DNA of 39,080 nucleotides from Dietzia cinnamea NBRC 102147 (lineage in GTDB: Bacteria > Actinomycetota > Actinomycetes > Mycobacteriales > Mycobacteriaceae): NCBI RefSeq assembly GCF_001571065.1, contig NZ_BCSW01000028.1, positions 1 through 39,080 on the forward strand, given 5' to 3'. The notes beneath the pieces are model-generated. The model had not been told where the DNA came from. It made no database searches and saw only the letters and a program-made list of their open reading frames with translations. Made by a program: the position numbers and the translations under genes. This document shows positions 1-39,080 of this stretch, piece by piece. How positions within the stretch are numbered: position 1 is the stretch's first letter; every line of letters starts with the position of its first letter.

Positions 1-348
1 CCCCGCCACGGCCACCGCCATCGGCAGGCGGGCCGCGACGCCGCGCGCGACCTCGACGTCGTCGGGGCGTACCGGGCAGACGGCGTCGACGACGAGGACC
101 GCCGCGTCCGGCCGGTCCTCGGGTGCGGCGTCGACGAGCACACGGATCCGGGCTCCGGCGTCGGCGGCCGGGCCCGCTGCGGCGGACAACCCTGTGCCCG
201 CTGCGGCGGACAACCCTGTGCCCGCTGCGGCGGACAACCCTGTGCCCGCTGCGGCGGACAACGCCGAGGCGACGGCGGGAGCCGCGGAGTCCCGGGCCCC
301 CAGCACCGCGATCGTCAACTCGCGGGGCGGGGCCGGAGCGGCCGTCAC
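1..348 (-). CDS. Hypothetical protein, N-terminal part, P-loop-like (cut by window edge)
   Basis: A leftward gene starts with GTG at 348 and runs off the left edge, so only about 116 N-terminal residues are visible. GTG overlaps the TGA of the upstream gene by four bases (GTGA), which implies translational coupling. The protein opens with a hydrophobic beta-strand-like stretch (LTIAVLGARDS) resembling the strand and loop that start a P-loop NTPase, but no GxxxxGK[ST] is visible. Four near-identical 8-residue units (LSAAAGTG type) follow where helix 1 would lie, then an RIRVLVDAAPEDRPDAAVLVVDAV segment that looks like the second core strand. I do not recognise the family. The partner gene has a similar degenerate motif, so the two may act as a pair near the cell-envelope cluster; this is inference. 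Confidence 0.6.
   Translation of the reverse strand, partial: MTAAPAPPRELTIAVLGARDSAAPAVASALSAAAGTGLSAAAGTGLSAAAGTGLSAAAGPAADAGARIRVLVDAAPEDRPDAAVLVVDAVCPVRPDDVEVARGVAARLPMAVAVAG
173..262. repeat. 24-bp tandem repeat, 3.75 copies, inside a coding region
   Basis: The unit cccgctgcggcggacaaccc plus tgtg occupies 173-196, 197-220 and 221-244 without mismatch. An 18-base partial copy sits at 245-262. Being a multiple of three, the array inserts 8-residue blocks (LSAAAGTG on the minus strand) without changing frame. Perfect identity between copies suggests recent expansion, so the copy number probably varies among strains. Confidence 0.95.
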
Positions 349-1004
349 GTCGACGCCGATCCGGGGAGCGCGGCCGCGCCCAGGGCGCACAGGGCGGCCT
401 CGGCGAGATCGCCCACCTCGTCGTGGACCGCGAGCATCTCCAACTCGGCCTCGAGACGGGACACCCGGGTCGTCGACAGATCGAGCAGGGCGCGTTCGAG
501 GAAGGACACGACGCCGTCGACCGACCGGTGCCCGGGCTCGCGCGCGTCCACGGCGGGTAGTCCACGGGCCCAGTGCGGCGGGTCCTCGTCGTCGTCGACC
601 CCCGTGGCCACCACGAGCATCGGGTGCCGGCGCGCGCGGCGAACCCACGCCTCCTCATGGCGGCACGGGGCGGTGCGTAGGCACACGATCTCCGCGTCCG
701 GCGGTGCGGCGGGCTCGGAGCCGGGCGCCGCGACGACGTCCAGGTCGTCGACCCGCGCGCGCCACCCCCGGCGGACGCGCAGCGCGGCGGCGAGCGTGCG
801 GCGACCCGAGCCCAGTCCGCCGCGAATGCGGATATCGGCCGGCGCGTCGACACGCGCGACGGCGGCCTCCACCGGGGCGGTCCCACCCCGGCCCCCGTCC
901 CGCTCCCGGGCGGACGCGACCAGGCGCCGGACCCGTGCGACGGGGTCAGGGTCGGGGGCACGAGCCGGGGCCGGGGGCTCGGTGTCGGGGGTCACGGATG
1001 GCAC
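345..1004 (-). CDS. Hypothetical protein with degenerate Walker A-like motif
   Basis: About 219 residues from a GTG at 1004; a second GTG at 995 is possible. A longer reading from 1181 would run into trmB on the other strand and is unlikely. The middle carries RGGLGSGRRTLAAAL, which has the spacing of a P-loop (GxxGxGKxTL) but Arg where the catalytic Lys should be. It is followed by acidic/hydrophobic strands (RVDDLDVVAAP, AEIVCLRTAP, MLVVATGVDDDE) like those of a Rossmann or GTPase core, and a C-terminal leucine-rich helical region. The last codon overlaps the start of the next leftward gene. It lies divergent to trmB. M. tuberculosis has uncharacterised genes (Rv0209, Rv0210) on this side of trmB; whether these are homologous I cannot show. 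No function is assigned. Confidence 0.55.
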   Translation of the reverse strand: MPSVTPDTEPPAPARAPDPDPVARVRRLVASARERDGGRGGTAPVEAAVARVDAPADIRIRGGLGSGRRTLAAALRVRRGWRARVDDLDVVAAPGSEPAAPPDAEIVCLRTAPCRHEEAWVRRARRHPMLVVATGVDDDEDPPHWARGLPAVDAREPGHRSVDGVVSFLERALLDLSTTRVSRLEAELEMLAVHDEVGDLAEAALCALGAAALPGSAST

Positions 1005-1104
1005 GCGATCATCGTGACCCGACCGCCTGCGGGCGGCAAGACCTTCCCCTCGGGCCCCGACGCCCGGATTCGGAGGCGACCACGGATTACGGGATGATGG
1101 CCGG

Positions 1105-1881
1105 GTGAACCAGAGCGAGAACCCCGCACACGCGGCCGGTGGCACCCCGGACGACAGTGGTACCCCGAACGACGGTGGCACCCCGGACGACAGTGCCCGT
1201 CTCTTCCCCCGGGTGACCGCCTACCGGTTCCGCCGCGGCACCCTGCGGCCCGGGCAGCAGCGCAACTGGGAGGAGCACTGGCCGACCTACGGGCGTAACG
1301 TCTCCGACGAGATCGTCGACCGCGAGGCGCTCTTCGGCCGGCGCGCACCGCTGATCGTGGAGATCGGCTCCGGCACCGGCACGTCCACGGCCGCGATGGC
1401 CGCGGCCGAGCCGGACATCGACGTCATCGCCGTGGAGGTGTATCAGCCCGGGCTGGCCCAGCTGCTGGGCATGATCCTGCGCGAGGGCCTGGAGAACGTG
1501 CGCATGATCCGTGGCGACGGCGTGGACGTGCTCACCAACATGTTCGCGCCGGCCGACCTGGACGGTGTCCGCGTGTTCTTCCCCGACCCCTGGCCCAAGG
1601 CCCGCCACCACAAGCGGCGGCTCCTGCAGTCCGGCACCTTCGAACTCATCGCATCGCGGCTGCGACCGGGTGGCGTGCTGCACGTGGCCACCGACCACGC
1701 CGACTACGCCGAGTGGATCGCCGAGACCGGCGACGCCGAGCCCGCGCTCCAGCGGCTGGACCCCGCGACGGACCTCCGCCACGTACCGTTCAGTCTGGAC
1801 AGACCCGTGACGAAGTTCGAGGGCAAGGGGCTGCAGGAGGAACGGGTGATCAACGAGTTCCTCTGGCGTCGGGTGCACTGA
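1105..1881 (+). CDS. trmB: tRNA (guanine-N7-)-methyltransferase TrmB
   Basis: This 258-residue protein uses S-adenosylmethionine to methylate N7 of G46 in the variable loop of tRNAs. It shows the class I methyltransferase glycine motif (VEIGSGTGTST, about residue 87), an acidic second strand (VIAVEVYQPG), the family signature RVFFPDPWPKARHHKRR, and the late HVATDHADYAEWI and TKFEGKG elements. The start is a GTG with a GATGAT hexamer six bases upstream, consistent with a leaderless message. The N-terminus carries three 6-residue repeats (GTPDDS type) before the conserved RVTAYRFRRG, an extension that looks dispensable. It heads the trmB - NYN - mmpL3 order known from M. tuberculosis. The gap to the next gene is 49 bases. 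Confidence 0.95.
   Translation: MNQSENPAHAAGGTPDDSGTPNDGGTPDDSARLFPRVTAYRFRRGTLRPGQQRNWEEHWPTYGRNVSDEIVDREALFGRRAPLIVEIGSGTGTSTAAMAAAEPDIDVIAVEVYQPGLAQLLGMILREGLENVRMIRGDGVDVLTNMFAPADLDGVRVFFPDPWPKARHHKRRLLQSGTFELIASRLRPGGVLHVATDHADYAEWIAETGDAEPALQRLDPATDLRHVPFSLDRPVTKFEGKGLQEERVINEFLWRRVH
1141..1194. repeat. 18-bp tandem repeat x3 in trmB N-terminus
   Basis: Copies at 1141-1158, 1159-1176 and 1177-1194; the outer two are identical and the middle one has four changes. They encode GTPDDS, GTPNDG and GTPDDS, a short disordered linker ahead of the TrmB core. Confidence 0.9.
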
Positions 1882-1930
1882 CGCCCCACCCCAGGAACCC
1901 CGAACGACGAGAACCGAGGCGGACGACGCG

Positions 1931-2605
1931 ATGACCCCACCAGACGAGATGCGCAACCACGACACGACGGACGTGGCCACGCCCGACGGACCGGGGGTGG
2001 TGCTCCTCGTGTGGGACGCACCCAACGTCGACATGGGGCTCGGCTCGATCCTCGGCGGCCGCCCGACCGCCGTGTACCGCCCGCGCTTCGACGCGCTCGG
2101 CCGCTGGCTGCTCGGCTACACCGCCGACCTGTCCGTGCGGACGCAGGACGCCCTCGAGGCCGAGGCGACCGTCTTCACCAACATCGTCCCGGGCACCTCG
2201 GACAACGTCCGCCCGTGGGTCGAGGCGCTGCGCAACGTCGGCTTCGCCGTCTTCGCCAAGCCCAAGACCAGCGACGACTCCGACGTCGACGACGACATGC
2301 TCGAGCACATCGACCGGCGCGCCGAGTCCGGCCGACTCGCCGGCGTCGTCGTGGCCTCCGCCGACGGGCAGGCGTTCCGCGAGCCCCTCGAGGAGCTGGC
2401 CGAGGACATCCCGGTCGCAGTGATCGGGTTCCGCGAGCACGCCACCTGGGCCGTCCAGCACGACACCATCACGTTCCTCGACCTCGAGGACATCCCCGGG
2501 GTGTTCCGCGAGCCCCTGCCGCGCGTCAGCCTCGACAACCTGCCCGACGAGGGTGCCTGGCTGCAGCCGCTGCGGCCGCTGTCGGCACTGCTCACCTCGC
2601 GCTAG
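1931..2605 (+). CDS. NYN (PIN-like) domain protein, Rv0207c-type
   Basis: A 224-residue protein with a single NYN domain, a PIN-like fold usually linked to RNA cleavage. The first strand ends in the diagnostic LLVWDAPNVDMGLG (Asp29, Asn32, Asp34). Further acidic positions of the presumed metal site lie in KTSDDSDVDDDMLEHI and in VVVASADGQAF. It begins 49 bases after trmB and stops 11 bases before mmpL3, so the three genes are probably co-transcribed. The same neighbour sits beside mmpL3 in M. tuberculosis (Rv0207c). The conserved linkage suggests an RNA-processing role coordinated with envelope synthesis, but no substrate is known to me. Confidence 0.85.
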   Translation: MTPPDEMRNHDTTDVATPDGPGVVLLVWDAPNVDMGLGSILGGRPTAVYRPRFDALGRWLLGYTADLSVRTQDALEAEATVFTNIVPGTSDNVRPWVEALRNVGFAVFAKPKTSDDSDVDDDMLEHIDRRAESGRLAGVVVASADGQAFREPLEELAEDIPVAVIGFREHATWAVQHDTITFLDLEDIPGVFREPLPRVSLDNLPDEGAWLQPLRPLSALLTSR

Positions 2606-2616
2606 GAGCTCCCCCG

Positions 2617-5085
2617 GTGTTCAACTCACTCGGGCGGTTCGTCGCCCGCCGCCGCGTCCTCGTCCTGATCTGCTCCGTGCTGGTCATGGCCTTCCTCAGC
2701 CTCGCAGGCTCCGCGTTCGGCAACCCGTTCGGCCAGGGCGGCTTCGAGGACCCCGACAGCGGATGGGCGACCGCCGAGCGGTTGGAGCAGGAGGCGTACG
2801 GACGCGACGCGCTCGGCGACGTCGTGGTGTCCTACCACGCCCCCGAGGGCACGTCGGTCGACGATCCGGCGTTCCAGGAGCCCATCCGGCAGTCGCTGGA
2901 GTCGATCCGGACCGAGAACCCCGACCGGGTCACCGGCGTGACCAGTTTCGTGTTCAACCAGTCACCGGCCCTCGTCAACCGTGACGCGGGCATCGCGGTG
3001 GCCTCCATCCAGATCGCCGGCGAGGCCGAGGAGATCCTCCAGAACTTCCGGGCGATCGAGGACCAGATCCCGGTCGAGGGCATCGAGACCGACATCGCCG
3101 GCCTGCAGCCCGTCGCCGGCGCCCTACAGGACGGCATGGACGCCGACCTCGTGCGCGCGGAACTCATCGCGCTGCCGCTCGTGTTCCTCCTGCTCATCGT
3201 GGTCTTCGGCGGCGTCGTGGCCGCGTTCCTGCCGGTCGCGGTGGGCGTGCTGACGATCCTCGGCTCGCTCGGCGCACTTCACCTGCTGTCACTGATCACG
3301 CCCGTGAACTCCTTCGCACAGAACGTCGTGACCCTCATCGGCCTGGGACTGGCGATCGACTACGGCCTGTTCGTGGTGAGCCGGTTCCGCGAGGAGATGG
3401 CCGAGGGGTATCCACCGGACGCCGCAGTGCGCCGGTCCGTGGCCACCGCCGGCCGGACCGTGGTGTTCTCGGCGGTCATGGTCGGCGTGACCCTGTCGGG
3501 CCTGCTGGTCTTCCCGCAGGACTTCCTCAAGTCCGTCGCCTACGGCGCGATCGCCGCGGTGATCCTCGCCGCCGCGCTCTCGGTGACCCTGCTGCCGGCC
3601 GTGCTCATGCTGCTCGGCCACCGCGTCGACGCGCTCGGCATCAAGCGGATGCAGCGGCACCGCACCCGCGAGGAGGTCGAGAACGGCCTGTTCGGCCGCG
3701 TCGCCGACTTCTCCATGAAGCGCCCGGTGGCGGTGGCGATCCCGGTCGTGGTGGTGCTGGTCGCGCTCATCATCCCGTTCTCGGGCGTGAAGTTCGGCGG
3801 CATCAACGAGACCTACCTGCCGCCCGACAACCCCACGCGCGTCGCGCAGGAGGAGTACGACCAGAACTTCCCCGGCACGCGGACCGACCCGGTCAAGCTC
3901 GTGATCCTCGGCTCGGACGGCGCGACGCTGTCGCAGATCCGCTCGGCCGCCAACGAGGCCCCCGGGCTCACCGGGCCGTTCCAGTTCGCCCGCTCGGGCG
4001 GGCAGGACTCGCAGGGCCGCGAGGTAGTGGTCCTGCAGGCCGGCGTGGAGGACCGCAACGCGGCCACCGAGACCGTCGAGTACCTGCAGTCCTTCCCCAT
4101 CCCCGCCGGCACCGAGGTGTTCGTCGGCGGCAACCCCGCCATGGAGAAGGACTCGGTCGACGCCCTGATCGCCGGGCTGCCATGGTTCGTCCTGTACGTC
4201 CTCGTGGCCACGACGCTGCTCATGTTCCTGGCGTTCGGGTCGCTGGTGCTGCCGATCAAGGCGGCCATCATGAACATGCTCGGCCTGGGCGCCACGCTGG
4301 GCATCCTCACGTGGATCTTCGTCGACGGGCACCTGTCCGGGCTGCTCGGCTTCACGCCGGGCCCGCTCACCTCGCCGGTCGTGGTGCTGCTCATGGCGAT
4401 CATCTACGGACTGTCAACGGACTACGAGGTGTTCCTCGTCTCGCGGATGGTCGAGGCCCGCTCACGCGGCGCGCGCACCGCGGTGGCGATCCGCAGCGGC
4501 GTCGCCCAGACCGGGCGGATCATCACGTCGGCGGCGCTCATCCTCATCGTGGTGACGGGCGCGTTCGCCTTCTCCGAGATCGTGATGATGAAGTACATCG
4601 CGTTCGGCATGATCGCCGCGCTCATCATCGACGCCACCGTCATCCGCATGCTGCTGGTCCCGGCGGTCATGCAGATGCTCGGCACCGACAACTGGTGGGC
4701 GCCGAGGTGGATGAAGCGGGTCCAGGAGCGGATCGGCCTCGGCGAGGCCGAGATCGACGACGAGCCCGAGCTCCTCACCGGTCGGCCCGCCGACACCGAC
4801 GGCACGGGACCGACCGGGGCCGCCACGTCGGTCGCCGTGCTCGACCGGGAGCCCGCGGGCACCAGCGCGCCGCAGGCGCGGGACGCCGAGCCGGAGCCTG
4901 CGCCCGCGCCCGAGTCCGAAACCGAGCCCGCGCCCGAGTCCGAAACCGAGCCCGAGTCCGAGTACGAGCCCGTCTACGACACGGAGTACGACGACGAGCC
5001 CGGGTCCGCGCCCGGCGGCAAGATCCCCGCCTCCGAGCTGATCGCCCGCCTGATGCAGGAACGTCGACAGGATCCAGAGGCGTGA
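2617..5085 (+). CDS. mmpL3: MmpL3-type RND transporter (trehalose monomycolate export)
   Basis: An 822-residue inner-membrane RND-superfamily protein. In mycobacteria MmpL3 is the proton-driven exporter of trehalose monomycolate for the mycomembrane. The fold is visible: one N-terminal membrane helix, a porter loop, helices 2-6, a second porter loop, and helices 7-12. The two proton-relay Asp-Tyr pairs are intact: Asp248-Tyr249 (GLAIDYGLFVVSRF) and Asp602-Tyr603 (GLSTDYEVFLVSR). The start is GTG at 2617, preceded by AGGAG at 2604-2608; a longer open frame upstream is only the shadow of the NYN gene. The C-terminal tail, from about residue 720, is a low-complexity Glu/Pro/Asp-rich cytoplasmic segment with an exact 24-bp DNA duplication. 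Gene order matches the mycobacterial mmpL3 locus. Confidence 0.93.
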   Translation: MFNSLGRFVARRRVLVLICSVLVMAFLSLAGSAFGNPFGQGGFEDPDSGWATAERLEQEAYGRDALGDVVVSYHAPEGTSVDDPAFQEPIRQSLESIRTENPDRVTGVTSFVFNQSPALVNRDAGIAVASIQIAGEAEEILQNFRAIEDQIPVEGIETDIAGLQPVAGALQDGMDADLVRAELIALPLVFLLLIVVFGGVVAAFLPVAVGVLTILGSLGALHLLSLITPVNSFAQNVVTLIGLGLAIDYGLFVVSRFREEMAEGYPPDAAVRRSVATAGRTVVFSAVMVGVTLSGLLVFPQDFLKSVAYGAIAAVILAAALSVTLLPAVLMLLGHRVDALGIKRMQRHRTREEVENGLFGRVADFSMKRPVAVAIPVVVVLVALIIPFSGVKFGGINETYLPPDNPTRVAQEEYDQNFPGTRTDPVKLVILGSDGATLSQIRSAANEAPGLTGPFQFARSGGQDSQGREVVVLQAGVEDRNAATETVEYLQSFPIPAGTEVFVGGNPAMEKDSVDALIAGLPWFVLYVLVATTLLMFLAFGSLVLPIKAAIMNMLGLGATLGILTWIFVDGHLSGLLGFTPGPLTSPVVVLLMAIIYGLSTDYEVFLVSRMVEARSRGARTAVAIRSGVAQTGRIITSAALILIVVTGAFAFSEIVMMKYIAFGMIAALIIDATVIRMLLVPAVMQMLGTDNWWAPRWMKRVQERIGLGEAEIDDEPELLTGRPADTDGTGPTGAATSVAVLDREPAGTSAPQARDAEPEPAPAPESETEPAPESETEPESEYEPVYDTEYDDEPGSAPGGKIPASELIARLMQERRQDPEA
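4903..4950. repeat. 24-bp exact duplication in the mmpL3 tail
   Basis: 4903-4926 and 4927-4950 are identical and encode PAPESETE twice in the acidic cytoplasmic tail. More diverged ESE/EPE units flank them. Confidence 0.85.
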
Positions 5086-5150
5086 CCGCCGCCCCGGGCC
5101 CCCGGTGTGGGATCCTGGGGCGGGCGGCACGCTCTGGTTATGGTGAGGTG

Positions 5151-6482
5151 ATGACGGGGACGCGGGGCGCCGAGGTGCGGCGCCGTATCCGGGCTGTCCT
5201 GGGCAACCCGTGGTTCAAGGCCGGCGCGACGCTCGCCGTCCTGGGGTTCATCCTGTACTGGCTCCGCGGCCAGATGCCGTTCTTCGCCGAGGGTTTCGAG
5301 GCCGTCGCGCGCCCGCACTGGGGCTGGATCGCCGCCGCTCTCGTCTTCTCCTACCTGTCCATGTCGAGCTACGGCTCCGTGCAGAAGGTGCTGCTGCAGT
5401 CCGCCGGCGTCCGCGTCGGCTACTGGGCCAGCGTCGGCCTCGTGTTCTCCGCCAACGCCTTCTCCACCTGCATCCCCGGCGGGCAGGTCTTCGGCACCAC
5501 CCTGACGTACCGCAAGACCCGGCAGTGGGGCGCGACCCGGGTCGTGGCGTCGTGGCAGCTCGTGATCTCCGGCGTCCTGTCGACCGTCGGCATCGTGCTG
5601 CTCGCCCTGCTCGGCTTCTTCCTCGTGGGATCCGTGTCCAACCCGTTCCTGCTGGTGCTCTCGGCGTTCGGCCTGGTCGCGATCGTCGTGGTGGTCCAGT
5701 GGGCGGCCCGCCACCCGGACAAGATCGAGGGGTCGGTCCTGTCGATCCTGGGCTGGATCAACGCCCGGCGCCACAAGCCCGCGGACCACGGCGCGGCCGG
5801 CGTGCGCAAGGTCGTCGAGCAGGCCGACGCCGTCGACCTGAGCAAGAGGCAGCTGTCCAAGGCGTTCGCGTTCTCCCTGCTCAACTGGGTCGCCGACATC
5901 GGCTGCCTGTGGGCGGCCGCCAACGCGGTCGGTGCCCAGCACAGCATCGGCGGCCTGTGCATCGCCTACGTCACCGGCAAGATCGTCGCCACCGCCCCCA
6001 TCACGCCCGGCGGGCTCGGGACCGTCGAGGTCGCGCTCATCACCGCCCTGACCGCGGGCGGGCTCGGCGCGCATCAGGCCTTCGCGACCGTGTTCGTCTA
6101 CCGCATCGTCAGCTTCGTGCTGGTCGCCCTGGCCGGGTGGGTGGTCTTCTTCCTCTTCTACCGTGGTGCCGTGGACGTCGACCCCGACGCCGACCCGTTG
6201 GGCGAACACGACCCGGGCGAGCAGTCCTCGTCGTCGTCCTCGTCGTCCGGGTCGTCTCGCACCGCACAGTCCCGCGCGACCGTCGCGGCGGCCCCACCGG
6301 CCGGGCTCACCGTGATGAGGCCGCTGCACGGGAACCCGTGGCGCCCGACGGTGACCCATGACTCCGGCCCGCTCCCGCTGCTCCGCGTGCGCGTGCGGGA
6401 GGACGGCGCCGCGGACGAGGAGTCGGGGCAGAACCCCTACCCGTTCACCGGCCGGGAGGCCCGGGAAGAGAAGGACAGGTGA
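5151..6482 (+). CDS. UPF0104/YbhN-like (lysylphosphatidylglycerol synthase TM-type) membrane protein
   Basis: A 443-residue polytopic membrane protein resembling the flippase/transmembrane domain family related to the membrane part of MprF. It has about eight hydrophobic helices and the family-type segments FSANAFSTCIPGGQVFGTTLTYR and GKIVATAPITPGGLGTVE, where the paired PGG turns are characteristic. No soluble lysyl-transferase domain follows. The last ~100 residues are hydrophilic and disordered, with a run of eight Ser. A TATGGT hexamer ends six bases before ATG 5151, suggesting its own leaderless promoter after mmpL3. The stop overlaps the next gene's GTG. Lipid or glycolipid movement across the membrane is an inference from the family and the mmpL3 neighbourhood. 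Confidence 0.8.
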   Translation: MTGTRGAEVRRRIRAVLGNPWFKAGATLAVLGFILYWLRGQMPFFAEGFEAVARPHWGWIAAALVFSYLSMSSYGSVQKVLLQSAGVRVGYWASVGLVFSANAFSTCIPGGQVFGTTLTYRKTRQWGATRVVASWQLVISGVLSTVGIVLLALLGFFLVGSVSNPFLLVLSAFGLVAIVVVVQWAARHPDKIEGSVLSILGWINARRHKPADHGAAGVRKVVEQADAVDLSKRQLSKAFAFSLLNWVADIGCLWAAANAVGAQHSIGGLCIAYVTGKIVATAPITPGGLGTVEVALITALTAGGLGAHQAFATVFVYRIVSFVLVALAGWVVFFLFYRGAVDVDPDADPLGEHDPGEQSSSSSSSSGSSRTAQSRATVAAAPPAGLTVMRPLHGNPWRPTVTHDSGPLPLLRVRVREDGAADEESGQNPYPFTGREAREEKDR

Positions 6483-6847
6483 GACCCGTGGCCGTGCCGG
6501 TCATGATCGTGCTCGACGCCGTGCTGGTGGTGGTGTTCTCCACCTTCGGGCGCGGCGCGCACTCCGAAGGCCTGGGCGTGGCGCAGGTGTGGGGCACCGC
6601 GTGGCCGTTCCTCGTGGGCCTGGCGGTGGGCTGGCTCGTCCTGCTGGCCGGCCGCCGAGAGCCCTCGTCGATCGGCTCGGGCGTGCTGCTGTGGCTGGCC
6701 ACGCTCGTGGTGGGCATGGTGATCCGCGGGCTCGGGGACGGCCGGGTGCCGCACTGGAGCTTCATGATCGTGGCCGGTGTCGTCACCGGGGTGTTCCTGG
6801 TGGGGTGGCGCGCGGTGCGCGCGATGCTCGTCCGACGACGGCGCTAG
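6479..6847 (+). CDS. DUF3054 family membrane protein
   Basis: A 122-residue protein with four predicted membrane helices, matching the small DUF3054 family: an N-terminal helix (MIVLDAVLVVVFSTFGRGAH), the GTAWPFLVGLAVGW segment and basic ends. It starts with GTG at 6479 inside the last codons of the upstream gene, so the two are translationally coupled. A later in-frame GTG at 6488 is an alternative. Function is unknown. Its TAG overlaps, tail to tail, the stop codon of the lysozyme gene on the other strand; the two genes share the four bases 6844-6847. Confidence 0.75.
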   Translation: MRPVAVPVMIVLDAVLVVVFSTFGRGAHSEGLGVAQVWGTAWPFLVGLAVGWLVLLAGRREPSSIGSGVLLWLATLVVGMVIRGLGDGRVPHWSFMIVAGVVTGVFLVGWRAVRAMLVRRRR

Positions 6848-7836
6848 CGCAGCCCGTCCGCCAGCTGCGCCACGACCTCCGCCGGGACCTCGATGGACTC
6901 GGGCAGCCGCACGCCGTCGGGCGTCGGGAGATCGCGCGGGACGGGGATCGTCACGGCCTCGACGGGCACGGGGACCTCGGGCGGGATCGGCGCCGCGGCC
7001 TCGGCGGCCGGAGCCGGGGCAGGCTCAGGCGCAGGGGCGGGCTCGGGCGCGGGCTCGACGGGCCCGAGCCACGCGTCGAGGTCCGCGCGGGTGCCGGCGA
7101 AGACGTTGAGGTCCACGTCGTCGGCGAACCCGGGGACCTCGCCGGTCTCCGAGCGCTGCCAGAACAGCCACTGGCCCCAGCCGCCGATCACGGGCAGCGT
7201 CGGTTCGGACACGCCGTACTCGGCGAGCCACAGCGGGTACTCGGCGAAGCGCGGGGTGTTGTCCATGCGGTCGATCCAGAAGTAGCGGTACGTGTAGAGG
7301 ATCGGCGTGCGGCCGGTGCGGTGCGCGAGCGTGTCGAGGAAGACCTGCGTCCAGTCGGCGAGCTGCCGGGCGTCGAGCCCCTCGTCGGTCTCGAGGTCCA
7401 GCACGGGCGGCAACTGCGGGCCGCCCACCGACTGCAGTCGGTCGGCGAACGCGTGGGCCTGCTGCGCGGGGTCCATCGCGGGGCGGGCCTTGTGGTAGCT
7501 GCCCACGAGCATCCCGGCGGCGCGCGCCTCGGCGATGTCGGCCTCGTAGTACCGGTTGGCCGGCCCGGTGCCCTCGGTGGCCTTGATGAAGGCGAAGGAC
7601 TGTCCGGCCGCGGCGGCGGCGTGCCAGTCGACCCCGGCACCGTGCGGGTGCTGCCAGCTGGAGGCGTCGAGTCCCTGCGCGAGGCCGTGATAGACGGGGG
7701 AGAGCGGCACCTCGGCGTCGGCGCGGGGGGAGAGGACGACGACGAGGAGGCCGACCGAGAGAGCTGCTGCAGAGGCCAGGGCGACGAGGAGTCGGGGGAG
7801 GAGGGCGCGTCGGGCTGACGGTCCGGCAGAAGTCAT
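6844..7836 (-). CDS. Secreted GH25-family lysozyme (N-acetylmuramidase)
   Basis: A 330-residue peptidoglycan hydrolase with an N-terminal membrane or signal segment (LLVALASAAALSVGLLVVVL) and a GH25 barrel. Key residues are visible: GLDASSW (Asp57) at the first strand, FAFIKATEGT, and the catalytic pair in VLDLETDEG (Asp147, Glu149). The barrel ends with WLFWQRSETGEVPGF and DVDLNVF. A Pro/Ala/Glu tail (PAPEPAPAPEPAPAP) and a short acidic C-terminal region follow, perhaps a wall-spanning spacer. ATG 7836 places the signal peptide well; an upstream ATG at 7860 would add eight residues. It probably acts in cell-wall remodelling. It converges on the DUF3054 gene without a visible terminator. Confidence 0.88.
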   Translation of the reverse strand: MTSAGPSARRALLPRLLVALASAAALSVGLLVVVLSPRADAEVPLSPVYHGLAQGLDASSWQHPHGAGVDWHAAAAAGQSFAFIKATEGTGPANRYYEADIAEARAAGMLVGSYHKARPAMDPAQQAHAFADRLQSVGGPQLPPVLDLETDEGLDARQLADWTQVFLDTLAHRTGRTPILYTYRYFWIDRMDNTPRFAEYPLWLAEYGVSEPTLPVIGGWGQWLFWQRSETGEVPGFADDVDLNVFAGTRADLDAWLGPVEPAPEPAPAPEPAPAPAAEAAAPIPPEVPVPVEAVTIPVPRDLPTPDGVRLPESIEVPAEVVAQLADGLR

Positions 7837-8005
7837 GGGGTGAGTATGTGGCAACCACAACAGTCACACAAGCAACTCGCGCAACTTTTTCCACAGCTGT
7901 CCAGTTCGGGCGGTCAGCCACGGCGCCGCTAGCCGGCGGTCGAGTGCGTAGAGGCGGGGTGGACCACAGGTGGGGGTGGCGTGGGTCACGGAATCACAAC
8001 AACCT

Positions 8006-8025
8006 GTCACACGCTGTCCCACGCG
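8006..8025. promoter_or_regulatory. Possible MtrA-like direct repeat
   Basis: Two adjacent 10-base units, GTCACACGCT and GTCCCACGCG, lie between the divergent lysozyme gene and the small gene at 8091. They resemble the GTCACAGCG-type direct repeats reported for the actinobacterial response regulator MtrA, which controls cell-wall hydrolases. Match quality is modest. The rest of 7837-8090 holds no gene I can support. Confidence 0.25.
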
Positions 8026-8090
8026 TACGGTGACCTGTTTTTCTCACCTACCCTTTAGGCGATCCCACCGAACAGTCGGGAGTGCCCCTC

Positions 8091-8363
8091 ATGGCCGATG
8101 CCATCGACCTCACCGCCCCTCGTTACCGGCAGGACCTCGTCACGGAAGTCGACGGTCCGGACGACGACCCGTTCCTCGAGGTGTCCGTCGCCGAGACCGT
8201 GGTGCTGGACGAGAACGGCGCGGACCGCGGGGTGCCGGAACTCCGGCTGCGCACCGGGGCGGACGGCATCACGCTCACCGACCGCGACCAGATCCTCCAG
8301 CTCCAGGCGATCATCAACCGGGCCGTCAACCAGTGGCGGACCTCCGCGTCGCATCTGGCCTGA
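8091..8363 (+). CDS. Small hypothetical protein
   Basis: A 90-residue acidic soluble protein with no signal peptide or membrane helix. ATG 8091 is preferred because CGGGAG at 8077-8082 is well spaced for a ribosome-binding site; GTG 8082 would leave none. The sequence has a beta-rich middle (FLEVSVAETVVLDENG, VPELRLRTGADGITLTDRD) and a C-terminal helix (QILQLQAIINRAVNQWRTSASH). I do not recognise the family. It is divergent from the lysozyme gene and convergent with the pentapeptide-repeat gene. Confidence 0.6.
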   Translation: MADAIDLTAPRYRQDLVTEVDGPDDDPFLEVSVAETVVLDENGADRGVPELRLRTGADGITLTDRDQILQLQAIINRAVNQWRTSASHLA

Positions 8364-8390
8364 CGCCGCGGCGCGATCGGCCCGGCTGCA

Positions 8391-9080
8391 CTACTCGACC
8401 CGGATCCCCGCCTCGCCGATGAGGGCGAGCCCGACGCCCAAAACCTGTTCGGGTGAGATCAGCGCGCCCCGCAGCGCCGAGGCCCCACGCAGGTCCTCGA
8501 GGTCCGCGCCGCGCATATCCGCGGCCGTGACGCTCGCCCGCTCCACGGTCGCACCGCGCAGGTCGGCCCCCTCGGTGGTGAGGTCGGCGATCTGTGCCTC
8601 GAGCAGGTCGGCCTGACGGCAGCGGGTCGCGGCGAGGCGCACCCGCTGCAGTCGCGCCATCCGCAGGTTGATCATGTCGGCGTGACAGTCCTCGAACGTC
8701 ACGTCGGTCAGGCGCGCGTCGGACAGGACGATCCCGGTCAGTCGGCAGCCGACGAACCGCACCCGGGTGAGGTTGGCCCCGTCGGCGACGAGTCCGGACA
8801 GGTCGCACCCGCTGAGCGTCACGTCGGTGAGTCGGAGGCCGTCGGCGCGGGCGCCGCTGAGCCGCAGGTCGTCGAGCACGGATTCGCGGATCTCCATCCC
8901 GCCCATCGCGACGGCGCCCTCCTCTGGGCCGGGTACGTGCTCGGCGCCGGCCAGGACTCCGTCCCACAGGCCGTCGGGCTCCACGTCCGCAAGGGGCGGG
9001 CCGAGCTGGTCGCGCCGGGGGAGCGCGGGGGCGGCAGGGGGACGGGGAGAGCTCGAGCGACGACGCAACGGTGGGGCCAC
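8391..9080 (-). CDS. Pentapeptide-repeat protein
   Basis: A 229-residue cytoplasmic protein. From about residue 60 it is built of A[D/N]Lxx-like five-residue steps (LRLSGARADGLRLTDVTL, LSGLVADGANLTRVRF, ADLEDLRGASALRGALI), which fold into a right-handed quadrilateral beta-helix. The start is GTG 9080, supported by TAGGCT seven bases upstream on this strand, typical of a leaderless message. The first 50 residues are basic and Pro-rich. Some family members mimic DNA and protect gyrase; nothing here shows that activity, and many are structural or of unknown role. About 12 coils are present. Confidence 0.8.
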   Translation of the reverse strand: MAPPLRRRSSSPRPPAAPALPRRDQLGPPLADVEPDGLWDGVLAGAEHVPGPEEGAVAMGGMEIRESVLDDLRLSGARADGLRLTDVTLSGCDLSGLVADGANLTRVRFVGCRLTGIVLSDARLTDVTFEDCHADMINLRMARLQRVRLAATRCRQADLLEAQIADLTTEGADLRGATVERASVTAADMRGADLEDLRGASALRGALISPEQVLGVGLALIGEAGIRVE

Positions 9081-9187
9081 GGGCGTCAGCCTAGGCCGCG
9101 CCGTCCGCGCCGTCCGCGCCGTCCGCGGCGGCCGTAGCGGCTGCAGCGCCGGCCGGGCCTCCCGGGTCGCGGGCGACAGGAGTAGGC

Positions 9188-9217
9188 TCGACCCGGCGAT
9201 AGACAGATCGGTCTATC
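9188..9217 (+). promoter_or_regulatory. Promoter overlapped by a TetR-type dyad operator
   Basis: A 20-base dyad at 9198-9217 has arms GATAGAC and GTCTATC around a central GATC; only the A/G pair beside the centre is mismatched. It coincides with a reasonable promoter: TCGACC at 9188-9193, a 17-base spacer and GTCTAT at 9211-9216. A protein bound here would block RNA polymerase. The dimension and symmetry are typical of TetR-family operators. It lies just upstream of the DUF4395 gene. Confidence 0.6.
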
Positions 9218-9240
9218 TGCAGTGATTGAGAGGTGAGGCC

Positions 9241-9753
9241 ATGAGTCTGCGCGAGGCGTTCGCTTTCCCCGAGGTCGTCAACGACTATGCCGCCCGCTGC
9301 ACCGCCGCCCTCGTGGTGACCCTCGCGGTGGTCACGATCGTCGTGCCGTCGCCCGCCCGGATCTGGCTCGCCGGGGCGTTGGTAGTCGGCTTCGCGCTGC
9401 GGGTGGCGGGCGGCCCGCGGTACTCGCCGTTCGGCCGGCTCTCCGTGCACGTGCTCGCCCCGCGGGTCAGTGCGGAACCCAAGCTGGTCTCCGGCGCGCC
9501 CAAGCGGTTCGCCCAGACCATCGGCCTGGTGATGTCGTCGGTCGCGTTCGGGCTGTTCCTCGGCGGACTGACCACGGCGGGGATCACGGTGCTCGGCGTG
9601 CTGGTGCTGGCCGCCCTCGCGGAGGCGGCGCTCGGCTTCTGCCTGGGCTGCTGGATGTACGGGCGGCTCCAGCGTGTCGGCCTCATCCCGGACGACGCGT
9701 GCGTGGACTGCGCTGACATCTGGGCCCGGCCCGGGATGACCGCCCGGAGCTGA
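9241..9753 (+). CDS. DUF4395 family membrane protein
   Basis: A 170-residue membrane protein of the DUF4395 family. It shows the N-terminal FPEVVNDYAAR, a GPRYSPFGRL loop, the GAPKRFAQTIGL segment and the cysteine motif GFCLGCWMYG, followed by a second Cys pair (ACVDC). Four membrane helices are likely. A ribosome-binding site (GAGAGGTGAGG) precedes ATG 9241. DUF4395 genes are often found near thioredoxin or sulfurtransferase genes, so a redox or sulfur role is possible but unproven. Expression is probably repressed through the dyad immediately upstream, whose regulator is not evident. Confidence 0.8.
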   Translation: MSLREAFAFPEVVNDYAARCTAALVVTLAVVTIVVPSPARIWLAGALVVGFALRVAGGPRYSPFGRLSVHVLAPRVSAEPKLVSGAPKRFAQTIGLVMSSVAFGLFLGGLTTAGITVLGVLVLAALAEAALGFCLGCWMYGRLQRVGLIPDDACVDCADIWARPGMTARS

Positions 9754-9824
9754 GGCGCCGCGGCGGCACGCGATCGTGTCCTCGCCGCGACCGGCCCGCC
9801 GCCGCCCCGCGTTAGTGTGGGCCC

Positions 9825-10418
9825 ATGAGCACTCCCGCTGACGGCACCGCCTCCGACCGCCCCGACGACCGGTCCGGCGACCGCGACTTCGAGAAGCGCT
9901 ACGACACGTGGGCCCAGCAGGAGGGGGTCCGCGGGTACCCGGGCTCCGACGTCGGCGACACGCAGTACGGCGCAGGCCAGTACGGTGATCCGCAGCACGG
10001 CGCGGGGCAGTTCGATCCGGCGCAGTACGGCGCGCAGCCGGGCTACGGGACGCAGCCGTACGAGCAGCCCTACGGCCAGCCGTATGGCATGCAGCAGTAC
10101 GGGATGCCGCAGTACGGCCAGCCCGGTCAGTCCTACGCCCAGCAGTACGGGGCGATGCAGCCCTACGGCCAGTACCCGCCGGCCGCCCGCAAGGACCCGG
10201 CGCTGATGCTCGTGGCCTCACTGCTCATACCCGGCCTGGGCACGATGCTCAACGGCCGGGTGGGTAGGGGCGTCGGGATCCTGGCGGGTTACGGCGTGGG
10301 CGTGCTGCTCTCGGTGGTCCTCATCGGGCTCCCGATCATGTTCGGGTTCTGGGTCTGGGGGATGGTCGACGCCTATCAGGGGGCGAAGGATCACAACGCC
10401 CGCCACGGTCTGCCCTGA
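9825..10418 (+). CDS. Gln/Gly/Tyr-rich protein with C-terminal TM2-like membrane domain
   Basis: A 197-residue protein. Residues about 45-120 are low-complexity and made of irregular YGxxQ/QPYGQ units with almost no charge. The C-terminal ~75 residues form two or three membrane helices (ALMLVASLLIPGLGTMLNGRVGRGVGIL, VGVLLSVVLIGLPIMFGFWVWGMVDAY) like TM2 proteins. The ATG is preceded at six bases by TAGTGT, so translation is probably leaderless. The prion-like composition could drive self-association at the membrane. Function is unknown. Confidence 0.75.
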   Translation: MSTPADGTASDRPDDRSGDRDFEKRYDTWAQQEGVRGYPGSDVGDTQYGAGQYGDPQHGAGQFDPAQYGAQPGYGTQPYEQPYGQPYGMQQYGMPQYGQPGQSYAQQYGAMQPYGQYPPAARKDPALMLVASLLIPGLGTMLNGRVGRGVGILAGYGVGVLLSVVLIGLPIMFGFWVWGMVDAYQGAKDHNARHGLP

Positions 10419-10482
10419 TCCCGGGTCGGCCGCCGCGGGTCCTCGCCGTCGTCATCCCACCCGCGTGGGCCACGCCCTTCCG

Positions 10483-10488
10483 TAACCT
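10483..10488 (+). promoter_or_regulatory. -10 element of a leaderless promoter
   Basis: TAACCT ends six bases before ATG 10495. No ribosome-binding site is present, so transcription probably starts at or near the start codon. Confidence 0.5.
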
Positions 10489-10494
10489 GGTCGC

Positions 10495-12501
10495 ATGACA
10501 GCGACCGAGATCCCCACCACCGACGCCCCTCGCCCCTCGGGCCTGGACCTGCGGTACGTCGACACGGACGTCCGGCCGCAGGACGACCTGTACCAACACG
10601 TCAACGGCACGTGGATCCGCGACCACGTGATCCCCGCGGACCGGCCGATCGACGGCGCGTTCCTCGCGCTGCGTGACCTGTCCGAGGAGCGGGTGCGCGA
10701 CATTATCACCGACGCCCCGGTCGACTCCCGGATCGGCGCGTTCTACGCCTCGTTCATGGACACCGACGCGGTGGAGGCGGCGGGCGTCGAGGCGCTGGCA
10801 CCCGACCTGGCCGAGGTCGACGGCGCCGGAGACGCGGACTCCCTCGCGCTGGCGATGGCGCGGCTCGAGAAGGTCGGCGTCGGCGGGCTCATCGGCGCCT
10901 ACGTCAACAACGACGCCAAGAACTCCACCGAGTACATCCTCTACCTGGTGCAGTACGGCATCGGACTGCCCGATGAGTCCTTCTATCGTGAGGACCAGTA
11001 CGCGCAGATCCGCGAGCAGTACACGGAACACATCGCGCGGATGCTCGAGTTGGCCGGGCTCGCGGACGCCACCGCGGCCCGCGAGAGCGCCGAGCGGATC
11101 CTGGCGCTGGAGACGCGCATCGCCGCCGCGCACTGGGACGTCGTGGCCCGTCGCGACGCGGACAAGACCTACAACCCCGTGACCTGGGACGAGCTGCCGA
11201 CGCTGGCCCCCGGCTTCCCCTGGCACGACTGGGCCCGCGAGCTCGGCGGCACCGAGGAGACCTTCGGTCGGCTCGTCGCCATGCAGCCCGACTTCCTCAC
11301 CGCGGTGGCCGGGCTCTGGGCCGGTGAGCCGCTCGAGACGTGGAAGGAGTGGCTGCGCTGGCGGATCGTCTCCTCCCGCGCGCCGTACCTGCCCACGGCG
11401 CTGGTCGAGGAGAACTTCCGTTTCTACGGCACCGTCATGTCCGGGACCGAGGAGATCAAGGCCCGTTGGAAGCGCGGCGTCGGCGCGGTCGAGGCCGCCC
11501 TCGGCGAGGAGGTCGGCAAGGAGTACGTGGCCCGCCACTTCCCGCCCGGCCACAAGGCGCGCATGCAGGAACTGGTCGCCAACCTCACCGCCGCGTACCG
11601 CTACTCGATCAGCAGGCTGCCGTGGATGACCCCGGCCACCCGCGAGCGCGCGCTCGACAAGCTCGAGGCGTTCGTGCCGAAGATCGGCTACCCCGACACG
11701 TGGCGGGACTACTCGGCGCTCGAGGTCCGCGCCGACGACCTCCTCGGCAACGTCCGTCGCTCCGCCCGGTTCGAGCACGAGTACGAGCTGGGCAAGCTGG
11801 GCGGGCCCGTCGACCGCGACGAGTGGCACATGACGCCGCAGACCGTCAACGCCTACTACAACCCGGTGATGAACGAGATCGTCTTCCCGGCCGCCATCCT
11901 GCAGCCGCCGTTCTTCGACGCCGACGCCGACGACGCCGCCAACTACGGGGCGATCGGCGCGGTGATCGGACACGAGATCGGCCACGGCTTCGACGACCAG
12001 GGGGCGAAGTACGACGGCGACGGCAACCTGGTCGACTGGTGGACCGATGACGACCGCGAGGCGTTCGGGACCCGCGTGGAGGCGCTGATCGCCCAGTACG
12101 AGGGCCTCACCCCGGACGGCCTCGATCCCGAGAAGGACCACGTCAACGGCGCCTTCACGGTGGGGGAGAACATCGGCGACCTGGGCGGTCTCACGATCGC
12201 GTTGCTGGCCTACCGGTTGGCGCAGGGCTCGGACGGCGAGCCGGCGCAGGGGCCGGACGTGGGGCCGGAGATCGACGGCATGACCGGGATCCAGCGGCTC
12301 ATCACGTCGTGGGCGATCGTGTGGCGGACCAAGACCCGCGCCGAGGAGGCCGCCCGGCGGCTCGCCGTGGACCCGCACTCGCCGCCGGAGTTCCGCTGCA
12401 ACCAGGTGGTGCGCAACCTCGACGACTTCCACGAGGCGTTCGGCGTGACCGAGGCGGACGGGCTGTGGCTGGCGCCTGAGGAGCGGGTGAGCATCTGGTA
12501 A
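10495..12501 (+). CDS. M13-family zinc metallopeptidase, Zmp1/neprilysin-like
   Basis: A 668-residue zinc endopeptidase of family M13, close in length to M. tuberculosis Zmp1 (Rv0198c). The zinc site is complete: His493-Glu494-x-x-His497 in GHEIGHGFDDQG and the third ligand Glu558 in ENIGDLGG. The usual substrate-binding NAYYNP motif precedes it, and the chain ends in Trp as M13 enzymes do. There is no signal peptide or N-terminal membrane helix, as in Zmp1. It probably degrades short peptides; Zmp1 has been tied to host interaction, but for this organism that cannot be assumed. In M. tuberculosis zmp1 also lies within about ten genes of mmpL3, so the loose linkage is conserved. Confidence 0.93.
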   Translation: MTATEIPTTDAPRPSGLDLRYVDTDVRPQDDLYQHVNGTWIRDHVIPADRPIDGAFLALRDLSEERVRDIITDAPVDSRIGAFYASFMDTDAVEAAGVEALAPDLAEVDGAGDADSLALAMARLEKVGVGGLIGAYVNNDAKNSTEYILYLVQYGIGLPDESFYREDQYAQIREQYTEHIARMLELAGLADATAARESAERILALETRIAAAHWDVVARRDADKTYNPVTWDELPTLAPGFPWHDWARELGGTEETFGRLVAMQPDFLTAVAGLWAGEPLETWKEWLRWRIVSSRAPYLPTALVEENFRFYGTVMSGTEEIKARWKRGVGAVEAALGEEVGKEYVARHFPPGHKARMQELVANLTAAYRYSISRLPWMTPATRERALDKLEAFVPKIGYPDTWRDYSALEVRADDLLGNVRRSARFEHEYELGKLGGPVDRDEWHMTPQTVNAYYNPVMNEIVFPAAILQPPFFDADADDAANYGAIGAVIGHEIGHGFDDQGAKYDGDGNLVDWWTDDDREAFGTRVEALIAQYEGLTPDGLDPEKDHVNGAFTVGENIGDLGGLTIALLAYRLAQGSDGEPAQGPDVGPEIDGMTGIQRLITSWAIVWRTKTRAEEAARRLAVDPHSPPEFRCNQVVRNLDDFHEAFGVTEADGLWLAPEERVSIW

Positions 12502-12572
12502 GCCCTCTCGGGGGCGATACCGCTCCGTTCCGCCGGGGGACGCGTACGGTGAGAGCCGTCACCAGAATCTTG

Positions 12573-12588
12573 GCGCTGTTCGCAGCGC
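12573..12588 (+). other. UUCG-tetraloop hairpin in the ctaD leader
   Basis: GCGCTG-ttcg-CAGCGC forms a perfect six-pair stem capped by a stable UUCG loop, 55 bases before ctaD. It could stabilise the 5' end of the message or contribute to control. It could also weakly terminate transcription from the peptidase gene, although no T run follows. Confidence 0.5.
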
Positions 12589-12642
12589 GGGACGCGGCGA
12601 CAGCCGCGCCTCGCCTCGGCCGTGAAGAGGAACGGGGTACCG

Positions 12643-14400
12643 ATGTCAGACACTCTCGTGCCGTCCGGGCGGGCGGTCACCGCAGCGGACGCGCCCGCCA
12701 TCCGTCAGCCGTTCGGGCTCTCCTGGCGTGAGCTGTTCATCACGACCGATCACAAGAAGATCGGCCTGATGTACATCGCCACGTGCCTGGTGTTCTTCTC
12801 GATAGGCGGCCTGATGGCCCTGCTGATCCGGGCGGAGCTGTTCTTCCCCGGAATGCAGTTCCTGTCCAACGAGCAGTACAACCAGCTGTTCACCATGCAC
12901 GGCACCGTGATGCTGTTGTTCTACGGCACGCCGATCGTCGTGGGGTTCGGGAACTACGTCATGCCGCTGCAGATCGGCGCGCCGGACGTGGCGTTCCCGC
13001 GCCTCAACGCCATGGGGTTCTGGCTGTTCCTCTCCGGCGGCATCATCCTGCTCACGGGCTTCATCACTCCCGGTGGCGCGGCGTCGTTCGGCTGGACTAT
13101 GTACGCCCCGCTGTCCGACAAGATCCACTCGCCGGGCGTGGGAGCGGACCTGTGGATCCTCGGAGTGGCGATCGGCGGTATCGGCACGATCCTCGGCGCC
13201 GTCAACTTCGTCACCACCATCGTCTGCCTGCGCGCGCCCGGCATGACGATGTTCCGGATGCCGATCTTCACGTGGAACATCCTCGTCACGTCGGTGCTGA
13301 TCCTGCTCATCTTCCCGCTGCTCACCGCGGCGGGCATGGGCGTGTTCTACGACCGCACGTTCGGCGGCCGGATCTTCGACCCGGCCAACGGCGGGGCGAT
13401 CCTGTGGCAGCACCTGTTCTGGTTCTTCGGCCACCCCGAGGTCTACGTCCTCGCGCTGCCGTTCTTCGGCATCATCACCGAGGTCATCCCCGTGTTCTCC
13501 CGGAAGCCGCTGTTCGGCTACGCCGGCCTCGTCTTCGCGACCCTGGCCATCGCCGGCCTGTCGATGGCGGTGTGGGCGCACCACATGTTCGCCACCGGTG
13601 CCGTGCTGCTGCCGTTCTTCTCGTTCATGTCGTTCCTCATCGCCATCCCCACGGGCGTGAAGTTCTTCAACTGGATCGGCACCATGTGGCGCGGGAAGAT
13701 CACCTTCGAGACGCCGATGATCTTCGCCCTGGGCTTCCTGGTGTCGTTCCTCTTCGGCGGACTGACCGGCATCATGCTCGCGGCGCCGCCGATCGACTTC
13801 CACGTCCACGACTCGTACTTCGTGGTGGCGCACTTCCACTACGTCCTGTTCGGCACCGTCGTGTTCGCCACCTTCGCCGGGATCTACTACTGGTTCCCCA
13901 AGATGACCGGCCGCATGCTGGACGAGCGGCTGGGCAAGTGGCACTTCTGGTTGACGTTCATCGGCTTCCACACCACGTTCCTGGTCCAGCACTGGTTGGG
14001 CAACCAGGGCATGCCGCGCCGCTACGCCGACTACCTGGACTCGGACGGCTTCACCGTCCTCAACCAGATCTCGTCGGTCGGCTCGTTCATCCTCGGCATC
14101 GCGATGCTGCCGTTCATCTGGAACATCATCTCCAGCTGGCGCTACGGCGACCTCGTCCTGGTGGACGACCCGTGGGGCGCGGGCAACTCCCTGGAGTGGG
14201 CCACCTCCTGCCCGCCGCCCCGCCACAACTTCGCGAGTCTGCCCCGCATCCGTTCCGAGCGCCCCGCGTTCGAGTTGCACTACCCGCACATGAGCGAGCG
14301 GATGCGCGCCGAGGCCCACGTCGGCGGCGGCCGCAAGACCCGCGATCCGGGCTCCGCGAAGGACGTGCCGGAGCGGGGGCCGTCGCCGCAGGACAGGTGA
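12643..14400 (+). CDS. ctaD: Cytochrome c oxidase subunit I (aa3 type)
   Basis: A 585-residue catalytic subunit of the aa3 oxidase, which in actinobacteria works in a supercomplex with the bcc complex. All ligands are present: His86 and His399 for heme a, His397 for heme a3 (VAHFHYV), and His264, His313 and His314 for CuB. The His264-Tyr268 pair (GHPEVY) forms the usual cross-link, and the K- and D-channel regions look normal. ATG 12643 is preferred; GTG 12622 would add seven residues. About twelve membrane helices are followed by a hydrophilic tail. Subunits II and III are not in this window, in line with the separate ctaD locus usual in this order. Confidence 0.96.
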
Positions 14401-14415
14401 GACGCGCAGGCGATC

Positions 14416-14448
14416 CGTGACCGGCCCGCTCGCCACGTGACCGGCCCG
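14416..14448. repeat. 13-bp direct repeat downstream of ctaD
   Basis: CGTGACCGGCCCG occurs at 14416-14428 and 14436-14448, exactly two helical turns (20 bases) apart, upstream of the TAGGGT -10 hexamer (14467-14472) of the next gene. The phasing suits a regulator binding two sites on one DNA face, but no regulator is known. Confidence 0.4.
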
Positions 14449-14480
14449 GGCACCCGGGTCGTCGCCTAGGGTCACGTCCC

Positions 14481-15557
14481 ATGACGATCCGGGTCGTGGA
14501 GTGGTCGACGGGGTACCTCGGGCGGATGGCGGTCGAGGGGATCGACGCCCGGCCCGAGCTCGAGTTGGTGGGTGTGTTCGTCTCCGACCCGGCCAAGGTC
14601 GGCCTCGACGCGGGCCGCCTGGCCGGGCTGGTCCGCGACCTGGGCGTCGCCGCCACCGATGACGCCGCCGCGCTCCTCGCCCTGGAGCCCGACGCCGTCG
14701 TCTACACCGCGGAGACCGAGACGCGGTTCATGGAGGCGATCGAGGACTTCCAACGGTTCCTGCGCGCGGGGATCGACGTCATCGCCTCCGGGCCGGTGCT
14801 GCTGCAGTTCCCCCACGGCACCATTCCGGAGGACATGATCGGCGCGCTGGACGACGCCGGGCGCGAGGGCGGCGCGGCCCTGCACGTCAACGGCATCGAC
14901 CCCGGCTTCGCCAACGACGTGCTGCCGTTGGTCATGACGAGCCTGTCCCGGCGGATCGACCACATCCGCGTGGGTGAGATCGCCGACTACTCCGTCTACC
15001 ACCAGGGCGAGACCATGCGCCGGCTCTTCGGCTTCGGGCAGCCCATGGACACCCTGCCGCCGCTGCTGCGGCCCGGGATGCTCGCCGCCGGGTGGGGGTC
15101 GGTGGTCCGGCAACTCGCCGCCGCACTCGACGTCACCCTCGACGAGCCACTGGTCGAGCGGCACGAGCGTCTGCCCGCCGACCGGGACCTGTCGCTGCTC
15201 GCGTGCGAGGTGCCCGAGGGGACGCAGGCGGCGCTGCGGTTCGAGGTGGTGGGACAGGTCGACGGCGAGGACCGCATCGTGCTGGAACACGTCACCCGCA
15301 CGGCCCACGATCAGGCCCCCGACTGGCCGCGGCCCGATCACGGCGACGGCTGCTACCGCGTCGAGATCTCCGGCGACCCGGCGATGCGGATCGAGTTCGG
15401 TCACCACGCCGAACACGGCGACCACAACGAGTCCGGCATGCGGGTCACCGCGATGCGGCTGGTCAATTCCGTCGAGGCGGTCGTCGCCGCGGAGCCGGGC
15501 CTCGTCTACGCCAAGGACCTGCCGATGATCACGGGCCGTGGCTTAATGAGCAGATGA
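14481..15557 (+). CDS. DapB-like NAD(P)-dependent dehydrogenase
   Basis: A 358-residue protein of the dihydrodipicolinate-reductase-like superfamily common in mycolata. The nucleotide-binding start is VVEWSTGYLGRMAVEGI, followed by VGVFVSDPAKVG and DAVVYTAET. The central region (HVNGIDPGFANDVLPLVMTSL) is typical of this uncharacterised group and differs from true DapB, which is about 100 residues shorter. A TAGGGT hexamer lies eight bases before the ATG. The stop overlaps the lipase ATG (ATGA), so the two are co-translated. The substrate is unknown, perhaps a carbonyl or imine intermediate of lipid or amino-acid breakdown. Confidence 0.75.
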   Translation: MTIRVVEWSTGYLGRMAVEGIDARPELELVGVFVSDPAKVGLDAGRLAGLVRDLGVAATDDAAALLALEPDAVVYTAETETRFMEAIEDFQRFLRAGIDVIASGPVLLQFPHGTIPEDMIGALDDAGREGGAALHVNGIDPGFANDVLPLVMTSLSRRIDHIRVGEIADYSVYHQGETMRRLFGFGQPMDTLPPLLRPGMLAAGWGSVVRQLAAALDVTLDEPLVERHERLPADRDLSLLACEVPEGTQAALRFEVVGQVDGEDRIVLEHVTRTAHDQAPDWPRPDHGDGCYRVEISGDPAMRIEFGHHAEHGDHNESGMRVTAMRLVNSVEAVVAAEPGLVYAKDLPMITGRGLMSR

Positions 15558-16567
15558 CGCTCCTGCGCGCTGTCGCGGTGGCGGCCCTCGTCGTCGTCGC
15601 CACCGCCCCGGCCACCTCCACGGCCGCGCCCACCTCCACGGCCGCGCCCACCTCCACGGCCGCGCCCACCTCCACGGCCGCACCCACCGCCGCCGGCGTC
15701 CCGTGGCGCTGGTGGGACGGCGCCGTTCACCAGCTCACGCACGGCCTCGCCGACCCGCCGGGTCTCAATCGCGACGACTGCCGACCGACCGCCGAGCGGC
15801 CCGAGCCGGTGATCCTGGTCCACGGCACCGGGCTCAACGGCGGCAACTCGTGGGCGACCGTCGGCGCGGCGCTGGCCGCGGAGGGGTTCTGCGTGTGGGC
15901 GCCGACCGTCGGGGCGCTGCCCGGACTGGGCGCCGTCGGCGGCCTGGACTCGCTCACCGGGGCGTCCGCACCGCAGCTCGCCGCGGAGATCGACCGGGTG
16001 CGCGCGCTCACCGGCGCCGCCGAGGTCGACCTGGTCGGGCACTCGCAGGGAGCGATCATCGCCTCGTTCGTCGCCGCCACCGCGCGGGCCGACTCGGTGC
16101 GGACAGTCGTCACACTGGGCGCCGATCCCGCGCGGTCGGGCGAGGGACCGCCGGAGTTCGTCACCGACCTGCTCGGCGTGCTTTCCGCCGAGACCGCCGA
16201 ACGTGACGCGGAGGCGACCCTGGCCTGGCTGGGTGACGAGGGGGTGCCGTTCGCGCGCGGTGTGCGCTACGTCGCTGTGTCGTCCGATTACGACGAGCTC
16301 ACCGGTCCGGTGGTCGCGCCGCAGGTGCCGGACTTCGTCGACCTGCGGGTGGCCCGACTGCAGGACGGGTGCGAGGCCGACCGATCAGGGCATCTCACCG
16401 TCCTGGCCTCTCCGCGCGCGGTGGATCTGGTGGTCGATGCGCTGGGTGGGCCGCTACGCAGTGGGCACGGAGGGCCGGGCGACGGCGCGGACCTCGACGT
16501 GCCCCCGCCCCGATGCGTGCTCGCGGACCAGCTCGTGGGCGTGCTCGCGCCCGTCCCGCCCCGCTGA
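15554..16567 (+). CDS. Secreted class 2 lipase/esterase
   Basis: A 337-residue alpha/beta hydrolase with a signal peptide (LLRAVAVAALVVVATAPA). A linker of four TSTAAP units encoded by an 18-bp DNA repeat follows. The oxyanion element VHGTGLNGGNSW, the nucleophile elbow GHSQG (Ser164) and a late DRSGHLTVL carrying the likely catalytic His are visible; an Asp in SSDYDELTGP is the likely third member. Three other Cys could form disulfides. The pattern fits actinobacterial class 2 lipases, which hydrolyse lipid esters outside the cell. ATG 15554 overlaps the previous stop (ATGA). Confidence 0.85.
   Translation: MTLLRAVAVAALVVVATAPATSTAAPTSTAAPTSTAAPTSTAAPTAAGVPWRWWDGAVHQLTHGLADPPGLNRDDCRPTAERPEPVILVHGTGLNGGNSWATVGAALAAEGFCVWAPTVGALPGLGAVGGLDSLTGASAPQLAAEIDRVRALTGAAEVDLVGHSQGAIIASFVAATARADSVRTVVTLGADPARSGEGPPEFVTDLLGVLSAETAERDAEATLAWLGDEGVPFARGVRYVAVSSDYDELTGPVVAPQVPDFVDLRVARLQDGCEADRSGHLTVLASPRAVDLVVDALGGPLRSGHGGPGDGADLDVPPPRCVLADQLVGVLAPVPPR
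15614..15685. repeat. 18-bp tandem repeat x4 in lipase linker
   Basis: ACCTCCACGGCCGCGCCC repeats at 15614, 15632, 15650 and 15668; only the last copy has one change. It encodes TSTAAP four times after the signal peptide, a Thr/Ser/Ala/Pro linker of the type that can be O-mannosylated in mycolata. Confidence 0.9.
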
Positions 16568-16582
16568 TCAGGCCCGCCCCCG

Positions 16583-16703
16583 CAGCCGCTCCCCGGCATG
16601 GCGTCTCGCGCGCTCCGCGGGGTGGGCGAGACGCCATGGCGAGGGGCGGCTGCCGTCGCGGCGTACCGGGGCACCTGCGAGACGCCATGGAGAGGGGCGG
16701 CTG
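16583..16703. repeat. REP-like cluster: three copies of a 27-bp element
   Basis: An element starting GCGAGACGCCATG and ending GGGGCGGCTG occurs at 16626-16652 and 16677-16703 (one mismatch, 51 bases apart) and inverted at 16583-16609 (three mismatches). The inverted copy and the first direct copy form a long stem with a 16-base loop. It sits between the convergent lipase and ugpC genes, so it may act as a bidirectional terminator or as an mRNA-protecting REP structure. It has the size and layout of repetitive extragenic palindromes. Confidence 0.8.
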
Positions 16704-16723
16704 TGGCCCGGACGGGCTGGCAC

Positions 16724-17788
16724 TCAGTCGAGGCGGAGGCCGGTGTCGGCGTCGAACGCGTGGACCTCGGCGTCAATGTGGCGCACCCGGATCGTCTCGC
16801 CGACGCTCGTGCCGTGGCCGCGGTCGAGCCGGATGGCGATGCGCTCGCCGTCGGCCGTGTGCCCGTAAGCGAACGCCTCGGCACCCAGCTCCTCCACCAG
16901 ATCGACCGTCAGCTCCAGCCCGGGTTCGCCGGCGCCGACCAGCCGCAGGGCCTCGGGGCGAGCGCCCAGGATGATGCGGTCGCGGCCGCCGAGGGAGGCG
17001 GGGACGGCGATCTCGGCGTCGCCGATGCGTGCCCGGCCGTCGGTGACCGGGACCTCGATGAGGTTCATGGCGGGCGTGCCGATGAAGCCGGCGACGAACG
17101 CGTTGACGGGCCGGTCGTACAGTTCTCGGGGCGAGGCGACCTGCTGCAGGATGCCCTTGTCGAGCACGGCCACGCGGGTCCCCATGGTCATGGCCTCGAC
17201 CTGGTCGTGCGTGACGTACACGGTGGTCACGCCGAGCCGACGCTGCAGCCCGGCGATCTCCCCGCGGGTCGACACGCGCAGTTTGGCGTCGAGGTTGGAC
17301 AGGGGTTCGTCCATGCAGAAGACCTTGGGGCGGCGCACGATCGCCCGGCCCATGGCCACGCGCTGCCGCTGGCCGCCCGACAGCTGGGACGGCTTGCGGT
17401 CGAGCAGGTCCTCGAGCTGGAGGATCCGGGCGGCCTCCTCCACCTGCCGGCGGGTGTCGGTCTTGTTGACGCCGGCGTTGCGCAGGGCGAAGCCCATGTT
17501 CTGCGCGACGGTCATGCTGGGGTAGAGCGCGTAGTTCTGGAACACCATGGCCACGTCGCGGTCGCGGGGGGCGACGCCGGTCATGTCCCGGTCGTCGATG
17601 AGGACGCGGCCCTCGTCGATCGGCTCCAGCCCTGCGAGCATCCGCAGGCTCGTGGATTTACCGCAGCCGGACGGGCCGACGAGCACGAGGAACTCCCCGT
17701 CGGTGACCTCGAGGTCGAGGGCGTCGACGGCCGGGGCCGACTTCTTGTCGAAGCGGCGGGTCGCGTGGTCGAAGCGGACGGTGGCCAT
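16724..17788 (-). CDS. ugpC: ABC importer ATPase, UgpC/MalK type
   Basis: A 354-residue ATPase for carbohydrate or glycerophosphodiester import. It shows Walker A GPSGCGKST (residues 38-46), Q-loop VFQNYALYP, signature LSGGQRQRV, Walker B VFCMDEPLSNLDA and the H-loop YVTHDQVEAMT. A C-terminal MalK-type regulatory (OB/TOBE) domain with ILGARPEALRL follows. The start is ATG 17788; longer readings run through the ugpB gap. It is the last gene of a ugpA-ugpE-ugpB-ugpC order identical to M. tuberculosis Rv2835c-Rv2832c. A strong hairpin separates it from ugpB and may lower its expression. Confidence 0.9.
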   Translation of the reverse strand: MATVRFDHATRRFDKKSAPAVDALDLEVTDGEFLVLVGPSGCGKSTSLRMLAGLEPIDEGRVLIDDRDMTGVAPRDRDVAMVFQNYALYPSMTVAQNMGFALRNAGVNKTDTRRQVEEAARILQLEDLLDRKPSQLSGGQRQRVAMGRAIVRRPKVFCMDEPLSNLDAKLRVSTRGEIAGLQRRLGVTTVYVTHDQVEAMTMGTRVAVLDKGILQQVASPRELYDRPVNAFVAGFIGTPAMNLIEVPVTDGRARIGDAEIAVPASLGGRDRIILGARPEALRLVGAGEPGLELTVDLVEELGAEAFAYGHTADGERIAIRLDRGHGTSVGETIRVRHIDAEVHAFDADTGLRLD

Positions 17789-17853
17789 CGGGCGCGGATG
17801 CTCCTCGGGGAGAACGGACAGGGAAAGCAGCGGCAGGGAGAGAAGGGGCCGGA

Positions 17854-17881
17854 CCGGCCGCCGGGTCGAACCGGCGGCCGG
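17854..17881 (-). terminator. Intra-operon hairpin between ugpB and ugpC
   Basis: CCGGCCGCCGG and CCGGCGGCCGG (17854-17864 and 17871-17881) form a perfect 11-pair stem with a six-base loop, right after the ugpB stop. There is no T run. It probably protects the ugpB 3' end or attenuates read-through, giving more binding protein than ATPase, as seen in other importer operons. Confidence 0.6.
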
Positions 17882-17891
17882 GAGGCCGGCG

Positions 17892-19223
17892 TCAGCCCTC
17901 GAGCTTGGGCAGGATCTGCGAGTCGATGATCTGCGCGGTCTCGTCCTGGACCTGCTGCATGGCCTGGCGGACGTCGGCGCCGCCGAGCACACGGTCGAAC
18001 GCGCCGCCGATGCGCCGGCCGCCGTTGGGGACCAGCACGCGGGCGTTGTCCTGCGGGCGTGTATGGGCGAGCTGGTCGATCGCGGTGGCGGCCTGCGGGG
18101 TCTCGGCGAGGTAGTCCTTGATCTCCTGCGCCTCGCGCGCGGACTTCCGGACGGGCATGTAGCCGGTGCCCTGCGAGAACTTGGCCGTCGACTGGGTGTT
18201 GGTGAGGAAGTCGATGAACTTCATGGCGTTGAGCTTGCGCTCGTCCGAGATCCCGGCCGGGATCGCGACGCCGGCGCCGCCGGTGGGGCAGGAGTTCTTC
18301 TCCGCCGCGCCGGGCAGGAAGGCGGTGCCGAACTCGAACGCGGCGTTGGTCTTGGCCGAGGCCAGTGAGCCGGTCGAGGCCAGGGCGCAGGCGGCCAGGC
18401 CCGAGCCGAACTCGACGATCGAGTCGGCGGAGACCACCAGGAAACCGTCGTCGTTGAGCTGCTTGACGTACTCGACACCGCGGATCGTGTTGTCCTCGGT
18501 GAAAGTCGGGGTCCACTCGCGCGAGAAGGCGCCGTCGAAGTCCCAGATGATGTTCTGGCCGGTCCAGTCGATGTAGTTGGAGCCGTCGTACATGGCGATC
18601 GCGTGCTTGCCCTCGCCGATCGCGTCCTGGATGCGCGGCGCCCACTCGGCGAACTCGGTCCAGTTCTCGGGCCCACGGTCGGGCAGTCCGGCCGCCTGCC
18701 AGACCTCCTTGTTGTAGTAGAACAGCGGCGTGGACCGGGCGAAGGGCACGCCGTAGTTCTCGCCCTCGAGGACGTAGTCGCCCAGCAGGGCGTCGACGAA
18801 GTCGCCGGTGTCCACGCCGGCCTCGCTGAACAGCCCGCCGAGAGGGGCGATCTGGTCGTTGAGCGCGAAGTTGAACCAGGTCACGTCGGAGACCACAACG
18901 ACGTCGGGCAGCTCGCCGCCGGTCAGGGCCGCGTTGAACTTCTGGGCGACCTCCTCGTAGTTCTTGCCGCCGTCGACGAGGTTGACCTTGAGATCGGGGT
19001 TCTCGGACTCGAACGCGGCGATGATCTCCTGCTCGAGCTCCTTGGAGCTGCCCGGGTGGTTGGACCAGAAGGTGATGGTGCCGCTGTCGCCGCCGCCGGA
19101 GCCCGCGGCACCGCCGTTGCCGGAGTCGGAGTCGGACCCCGTCCCGGCGCACGCGGAGAGGGTGGTGGCTGCGGTGGCGGCGCCGATCACGCCGAGGAAG
19201 CCGCGGCGGTTGAGGAGAGTCAT
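17892..19223 (-). CDS. ugpB: Substrate-binding lipoprotein, UgpB-like
   Basis: A 443-residue family 1 extracellular solute-binding protein. The N-terminus combines a twin-arginine motif (NRRGFLG) with a lipobox (LSAC), so it is probably exported folded by Tat and then lipidated at Cys. A Gly/Ser linker and the binding fold follow. GVPFARSTPLFYYNKEVW is typical of UgpB, and NARVLVPNGGRRI near the C-terminus supports it. UgpB proteins bind glycerol-3-phosphate or glycerophosphocholine; the ligand here is inferred. A ribosome-binding site AAAGGA lies upstream of ATG 19223. Confidence 0.87.
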   Translation of the reverse strand: MTLLNRRGFLGVIGAATAATTLSACAGTGSDSDSGNGGAAGSGGGDSGTITFWSNHPGSSKELEQEIIAAFESENPDLKVNLVDGGKNYEEVAQKFNAALTGGELPDVVVVSDVTWFNFALNDQIAPLGGLFSEAGVDTGDFVDALLGDYVLEGENYGVPFARSTPLFYYNKEVWQAAGLPDRGPENWTEFAEWAPRIQDAIGEGKHAIAMYDGSNYIDWTGQNIIWDFDGAFSREWTPTFTEDNTIRGVEYVKQLNDDGFLVVSADSIVEFGSGLAACALASTGSLASAKTNAAFEFGTAFLPGAAEKNSCPTGGAGVAIPAGISDERKLNAMKFIDFLTNTQSTAKFSQGTGYMPVRKSAREAQEIKDYLAETPQAATAIDQLAHTRPQDNARVLVPNGGRRIGGAFDRVLGGADVRQAMQQVQDETAQIIDSQILPKLEG

Positions 19224-19297
19224 GTCTGTGGGTCCTTTCGGGTTGTACTGCCGGCCGTGTGCGGGTCGCGGCGGGTTCGAGGAGGGGTGTCGGCGGG

Positions 19298-20140
19298 TCA
19301 GCCCTTCACCGCGCCGGAGGTGAGGCCCTTGATCATGTGGCGCTGCAGGATCAGGAAGACGATGAGGATCGGGGTGATGGTGAGGACGGTGGCGGCCATG
19401 ACCATCGGCCAGTCGGTGAACCCTCCGTCGGTGTTGACCAGCCGCGCGAGCCCGACCTGCAGGGGCGCGACGGTGTCGTCGGAGGCGATGAGGAACGGCC
19501 AGAGGTACTCGTTCCACTCGTTGACCACGGTGATCAGGGCGAACGCGACCAGCGTCGGCCAGCTCATGGGGAGGACCACACGGAACAGGAGCTTGAGGTG
19601 CCCGCAGCCGTCCATCCGCGCCGCCTCGATGATCTCGAACGGCAGCGTGAGGAAGTGGTTGCGCATGAGGAAGGTGCCGAAGGCGACACCGGCCAGCGGG
19701 ATGATGATGCCCTGGAAGGTGTTGATCCAGCCGAGCTGCGCGATGAACGCGTAGTTGGAGATGACGGTGATCTGGTTGGGCACCATCAGCGCCGCGAGGA
19801 CCAGCATGAACAGCAGCCCGCGGCCGGGGAACCGGAGGAACACGAACGCGTACGCGCTGATGACGCCGAGGGTGATCTTGACCGCCGCCAGGACGCCGGT
19901 GATGACGAGCGAGTTGGTGAAGTACTGCAGGAACGGCACGTCGGCCAGGACCTGCGGGTACGAGTCGGTGGTGATGGGGTCCGGCCACCACACGGGCGGC
20001 TGGATGTACACCTGGTTGTCCGGCTTGAGCGAGGTGATGACCACCCAGTACAGCGGCAGCCCGATGATCAGCAGGACGAGGACCATCACCGCGTAGCCGG
20101 CGACCTTGGCAGTCCGGGAGCCACCCTGGATCGTGTTCAT
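19298..20140 (-). CDS. ugpE: ABC importer permease, UgpE-like
   Basis: A 280-residue inner-membrane permease with six predicted helices. Its cytoplasmic EAA loop, EIIEAARMDGCGHLKLLFRVVLP, docks with the ATPase. WNEYLWPFLI and the C-terminal QRHMIKGLTSGAVKG end are typical of MalG/UgpE proteins. ATG 20140 overlaps the ugpA stop by four bases (ATGA), so the two permeases are co-translated and form the heterodimeric channel. A 74-base gap separates it from ugpB. Confidence 0.9.
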   Translation of the reverse strand: MNTIQGGSRTAKVAGYAVMVLVLLIIGLPLYWVVITSLKPDNQVYIQPPVWWPDPITTDSYPQVLADVPFLQYFTNSLVITGVLAAVKITLGVISAYAFVFLRFPGRGLLFMLVLAALMVPNQITVISNYAFIAQLGWINTFQGIIIPLAGVAFGTFLMRNHFLTLPFEIIEAARMDGCGHLKLLFRVVLPMSWPTLVAFALITVVNEWNEYLWPFLIASDDTVAPLQVGLARLVNTDGGFTDWPMVMAATVLTITPILIVFLILQRHMIKGLTSGAVKG

Positions 20141-21123
20141 CGCATGTTCCTGTCCATGACGCGGACCTGCAGGACGGTGATGACCAGGAGGATGAGGAAC
20201 ATGATGGTCGCGACGGTGGCACCGTAGCCGGCGCGGAAGTTCTGGAAAGTCTCCTGATAGACCTGGAACACCATGGTCGTGGTGGCGTTGCCCTGGGGGC
20301 CGCCGCGGGTCATCACGTAGATGATGTCGAACACCTGCAGGGAGTTGAGCATGACGGTGATCGACAGGAAGAACGTCGTGGGACGGAGCATCGGCAGGGT
20401 GACCCGTCGGAAGGTGGTCCAGCGGCTGGCGCCGTCGATCTCGGCGGCCTCGTAGAGTTCGGCCGGCTTGGCCTGCAGCGCGGCGAGGTAGATGACGAAC
20501 GAGTACCCGAGGTTCTTCCAGATGTAGGTGATGGTGATCATCGCCAGGGCCCAGTCGGGGTCCTGGTAGAAGTCCGGCACGGGCAGTCCGACCATGGTGA
20601 GCAGCGCGGAGACCATGCCGAACCGGGGGTCGAAGATGAACTGGAAGGCCACACCGATCGCCGCGCCCGCGATGACGAACGGCGCGAACACCGCCGACCG
20701 GACGAGTCCTCGGCCGACGAGTCGCTGGTCCAGCAGCAGCGCCAACGCCAGTCCGAGGACCATGGAGCCGACCACCGCGGAGATGGTGAACACGCCGGTG
20801 TTGCGCAGGATGAGCCAGCTGTCGTCGCGCCCGAACCACTCGACGTAGTTGTCGAACCCGATGAACGTGGAGGTGGGTGACGAGATGTTCCAGTGGAAGA
20901 AGCTCAGTCGGACGTTGTCGAGCAGCGGGCGGTAGGTGAACACACCCAGCAGCGCGAGGTTGGGCAGAACCAGCGCGAGGAACAGCGCCTTCTCCCGGAA
21001 CGCCCCACCGCCCGGCAGCGCCCCACCCGCGCGGAGACGGCGGCGGGCCCGGCCGCGGCCGTCGTCGCGGTCATCGGGTGCGGCCGCCGGGTTCTCGGCG
21101 ACCGGGGAGGTCGGTGTCTGCAC
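20137..21123 (-). CDS. ugpA: ABC importer permease, UgpA-like
   Basis: A 328-residue permease from GTG 21123, with GAGG nine bases upstream; a more distal ATG at 21207 gives a poor N-terminus. After about 45 hydrophilic residues come six helices and the EAA loop ELYEAAEIDGASRWTTFRRVTLP. FTYRPLLDNVRLSFFHW is typical of the MalF/UgpA group. It is the first gene of the operon. The promoter should lie in 21124-21273, where I see no convincing -35/-10 pair; GATAGACC there resembles one arm of the dyad at 9198-9217. Confidence 0.88.
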   Translation of the reverse strand: MQTPTSPVAENPAAAPDDRDDGRGRARRRLRAGGALPGGGAFREKALFLALVLPNLALLGVFTYRPLLDNVRLSFFHWNISSPTSTFIGFDNYVEWFGRDDSWLILRNTGVFTISAVVGSMVLGLALALLLDQRLVGRGLVRSAVFAPFVIAGAAIGVAFQFIFDPRFGMVSALLTMVGLPVPDFYQDPDWALAMITITYIWKNLGYSFVIYLAALQAKPAELYEAAEIDGASRWTTFRRVTLPMLRPTTFFLSITVMLNSLQVFDIIYVMTRGGPQGNATTTMVFQVYQETFQNFRAGYGATVATIMFLILLVITVLQVRVMDRNMR

Positions 21124-21273
21124 GGTGGGAAGCCTCGTCGTCGATGGTGAACGGACTTTGTCCAGACGATAGACCAGCGGTGACCTGGCGAGGTCGAAAC
21201 GGTACAAGTGTTGAAAAATGGGGTGGCCCAGCGGATTCCCGGGCAGCTGCGGCCGCCGCGGGATCGGCCGGGG

Positions 21274-22215
21274 TCAGTAGTTCCAGTCGCCCTGACCGTC
21301 GAAGGCGCCGAAGGGCCGGCCGGGGCCGTTCTTGACGATGAACGGGTCGCCGTTGCGGGTGGTGTCGTAGTACCAGCGGGCGTCCTCGGGGCTGACGTTG
21401 ATGCACCCGTGGGAGACGTTGCGGACACCCTGATCGGCGACCGACCAGGGGGCTGAGTGGATGTAGATGCCGTCGTAGCTGAGCCGGACGGCGTCGTTGA
21501 CGATCGAGTTGTAGCCGCCCTCCTCGATCCGTAGCCCGAACGTCTCGGAGTTCATGCGGACCTGCCGCCCGCGCTGGCCGGTGTAGTAGATGCCGTTGTA
21601 GGTGTCCCAGCCCGGGCGGCCGGCGGAGGCGCGCATGGTGCGGACGTGCTGGCCGTTGCGGGTGACGGTGACGAGCTTGGTGCGGTCGTCGAACTCGGCG
21701 ATCACGGCGTCGCCGGTGCGGAAGGACTGCTGACGCTTGCCGCCGGCCCACACGGTGACGGAGGTGTTGACGGGCCAGAACTGGTGGGGGCGCCAGCGGA
21801 CCTCCCGGTCGCCCACCCAGTAGAACTTGCCCGCCACCGGCGGTTCGGTGCGGATGCCGATGGTCGCCTCGGCGCGGGCACGGTCGGTGATGGGCCGGTC
21901 GAAGAAGAACATGACCGGCTGTGCGACGCCCACGACCTCGTTGGGGGTCGGGAAAACGTTGACGTCGCCGTACTCGGGGGCGGGCCGCGCCGGCCCGACG
22001 ACCGGGTAGGTCAGTACCGGTATCGCGGGCACACCCGGGATGACGGGGGTCGGCAGCGGGGCGTTCTCGAGCTGGGGGACGCCGGGCGGGCTCAGCGGCA
22101 TGACGGACTGGGCCTGCGCGGCGGGGGCGGCCCCGGTGGCAGCCGGGACGCCCAGGACGAGGGCGACCGCGGCGAGGATCGCGGCGGCTGCCGAGGAGCG
22201 GGGGTGTCGGGGCAT
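21274..22215 (-). CDS. L,D-transpeptidase (YkuD type), copy 1
   Basis: A 313-residue secreted enzyme that makes 3-3 cross-links in peptidoglycan or attaches proteins to it. A signal peptide (AAILAAVALVLGVPAATGAAPAAQA) is followed by a Pro-rich linker and an Ig-like domain (GVAQPVMFFFDRPI to WAGGKR). The catalytic domain ends in IHSAPWSVADQGVRNVSHGC, with Cys271 as nucleophile and the upstream His. A ribosome-binding site AGGAG precedes ATG 22215. There is no typical lipobox. It is tandem with a close paralogue upstream. Actinobacteria usually carry several such enzymes, and carbapenems target them. Confidence 0.93.
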   Translation of the reverse strand: MPRHPRSSAAAAILAAVALVLGVPAATGAAPAAQAQSVMPLSPPGVPQLENAPLPTPVIPGVPAIPVLTYPVVGPARPAPEYGDVNVFPTPNEVVGVAQPVMFFFDRPITDRARAEATIGIRTEPPVAGKFYWVGDREVRWRPHQFWPVNTSVTVWAGGKRQQSFRTGDAVIAEFDDRTKLVTVTRNGQHVRTMRASAGRPGWDTYNGIYYTGQRGRQVRMNSETFGLRIEEGGYNSIVNDAVRLSYDGIYIHSAPWSVADQGVRNVSHGCINVSPEDARWYYDTTRNGDPFIVKNGPGRPFGAFDGQGDWNY

Positions 22216-22301
22216 GAAGGGCTCCTGGGGACGGACGGGATTCTTCTTCGGTCTCGCTCAGACTTCTACAAGGAGATGTCGTGTGCCACAACCGAAGTGT
22301 T

Positions 22302-22330
22302 TCCCGGGGGTCCGTCCCGCGCCCCCGGGA
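22302..22330 (-). terminator. Terminator-like stem after L,D-transpeptidase copy 2
   Basis: TCCCGGGGG and CCCCCGGGA form a nine-pair stem with an 11-base loop, 10-38 bases past the stop of the upstream transpeptidase gene. No T run follows, as is usual for high-GC actinobacteria. It would make the two paralogues separate transcription units. Confidence 0.6.
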
Positions 22331-22339
22331 GCCCCGAGG

Positions 22340-23263
22340 TCAGTAGTTCCAGTCGCCCTGTCCGTCGAAGGCACCGAACTGCCTGCCGGGGCCGTTCACC
22401 ACGATGAACGGGTCGCCGTTGCCGGTGTTGTCGTAGTACCAGGCCGCGTCCTCGGGGCTGACGTTGATGCACCCGTGGGAGACGTTCCGGACGCCCTGGT
22501 CGGCGACCGACCACGGTGCGGAGTGGATGAAGATGCCGTCGTAGCTGAGTCGCACGCCGTTCTCGACGGTCGTGTCGTAGCCGCCGGCGTCCATCGCCAG
22601 TCCCCAGGTGGAGGAGTCCATGCGTACCTGGCGGTCGCGCCAGCCGTTGTAGTAGATCCCGTTGTGGGTGGGGAAGGCGTCGCGGCCGGCGGAGGCGCGC
22701 ATGGTGCGGATGACCTCGCCGTTCCGGGTGACGGTGACGAGGTGGGTGTTGTCGTCGTAGGTGGAGACGATCGCGTCGCCGGTGCGGAAGGCGTGCTCGC
22801 GTCCGCCCGCCCACACGGTGACGGAGGTGTGGGCCGGCCAGAACTCGTGCGGGCGCCAGCGCAGTTCGGTGTCGCTCACCCAGTAGAACTTGCCGCCGAC
22901 CGCGGGGGCGGTCCGGATCGCCACGGAGGCCTCGGCGCGGGCGCGGTCGGTGACGGGGCCGTCGAAGTGGATCATCACCGGCTGTGCGACGCCGACCGTC
23001 TCGCCCGGGGTGGGGTAGACGGAGGCGACGCCGACCTCGGCGGCGGCGCGCGCCTGTGCGGGGACGGGGATCGTGAGGATCCCGGTCGAGCCGGGCATCG
23101 GGGGAGTGGGGACCGGGGCGGATTCGGAGCCGAACGCGCCGACCGATCCGGTGGATCCGGTGTAGCCGGCGAGTGACTGCGCGGAGGCGGCGGGGGAGAG
23201 GCCGACGACGACGAGGCCTGCCGTGGCCAGAAGTGGGGCGATGATCCGGGGTCGGCGCGACAT
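22340..23263 (-). CDS. L,D-transpeptidase (YkuD type), copy 2
   Basis: A 307-residue paralogue of the next gene, with the same layout: signal peptide (IIAPLLATAGLVVVGLSPAASAQS), Ig-like domain (GVAQPVMIHFDGPV), and a catalytic domain with His and Cys265 in the same IHSAPWSVADQGVRNVSHGC motif. The final ~70 residues of both proteins are almost identical. ATG 23263 is preferred, with GAGGAG seven bases upstream. A TATTGT hexamer at 23370-23375 on this strand could be its -10. Differences lie mainly in the N-terminal linker, suggesting similar chemistry with different reach. Confidence 0.93.
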   Translation of the reverse strand: MSRRPRIIAPLLATAGLVVVGLSPAASAQSLAGYTGSTGSVGAFGSESAPVPTPPMPGSTGILTIPVPAQARAAAEVGVASVYPTPGETVGVAQPVMIHFDGPVTDRARAEASVAIRTAPAVGGKFYWVSDTELRWRPHEFWPAHTSVTVWAGGREHAFRTGDAIVSTYDDNTHLVTVTRNGEVIRTMRASAGRDAFPTHNGIYYNGWRDRQVRMDSSTWGLAMDAGGYDTTVENGVRLSYDGIFIHSAPWSVADQGVRNVSHGCINVSPEDAAWYYDNTGNGDPFIVVNGPGRQFGAFDGQGDWNY

Positions 23264-23572
23264 CGGTCTCCTCGGTGCGGCGCCGCGATGAGGCGGCGGG
23301 GCGGGGCGACGCGGGCGCACGGGCGGGCCGGAGCGGTTAGTCCCATGCGCCACATCAGTAACAGGAGCAACAATACCCTCGCCTCGTCCCGCCTGTACAT
23401 CCCGTGGGGCGCAGGGCGTCCCGGGCCGCCGCGGACCCGCGGGCGCGACTCGCGGACCCACGACGCGCAACCGTCCCAACGTTCGTTGGTAACGGGGATC
23501 GGAGAACCGCTGGTAGGCACGCCGCGGGTCGTTATTGACCGTAAGTCAGCTACAGAACTCCTGCTCATGGGG

Positions 23573-23601
23573 TTGATGTGGTCTCGGATGCAACATATGG
23601 T
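23573..23601 (+). promoter_or_regulatory. Promoter of the RNA candidate
   Basis: TTGATG (23573-23578), a 17-base spacer and TATGGT (23596-23601) give a good housekeeping-type promoter within a locally AT-richer stretch. It points into the structured region, with transcription expected to start near 23608. The rest of 23264-23572 shows nothing I can name beyond the leader of the transpeptidase on the other strand. Confidence 0.55.
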
Positions 23602-23607
23602 CGACGC

Positions 23608-23811
23608 AGTCACCGCCTGAGGGGTCGGTGGCGAGAGTGAAGTGGTTGCTGAGGGGCTGCGACTTCACACTTCAAAAGGGGCCGGTCGTGAGACCGGGGC
23701 ACCTGGGGGGTGCCACCCGCAGCCGTGTAAGGCAGCGAGGAAGGCCGGATCGTGCTCGATCCGCCGGATAGAGGAACGGCGTCGGATGCTGAGGGGCTCC
23801 GGCGCCGTTCC
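23608..23811 (+). ncRNA. Candidate structured RNA, partly cobalamin-riboswitch-like
   Basis: Five stems follow one another: 23637-23643/23662-23668 (7 pairs); 23682-23687/23692-23697 (6 pairs, GUGA tetraloop); 23698-23703/23709-23714 (6 pairs); 23747-23752/23757-23762 (6 pairs, tgct loop); and 23773-23786/23798-23811 (14 pairs). The run CAAAAGGGGCCGGT, the hairpin ending ACCGG, then CCCGCAGCCGTGTAAG and GAGGAAGGCCGG, resembles the conserved core of cobalamin riboswitches (AAAGGGAA, GGTG...CC, CCGCAxCxGT, GGGAAGG). However, the final AGCCAGGAGACC box is not clear. The first and last loops both contain GCTGAGGGGCT. No gene follows on this strand. The identity is uncertain; a structured transcript is better supported than the ligand. 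Confidence 0.45.
23773..23811 (+). terminator. Terminator-like stem ending the RNA candidate
   Basis: A 14-pair stem (one T-G wobble) with an 11-base loop, followed by a short pyrimidine-rich CCGTCTGT. It is the strongest hairpin of the region and lies between the RNA and the convergent lipoprotein gene, so it can serve either strand. Three copies of TCGGCGGGCC follow at 23830, 23841 and 23857. Confidence 0.55.
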
Positions 23812-23879
23812 CGTCTGTGCCGACAGGCTTCGGCGGGCCCTCGGCGGGCCCAGTCTTCGGCGGGCCGTGTCGCCGGCTG

Positions 23880-24830
23880 TCAGGCGAGTATGCGCTGCGC
23901 CACCCGGTGGAGTCCGCTCAGCGCTGACGCCTCGGCGTCGGGCGACCGCGGGGTCTCCGGCTTGAGCAGGGTGATGTGCCACAGCTCGTCGCCGGACACC
24001 AGGATCGTGTGCACCTCGACTCCGCCGCCGGTCGGCGCCGCCACGCAGTCGATGTAGGCCGTGGCCAGGTCCGGTCGGACGGGCGCGGGCGCCCCGGGGG
24101 CCGCCGGCGCCGCGTCCTGGATCGCCGCGGCGTCGCTCCCGCGCACCTCGGAGCAGGCGTAGCGCACCCCGAGGAGCGTGGCCTGCTCGGCGAGGGCCGC
24201 CTCCGCCCCGGCGCGCGGCGTGACGACGCCGGCGGCGAACGTGTCGGGGACGATCCCGGGGTCGAACGCCGGCGCGGTCGGCGAGGTGGTCACCGCCGCG
24301 GACGTGGTCTGCTCGGCCCCGGCCCCGGCCCCGGCCCCGGCCCCGGTCTCATCCTCGGCCTCGGTCGTCTCCGTGTCCTCCGTGGCGGTGACGGTGGTCT
24401 CGACCCCGTCCGCCCCGGTGACGGTGGTCTCGGTGCCGGTGGTCCCGGTTCCGGTCGCGGCGGCGGAGCGCTCGGCCTCGAGTCGCTCGGGCGAGCCCGG
24501 ACCGCCGTAGGTGCACAGTAGGCCGAGGTCGCCGGAGCCGGTGGGGTCGACCTCCGGCATGTCCGCGCGGGTGAGCTGGATGATCTCCTCGGTGGTCAGG
24601 TCCAGCAGTTCGCAGGCGTTGAGCCGCTCGTCGGGTGCGGGTCGGCCCTCGACCATCGCGGCCGCGATGTCGTGTCGGGGATTCGGCGTCAATCGTGGCG
24701 GGCCGGAATCGCCCGCGTCGGGGCCGGCCGTGCACCCGGCGACCGCGGCGACGGCGGCGATCGCCGCGAGGGTGCTGGATCCGCGAGCGAGACGACGACC
24801 GCGCGCCGGTCGGGGTCCCTGGGATCGCAT
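23880..24830 (-). CDS. DUF3558-like lipoprotein
   Basis: A 316-residue secreted lipoprotein: a Tat- or Sec-type N-terminus, a hydrophobic stretch and a lipobox ending VAGC. The N-terminal half carries NACELLDLTTEEII and a paired Cys (LLCTYGGPG), as in the DUF3558 family of mycolata. A 70-residue Thr/Glu/Ala-rich insertion, including (GA)n coded by a CCCCGG hexamer array near 24314-24346, separates it from the second half (GVRYACSEVRG, AYIDCVAA), which restores the Cys pair. TAGGAT lies six bases before ATG 24830, suggesting leaderless expression. Function is unknown; surface exposure is likely. Confidence 0.75.
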   Translation of the reverse strand: MRSQGPRPARGRRLARGSSTLAAIAAVAAVAGCTAGPDAGDSGPPRLTPNPRHDIAAAMVEGRPAPDERLNACELLDLTTEEIIQLTRADMPEVDPTGSGDLGLLCTYGGPGSPERLEAERSAAATGTGTTGTETTVTGADGVETTVTATEDTETTEAEDETGAGAGAGAGAEQTTSAAVTTSPTAPAFDPGIVPDTFAAGVVTPRAGAEAALAEQATLLGVRYACSEVRGSDAAAIQDAAPAAPGAPAPVRPDLATAYIDCVAAPTGGGVEVHTILVSGDELWHITLLKPETPRSPDAEASALSGLHRVAQRILA

Positions 24831-24928
24831 GATCCGATCCTACGGTGCGGCCCACAGGACGGTCCCCCGACGTCCGCCGTTCATCGCGCGTGCGCCGTCC
24901 GCTCACCTGACCCGGCGACACTGCGGGA

Positions 24929-25510
24929 GTGGAGTCGATATCCGGTGCCGTCCCCGAGGGCGATCGTCGCCAAGGCCCTCCCCTGGACCCGCCCCCGGCG
25001 TCGCTTCCGGGGCCCGCGCTCGGGTACCAGCGCTCGAGCCTGCCCGCCCACGGCTGCGCGCCCGAAGGCTGGCGGGAGGCCGTCGCCACCGCGGGGCTCG
25101 GTGAGGGCGTCGCCGTGTTCGACGCGCTGGCCGACGATCTGATGTCGCTGTCCGCCCACCGTCGGTCGGGACTGCGCATCACCCCGACCGATCGGGGCCC
25201 GTCGGTGGACGTGGTCGTCCTGGACGGGCCCATGCGGGGACCCTGCCGACTCGTCGACCGGATCGACGAGTCGCTGCGGCAGGGCCTCGTCGTCGGCACC
25301 CTCGAGGGCAACACCGCGGTGGCCGAGCACCGCTGCCACCTCGACCTCCACCCCGCCACCTCCGCGGTCACCGCCACCGTCCGCACGGTGTGGCGACCCC
25401 GGACGTTCTACGTGCTTCCGGGCGCCACCGCGCGCGAGGCGCGCGCCTACGACCGCATGGCCGACCGGCTGCTCCGCGCGCTCGGTGCGCCCCGCCCGGG
25501 CGGGGCGTGA
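24929..25510 (+). CDS. DUF1990 family protein
   Basis: A 193-residue protein of the DUF1990 family, a small START/SRPBCC-like fold. Recognisable are LGYQRSSLPAHG, VFDALADDLMSLSAHRRSGL, VVLDGPMRGPCRLVDRIDE, GTLEGNTAVAEHRCHL and the final RMADRLLRAL helix. The GTG start has GACACT six bases upstream, again a leaderless layout. There is no signal peptide. Ligand and function are unknown. It is divergent from the lipoprotein gene with about 98 bases between them. Confidence 0.75.
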   Translation: MESISGAVPEGDRRQGPPLDPPPASLPGPALGYQRSSLPAHGCAPEGWREAVATAGLGEGVAVFDALADDLMSLSAHRRSGLRITPTDRGPSVDVVVLDGPMRGPCRLVDRIDESLRQGLVVGTLEGNTAVAEHRCHLDLHPATSAVTATVRTVWRPRTFYVLPGATAREARAYDRMADRLLRALGAPRPGGA

Positions 25511-25553
25511 CCCCGCGCGGCGCGACCCCGCACCGCCCCGCGCGGCGCCCGCC

Positions 25554-26177
25554 TCAGCCCGTGGCGTCCGGGGACGTCACCGAGTCGGCGACCGCCTCGA
25601 ACGCCTCGCGGATGCGGTGCTCGAGCAGCGACCCGGACTCGTCCGTCCGCCACCGCTCCACGGCGACCCGCAGGATCGCGATCGACGCCGCGGCCACGGT
25701 CGCCGCTTCGACGGAGTCCGGCGCCCGACCCTCGCGGCGCGCCACCAGCTGTGCGAGCTCCTTCTCCGTGATCGCGAGGATCTCGTGGACCTGCGTCCGG
25801 ACCCCCGGCTCGCGCCGCCACATGTCGTGGAACCGGTCGAACGCCCCGCTGCGTCGCCGCGCGTTGGACACCTGGTGCCACATGAGGCGGGCCAGCGCGG
25901 TCATGGTGGACACGCTGCGGTCGGAGAGGAACTCCTGCACGGCCTCGCGCCCGGCCGGGGGAGTGTCCGGGATGCACGCGGCGGCCTTGGAGGGGAAGTA
26001 GTTGAAGAACGTCCGCCTCGAGACGTTCGCGGCTCTGGCGATCTCGTCGACGGTCACCGCGTCGAGCCCGCGCTCGATCACCAGGTCGACGGCCGCGGCG
26101 GAGATCGCCGACCGGAGCTCGCGCCGCCGGTCCTCGGTGCGGTCGGCGCCGGAGGCTGTGCGCGCGGATCCACCCAT
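25554..26177 (-). CDS. TetR-family transcriptional regulator
   Basis: A 207-residue repressor-type protein. The helix-turn-helix is residues about 40-65 (VTVDEIARAANVSRRTFFNYFPSK), the standard TetR recognition region. The C-terminal ligand domain (QEFLSDRSVSTMTALARLMWHQV) is of the type often seen in MftR-like and efflux regulators. GGGAGG precedes ATG 26177. It is divergent from the DUF2020 lipoprotein gene, with a 74-base shared region containing two GACCGG blocks (26198 and 26225), a possible operator. Confidence 0.9.
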   Translation of the reverse strand: MGGSARTASGADRTEDRRRELRSAISAAAVDLVIERGLDAVTVDEIARAANVSRRTFFNYFPSKAAACIPDTPPAGREAVQEFLSDRSVSTMTALARLMWHQVSNARRRSGAFDRFHDMWRREPGVRTQVHEILAITEKELAQLVARREGRAPDSVEAATVAAASIAILRVAVERWRTDESGSLLEHRIREAFEAVADSVTSPDATG

Positions 26178-26239
26178 GGCCCACCTCCCGTTCGTGCGAC
26201 CGGTCTGCTGCCGCCGACTCTACTGACCGGCCGGGCCTC

Positions 26240-26245
26240 TATCCT
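26240..26245 (+). promoter_or_regulatory. -10 element of a leaderless promoter
   Basis: TATCCT ends six bases before ATG 26252, without a ribosome-binding site. It lies in the short region shared with the divergent TetR gene, so that regulator may control it. Confidence 0.5.
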
Positions 26246-26251
26246 GGCCGT

Positions 26252-26815
26252 ATGCGCAAACCCGCGGGTATGGTCCTCGACGCAGTCGCCCTGGGCACGG
26301 CCTCCGTGCTCCTGCTCGGTGTGCTTGCCGGGTGCAGTGGTTCCTCGGAGCCGGCCGCGGAGATGGGCACCATCCGGACCGCCCCGCCCGAGACGGTCGA
26401 GCCGGAACTGCCTCCGGTCGAACCGGTCTCGGAGGCCGACTGCCCGTACCTGTCCGCCGACGAGGTCTCGGCGGCGGCCGGTGTGCCCGCCGCGGACGTC
26501 CGGATCGACGAGGGCGTGGACCCCGCGGCCTGCTTCTTCTACGACGCCGACGGTGCCGTGCATCTGACGACCACCGTGTACGAGGTGGCGTCGCCCGAGC
26601 GCGCGGCGGAACTCGTCGCGGAGTCGGCGCCTCCGGGTGAGTCCGAGCCGCTGGAGGTCGGGGGCGGATGGAGCGGCGGCCTCACGGTCGGGCCGGCCGG
26701 GGCGCTGGCCGTCCTGTCCGGCGACGACCGCGTCCTCGCCGTGCAGTCGACCGGCGAGGAGCCCGACACGGTGCGGAGCGTCGTCGAGCTCATCGGGCCG
26801 CGGCTCGAGAACTGA
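26252..26815 (+). CDS. DUF2020-family lipoprotein
   Basis: A 187-residue lipoprotein with a signal peptide and lipobox (GVLAGC), then an acidic/Pro linker. The DUF2020 core follows: ADCPYLSADEVSAAAG, ACFFYDADG with the paired Cys, a VYEVASPERAAELV helix, and GGGWSGGLTVGPAGALAVLSGDDRVLAVQS. DUF2020 proteins are found in mycobacteria and relatives and are uncharacterised. The ATG is leaderless. The gene is divergent from a TetR regulator and converges on another. Confidence 0.8.
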   Translation: MRKPAGMVLDAVALGTASVLLLGVLAGCSGSSEPAAEMGTIRTAPPETVEPELPPVEPVSEADCPYLSADEVSAAAGVPAADVRIDEGVDPAACFFYDADGAVHLTTTVYEVASPERAAELVAESAPPGESEPLEVGGGWSGGLTVGPAGALAVLSGDDRVLAVQSTGEEPDTVRSVVELIGPRLEN

Positions 26816-26877
26816 GGCTCGGCGGGACGCGGGGCGCGAGGCGCGCGGTAGGAGGCGCGGGGCGCGGGGCGCCGGGC

Positions 26878-27480
26878 TCAGGCGGTCTCGGTGATCATCC
26901 CCAGGATGAGTTCGGCCATGCTGCGGGCGGTCATGGCCGTGGTCCGGACCTCGCCGAGCATCGCGGCGGTGACCGAGCCGTCGTGTAGCAACGCCAGCCG
27001 GTCGGCGAGGTCGGCGATGTTGTCCGGGTCCTCCAGTCCCATCGCGGCGAGCTCGTCCCGCAGGGTCTGGGCCACCCACGTCCGCTGATCGGCCACGGCC
27101 GCGCGGATCGCCCGCTCGCCGTCGGTCGCGGGGCTCGGGAACTCGATCGCGGCCGCGAGGTGGCAGGACCCGGGCATCGCCGGTTCCACCTGCTCGCGCA
27201 CGATGTCGAACAGTGCGAGGATGCGTCCCCGGGCGTCCGGGGCGAGGTCGGCGCGGCGGCGCCACAGCTCGCGGTCCCGCTCGGCGACCGACCGCAGATA
27301 CGCCACGACGAGCTCGTCCTTGGACCCGTAGGTGTTGTAGAGACTGGCCTTGGCGACCCCGGCCTCGCGCAGGATCCGGTCGATACCCACCGCCCGGATC
27401 CCGTCGGTCGAGAACAGACGGGTCGCCGTCGCCAGGAGCCGCTCCCGCGGTCCGGGCTTGGTCGACCGTGTTCTCGTCAC
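26878..27480 (-). CDS. TetR-family transcriptional regulator, probably autoregulated
   Basis: A 200-residue TetR protein with HTH residues about 30-55 (AVGIDRILREAGVAKASLYNTYGSK). The conserved YxxxGSKDELVVAYL and the GSCHLAAAIEFP segment resemble the group that controls oxidoreductases and efflux. GTG 27480 is chosen because the next upstream start (GTG 27516) would place a strong dyad (27491-27512) inside the coding region. From 27480 the dyad lies directly upstream and would overlap the promoter, as expected for autoregulation. Confidence 0.87.
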   Translation of the reverse strand: MTRTRSTKPGPRERLLATATRLFSTDGIRAVGIDRILREAGVAKASLYNTYGSKDELVVAYLRSVAERDRELWRRRADLAPDARGRILALFDIVREQVEPAMPGSCHLAAAIEFPSPATDGERAIRAAVADQRTWVAQTLRDELAAMGLEDPDNIADLADRLALLHDGSVTAAMLGEVRTTAMTARSMAELILGMITETA

Positions 27481-27490
27481 GGGTAACAGA

Positions 27491-27512
27491 CTATCGGCAG
27501 TGATAGCCGATA
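27491..27512. promoter_or_regulatory. Dyad operator upstream of the TetR gene
   Basis: Two overlapping dyads are present: CTATC (27491-27495) with GATAG (27502-27506), and TATCGGC (27492-27498) with GCCGATA (27506-27512). Together they span 22 bases, about 10 bases before the TetR start codon. Size and position fit a TetR operator. Confidence 0.65.
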
Positions 27513-27536
27513 CCACCTCGGCCGGGCGGGCGTCGG

Positions 27537-27794
27537 TCAGTCTCCCGGCCCGCGGCTGTGCTGCGACGTGTCCGGGTCGGGGGTCGGCGTGCCGTCCGGC
27601 GCGTCGGGCACGTCGGGGGCGTCGGCCGTCCGCCCGGTGAGGAACTCACCGGCCTTCTGCTGGACGCTGTCGGTCCGCGCGGCGTGCTTGCCGCCGGTGC
27701 GCTGGTCGAACGCGTCTCCGGCCTTGTCGAGGGCGGCCTCCACCTTGTCGGGATTTCCTCGCGCGAAGTCCCGGGCCTTGTCGAACAGTCCCAT
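27537..27794 (-). CDS. MT0933/Rv0909-type antitoxin-like protein
   Basis: An 85-residue helical acidic/basic protein: MGLFDKARDFARGNPDKVEAAL and DKAGDAFDQRTGGKHA match the small MT0933-type antitoxin family. The C-terminus adds a disordered Pro/Asp-rich tail (DVPDAPDGTPTPDPD). A good AGGAG precedes ATG 27794. No Rv0910-type toxin gene lies beside it, so it may be a solitary homologue with a stress role; many in this family lack a partner. Three 14-bp repeats lie just upstream. Confidence 0.75.
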   Translation of the reverse strand: MGLFDKARDFARGNPDKVEAALDKAGDAFDQRTGGKHAARTDSVQQKAGEFLTGRTADAPDVPDAPDGTPTPDPDTSQHSRGPGD

Positions 27795-27817
27795 CTGGTG
27801 CTCCTTTCGGTGCTGGC

Positions 27818-27859
27818 GTGAAGAGTGTGGTGTGAAGAGTGCGGTGTTCAGAGTGTGGC
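27818..27859. repeat. Three 14-bp iterons upstream of the antitoxin-like gene
   Basis: GTGAAGAGTGTGGT at 27818-27831, one change at 27832-27845, and three changes at 27846-27859. They end 24 bases before the start codon of the leftward gene. Head-to-tail iterons here could be binding sites for a regulator. Confidence 0.75.
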
Positions 27860-27869
27860 GATGGACGCT

Positions 27870-27902
27870 GACGGCCCGGCCCCGTGTGGGAGCCGGGCCG
27901 TC
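27870..27902 (-). terminator. Terminator-like stem after the GlsB-type gene
   Basis: GACGGCCCGGC and GCCGGGCCGTC form a perfect 11-pair stem with an 11-base loop, just downstream of the GlsB-type gene on the minus strand. There is no clear T run. Confidence 0.7.
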
Positions 27903-27924
27903 CAATCGATCGTGCGAAGGGGTG

Positions 27925-28203
27925 TCAGACCTTGGTGCGGCCGCGTCCGCGCACAGCGGAGACGACCCAGATCAGGAGGCAGGCGCCGATGATCGCTGCG
28001 ACGAAGCCCCAGATCGAGAAGGCCTCGGGCATTCCTCCGCCCTCGGAGACGAGCGAGACGATGAGGCCTACGACGAAAGCACCGACGATGCCGGCGAGAA
28101 CGTTGGCGACGAATCCCATCTGGGCGTTCTTGCCCATGATCATCGACGCGATCCAACCTGCGAGGCCACCGACGACGATCCAGGAGATGATGCTCCAAAG
28201 CAT
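27925..28203 (-). CDS. GlsB/YeaQ/YmgE-family stress membrane protein
   Basis: A 92-residue protein of three membrane helices with the family pattern WIVVGGLAGWIASMIMG, NVLAGIVGAFVVGLIVSLV and FVAAIIGACLLIWVV. The Gly-rich helices are typical of the transglycosylase-associated GlsB family, induced by envelope stress in several bacteria. The ribosome-binding site GGAAAGGA precedes ATG 28203. It lies among stress genes (antitoxin-like, GNAT, UspA). Confidence 0.9.
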   Translation of the reverse strand: MLWSIISWIVVGGLAGWIASMIMGKNAQMGFVANVLAGIVGAFVVGLIVSLVSEGGGMPEAFSIWGFVAAIIGACLLIWVVSAVRGRGRTKV

Positions 28204-28341
28204 TGTGGTTGTCCTTTCCCGAGAGTCGTACTCGGCCCGGGACGGGCCGCTTTCTCAGGAGAACACGAAGACGACACGAATGCTTCCGGTCGAAGGCGCC
28301 CGGTGATTAAACGTCGCTCACTCGTTACTGGTCCGTGACCC

Positions 28342-28632
28342 TCAGGCAACCTCCGCCGATTCGGGGTTCTTCTCGATGTACCGTGCGACGAACGAGCAGG
28401 ACGGGCGCACCCGCAGGCCCTCCTCGCGGGTCACCCGCAGGGCCTCGGCGACCAGGCGCCCGGCCAGGCCACGGCCCCCGAACTCTGACGCGACGACCGT
28501 GTGCGGGAACTCGCGGACGCCGTCCGGGCCGTCGCTGTACTCGGCCTGGCCCGCCACGACGCCGTCCACGAGGATCTCGAACCGCCCGGCGGCGTCGTCA
28601 CGCCGAACCTGAACATCCTCCGAGCCGCTCAT
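28342..28632 (-). CDS. Small GNAT-like N-acetyltransferase (YjdJ/CG type)
   Basis: A 96-residue protein of the small GCN5-related family: FEILVDGVVAGQAEYSD, the core HTVVASEFGGRGLAGRLVAEAL (acetyl-CoA loop, GGRGLAGRL) and the RPSCSFVARYIEKNPE end. The first ATG (28632) overlaps the UspA stop (ATGA), so it is co-translated with UspA. Substrate unknown. Possible targets are small molecules or proteins under stress. Confidence 0.85.
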   Translation of the reverse strand: MSGSEDVQVRRDDAAGRFEILVDGVVAGQAEYSDGPDGVREFPHTVVASEFGGRGLAGRLVAEALRVTREEGLRVRPSCSFVARYIEKNPESAEVA

Positions 28633-29525
28633 GAGTGCGACTCCGGACGCACGACCATGACCGGGCAGGGCGCCGCCTGCAGCAGCGCCCGCGAGGTGGA
28701 GCCGAGGACCATGCCCGCGAATCCGCCGCGCCCGTGGGATCCGACGACGACGAGCTGGGCGTTCTCCGACTGCTCGACCAGCGCGCGGACCGCGCGATCG
28801 CGGGTCACGTAGCGCTGCACCTCGACGTCGGGGTAGCGGTCCGAGAATCCCGCCAGCCGCTCGGACAGGGTCTGCAGCTGCTGGTCCTCGAGCTGCTTCC
28901 AGTCGTCCTCGGTGAGCGAGATGCCGGCGGCCGCCGCCTGGACCTGCGGGTCCATCCAGGTGTGCACCGCGATGAGCGGGGTGTTGCGCGTGGAGGCCTC
29001 CGCGAACGCCCACTCGGTGGCCTTGGCGCTGACCTCGGAGCCGTCGATGCCCACCACCACCGGGCCGGTGCGGTCGAGGTCGTCCGTGTCCTCGCGGGTG
29101 ACGACGACCGGGCAGAACGCATGGCTGGCGACGGCCGCCGAGACGGACCCGAGGACCATGCCCTTGATGCCGCCCAGCCCGCGGGAGCCCAGGACGATCA
29201 TCTTGGACTTGCGCGAGTAGTCGATGAGCACCTGCGCCGGGTTGCCCTCGACGATCGCGTGCGACACCTCGACGCCGGGCGCGACCTTCTCCGCGGTGGC
29301 CCGCGCCTGCTCGATGATCGGGTGGCACTCGCGCTCCAGCTCGTCGTAGACGGGCTGCGGCGGGATCATCCCCTCGGCGAACATCGCCGCCGGCATCGTG
29401 TACGTGGTCACGAGCCTGAGCGGGACGCGCCGGGCGGCGGCGGTGTTGGCGGCGTAGGCGACCGCGCCGGTGGAGGCGGCGGAGCCGTCGACGCCGACGA
29501 CGACAGTGTTCTCGAGGGAGCTCAT
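28629..29525 (-). CDS. Universal stress protein with two UspA domains
   Basis: A 298-residue tandem UspA protein. Domain 1 (residues about 5-145) has VVVGVDGSAAS and the nucleotide motif LGSRGLGGIKGMVLGSVS. Domain 2 (about 155-295) has VVVGIDGSEVS and VGSHGRGGFAGMVLGSTS. Both have the G-x2-G-x9-G[S/T] signature for ATP binding. M. tuberculosis has several tandem Usps, some linked to hypoxia and dormancy. The TGA overlaps the GNAT ATG. A 39-aa ORF lies upstream on the same strand. Confidence 0.95.
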   Translation of the reverse strand: MSSLENTVVVGVDGSAASTGAVAYAANTAAARRVPLRLVTTYTMPAAMFAEGMIPPQPVYDELERECHPIIEQARATAEKVAPGVEVSHAIVEGNPAQVLIDYSRKSKMIVLGSRGLGGIKGMVLGSVSAAVASHAFCPVVVTREDTDDLDRTGPVVVGIDGSEVSAKATEWAFAEASTRNTPLIAVHTWMDPQVQAAAAGISLTEDDWKQLEDQQLQTLSERLAGFSDRYPDVEVQRYVTRDRAVRALVEQSENAQLVVVGSHGRGGFAGMVLGSTSRALLQAAPCPVMVVRPESHS

Positions 29526-29577
29526 GTCCCTGAGACTACCGCCGCCCTCGGCAGTTGATAACAGATCTGCGCGTGGT

Positions 29578-29697
29578 TCAGAACTCGTCAGGGAACGGAG
29601 CGTTCGGGGGGTAGGCCAGGTTGAAGCTGCCCTGGAACGCCGGGAGGACGGCGCGACCGGGGCCGAAGAGGAAGAAGTCGACGACGGCGTCGATCAT
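29578..29697 (-). CDS. Possible small protein, 39 aa
   Basis: An ORF of 39 residues starting ATG 29697, with GGGAG upstream. It has a hydrophobic amphipathic N-terminus (IDAVVDFFLFGPG) and an aromatic/Pro C-terminus (NLAYPPNAPFPDEF). No family is recognised. It lies 52 bases upstream of the UspA gene on the same strand, and the other strand there is non-coding, so it may be a leader peptide or a small membrane protein. Confidence 0.5.
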   Translation of the reverse strand: MIDAVVDFFLFGPGRAVLPAFQGSFNLAYPPNAPFPDEF

Positions 29698-29784
29698 GGG
29701 AGCTCCCGAGGTTCTAGTGGTGCATGTGGTGCGCGAGACAGATGATGCGCGAGTGAGTGTAACCCACCGATTAGACTGAGGGAC

Positions 29785-30783
29785 ATGTCCGGTTCCAGGC
29801 GACGAGGTCGTCCGCTCCCGCTGCGCGACGGCGTCGACCCGGTGCGGATCCGGCTCGCCGACCCCGGGCAGGGGCCCCGCAGCATCGTCGAGGAACTGCG
29901 CCGCCGCTTCCCCGACCGGCTCCCCGAGCTCGACGCGGCCCTCGAGGCGGGGCAGGTCGTCACCGCCGACGGGGCGGCCGTCACCCCGGCCACCCGGCGA
30001 CACCGGGGGATGGACGTGTGGATGTACCGGACGCCCGACCCGGAGATCCCCGTGCCGCATCAGGTGGAGGTCCTCCACCGGGACGACCACCTCGTCGTCG
30101 TCGACAAACCCCACTTCCTCGCGACCACCCCCCGCGCCGGACACGTCACCGAGACCGCGTTGGTGCGCCTGAGGCGCGACCTCGGACTCGACGACCTCGC
30201 ACCCGCCCACCGCCTCGACAGGCTCACCGCCGGCGTGCTCGTGTTCACCGCCGACCCCGCTCGCCGCGGCGCCTACCAGGACCTCTTCGCCGCCCGCTGC
30301 GTCACCAAGACCTACCTCGCCGTGGCCCCCGCCCCCGCCGGCGTCGCGACCGTGCGCGAGCGCTCCAGTCGCATCCTCAAGACCCGCGGCGTCCTCCAGG
30401 CCGCCGAGGTCGCCGGCGAACCCGACGCCCACACCCGCATCACCCTGCTCGACACCCGCGGATCCGGACCCGACAGGCTGGGCCTCTACCGCCTCGAACC
30501 GACCACCGGTCGGACCCACCAGCTGCGCGTCCACATGAACGCGCTCGGCACCCCGATCCTCGGCGACGACCTCTACCCGCACGTCCTCGACGTGGCCCCC
30601 GGCGACTTCACCCGCCCACTGCAGCTCCTCGCCTCCGAGATCGCCTTCACCGACCCCGTTACCGGGCAACCGCGTCGCTTCACCACCGGGCGCAGCCTCG
30701 AGGCCTGGAACCGCGGGCGGGATCAGGGTGCGAACCCGGGCAATCCCCGATCGGCCCCCGCTCCGAACTCGTGCAAGCTGTAG
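29785..30783 (+). CDS. RluA-family rRNA/tRNA pseudouridine synthase
   Basis: A 332-residue pseudouridine synthase. The catalytic motif HRLDRLTAGVLVF contains Asp145, and the family's KTYLAV, GRTHQLRVHM and GTPILGDDLY motifs are present. There is no evident S4 domain; the N-terminal ~70 residues are poorly conserved. Targets of RluA enzymes are specific uridines in 23S rRNA or tRNA; which one is unclear. TAGACT lies seven bases before ATG 29785. A Gly/Pro/Asn tail of about 20 residues ends the protein. Confidence 0.92.
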   Translation: MSGSRRRGRPLPLRDGVDPVRIRLADPGQGPRSIVEELRRRFPDRLPELDAALEAGQVVTADGAAVTPATRRHRGMDVWMYRTPDPEIPVPHQVEVLHRDDHLVVVDKPHFLATTPRAGHVTETALVRLRRDLGLDDLAPAHRLDRLTAGVLVFTADPARRGAYQDLFAARCVTKTYLAVAPAPAGVATVRERSSRILKTRGVLQAAEVAGEPDAHTRITLLDTRGSGPDRLGLYRLEPTTGRTHQLRVHMNALGTPILGDDLYPHVLDVAPGDFTRPLQLLASEIAFTDPVTGQPRRFTTGRSLEAWNRGRDQGANPGNPRSAPAPNSCKL

Positions 30784-30810
30784 GTCGACCACCATGATCC
30801 GAGGGAGCAC

Positions 30811-31578
30811 ATGACCACCCAGGCCGAGACCCACCACCGGGCGGGCGCGGCGGACGCCGCCGCCGTCGCCACCGACCTCGTCATGACGTACGGGGAGGGG
30901 GAGACCGAGGTCCGCGCCCTCGACCACGTCAGCGCGACCTTCGAACGTGGCCGGTTCACCGCCATCATGGGTCCCTCGGGCTCCGGCAAGTCCACCCTCA
31001 TGCACTGCATGGCCGGCCTCGACCGGCCGACCTCCGGCTCCGTGCGCCTCGGCGACACCGAGATCGTCGGGCTCGGAGACAAGGACCTCACCGCCCTGCG
31101 CCGCGACCGGATCGGCTTCGTCTTCCAGTCCTTCAACCTCGTGCCCACCCTCACGGCCGAGGAGAACATCACCCTGCCGCAGGACATCGCCGGGCACACC
31201 ATCGACCGCGCCTGGTTCGACGAGGTGATCGGGCGGCTGGGCATCGCCGACCGGCTCTCGCACCGCCCGTCCGAGCTCTCCGGCGGACAGCAGCAGCGCG
31301 TCGCGTGCGCCCGCGCCCTCGTCGGTCGCCCCGACATCCTGTTCGGCGACGAGCCGACCGGCAACCTCGACTCGACCTCCTCCGCCGAGGTGCTCTCGAT
31401 CCTGCGCAGCGCCGCCGACGACTTCGGCCAGACCGTCGTGATCGTCACCCACGACCCCCGCGCCGCCACCTACGCCGACCGCGTGCTGCTGCTCGCCGAC
31501 GGCCGCGTGGTCCGCGAGCTCGAGCGCCCCACCGCCGACGAGATCCTGTCGGCCATGGGCGCCCTCGAGGAGCGGTGA
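30811..31578 (+). CDS. ABC transporter ATPase, MacB/LolD type
   Basis: A 255-residue ATPase: Walker A MGPSGSGKST (about residues 52-60), Q-loop FVFQSFNLVP, signature LSGGQQQRVACARAL, Walker B ILFGDEPTGNLD and H-loop VTHDPRAA. The N-terminal 20 residues are a low-complexity extension. The TGA overlaps the permease ATG by one base (TGATG), so the two are co-translated. MacB/LolD-type systems act as mechanotransmission pumps for lipoproteins, peptides or drugs. Confidence 0.95.
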   Translation: MTTQAETHHRAGAADAAAVATDLVMTYGEGETEVRALDHVSATFERGRFTAIMGPSGSGKSTLMHCMAGLDRPTSGSVRLGDTEIVGLGDKDLTALRRDRIGFVFQSFNLVPTLTAEENITLPQDIAGHTIDRAWFDEVIGRLGIADRLSHRPSELSGGQQQRVACARALVGRPDILFGDEPTGNLDSTSSAEVLSILRSAADDFGQTVVIVTHDPRAATYADRVLLLADGRVVRELERPTADEILSAMGALEER

Positions 31579-34151
31579 TGGCCGGCGGGAAGCACGAGGC
31601 GCGACACGCGCCCCGGCACTCGCGGCCCATGCTGCGCGTCTCCCTGCGCAACATCTCCGCCCACAAACTCCGACTCGTCCTGTCGGTGCTGGCCGTGGTG
31701 CTGGGGACCGCGTTCGTCACCGGCTCGTTGGTGTTCACCTCCACCCTCAAGAGCACCTTCGACGGCCTTCTCGAACAGGGCACCGCCGACCTGTCCGCCA
31801 TGATCGAGCCCGAGGACCCGCGCGGCGCCGGCGTCCCGTTCGAGGTGGCCGAGCGGGTACTCGACCTGCCCGGCGTCGAGGCCGCCACCCCCGGCGTCTC
31901 CGGCACCGTGGTGCTCTTCAACGCCGACGGCACCCCCTACCAGTCCGGCGGCGCCCCCTCGGAGGGCCTGGCCTGGGTCGACCCCGAGCACTCGGTCGGC
32001 GACAGCAGCCGGATCGTCGACGGCCGCGCCCCCGCCGGCGACGACGAGGTCGTCCTGCCCACCACCGTCCTCGAGAGCGCGGGGCTGGCAATCGGTGACA
32101 CAGCGCAGGTCTACACCACGGGCCAGGGCATGCTCGACGTCCGGATCGTCGGCTCCTACGCCAGCGACACCGACGTGGGCGGTTACGTGGGCGTCGGATT
32201 CTCCGAGGACCGCGCCCGCGCCCTGTTCACAGACGGCGAGAACGCCTCCGGCGTCTCCGTCCGCGCCGAGCCGGGCGTGAGCCAGGAGCAGGTCCGCGAC
32301 ACCATCGCCGCCGAGTTCCCCGACTACACCGTCAGCACCGGCGACGAGGTTCGCGAGCGGCTCTCCGAGCAGCTGTCGACCATCCTCGACTTCGTCAACT
32401 ACTTCTTCGTCGCGTTCGGGCTGATCGCCCTGCTCGTGGGCACGTTCATCATCTACAACACCTTCTCCATGCTCGTCGCGCAGCGGCTGCGCGAACTGGC
32501 CCTGCTGCGCGCGATCGGTGCGTCCCGCGGCCAGCTCACCCGGTCCGTCATGGCCGAGGCCGCCGTCACCGGGCTCGTCGGCTCCGCGATCGGCGTGCTG
32601 GCGGGCTTCGGGCTCGCGCAGCTCATCTTCCTGGTGCTCGAGGCCCTCGATCTGGGCATCCCGTCCGGCGCCCTCTCCCTCACGCCGATGTCGGTCATCA
32701 CCCCACTGGCGCTGGGCTTCGTCGTCACCGTGTTCTCCGCCTGGGCCCCCGCCCGGCGCGCCGGACGCGTCGCCCCCGTGCAGGGCATGCGCGTCGGCTC
32801 GGTCTCGACCGAGGCCGGCGGCGCGTGGCGCACCTACATCGGCGTCCTCGCCGTGGTCAGCGGAGTGGCGTTGGCGCTGATCGGTACGTGGCACGACACG
32901 ACCCGCGACGGGGCGATCACCGTCGGCGTCGGCGCCGCCGCCCTGATCGTCGGCAGCTTCCTCGTCATGCCCACGCTGGCCAAGCCCATCGCCGGTGGTA
33001 TCGGCCGCGTCATCGGCGCGCCCTTCGGTGCTGTCGGCAAGCTCGCCGCCACCAACGCAGGCCGCAACACCCGCCGCACGGCTGCGACCGCCTTCGCCCT
33101 GACCCTGGGGCTCACCCTCGTCGCCGCGTTCGGCACCCTCGGCGCGACCACCAAGGAGAGCGTCTCCGGCGTCATCAACCAGGACATCAACGCCGAACTC
33201 GTGATCCAGGGCGTAGCCTCCCAGGGGCCGCCGACCCCGCTCCCCGGGGGCATCCAGGACAGGGTCACCTCTGTCGACGAGGTCGGCGACGTGGCGTGGC
33301 TGGCGTTCTCCTTCGCGCAGCTGGCCGGCGAGCCACAGGCGCTGGCCGCCGCGGGCGGGCCGCTCGAGGAGATGATCGACGCGACCATGGTCGACGGCTC
33401 GCTCGTGCCCGGGCCCGACTCGCTCGTCGTGTCCCGCACCGTCGCCCGTGATCGCGGCTGGACCGTCGGCGCGAGCGTCCCCCTCGTCGGGCCCGACGGC
33501 ACCGAGTCGACACTGCGGGTGACCGGCGTGTACGAGGACTCCCAGATCCTCGGGCCGTTCTACACCGGTATGGACGTCTACGAGCGCCTGGTGCCGGAGA
33601 ACCTGCGCACCACGTCCATCATGCTCGCCTCCGCGGCCGAGGGCGTCAGCACCGACGAGGTGCTCGCCGCCGTCACCGACGAGCTCACCGACATCCCCAT
33701 CGCCATGGTGCAGAGCAAGCAGCAGTACATCGACGTCCAGACCGGCGGTATCGACCAGCTGCTCTCGATCATCTACGCCCTGCTGGGACTGGCACTGGTG
33801 ATCGCCGTCCTGGGCATCGTCAACACCCTCGCGCTGTCGGTGATCGAACGCCGCACCGAGATCGGGATGCTGCGCGCCGTGGGCATGCAGCGGTCGCAGA
33901 TCCGCCGCACCATCAACCTCGAGTCGACGCAGATCGCTGTGTTCGGCGCGCTGATCGGCGCGGCGGTGGGCGTGTACCTGGGCTGGGCGTTCGTCACCGT
34001 GCTGGCCGACAGCGGCCTGACCGAGACGACCATCCCCTGGGGCGGCATCGTCGTGGTGCTGGCGTCCTCGGCGGTGGTCGGCGTGCTCGCGTCGCTGTGG
34101 CCCGCCCACCGTGCGGCCAAGACGGGGCCGCTGGAGGCGATCGCCGACTGA
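31578..34151 (+). CDS. ABC transporter permease with two FtsX/MacB domains
   Basis: An 857-residue permease from ATG 31578. A first helix (LSVLAVVLGTAFVTGSLVF) leads to an extracytoplasmic domain of about 220 residues. Next come three FtsX helices (residues about 275-395, with RELALLRAIGASRGQLTRSV), then a second set including IDQLLSIIYALLGLALVIAVLGIVNTL and RTEIGMLRAVGMQRSQIRR, ending WPAHRAAKTGPLEAIAD. This doubled layout is common in actinobacterial export systems of unknown cargo. A TetR gene follows on the opposite strand and may regulate the pair. Confidence 0.93.
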   Translation: MAGGKHEARHAPRHSRPMLRVSLRNISAHKLRLVLSVLAVVLGTAFVTGSLVFTSTLKSTFDGLLEQGTADLSAMIEPEDPRGAGVPFEVAERVLDLPGVEAATPGVSGTVVLFNADGTPYQSGGAPSEGLAWVDPEHSVGDSSRIVDGRAPAGDDEVVLPTTVLESAGLAIGDTAQVYTTGQGMLDVRIVGSYASDTDVGGYVGVGFSEDRARALFTDGENASGVSVRAEPGVSQEQVRDTIAAEFPDYTVSTGDEVRERLSEQLSTILDFVNYFFVAFGLIALLVGTFIIYNTFSMLVAQRLRELALLRAIGASRGQLTRSVMAEAAVTGLVGSAIGVLAGFGLAQLIFLVLEALDLGIPSGALSLTPMSVITPLALGFVVTVFSAWAPARRAGRVAPVQGMRVGSVSTEAGGAWRTYIGVLAVVSGVALALIGTWHDTTRDGAITVGVGAAALIVGSFLVMPTLAKPIAGGIGRVIGAPFGAVGKLAATNAGRNTRRTAATAFALTLGLTLVAAFGTLGATTKESVSGVINQDINAELVIQGVASQGPPTPLPGGIQDRVTSVDEVGDVAWLAFSFAQLAGEPQALAAAGGPLEEMIDATMVDGSLVPGPDSLVVSRTVARDRGWTVGASVPLVGPDGTESTLRVTGVYEDSQILGPFYTGMDVYERLVPENLRTTSIMLASAAEGVSTDEVLAAVTDELTDIPIAMVQSKQQYIDVQTGGIDQLLSIIYALLGLALVIAVLGIVNTLALSVIERRTEIGMLRAVGMQRSQIRRTINLESTQIAVFGALIGAAVGVYLGWAFVTVLADSGLTETTIPWGGIVVVLASSAVVGVLASLWPAHRAAKTGPLEAIAD

Positions 34152-34204
34152 CGGGTGCTGCCGGGCCCGCCGGCGGGTGGGGCTGCCGGCCGCGGGGGGG
34201 CCTG

Positions 34205-34804
34205 CTAACGACGCAGGCCGAACAGGTTGCGGGGGCCGCGGTGCTCGTGGCGGGCGAGCACCGCGCCCAGCAGCTCGGCGTCGTGCTTGGCGTCGACCTC
34301 GGCGCCCGCCAGGCGTCCTACCGTGCGTTCCCACAGCAGGCCCTCGTACACCGTGAGCAGGTCGAGGGCGGCGGTGGCGGGATCGCGGAGCCCGGCGGCG
34401 TCGAGCGCGCCGACCAGGTCGCTGGGGTCGAGGAGGGACGCCACGAGGTCGGTGGTGTCCGCCTTGCCGGCCAGCTCGACGATGAGCGCCGACCGGGCCG
34501 CGAGTTCACCGCGGTAGTCCTCCAGCAGCCCTTCCATCATGCGCGCGAGTGTCGAGAGCACCTCGTCGGCGTTCGATGACGCGAGTTCCTGGATGCCGGA
34601 GACCTCGACGAACCCGCGAAGCAGCGAGGTGAGCCGGTCGACGGTGAGGGTGAGCAGTTGGGCGCGGGTGCGGCAGTAGTACGAGGTGGAGCCGGAGGGC
34701 AGTCCCGCCTCCGAGTCCACGGCGCGGTGGGTGAGGGCACGGACACCGTCCCTCGCCACGACCTCGATCGCGGAATCGGCGATGAGCATCCGCCGGTCCT
34801 CCAT
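34205..34804 (-). CDS. TetR-family transcriptional regulator
   Basis: A 199-residue TetR protein. Its HTH segment (RALTHRAVDSEAGLPSGSTSYYCRTRAQLL) has the SxSYYCxTR pattern of a subgroup often near transporters. The C-terminal domain is Leu/Ala-rich. It starts with ATG 34804. The gene converges with the ABC transporter operon, making it a candidate local regulator of that exporter, although convergent orientation is weak support. A possible operator lies about 75 bases upstream. Confidence 0.88.
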   Translation of the reverse strand: MEDRRMLIADSAIEVVARDGVRALTHRAVDSEAGLPSGSTSYYCRTRAQLLTLTVDRLTSLLRGFVEVSGIQELASSNADEVLSTLARMMEGLLEDYRGELAARSALIVELAGKADTTDLVASLLDPSDLVGALDAAGLRDPATAALDLLTVYEGLLWERTVGRLAGAEVDAKHDAELLGAVLARHEHRGPRNLFGLRR

Positions 34805-34878
34805 GGGGGCTCCCGTCCTCGTCGTCTTGTGTCGGGTGACCGGCTCGACCGCTGTGGCGTCGGTATGCGTTCCGTCCC

Positions 34879-34901
34879 GCTGACTCGAGCGCCAGCCTAT
34901 A
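34879..34901 (-). promoter_or_regulatory. Possible promoter and operator of the TetR gene
   Basis: TATAGG (34901-34896, minus strand) can serve as a -10. It is followed at once by an imperfect dyad at 34879-34896 with arms GCTG and CAGC around a CTCGAG centre (six of nine pairs). A regulator there would overlap the start site. It lies about 75-95 bases before the TetR ATG. Confidence 0.35.
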
Positions 34902-34933
34902 GCCGACCCGCGCCGCAGGGCGTCGAAATCACG

Positions 34934-34968
34934 GACGCCCCGGCACCGGATCGCGGTGCCGGGGCGTC
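34934..34968 (-). terminator. Terminator of the desaturase gene
   Basis: GACGCCCCGGCACCG and CGGTGCCGGGGCGTC form a perfect 15-pair stem with a five-base loop, 29 bases past the desaturase stop on the minus strand. Confidence 0.85.
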
Positions 34969-34996
34969 GCCGGTCGTGACGGGGTCGCGGGCCTCG

Positions 34997-36238
34997 TCAG
35001 GCCACGGCGACGACCTTGCGCGCCCGTCGGCGCGCACGGTGGTGCTTCAGCGCGGTCTTCAGGCCCGCTCGCTTGCCCTCCGGGGCGGGCAGCGGGGTGG
35101 GCAGGTCCTCGAACATCCGCTCGGAATGGGTCTCCGGCGCATCGTCCGCGGTGGCGCGCAGCATGTGGTTGGGCAGCGACAGCTTGGCGATGGTGCGCCA
35201 GGTCTTGGCATACTGGACCGGCAGCGGGCCGGCCACATACGGCAGGTCGTACTTGTCGCACACCGCGCGCACGCGCAGCGACGCCTCGGACAGTCGGTTG
35301 GACGGCATGTCCGGGTAGATGTGGTGCTCGATCTGGTACGAGAGGTTGCCGGACATGAAGTCCATGATCGGACCGCCGGTGATGTTCGCCGAGCCGAGCA
35401 TCTGACGCAGGTACCACTCGGCCTGCGTCTCCTCCTGCACGTTCTTCTTGGTGAACTTCTCCGCCCCGTCGGGGAAGTGCCCGCAGAAGATCACCGCGTT
35501 GGTCCACACGTTGCGGATGCCGTTTGCGAGCAGGTTCGCGGTCGCGGTGGACTTCCACCCCTTACCCGACAGCGCCGGGTACAAGACGTAGTCCTTCAGC
35601 AGCTGGCCGGACGCCTTCTTGGCGAAGAGCTTGAGCTTGCGCTTGGTCTCCCCGCGGTCGTCACGTCCCATGGCGACCTTGCCCAGCTCGAGGTGCTGGA
35701 TGCCCACGCCCCACTGGAACAGCAGGGCCAGCACCGCGTTGTAGGCGACGTTGCCGTAGAAGAACGGGCTCCACCGCTGGTCGCGGGTCACGCGCAGCAG
35801 ACCGAATCCCACGTCGTCGTCCATGCCGACGATGTTGGTGAACTTGTGGTGCAGGTAGTTGTGGGTCTGCTTCCAGTGTTCGGACGTACCCACGATGTCC
35901 CACTCCCAGGTGGTGGAGTGGATCTCCGGGTCGTTCATCCAGTCCCACTGGCCGTGCATGATGTTGTGCCCGAGCTCCATGTTCTCGACGATCTTGGCGA
36001 CGCCGAGCGCTCCCGCGCCGACCGCCCAGGCGGTGCGGTTTCGTGAGCCCACGAGGAGCAACGCGCGCGCTGCGACCTCGAGGCCGCGCTGGAAGCGGAT
36101 CGTGTTGTGGATATAGGCCGCGTCACGCACGCCCAGGGAACCGATGATGTCCTGACGGATCTGCTCGAGCTCGGCGCCGAGCGCCTCGACGTCGTCCTCG
36201 GTGAGATGCGCGAACTCCGGGATGTCGGTGATTGCCAT
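34997..36238 (-). CDS. Fatty-acid (acyl-CoA) desaturase, DesA3-like
   Basis: A 413-residue membrane-bound di-iron desaturase. The three histidine boxes are intact: HNIMH (His91-His95), HNYLHH (His126, His130-131) and QIEHH (His305-306). The sequence pattern (MELGHNIMHGQWDWMNDPEIHS, GNLSYQIEHHIYPDMPSNR) is that of the M. tuberculosis DesA3 (Rv3229c) group, which makes oleate from stearoyl-CoA with a dedicated reductase (not in this window). About four membrane helices are present; the tail is basic (HHRARRRARK). ATG 36238 is preferred over an upstream reading. Dyads immediately upstream suggest regulation by a fatty-acid responsive repressor. Confidence 0.93.
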   Translation of the reverse strand: MAITDIPEFAHLTEDDVEALGAELEQIRQDIIGSLGVRDAAYIHNTIRFQRGLEVAARALLLVGSRNRTAWAVGAGALGVAKIVENMELGHNIMHGQWDWMNDPEIHSTTWEWDIVGTSEHWKQTHNYLHHKFTNIVGMDDDVGFGLLRVTRDQRWSPFFYGNVAYNAVLALLFQWGVGIQHLELGKVAMGRDDRGETKRKLKLFAKKASGQLLKDYVLYPALSGKGWKSTATANLLANGIRNVWTNAVIFCGHFPDGAEKFTKKNVQEETQAEWYLRQMLGSANITGGPIMDFMSGNLSYQIEHHIYPDMPSNRLSEASLRVRAVCDKYDLPYVAGPLPVQYAKTWRTIAKLSLPNHMLRATADDAPETHSERMFEDLPTPLPAPEGKRAGLKTALKHHRARRRARKVVAVA

Positions 36239-36243
36239 GAAGC

Positions 36244-36263
36244 TACGGTACCGTAACTTACGG
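36244..36263. promoter_or_regulatory. Overlapping dyads upstream of the desaturase
   Basis: TACGGTACCGTA (36244-36255) is a perfect 12-base palindrome. CCGTAA and TTACGG (36251-36256, 36258-36263) form a second overlapping 13-base dyad. Both contain TACGGT-type arms, three in all, only 6-25 bases before the desaturase ATG. A repressor here would block its promoter or start site. Confidence 0.65.
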
Positions 36264-36439
36264 TCGCGTAGGTACGTCTGGTTGCGTCGGTCACAAAAGT
36301 GAGGTCGGTTGTACTGGTCTCGGTGACCCGTTATCTGCGGCGTCTCCGATCGCTTAGTGGGCATCGGTAACGCCCTGGCCTGCGAGGGAAGACGACGATA
36401 TCCCAGTTGATGTCACGGTTTTGTAACGTCGGTTGGGTT

Positions 36440-36463
36440 CGCGACGACATAGAGGTCGTCGCG
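36440..36463 (+). other. Hairpin in the leader of the 44-aa ORF
   Basis: CGCGACGAC and GTCGTCGCG form a nine-pair stem with a six-base loop (atagag), 77 bases before the small ORF. It may be a leader stem or a DNA dyad for a regulator. The remainder of the 36264-36539 region holds no gene I can support. Confidence 0.5.
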
Positions 36464-36539
36464 TAGGGGTCACGGATACGACAGCGCCTACCGCGATACG
36501 ACCCAGTACGCACCAGCACGACAACCGAGGAGACACACC

Positions 36540-36674
36540 ATGAGCAACGCCAACGACATCTTCCTGCGGGCCATCCAGCCGGTCGTCGACATCTTCTGGT
36601 CCCTGGTGTGGAGCGCCACCGGCTCGACCGTCAGCGTGCCGCGTCCGACGGCTCCGGCGCCCGAAGCGGCCTGA
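36540..36674 (+). CDS. Small protein, 44 aa, amphipathic
   Basis: A 44-residue ORF with an excellent ribosome-binding site: GAGGAG at 36527-36532, seven bases before ATG 36540. The N-terminal half is an amphipathic or membrane-surface helix (DIFLRAIQPVVDIFWSLVWS) with two Trp; the C-terminus is Ser/Pro/Ala-rich (VPRPTAPAPEAA). There is no Cys. A perfect terminator follows 33 bases later, so a short separate transcript is likely. No family is recognised. It is divergent from the desaturase. Confidence 0.7.
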   Translation: MSNANDIFLRAIQPVVDIFWSLVWSATGSTVSVPRPTAPAPEAA

Positions 36675-36707
36675 TTCGCCGGGCCGGGTGCTCTGCCCGG
36701 CCGCACA

Positions 36708-36744
36708 CGAAGGCCCGCCCCTCCGGTCGAGGGGCGGGCCTTCG
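36708..36744. terminator. Bidirectional terminator
   Basis: CGAAGGCCCGCCCCTC and GAGGGGCGGGCCTTCG form a perfect 16-pair stem with a five-base loop. It separates the rightward small ORF from the leftward SDR gene and can serve both. Confidence 0.9.
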
Positions 36745-36766
36745 CGTGATCTGAGACCGATCGGGC

Positions 36767-37627
36767 TCAGAGTCCGAACTTCTCGCTGCCGCCCAGGTCG
36801 ACCGGGATCGAGGCGCCCGTGATGCCGGCGCCCGCGTCGCTGCACAGGTAGAGGGCCATGGACGCGATCGCCGACGGCTCGACCCACGGTTGGGGCATCT
36901 GGGTCATGTTGCTGTAGGTCTCCGCGGTGTCCTCGAGTGTCGTGCCCTTCCCACCTGACATCATCTCGATCATCGCCGGGTTCTCGATCATCGGCGTGCG
37001 GACGTTGCCCGGGTGGATCGAGTTGCACCGGACGTTGGAGAAGCCGAGTTCCCCGGCGAGGGCCTTGGCGAGGCCGCGGACCCCCCACTTGGACGTCGCG
37101 TAGCTACCGGTGAACGAGCCGCCGCGAAGGCCCACCATCGAGCTGATGAGTACCACTGAACCGCCCCGGCCCGTGGCCAGGATGTGGGGAATCGCCACTT
37201 TGGTGGTGATCCAGGTGCCCTTGAGGTTGATGTCCATCGTGCTGTCCCACTCCTCCTCGGACCGCTCCCAGGTGGCGATGGGCTGTGGCGAGACACCGGC
37301 GTTGGCCACGACGAAGTCCAGTCCGCCGAACTCGGCAACCCCGGCGTCGACCGCCTCCTGCATCCCCGGCAGGTCACGTACGTCGACGATCCCCGTCACG
37401 CACCGCCGCCCCAGCGCGCGGACCGCCTCCGCGGTGGCCTCGAGATCCGCCGGCTCGGCCATGGGATAGGGCACCGTCTCGATATCCCGACACAGGTCCA
37501 ACGCGATGACGTCGCAGCCCGCGGCGGCGAAGGCCTCGCAATGAGCTCGTCCCTGGCCGCGGGCTGCGCCGGTCACCAGCACGACCCTTCCGGTCAGATC
37601 GGTTGAAGTAGTGGAGGGGTGCGACAA
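36767..37627 (-). CDS. Mycofactocin-type short-chain dehydrogenase/reductase
   Basis: A 286-residue SDR of the mycofactocin-coupled type: Rossmann motif TGAARGQGR (residues 19-27), the DLCRDIETVPYPMAEPADL insert characteristic of that group, NAG (109-111), catalytic Ser162/163, and Tyr176-x3-Lys180 (YATSK). Mycofactocin SDRs hold NAD(H) non-exchangeably and pass electrons to mycofactocin; no mycofactocin genes are in this window. The start is TTG at 37627 with AGGAG seven bases upstream; no ATG or GTG is better placed. Substrates are probably alcohols or ketones. The chain ends in PVDLGGSEKFGL. Confidence 0.85.
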   Translation of the reverse strand: MSHPSTTSTDLTGRVVLVTGAARGQGRAHCEAFAAAGCDVIALDLCRDIETVPYPMAEPADLEATAEAVRALGRRCVTGIVDVRDLPGMQEAVDAGVAEFGGLDFVVANAGVSPQPIATWERSEEEWDSTMDINLKGTWITTKVAIPHILATGRGGSVVLISSMVGLRGGSFTGSYATSKWGVRGLAKALAGELGFSNVRCNSIHPGNVRTPMIENPAMIEMMSGGKGTTLEDTAETYSNMTQMPQPWVEPSAIASMALYLCSDAGAGITGASIPVDLGGSEKFGL

Positions 37628-37728
37628 GGTGAAGCTCCTGACGATGAACGGCGGCGGTCCCTGCGGGGCCAGCCGACCTGCGGCATGCTTGAAGTCAACG
37701 TAAACAGACAGAACAGGTAGTGGTCATC

Positions 37729-39051
37729 ATGCTCGAACGGACACTCGTCCTAGTGGATACGTCGTATCTACTGGCAAGTTTTTACAACTCCTGGGAGGAG
37801 GGTGCGCGAGGCCAGCTGGAGATATCACTCGCCACGGTCGTGCACCGGTTAGACCAGGTCGCCCATAGCCTCGTGGACCAGCCCGTGCAGCGGCAGAACT
37901 GGTACGACGGCATCCCGGACTCCGGCCCGCACCGGTACCAACGCACGCTGCGCGTTATCGAGGGTGTCCAATTGCGCGCCGGTCAGCTGATCGAGTGGGG
38001 TGAACGCCGTACCCAGAAGGCCGTGGACACCCTCCTCGTCGCGGACATGATCCAGGCCGCGTACAAGGGGCAGTGCTCGGACATGGTGCTGGTCACCGGT
38101 GACGCCGACATGATCCCCGGGGTCCGGGTGGCCGTGGACGCCGGCGTGCGGATGCACCTGGTGGGCTTCGGCTGGGACTCCATCTCGTCGGCACTGCGTC
38201 ACGCCTGCGACACGACGACGGTCCTCGACCCCCGCACCGACTTCCACGACGCCATGCAGATCCGCGTCCTCGAGGGGCCGATACCGCCCAAGGTCCGCAC
38301 ACCGACGGCGACGCCCGCCCATCCGGGCGAAGACGGGCATGACCCCGACACCCACGAGTCGGTGGACCTGATGGAGGTGGACCTGCGGGCCGACCGCGCC
38401 GCCGCCACCTCCGTCGCCGACGAGACCCGGCTGACGATAGCTGACGAGGAACGCGCCGCCGACGCCGAGGAACTGGCCGTCGACGAGCAGGAATGCGCCA
38501 CCCGGATCGAGAGCGAAGGTGACGAGCAGGAGGCCGCGTCGCCCGGGGAGGACGCCGCGACGCCTGCCCCGCGGCCCGAGGAGCCGGCGGTGGTCACGCC
38601 GGCTGACCTGGCACCCAAGCCGGGCCCGACGCCGCAGGCTTCGCCTTCGCCCGCCGAGCACGCCGGGTCGGTCCAGAAGTCCTCGGCCGCGGGCGGGCCG
38701 GCGAACGGGTCCTCGCGGCCGAACCCGTCAATGATGGCCCCGCACCGTCGCCCGCTGCGGTCAAAGTTCGTGCCACTGCCCGAGGAGGTGTGGACCTCCT
38801 CCGGTGAGCAGACCCCCTTCGACGTGGGTCAGCAGTACGCCACCTGGTGGTACGAGCAGGCCGCGACCGAGCAGCAGCGCGACGAAGCCCACCTGCTGTC
38901 CGGTGGGGTGCTCCCCCCGGCGATCGACCGTCCGTTGCTGCAGTTCGCCTGCCAGATGCTCAACGAGTTCACCCTGACCGAGGCGCAGCGCGTCCGTTTG
39001 CGCGACGGATTCCACGAGGGGATCCGCGCCGTGCTTCTCAAGCACCGCTGA
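37729..39051 (+). CDS. NYN (LabA-type, PIN-like) domain protein with long linker
   Basis: A 440-residue protein from ATG 37729 (GTG 37720 would add three residues). The NYN/LabA-type domain (residues about 1-165) shows LVLVDTSYLLASF, QKAVDTLLVADMIQAAY and MVLVTGDADMIPGVRVAVDAG, with the acidic residues of a probable metal-dependent nuclease site. A disordered linker of about 170 Glu/Ala/Pro/Asp residues follows. The C-terminal ~100 residues (KFVPLPEEVWTSSGEQTPFDVG, YATWWYEQAATEQQRDEAHLL, EFTLTEAQRVRLRDGFHEGI) form a distinct helical domain I do not recognise. It is divergent from the SDR gene. An RNA-related role is likely from the fold. Confidence 0.85.
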   Translation: MLERTLVLVDTSYLLASFYNSWEEGARGQLEISLATVVHRLDQVAHSLVDQPVQRQNWYDGIPDSGPHRYQRTLRVIEGVQLRAGQLIEWGERRTQKAVDTLLVADMIQAAYKGQCSDMVLVTGDADMIPGVRVAVDAGVRMHLVGFGWDSISSALRHACDTTTVLDPRTDFHDAMQIRVLEGPIPPKVRTPTATPAHPGEDGHDPDTHESVDLMEVDLRADRAAATSVADETRLTIADEERAADAEELAVDEQECATRIESEGDEQEAASPGEDAATPAPRPEEPAVVTPADLAPKPGPTPQASPSPAEHAGSVQKSSAAGGPANGSSRPNPSMMAPHRRPLRSKFVPLPEEVWTSSGEQTPFDVGQQYATWWYEQAATEQQRDEAHLLSGGVLPPAIDRPLLQFACQMLNEFTLTEAQRVRLRDGFHEGIRAVLLKHR

Positions 39052-39080
39052 CGGCCTGCGTCGTCTAGAAGGGCGGTAGG

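Follow-up and report, generated by a model that had tools for sequence, protein, structure and literature searches.

The window analysed here is a stretch of 39,080 nucleotides from Dietzia cinnamea NBRC 102147 (contig NZ_BCSW01000028.1). A gap between two genes on its minus strand almost certainly holds, as judged from the sequence, a stand-alone, non-coding, structured small RNA gene on the plus strand, whose promoter is conserved and whose end resembles a terminator (Table 1). The divergent neighbour encodes an L,D-transpeptidase and is one of two tandem genes of this kind (21274-22215 and 22340-23263), which are ~64% identical to each other. The convergent neighbour is a lipoprotein-like ORF with no Pfam or NCBIfam match, present in 20 of 61 genomes, all of them Dietzia. 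A preliminary description of this DNA had placed a promoter, several stems and a long terminator-like stem on one strand in the gap, and each was recovered at the same position. The -35 and -10 hexamers are separated by a 17-nt spacer, and the RNA has the 5' end AGTC, 7 nt past the -10 hexamer, in 19/19 loci. Since a generic scan for sigma-70 promoters and terminators found neither kind of site at its thresholds, the promoter and terminator calls rest on conservation and not on a consensus score. The U-tract after the last hairpin is weak.

Table 1. Features of the small RNA locus, the 6C RNA and the kgd upstream region (positions in the window unless another locus is named)
Feature	Position	Strand	Basis
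L,D-transpeptidase (YkuD, Big_10), divergent neighbour	22340..23263	-	Pfam; adjoins the small RNA in 19/19 loci
Candidate activator/operator site, conserved inverted repeat YTGANC-NN-AAGTCAR	23535..23549	.	Alignment; centre ~66 nt upstream of the start
-35 hexamer TTGATG	23573..23578	+	TTG kept in orthologues
GCAACA, then -10 hexamer TATGGT at 23596-23601 (TANNNT in orthologues)	23590..23601	+	GCAACATA in 19/19 loci (one mismatch allowed)
Small RNA, ~204 nt, inferred start A23608	23608..23811	+	R1 match and covarying structure of 59 pairs
Hairpin P1, GAGGGG in loop	23609..23632	+	Folds and covariation structure; first of the stems
Hairpin P2, loop UGAGGGG, stem varying by compensation	23637..23668	+	Helices 2-3; 4 pairs changed on both sides
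Linker with AGGGG end, invariant in 16 full-length orthologues	23669..23681	+	Alignment
Hairpin P3, CCGGUC...GACCGG	23682..23697	+	Helix 4; inner pair C-G in 12, G-C in 1, A-U in 1, unpaired in 2
Hairpin P4, GGCACC-UGGGG-GGUGCC, proposed 6C-pairing element	23698..23714	+	Helix 5; match to cognate 6C
Hairpin P5	23715..23740	+	Helix 6; no pair changed on both sides
Hairpin P6, variable sequence, fold kept	23743..23765	+	Helix 7; 3 pairs changed on both sides, 88.7% of cells paired
Hairpin P7, long, terminator-like, near-invariant loop GCUGAGGGGC	23774..23810	+	Helix 8; 99.6% of cells paired
Lipoprotein-like ORF, convergent neighbour	23880..24830	-	Adjoins the small RNA in 18/19 loci
Dietzia 6C RNA	L140 1500-1607	reverse	Likewise 13 further loci
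23-nt invariant element GCATCCCCCTGTCAGGTGAGATC upstream of kgd	L177 ~1500	reverse	Likewise 14 further loci

The conserved inverted repeat upstream of the promoter would, by its position, fit an activator site. Its exact pattern occurs once in the D. cinnamea genome, upstream of the small RNA, and TTGACNNNAAGTCAA occurs twice when one mismatch is allowed. The repeat is also found elsewhere in some other genomes, including G011, which lacks the small RNA and carries two such sites. A regulon sharing the repeat was rejected, as the repeat is near-unique in the D. cinnamea genome.

We rejected a protein-coding gene at this position, because the reading frame is not kept across 16 sequences. Columns of the alignment combine positions from mixed frames, and each of the six frames is interrupted in at least one of the 16. 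Long open stretches do exist on both strands, in frames that differ among the sequences. The earlier impression that the gap contains no convincing protein gene was thus correct, as was the remark that the next gene lies on the opposite strand: none is present on the strand of the RNA for more than 1 kb downstream.

Several measures support a conserved fold. The plus strand folds to -123.7 kcal/mol compared with -98.1 +/- 4.3 kcal/mol for 200 shuffled sequences (z = -6.0), none of which folded as low. Seven hairpins, P1-P7, were defined manually, with RNAalifold and per-species folds as the guide (the latter for 15 of the 16 sequences), and the pairs were counted on a plain MAFFT alignment of the 16 sequences. 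Of the 933 cells of the alignment, 95.4% are paired, a value that none of 500 shuffles reached and that is favoured by the structure having been taken from the same sequences. Changes on both sides of a pair occur in 10 of the 59 pairs (24 cells), again reached by 0/500 shuffles; the number of further pair types was reached by 4/500. Sliding the partners against each other breaks the structure. Compensation is clearest in P2 and P6, and pairs changed on both sides are found in four of the six hairpins other than P7 (P2, P3, P4 and P6), P7 itself being the most invariant hairpin. The preliminary description had counted five stems and a terminator and had proposed a search for covarying pairs in related genomes: a structured RNA with compensatory changes is what we find, with seven hairpins in place of that count. 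Genomes G021 and G022 have a shortened form of 129 nt, in which P2, P5 and P6 are missing and the G-rich stretches of P1, the linker, P4 and P7 are kept. We also considered a G-quadruplex and rejected it, as it appears in the best fold of only 2 of 17 orthologues.

The RNA appears to be a feature of one genus. A search with the DNA itself matches 21 of the 61 genomes at E<=0.01, of which 19 belong to the set of 23 Dietzia genomes; the two matches outside the genus (G030 and G050) are short, at 20 and 33 bases. A covariance model (R1) was built from 16 orthologues, which match it by construction, as does the D. cinnamea locus itself (23607-23815, 188.9 bits). R1 finds the RNA in 19 of the 23 Dietzia genomes and in 14 of the 15 good ones. 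Across 298 genomes of the order, where the filters were stricter and weak matches are lost, it returned the D. cinnamea genome itself and two partial matches, both to the terminator hairpin. One weak second match in G012 (23.9 bits) was set aside after inspection. The gene neighbourhood is retained in nearly all loci (Table 1), and the single locus without the lipoprotein neighbour is cut by its contig end. Among the Dietzia genomes without a match is G011 (one contig, 99% complete), where searches for the lipoprotein ORF and for 6C also came back empty. In G018 both neighbours are present, the lipoprotein gene being cut by a contig end, and no small RNA was found in the short gap between them; G007 and G019 are 82-83% complete, and absence is not to be judged there. 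At gathering score, Rfam gave no match, cobalamin included, in the window, nor any match in eight orthologous loci. Cargo of a mobile element was rejected, since collections of plasmids and phages gave no match at E<=1e-5. We conclude that the locus is very probably a genuine small RNA gene, one that Rfam lacks and that is confined to Dietzia among the genomes searched.

A candidate partner is 6C. The 6C/B11 RNA (RF01066) is well conserved among Actinobacteria; in mycobacteria this small RNA represses mRNAs through C-rich loops (PMC10470900, PMC8628891), its C-runs acting on G-rich leaders (PMC10470900, PMC12395582). No chaperone for it has been reported in mycobacteria, where its overexpression slows or stops growth (PMC10470900, PMC8628891). 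In Dietzia, the Rfam 6C model scores 43.5-45.8 bits in 5 of the 23 genomes (E<=0.001), below its cut-off of 47. The identity of the D. cinnamea 6C is supported by its flanks, with a HAD-IB hydrolase gene on one side and on the other an Ssd-like gene that scores below its family cut-off; they correspond to those of Mycobacterium tuberculosis B11 between rv3660c and rv3661 (PMC8628891). A second model (R2) was built from six Dietzia 6C RNAs, which match it by construction, and it gave 19 matches, of which 14 full ones were used and five weak second matches were dropped. 6C is thus found in 14 of the 23 Dietzia genomes and in 13 of the 15 good ones, and all 14 also carry the small RNA. The reverse case is G016 (99% complete), in which the small RNA is present and R2 searches did not find 6C; G013, G020, G001 and G006 likewise carry the small RNA and gave no 6C. 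Loose Rfam 6C matches below 40 bits were inspected (L116-L118, L120, L122 and L123), and only L116, from G012, was accepted as 6C. R2 also gave 16 weak matches across nine further genomes; nine of these matches were inspected, and none was 6C-like. The two RNAs are proposed to be partners and not relatives: 6C has C-rich loops, another fold and another genomic place, the small RNA has G-rich loops, and the RF01066 model gives no match on either strand of the small RNA at E<=10.

The Dietzia 6C has a C-rich linker between its 5' hairpin and hairpin 1, which reads GCAUCCCCC..AGGUGCUC in most species. The form GCA[TA]CC..AGGTG occurs in 0/16 6C RNAs of other genomes. A C-run before hairpin 1 is also present in 6 of 16 6C RNAs of other genera, none of them with the Dietzia flanks, and we therefore withdrew the notion of a C-rich insertion special to Dietzia 6C. 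Hairpin P4 of the small RNA, (G/A)GCACCU-GGGGG(G)-GUGC, is the antisense of this linker, and the duplex between the two has 17-19 pairs in the six genomes for which it was computed. Pairing was tested in 11 of the 14 genomes with both RNAs, three near-duplicates being left out. In 10 of the 11 genomes, the pairing of P4 with the linker of its own 6C has an energy of -27.0 to -40.4 kcal/mol (G021, -23.6 kcal/mol), and that with the best stretch of the cognate 6C lies at -33.5 to -40.4 kcal/mol in nine (G004, -27.3 kcal/mol). The background consisted of 25,772 windows, all taken from the 39-kb window with 23501-23900 left out. The number of these that pair with P4 as well as the own 6C does was 0 in G012, G010, G009 and G015, 1 in G000, G014, G002 and G005, 4 in G017, 16 in G004 and 301 in G021; it is thus at most 1 in 8/11 genomes and at most 16 in 10/11, and these counts are not independent, as the genomes are related and both P4 and the linker are conserved. 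Outside P4, the G-rich elements P1, P2, linker and P7 behave in an ordinary way towards 6C in five genomes (101 to 7,016 windows as good), and low counts also occur for P1 of G005 (20) and for P1 and P7 of G021 (20 and 17).

Comparisons between whole RNAs and between genomes qualify this match. The D. cinnamea P4 reaches only -24.2 to -29.3 kcal/mol when paired with 6C RNAs from 15 other genomes. A foreign 6C (L104) reaches -34.9 kcal/mol with P4 of G012 and -35.2 kcal/mol with P4 of G002, compared with -33.5 kcal/mol for the own 6C of G002. The best local complementarity between the whole RNAs covers P4 and the linker in 10 of 13 pairs. In other genomes, too, exact matches of 7-9 nt turn up at unrelated sites. 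Shuffling of whole RNAs gave weak results: two rounds were mostly not significant, and in the test of local complementarity 1 to 66 of 400 shuffles did as well in 12 of 13 genomes and 337/400 in G021. In two of the whole-RNA shuffle rounds, the RNA of G005 stood in for that of G003, the two genomes being identical over the small RNA.

When the costs of opening both RNAs are counted, the full P4-linker duplex comes to +7.3 (D. cinnamea), +5.5, +5.5, -4.0, +0.3 and -6.6 kcal/mol in six genomes. The best pairings reach -5.2 to -10.4 kcal/mol, G021 apart, which is near the -6.6 to -7.5 kcal/mol of five controls with 6C of other genera, since a G-run that is exposed will bind whatever C-run is exposed. 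In 8 of the 11 genomes, the small RNA enters its best pairing through P4, the 6C side being the linker in three of these and the C-loop of hairpin 1 in five. Co-folding of the D. cinnamea pair uses the AGGGG of the small RNA linker and not P4 (4 pairs, -4.3 kcal/mol). According to these models, the pairing with 6C would have to gain from kinetics, from co-transcriptional folding or from a protein.

The two genomes with the shortened RNA form an exception. In G021 and G022, the linker of 6C is changed to GCAUCCCCCGAGAG, and P4 matches it poorly; nine of ten foreign P4s beat G021's own P4 on the G021 linker. The P1 loop of the short RNA, however, reads UUGGGGGAUGC, the exact 9-nt complement of the changed linker. 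In G021, only 8 of the 25,772 windows match as well as this loop and the linker do, and the net energy of -16.3 kcal/mol is the strongest accessible pairing among the 11 cognate and five control pairs. The match in G021/G022 is a post hoc observation of a single event.

Taken together, these computed pairings suggest that 6C may be the main partner of the small RNA, which would act as a sponge, or antagonist, of 6C in the manner of RosA. We assign this reading a probability of roughly one half, at about 0.48. That the RNA is a dedicated Dietzia antagonist, which evolved with the matching linker of 6C and was re-matched through another loop in G021 and G022, is a more tentative proposition. Mechanistically, the G-run in the P4 loop would first kiss the C-run of the linker near the 5' end of 6C, and the pairing would then zip outward through the flanks to up to 17-19 pairs. 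The small RNA would thereby occupy 6C, remove it, or both, and the loss of free 6C would relieve G-rich mRNA leaders, the targets repressed by 6C in mycobacteria. The C-loops of the 6C hairpins could be contacted as well, by P4 and by the remaining G-rich loops (P1, P2, linker and P7), and the upstream inverted repeat suggests a transcription factor that would set when the small RNA is made.

The strongest alternative is a small RNA that acts in trans on mRNAs, pairing by its repeated UGAGGGG loops, the match to 6C being incidental or secondary. We regard this as unlikely, if far from negligible. Loops of the UGAGGGG type recur in P2, the linker and P7, and in five genomes they match 6C no better than chance DNA does, which is what such an RNA would lead one to expect. 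However, sites complementary to GCTGAGGGGC are not enriched in the genome, with 13 occurrences compared with 41 for the reversed control. Two of the 13 are the antisense of the small RNA itself, and by rough gene calls only one of the 11 others (L125) has a predicted start on the matching strand no more than 30 nt away.

The same repeated loops could instead be sites for an RNA-binding protein, which the RNA would titrate as CsrB and RsmZ do. Several hairpins with near-identical G-rich loops, some of them on compensating stems, are in keeping with this idea, as is the short form in G021 and G022, which dispenses with P2, P5 and P6 and retains the G-rich P1, linker, P4 and P7. CsrA sites have a GGA core, and sponges of the CsrB/RsmZ type combine repeated ANGGA loops with a CsrA protein in the genome. 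The UGAGGGG loops of the Dietzia RNA contain neither the GGA core nor ANGGA, and protein titration would leave the match between the flanks of P4 and 6C unexplained. We consider it improbable.

A motif resembling P4 has a second home in these genomes, as GCATCCCCCTGTCAGGTG stands upstream of kgd in 18 of the 23 Dietzia genomes. The gene, named by NCBIfam, encodes an oxoglutarate decarboxylase/dehydrogenase, and in 15 aligned loci the motif is part of a 23-nt invariant stretch (Table 1), 108 nt before the start of kgd in D. cinnamea. Such a motif can therefore have a reason other than 6C: the small RNA might act at kgd, or the two places might share a protein-binding DNA site. P4 pairs with the kgd element at -25.8 to -29.2 kcal/mol. 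All five P4s tested pair more strongly with their cognate 6C, although in G004 the two are nearly equal (-25.8 and -27.0 kcal/mol). The element also lies upstream of an invariant -10-like hexamer, TAGCCT, so that it is probably outside the kgd mRNA, and 4 of the 15 loci come from genomes in which no small RNA was found (G007 and G019) or in which it is shortened (G021 and G022). The location of the element indicates that it is probably a DNA site, and a candidate activator site. That kgd accounts for the P4 motif, in either of these two ways, is very improbable.

There is a similarly slim chance that only P7 matters, as a bidirectional terminator between two genes, and that the remainder is transcription noise. 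P7 is the most invariant hairpin and stands between convergent units. The promoter and the start are conserved as well, however, and pairs changed on both sides in P2, P3, P4 and P6 are difficult to reconcile with noise. The preliminary description had offered three further readings. A ligand-controlled small RNA finds no support here, whereas pairing with a second small RNA, 6C, finds some. An antisense regulator of the convergent lipoprotein gene is poorly supported, because the RNA ends at ~23811, ~70 nt short of the end of the ORF at 23880, and the two would not overlap unless transcription reads through. The third, a diverged cobalamin riboswitch or the remnant of a B12-controlled gene, can practically be dismissed. 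The "partial cobalamin core" amounts to short look-alike stretches, and the proposed comparison with Rfam gave no match to RF00174 at gathering score or at E<=10, the latter search returning only two unrelated weak matches in 23480-23900. A riboswitch of this class would be the leader of a downstream gene, and here the next gene lies on the other strand, with no gene on the same strand for more than 1 kb. A remnant would decay, and the small RNA is kept as an independent RNA with compensatory changes throughout the genus.

Sponging of 6C by the Dietzia RNA would have its closest parallel in RosA of Bacillus subtilis, described as a stand-alone sponge of ~229 nt for RoxS and FsrA, with its own promoter and terminator (PMC8216469). 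The Dietzia RNA (~204 nt) is likewise stand-alone with its own promoter and terminator-like end. In both RNAs G-rich regions match C-rich regions of small RNAs, in the Dietzia case those of the proposed partner 6C, and these small RNAs act on mRNAs through C-rich regions. The evidence differs: RosA, from Firmicutes, has binding, half-life and proteome data, whereas the Dietzia RNA belongs to another phylum, has 6C as its proposed partner and rests on computed pairing. The P4 match also reaches into the flanks, with 17-19 pairs in six genomes, unlike that of RosA. RsaI (RsaOG) of Staphylococcus aureus binds C-rich small RNAs through G-rich regions, as proposed here, and it has in addition a C-rich region for mRNAs (PMC8216469), whereas we see no C-run loop in the Dietzia RNA. 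Within the phylum, the Dietzia RNA resembles Ms1/6S RNA in being intergenic and in the range of 200-300 nt, and Ms1 is found in Actinobacteria. Ms1 and 6S RNA have the shape of one long bulged hairpin. Ms1 mostly adjoins a HAD hydrolase gene (PMC9130861). We rejected an Ms1/6S-like RNA, as the Dietzia RNA lies between L,D-transpeptidase and lipoprotein genes and folds into a row of local hairpins.

In the open-licence literature, no paper on a Dietzia small RNA was found among the titles listed, and the available part of one Dietzia paper (PMC12472514) names a small RNA only in a reference. Among the matches listed from the same literature, titles and the beginnings of abstracts yielded no actinobacterial or mycobacterial RNA sponge of this kind. 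What is new is the RNA, the phylum and the proposed partner, the suggested mode of sponging being already familiar from Firmicutes. Even if the link to 6C does not hold, the RNA constitutes a family absent from the Rfam release searched. We know of no earlier RNA sponge in Actinobacteria, so that the Dietzia RNA, if the proposal is true, would be the first. The RNA pair offers base pairs that can be tested and compensated. If true, a natural antagonist of 6C would answer how one genus turns 6C down, and it would suggest that G-rich sponges arose here apart from those of Firmicutes.
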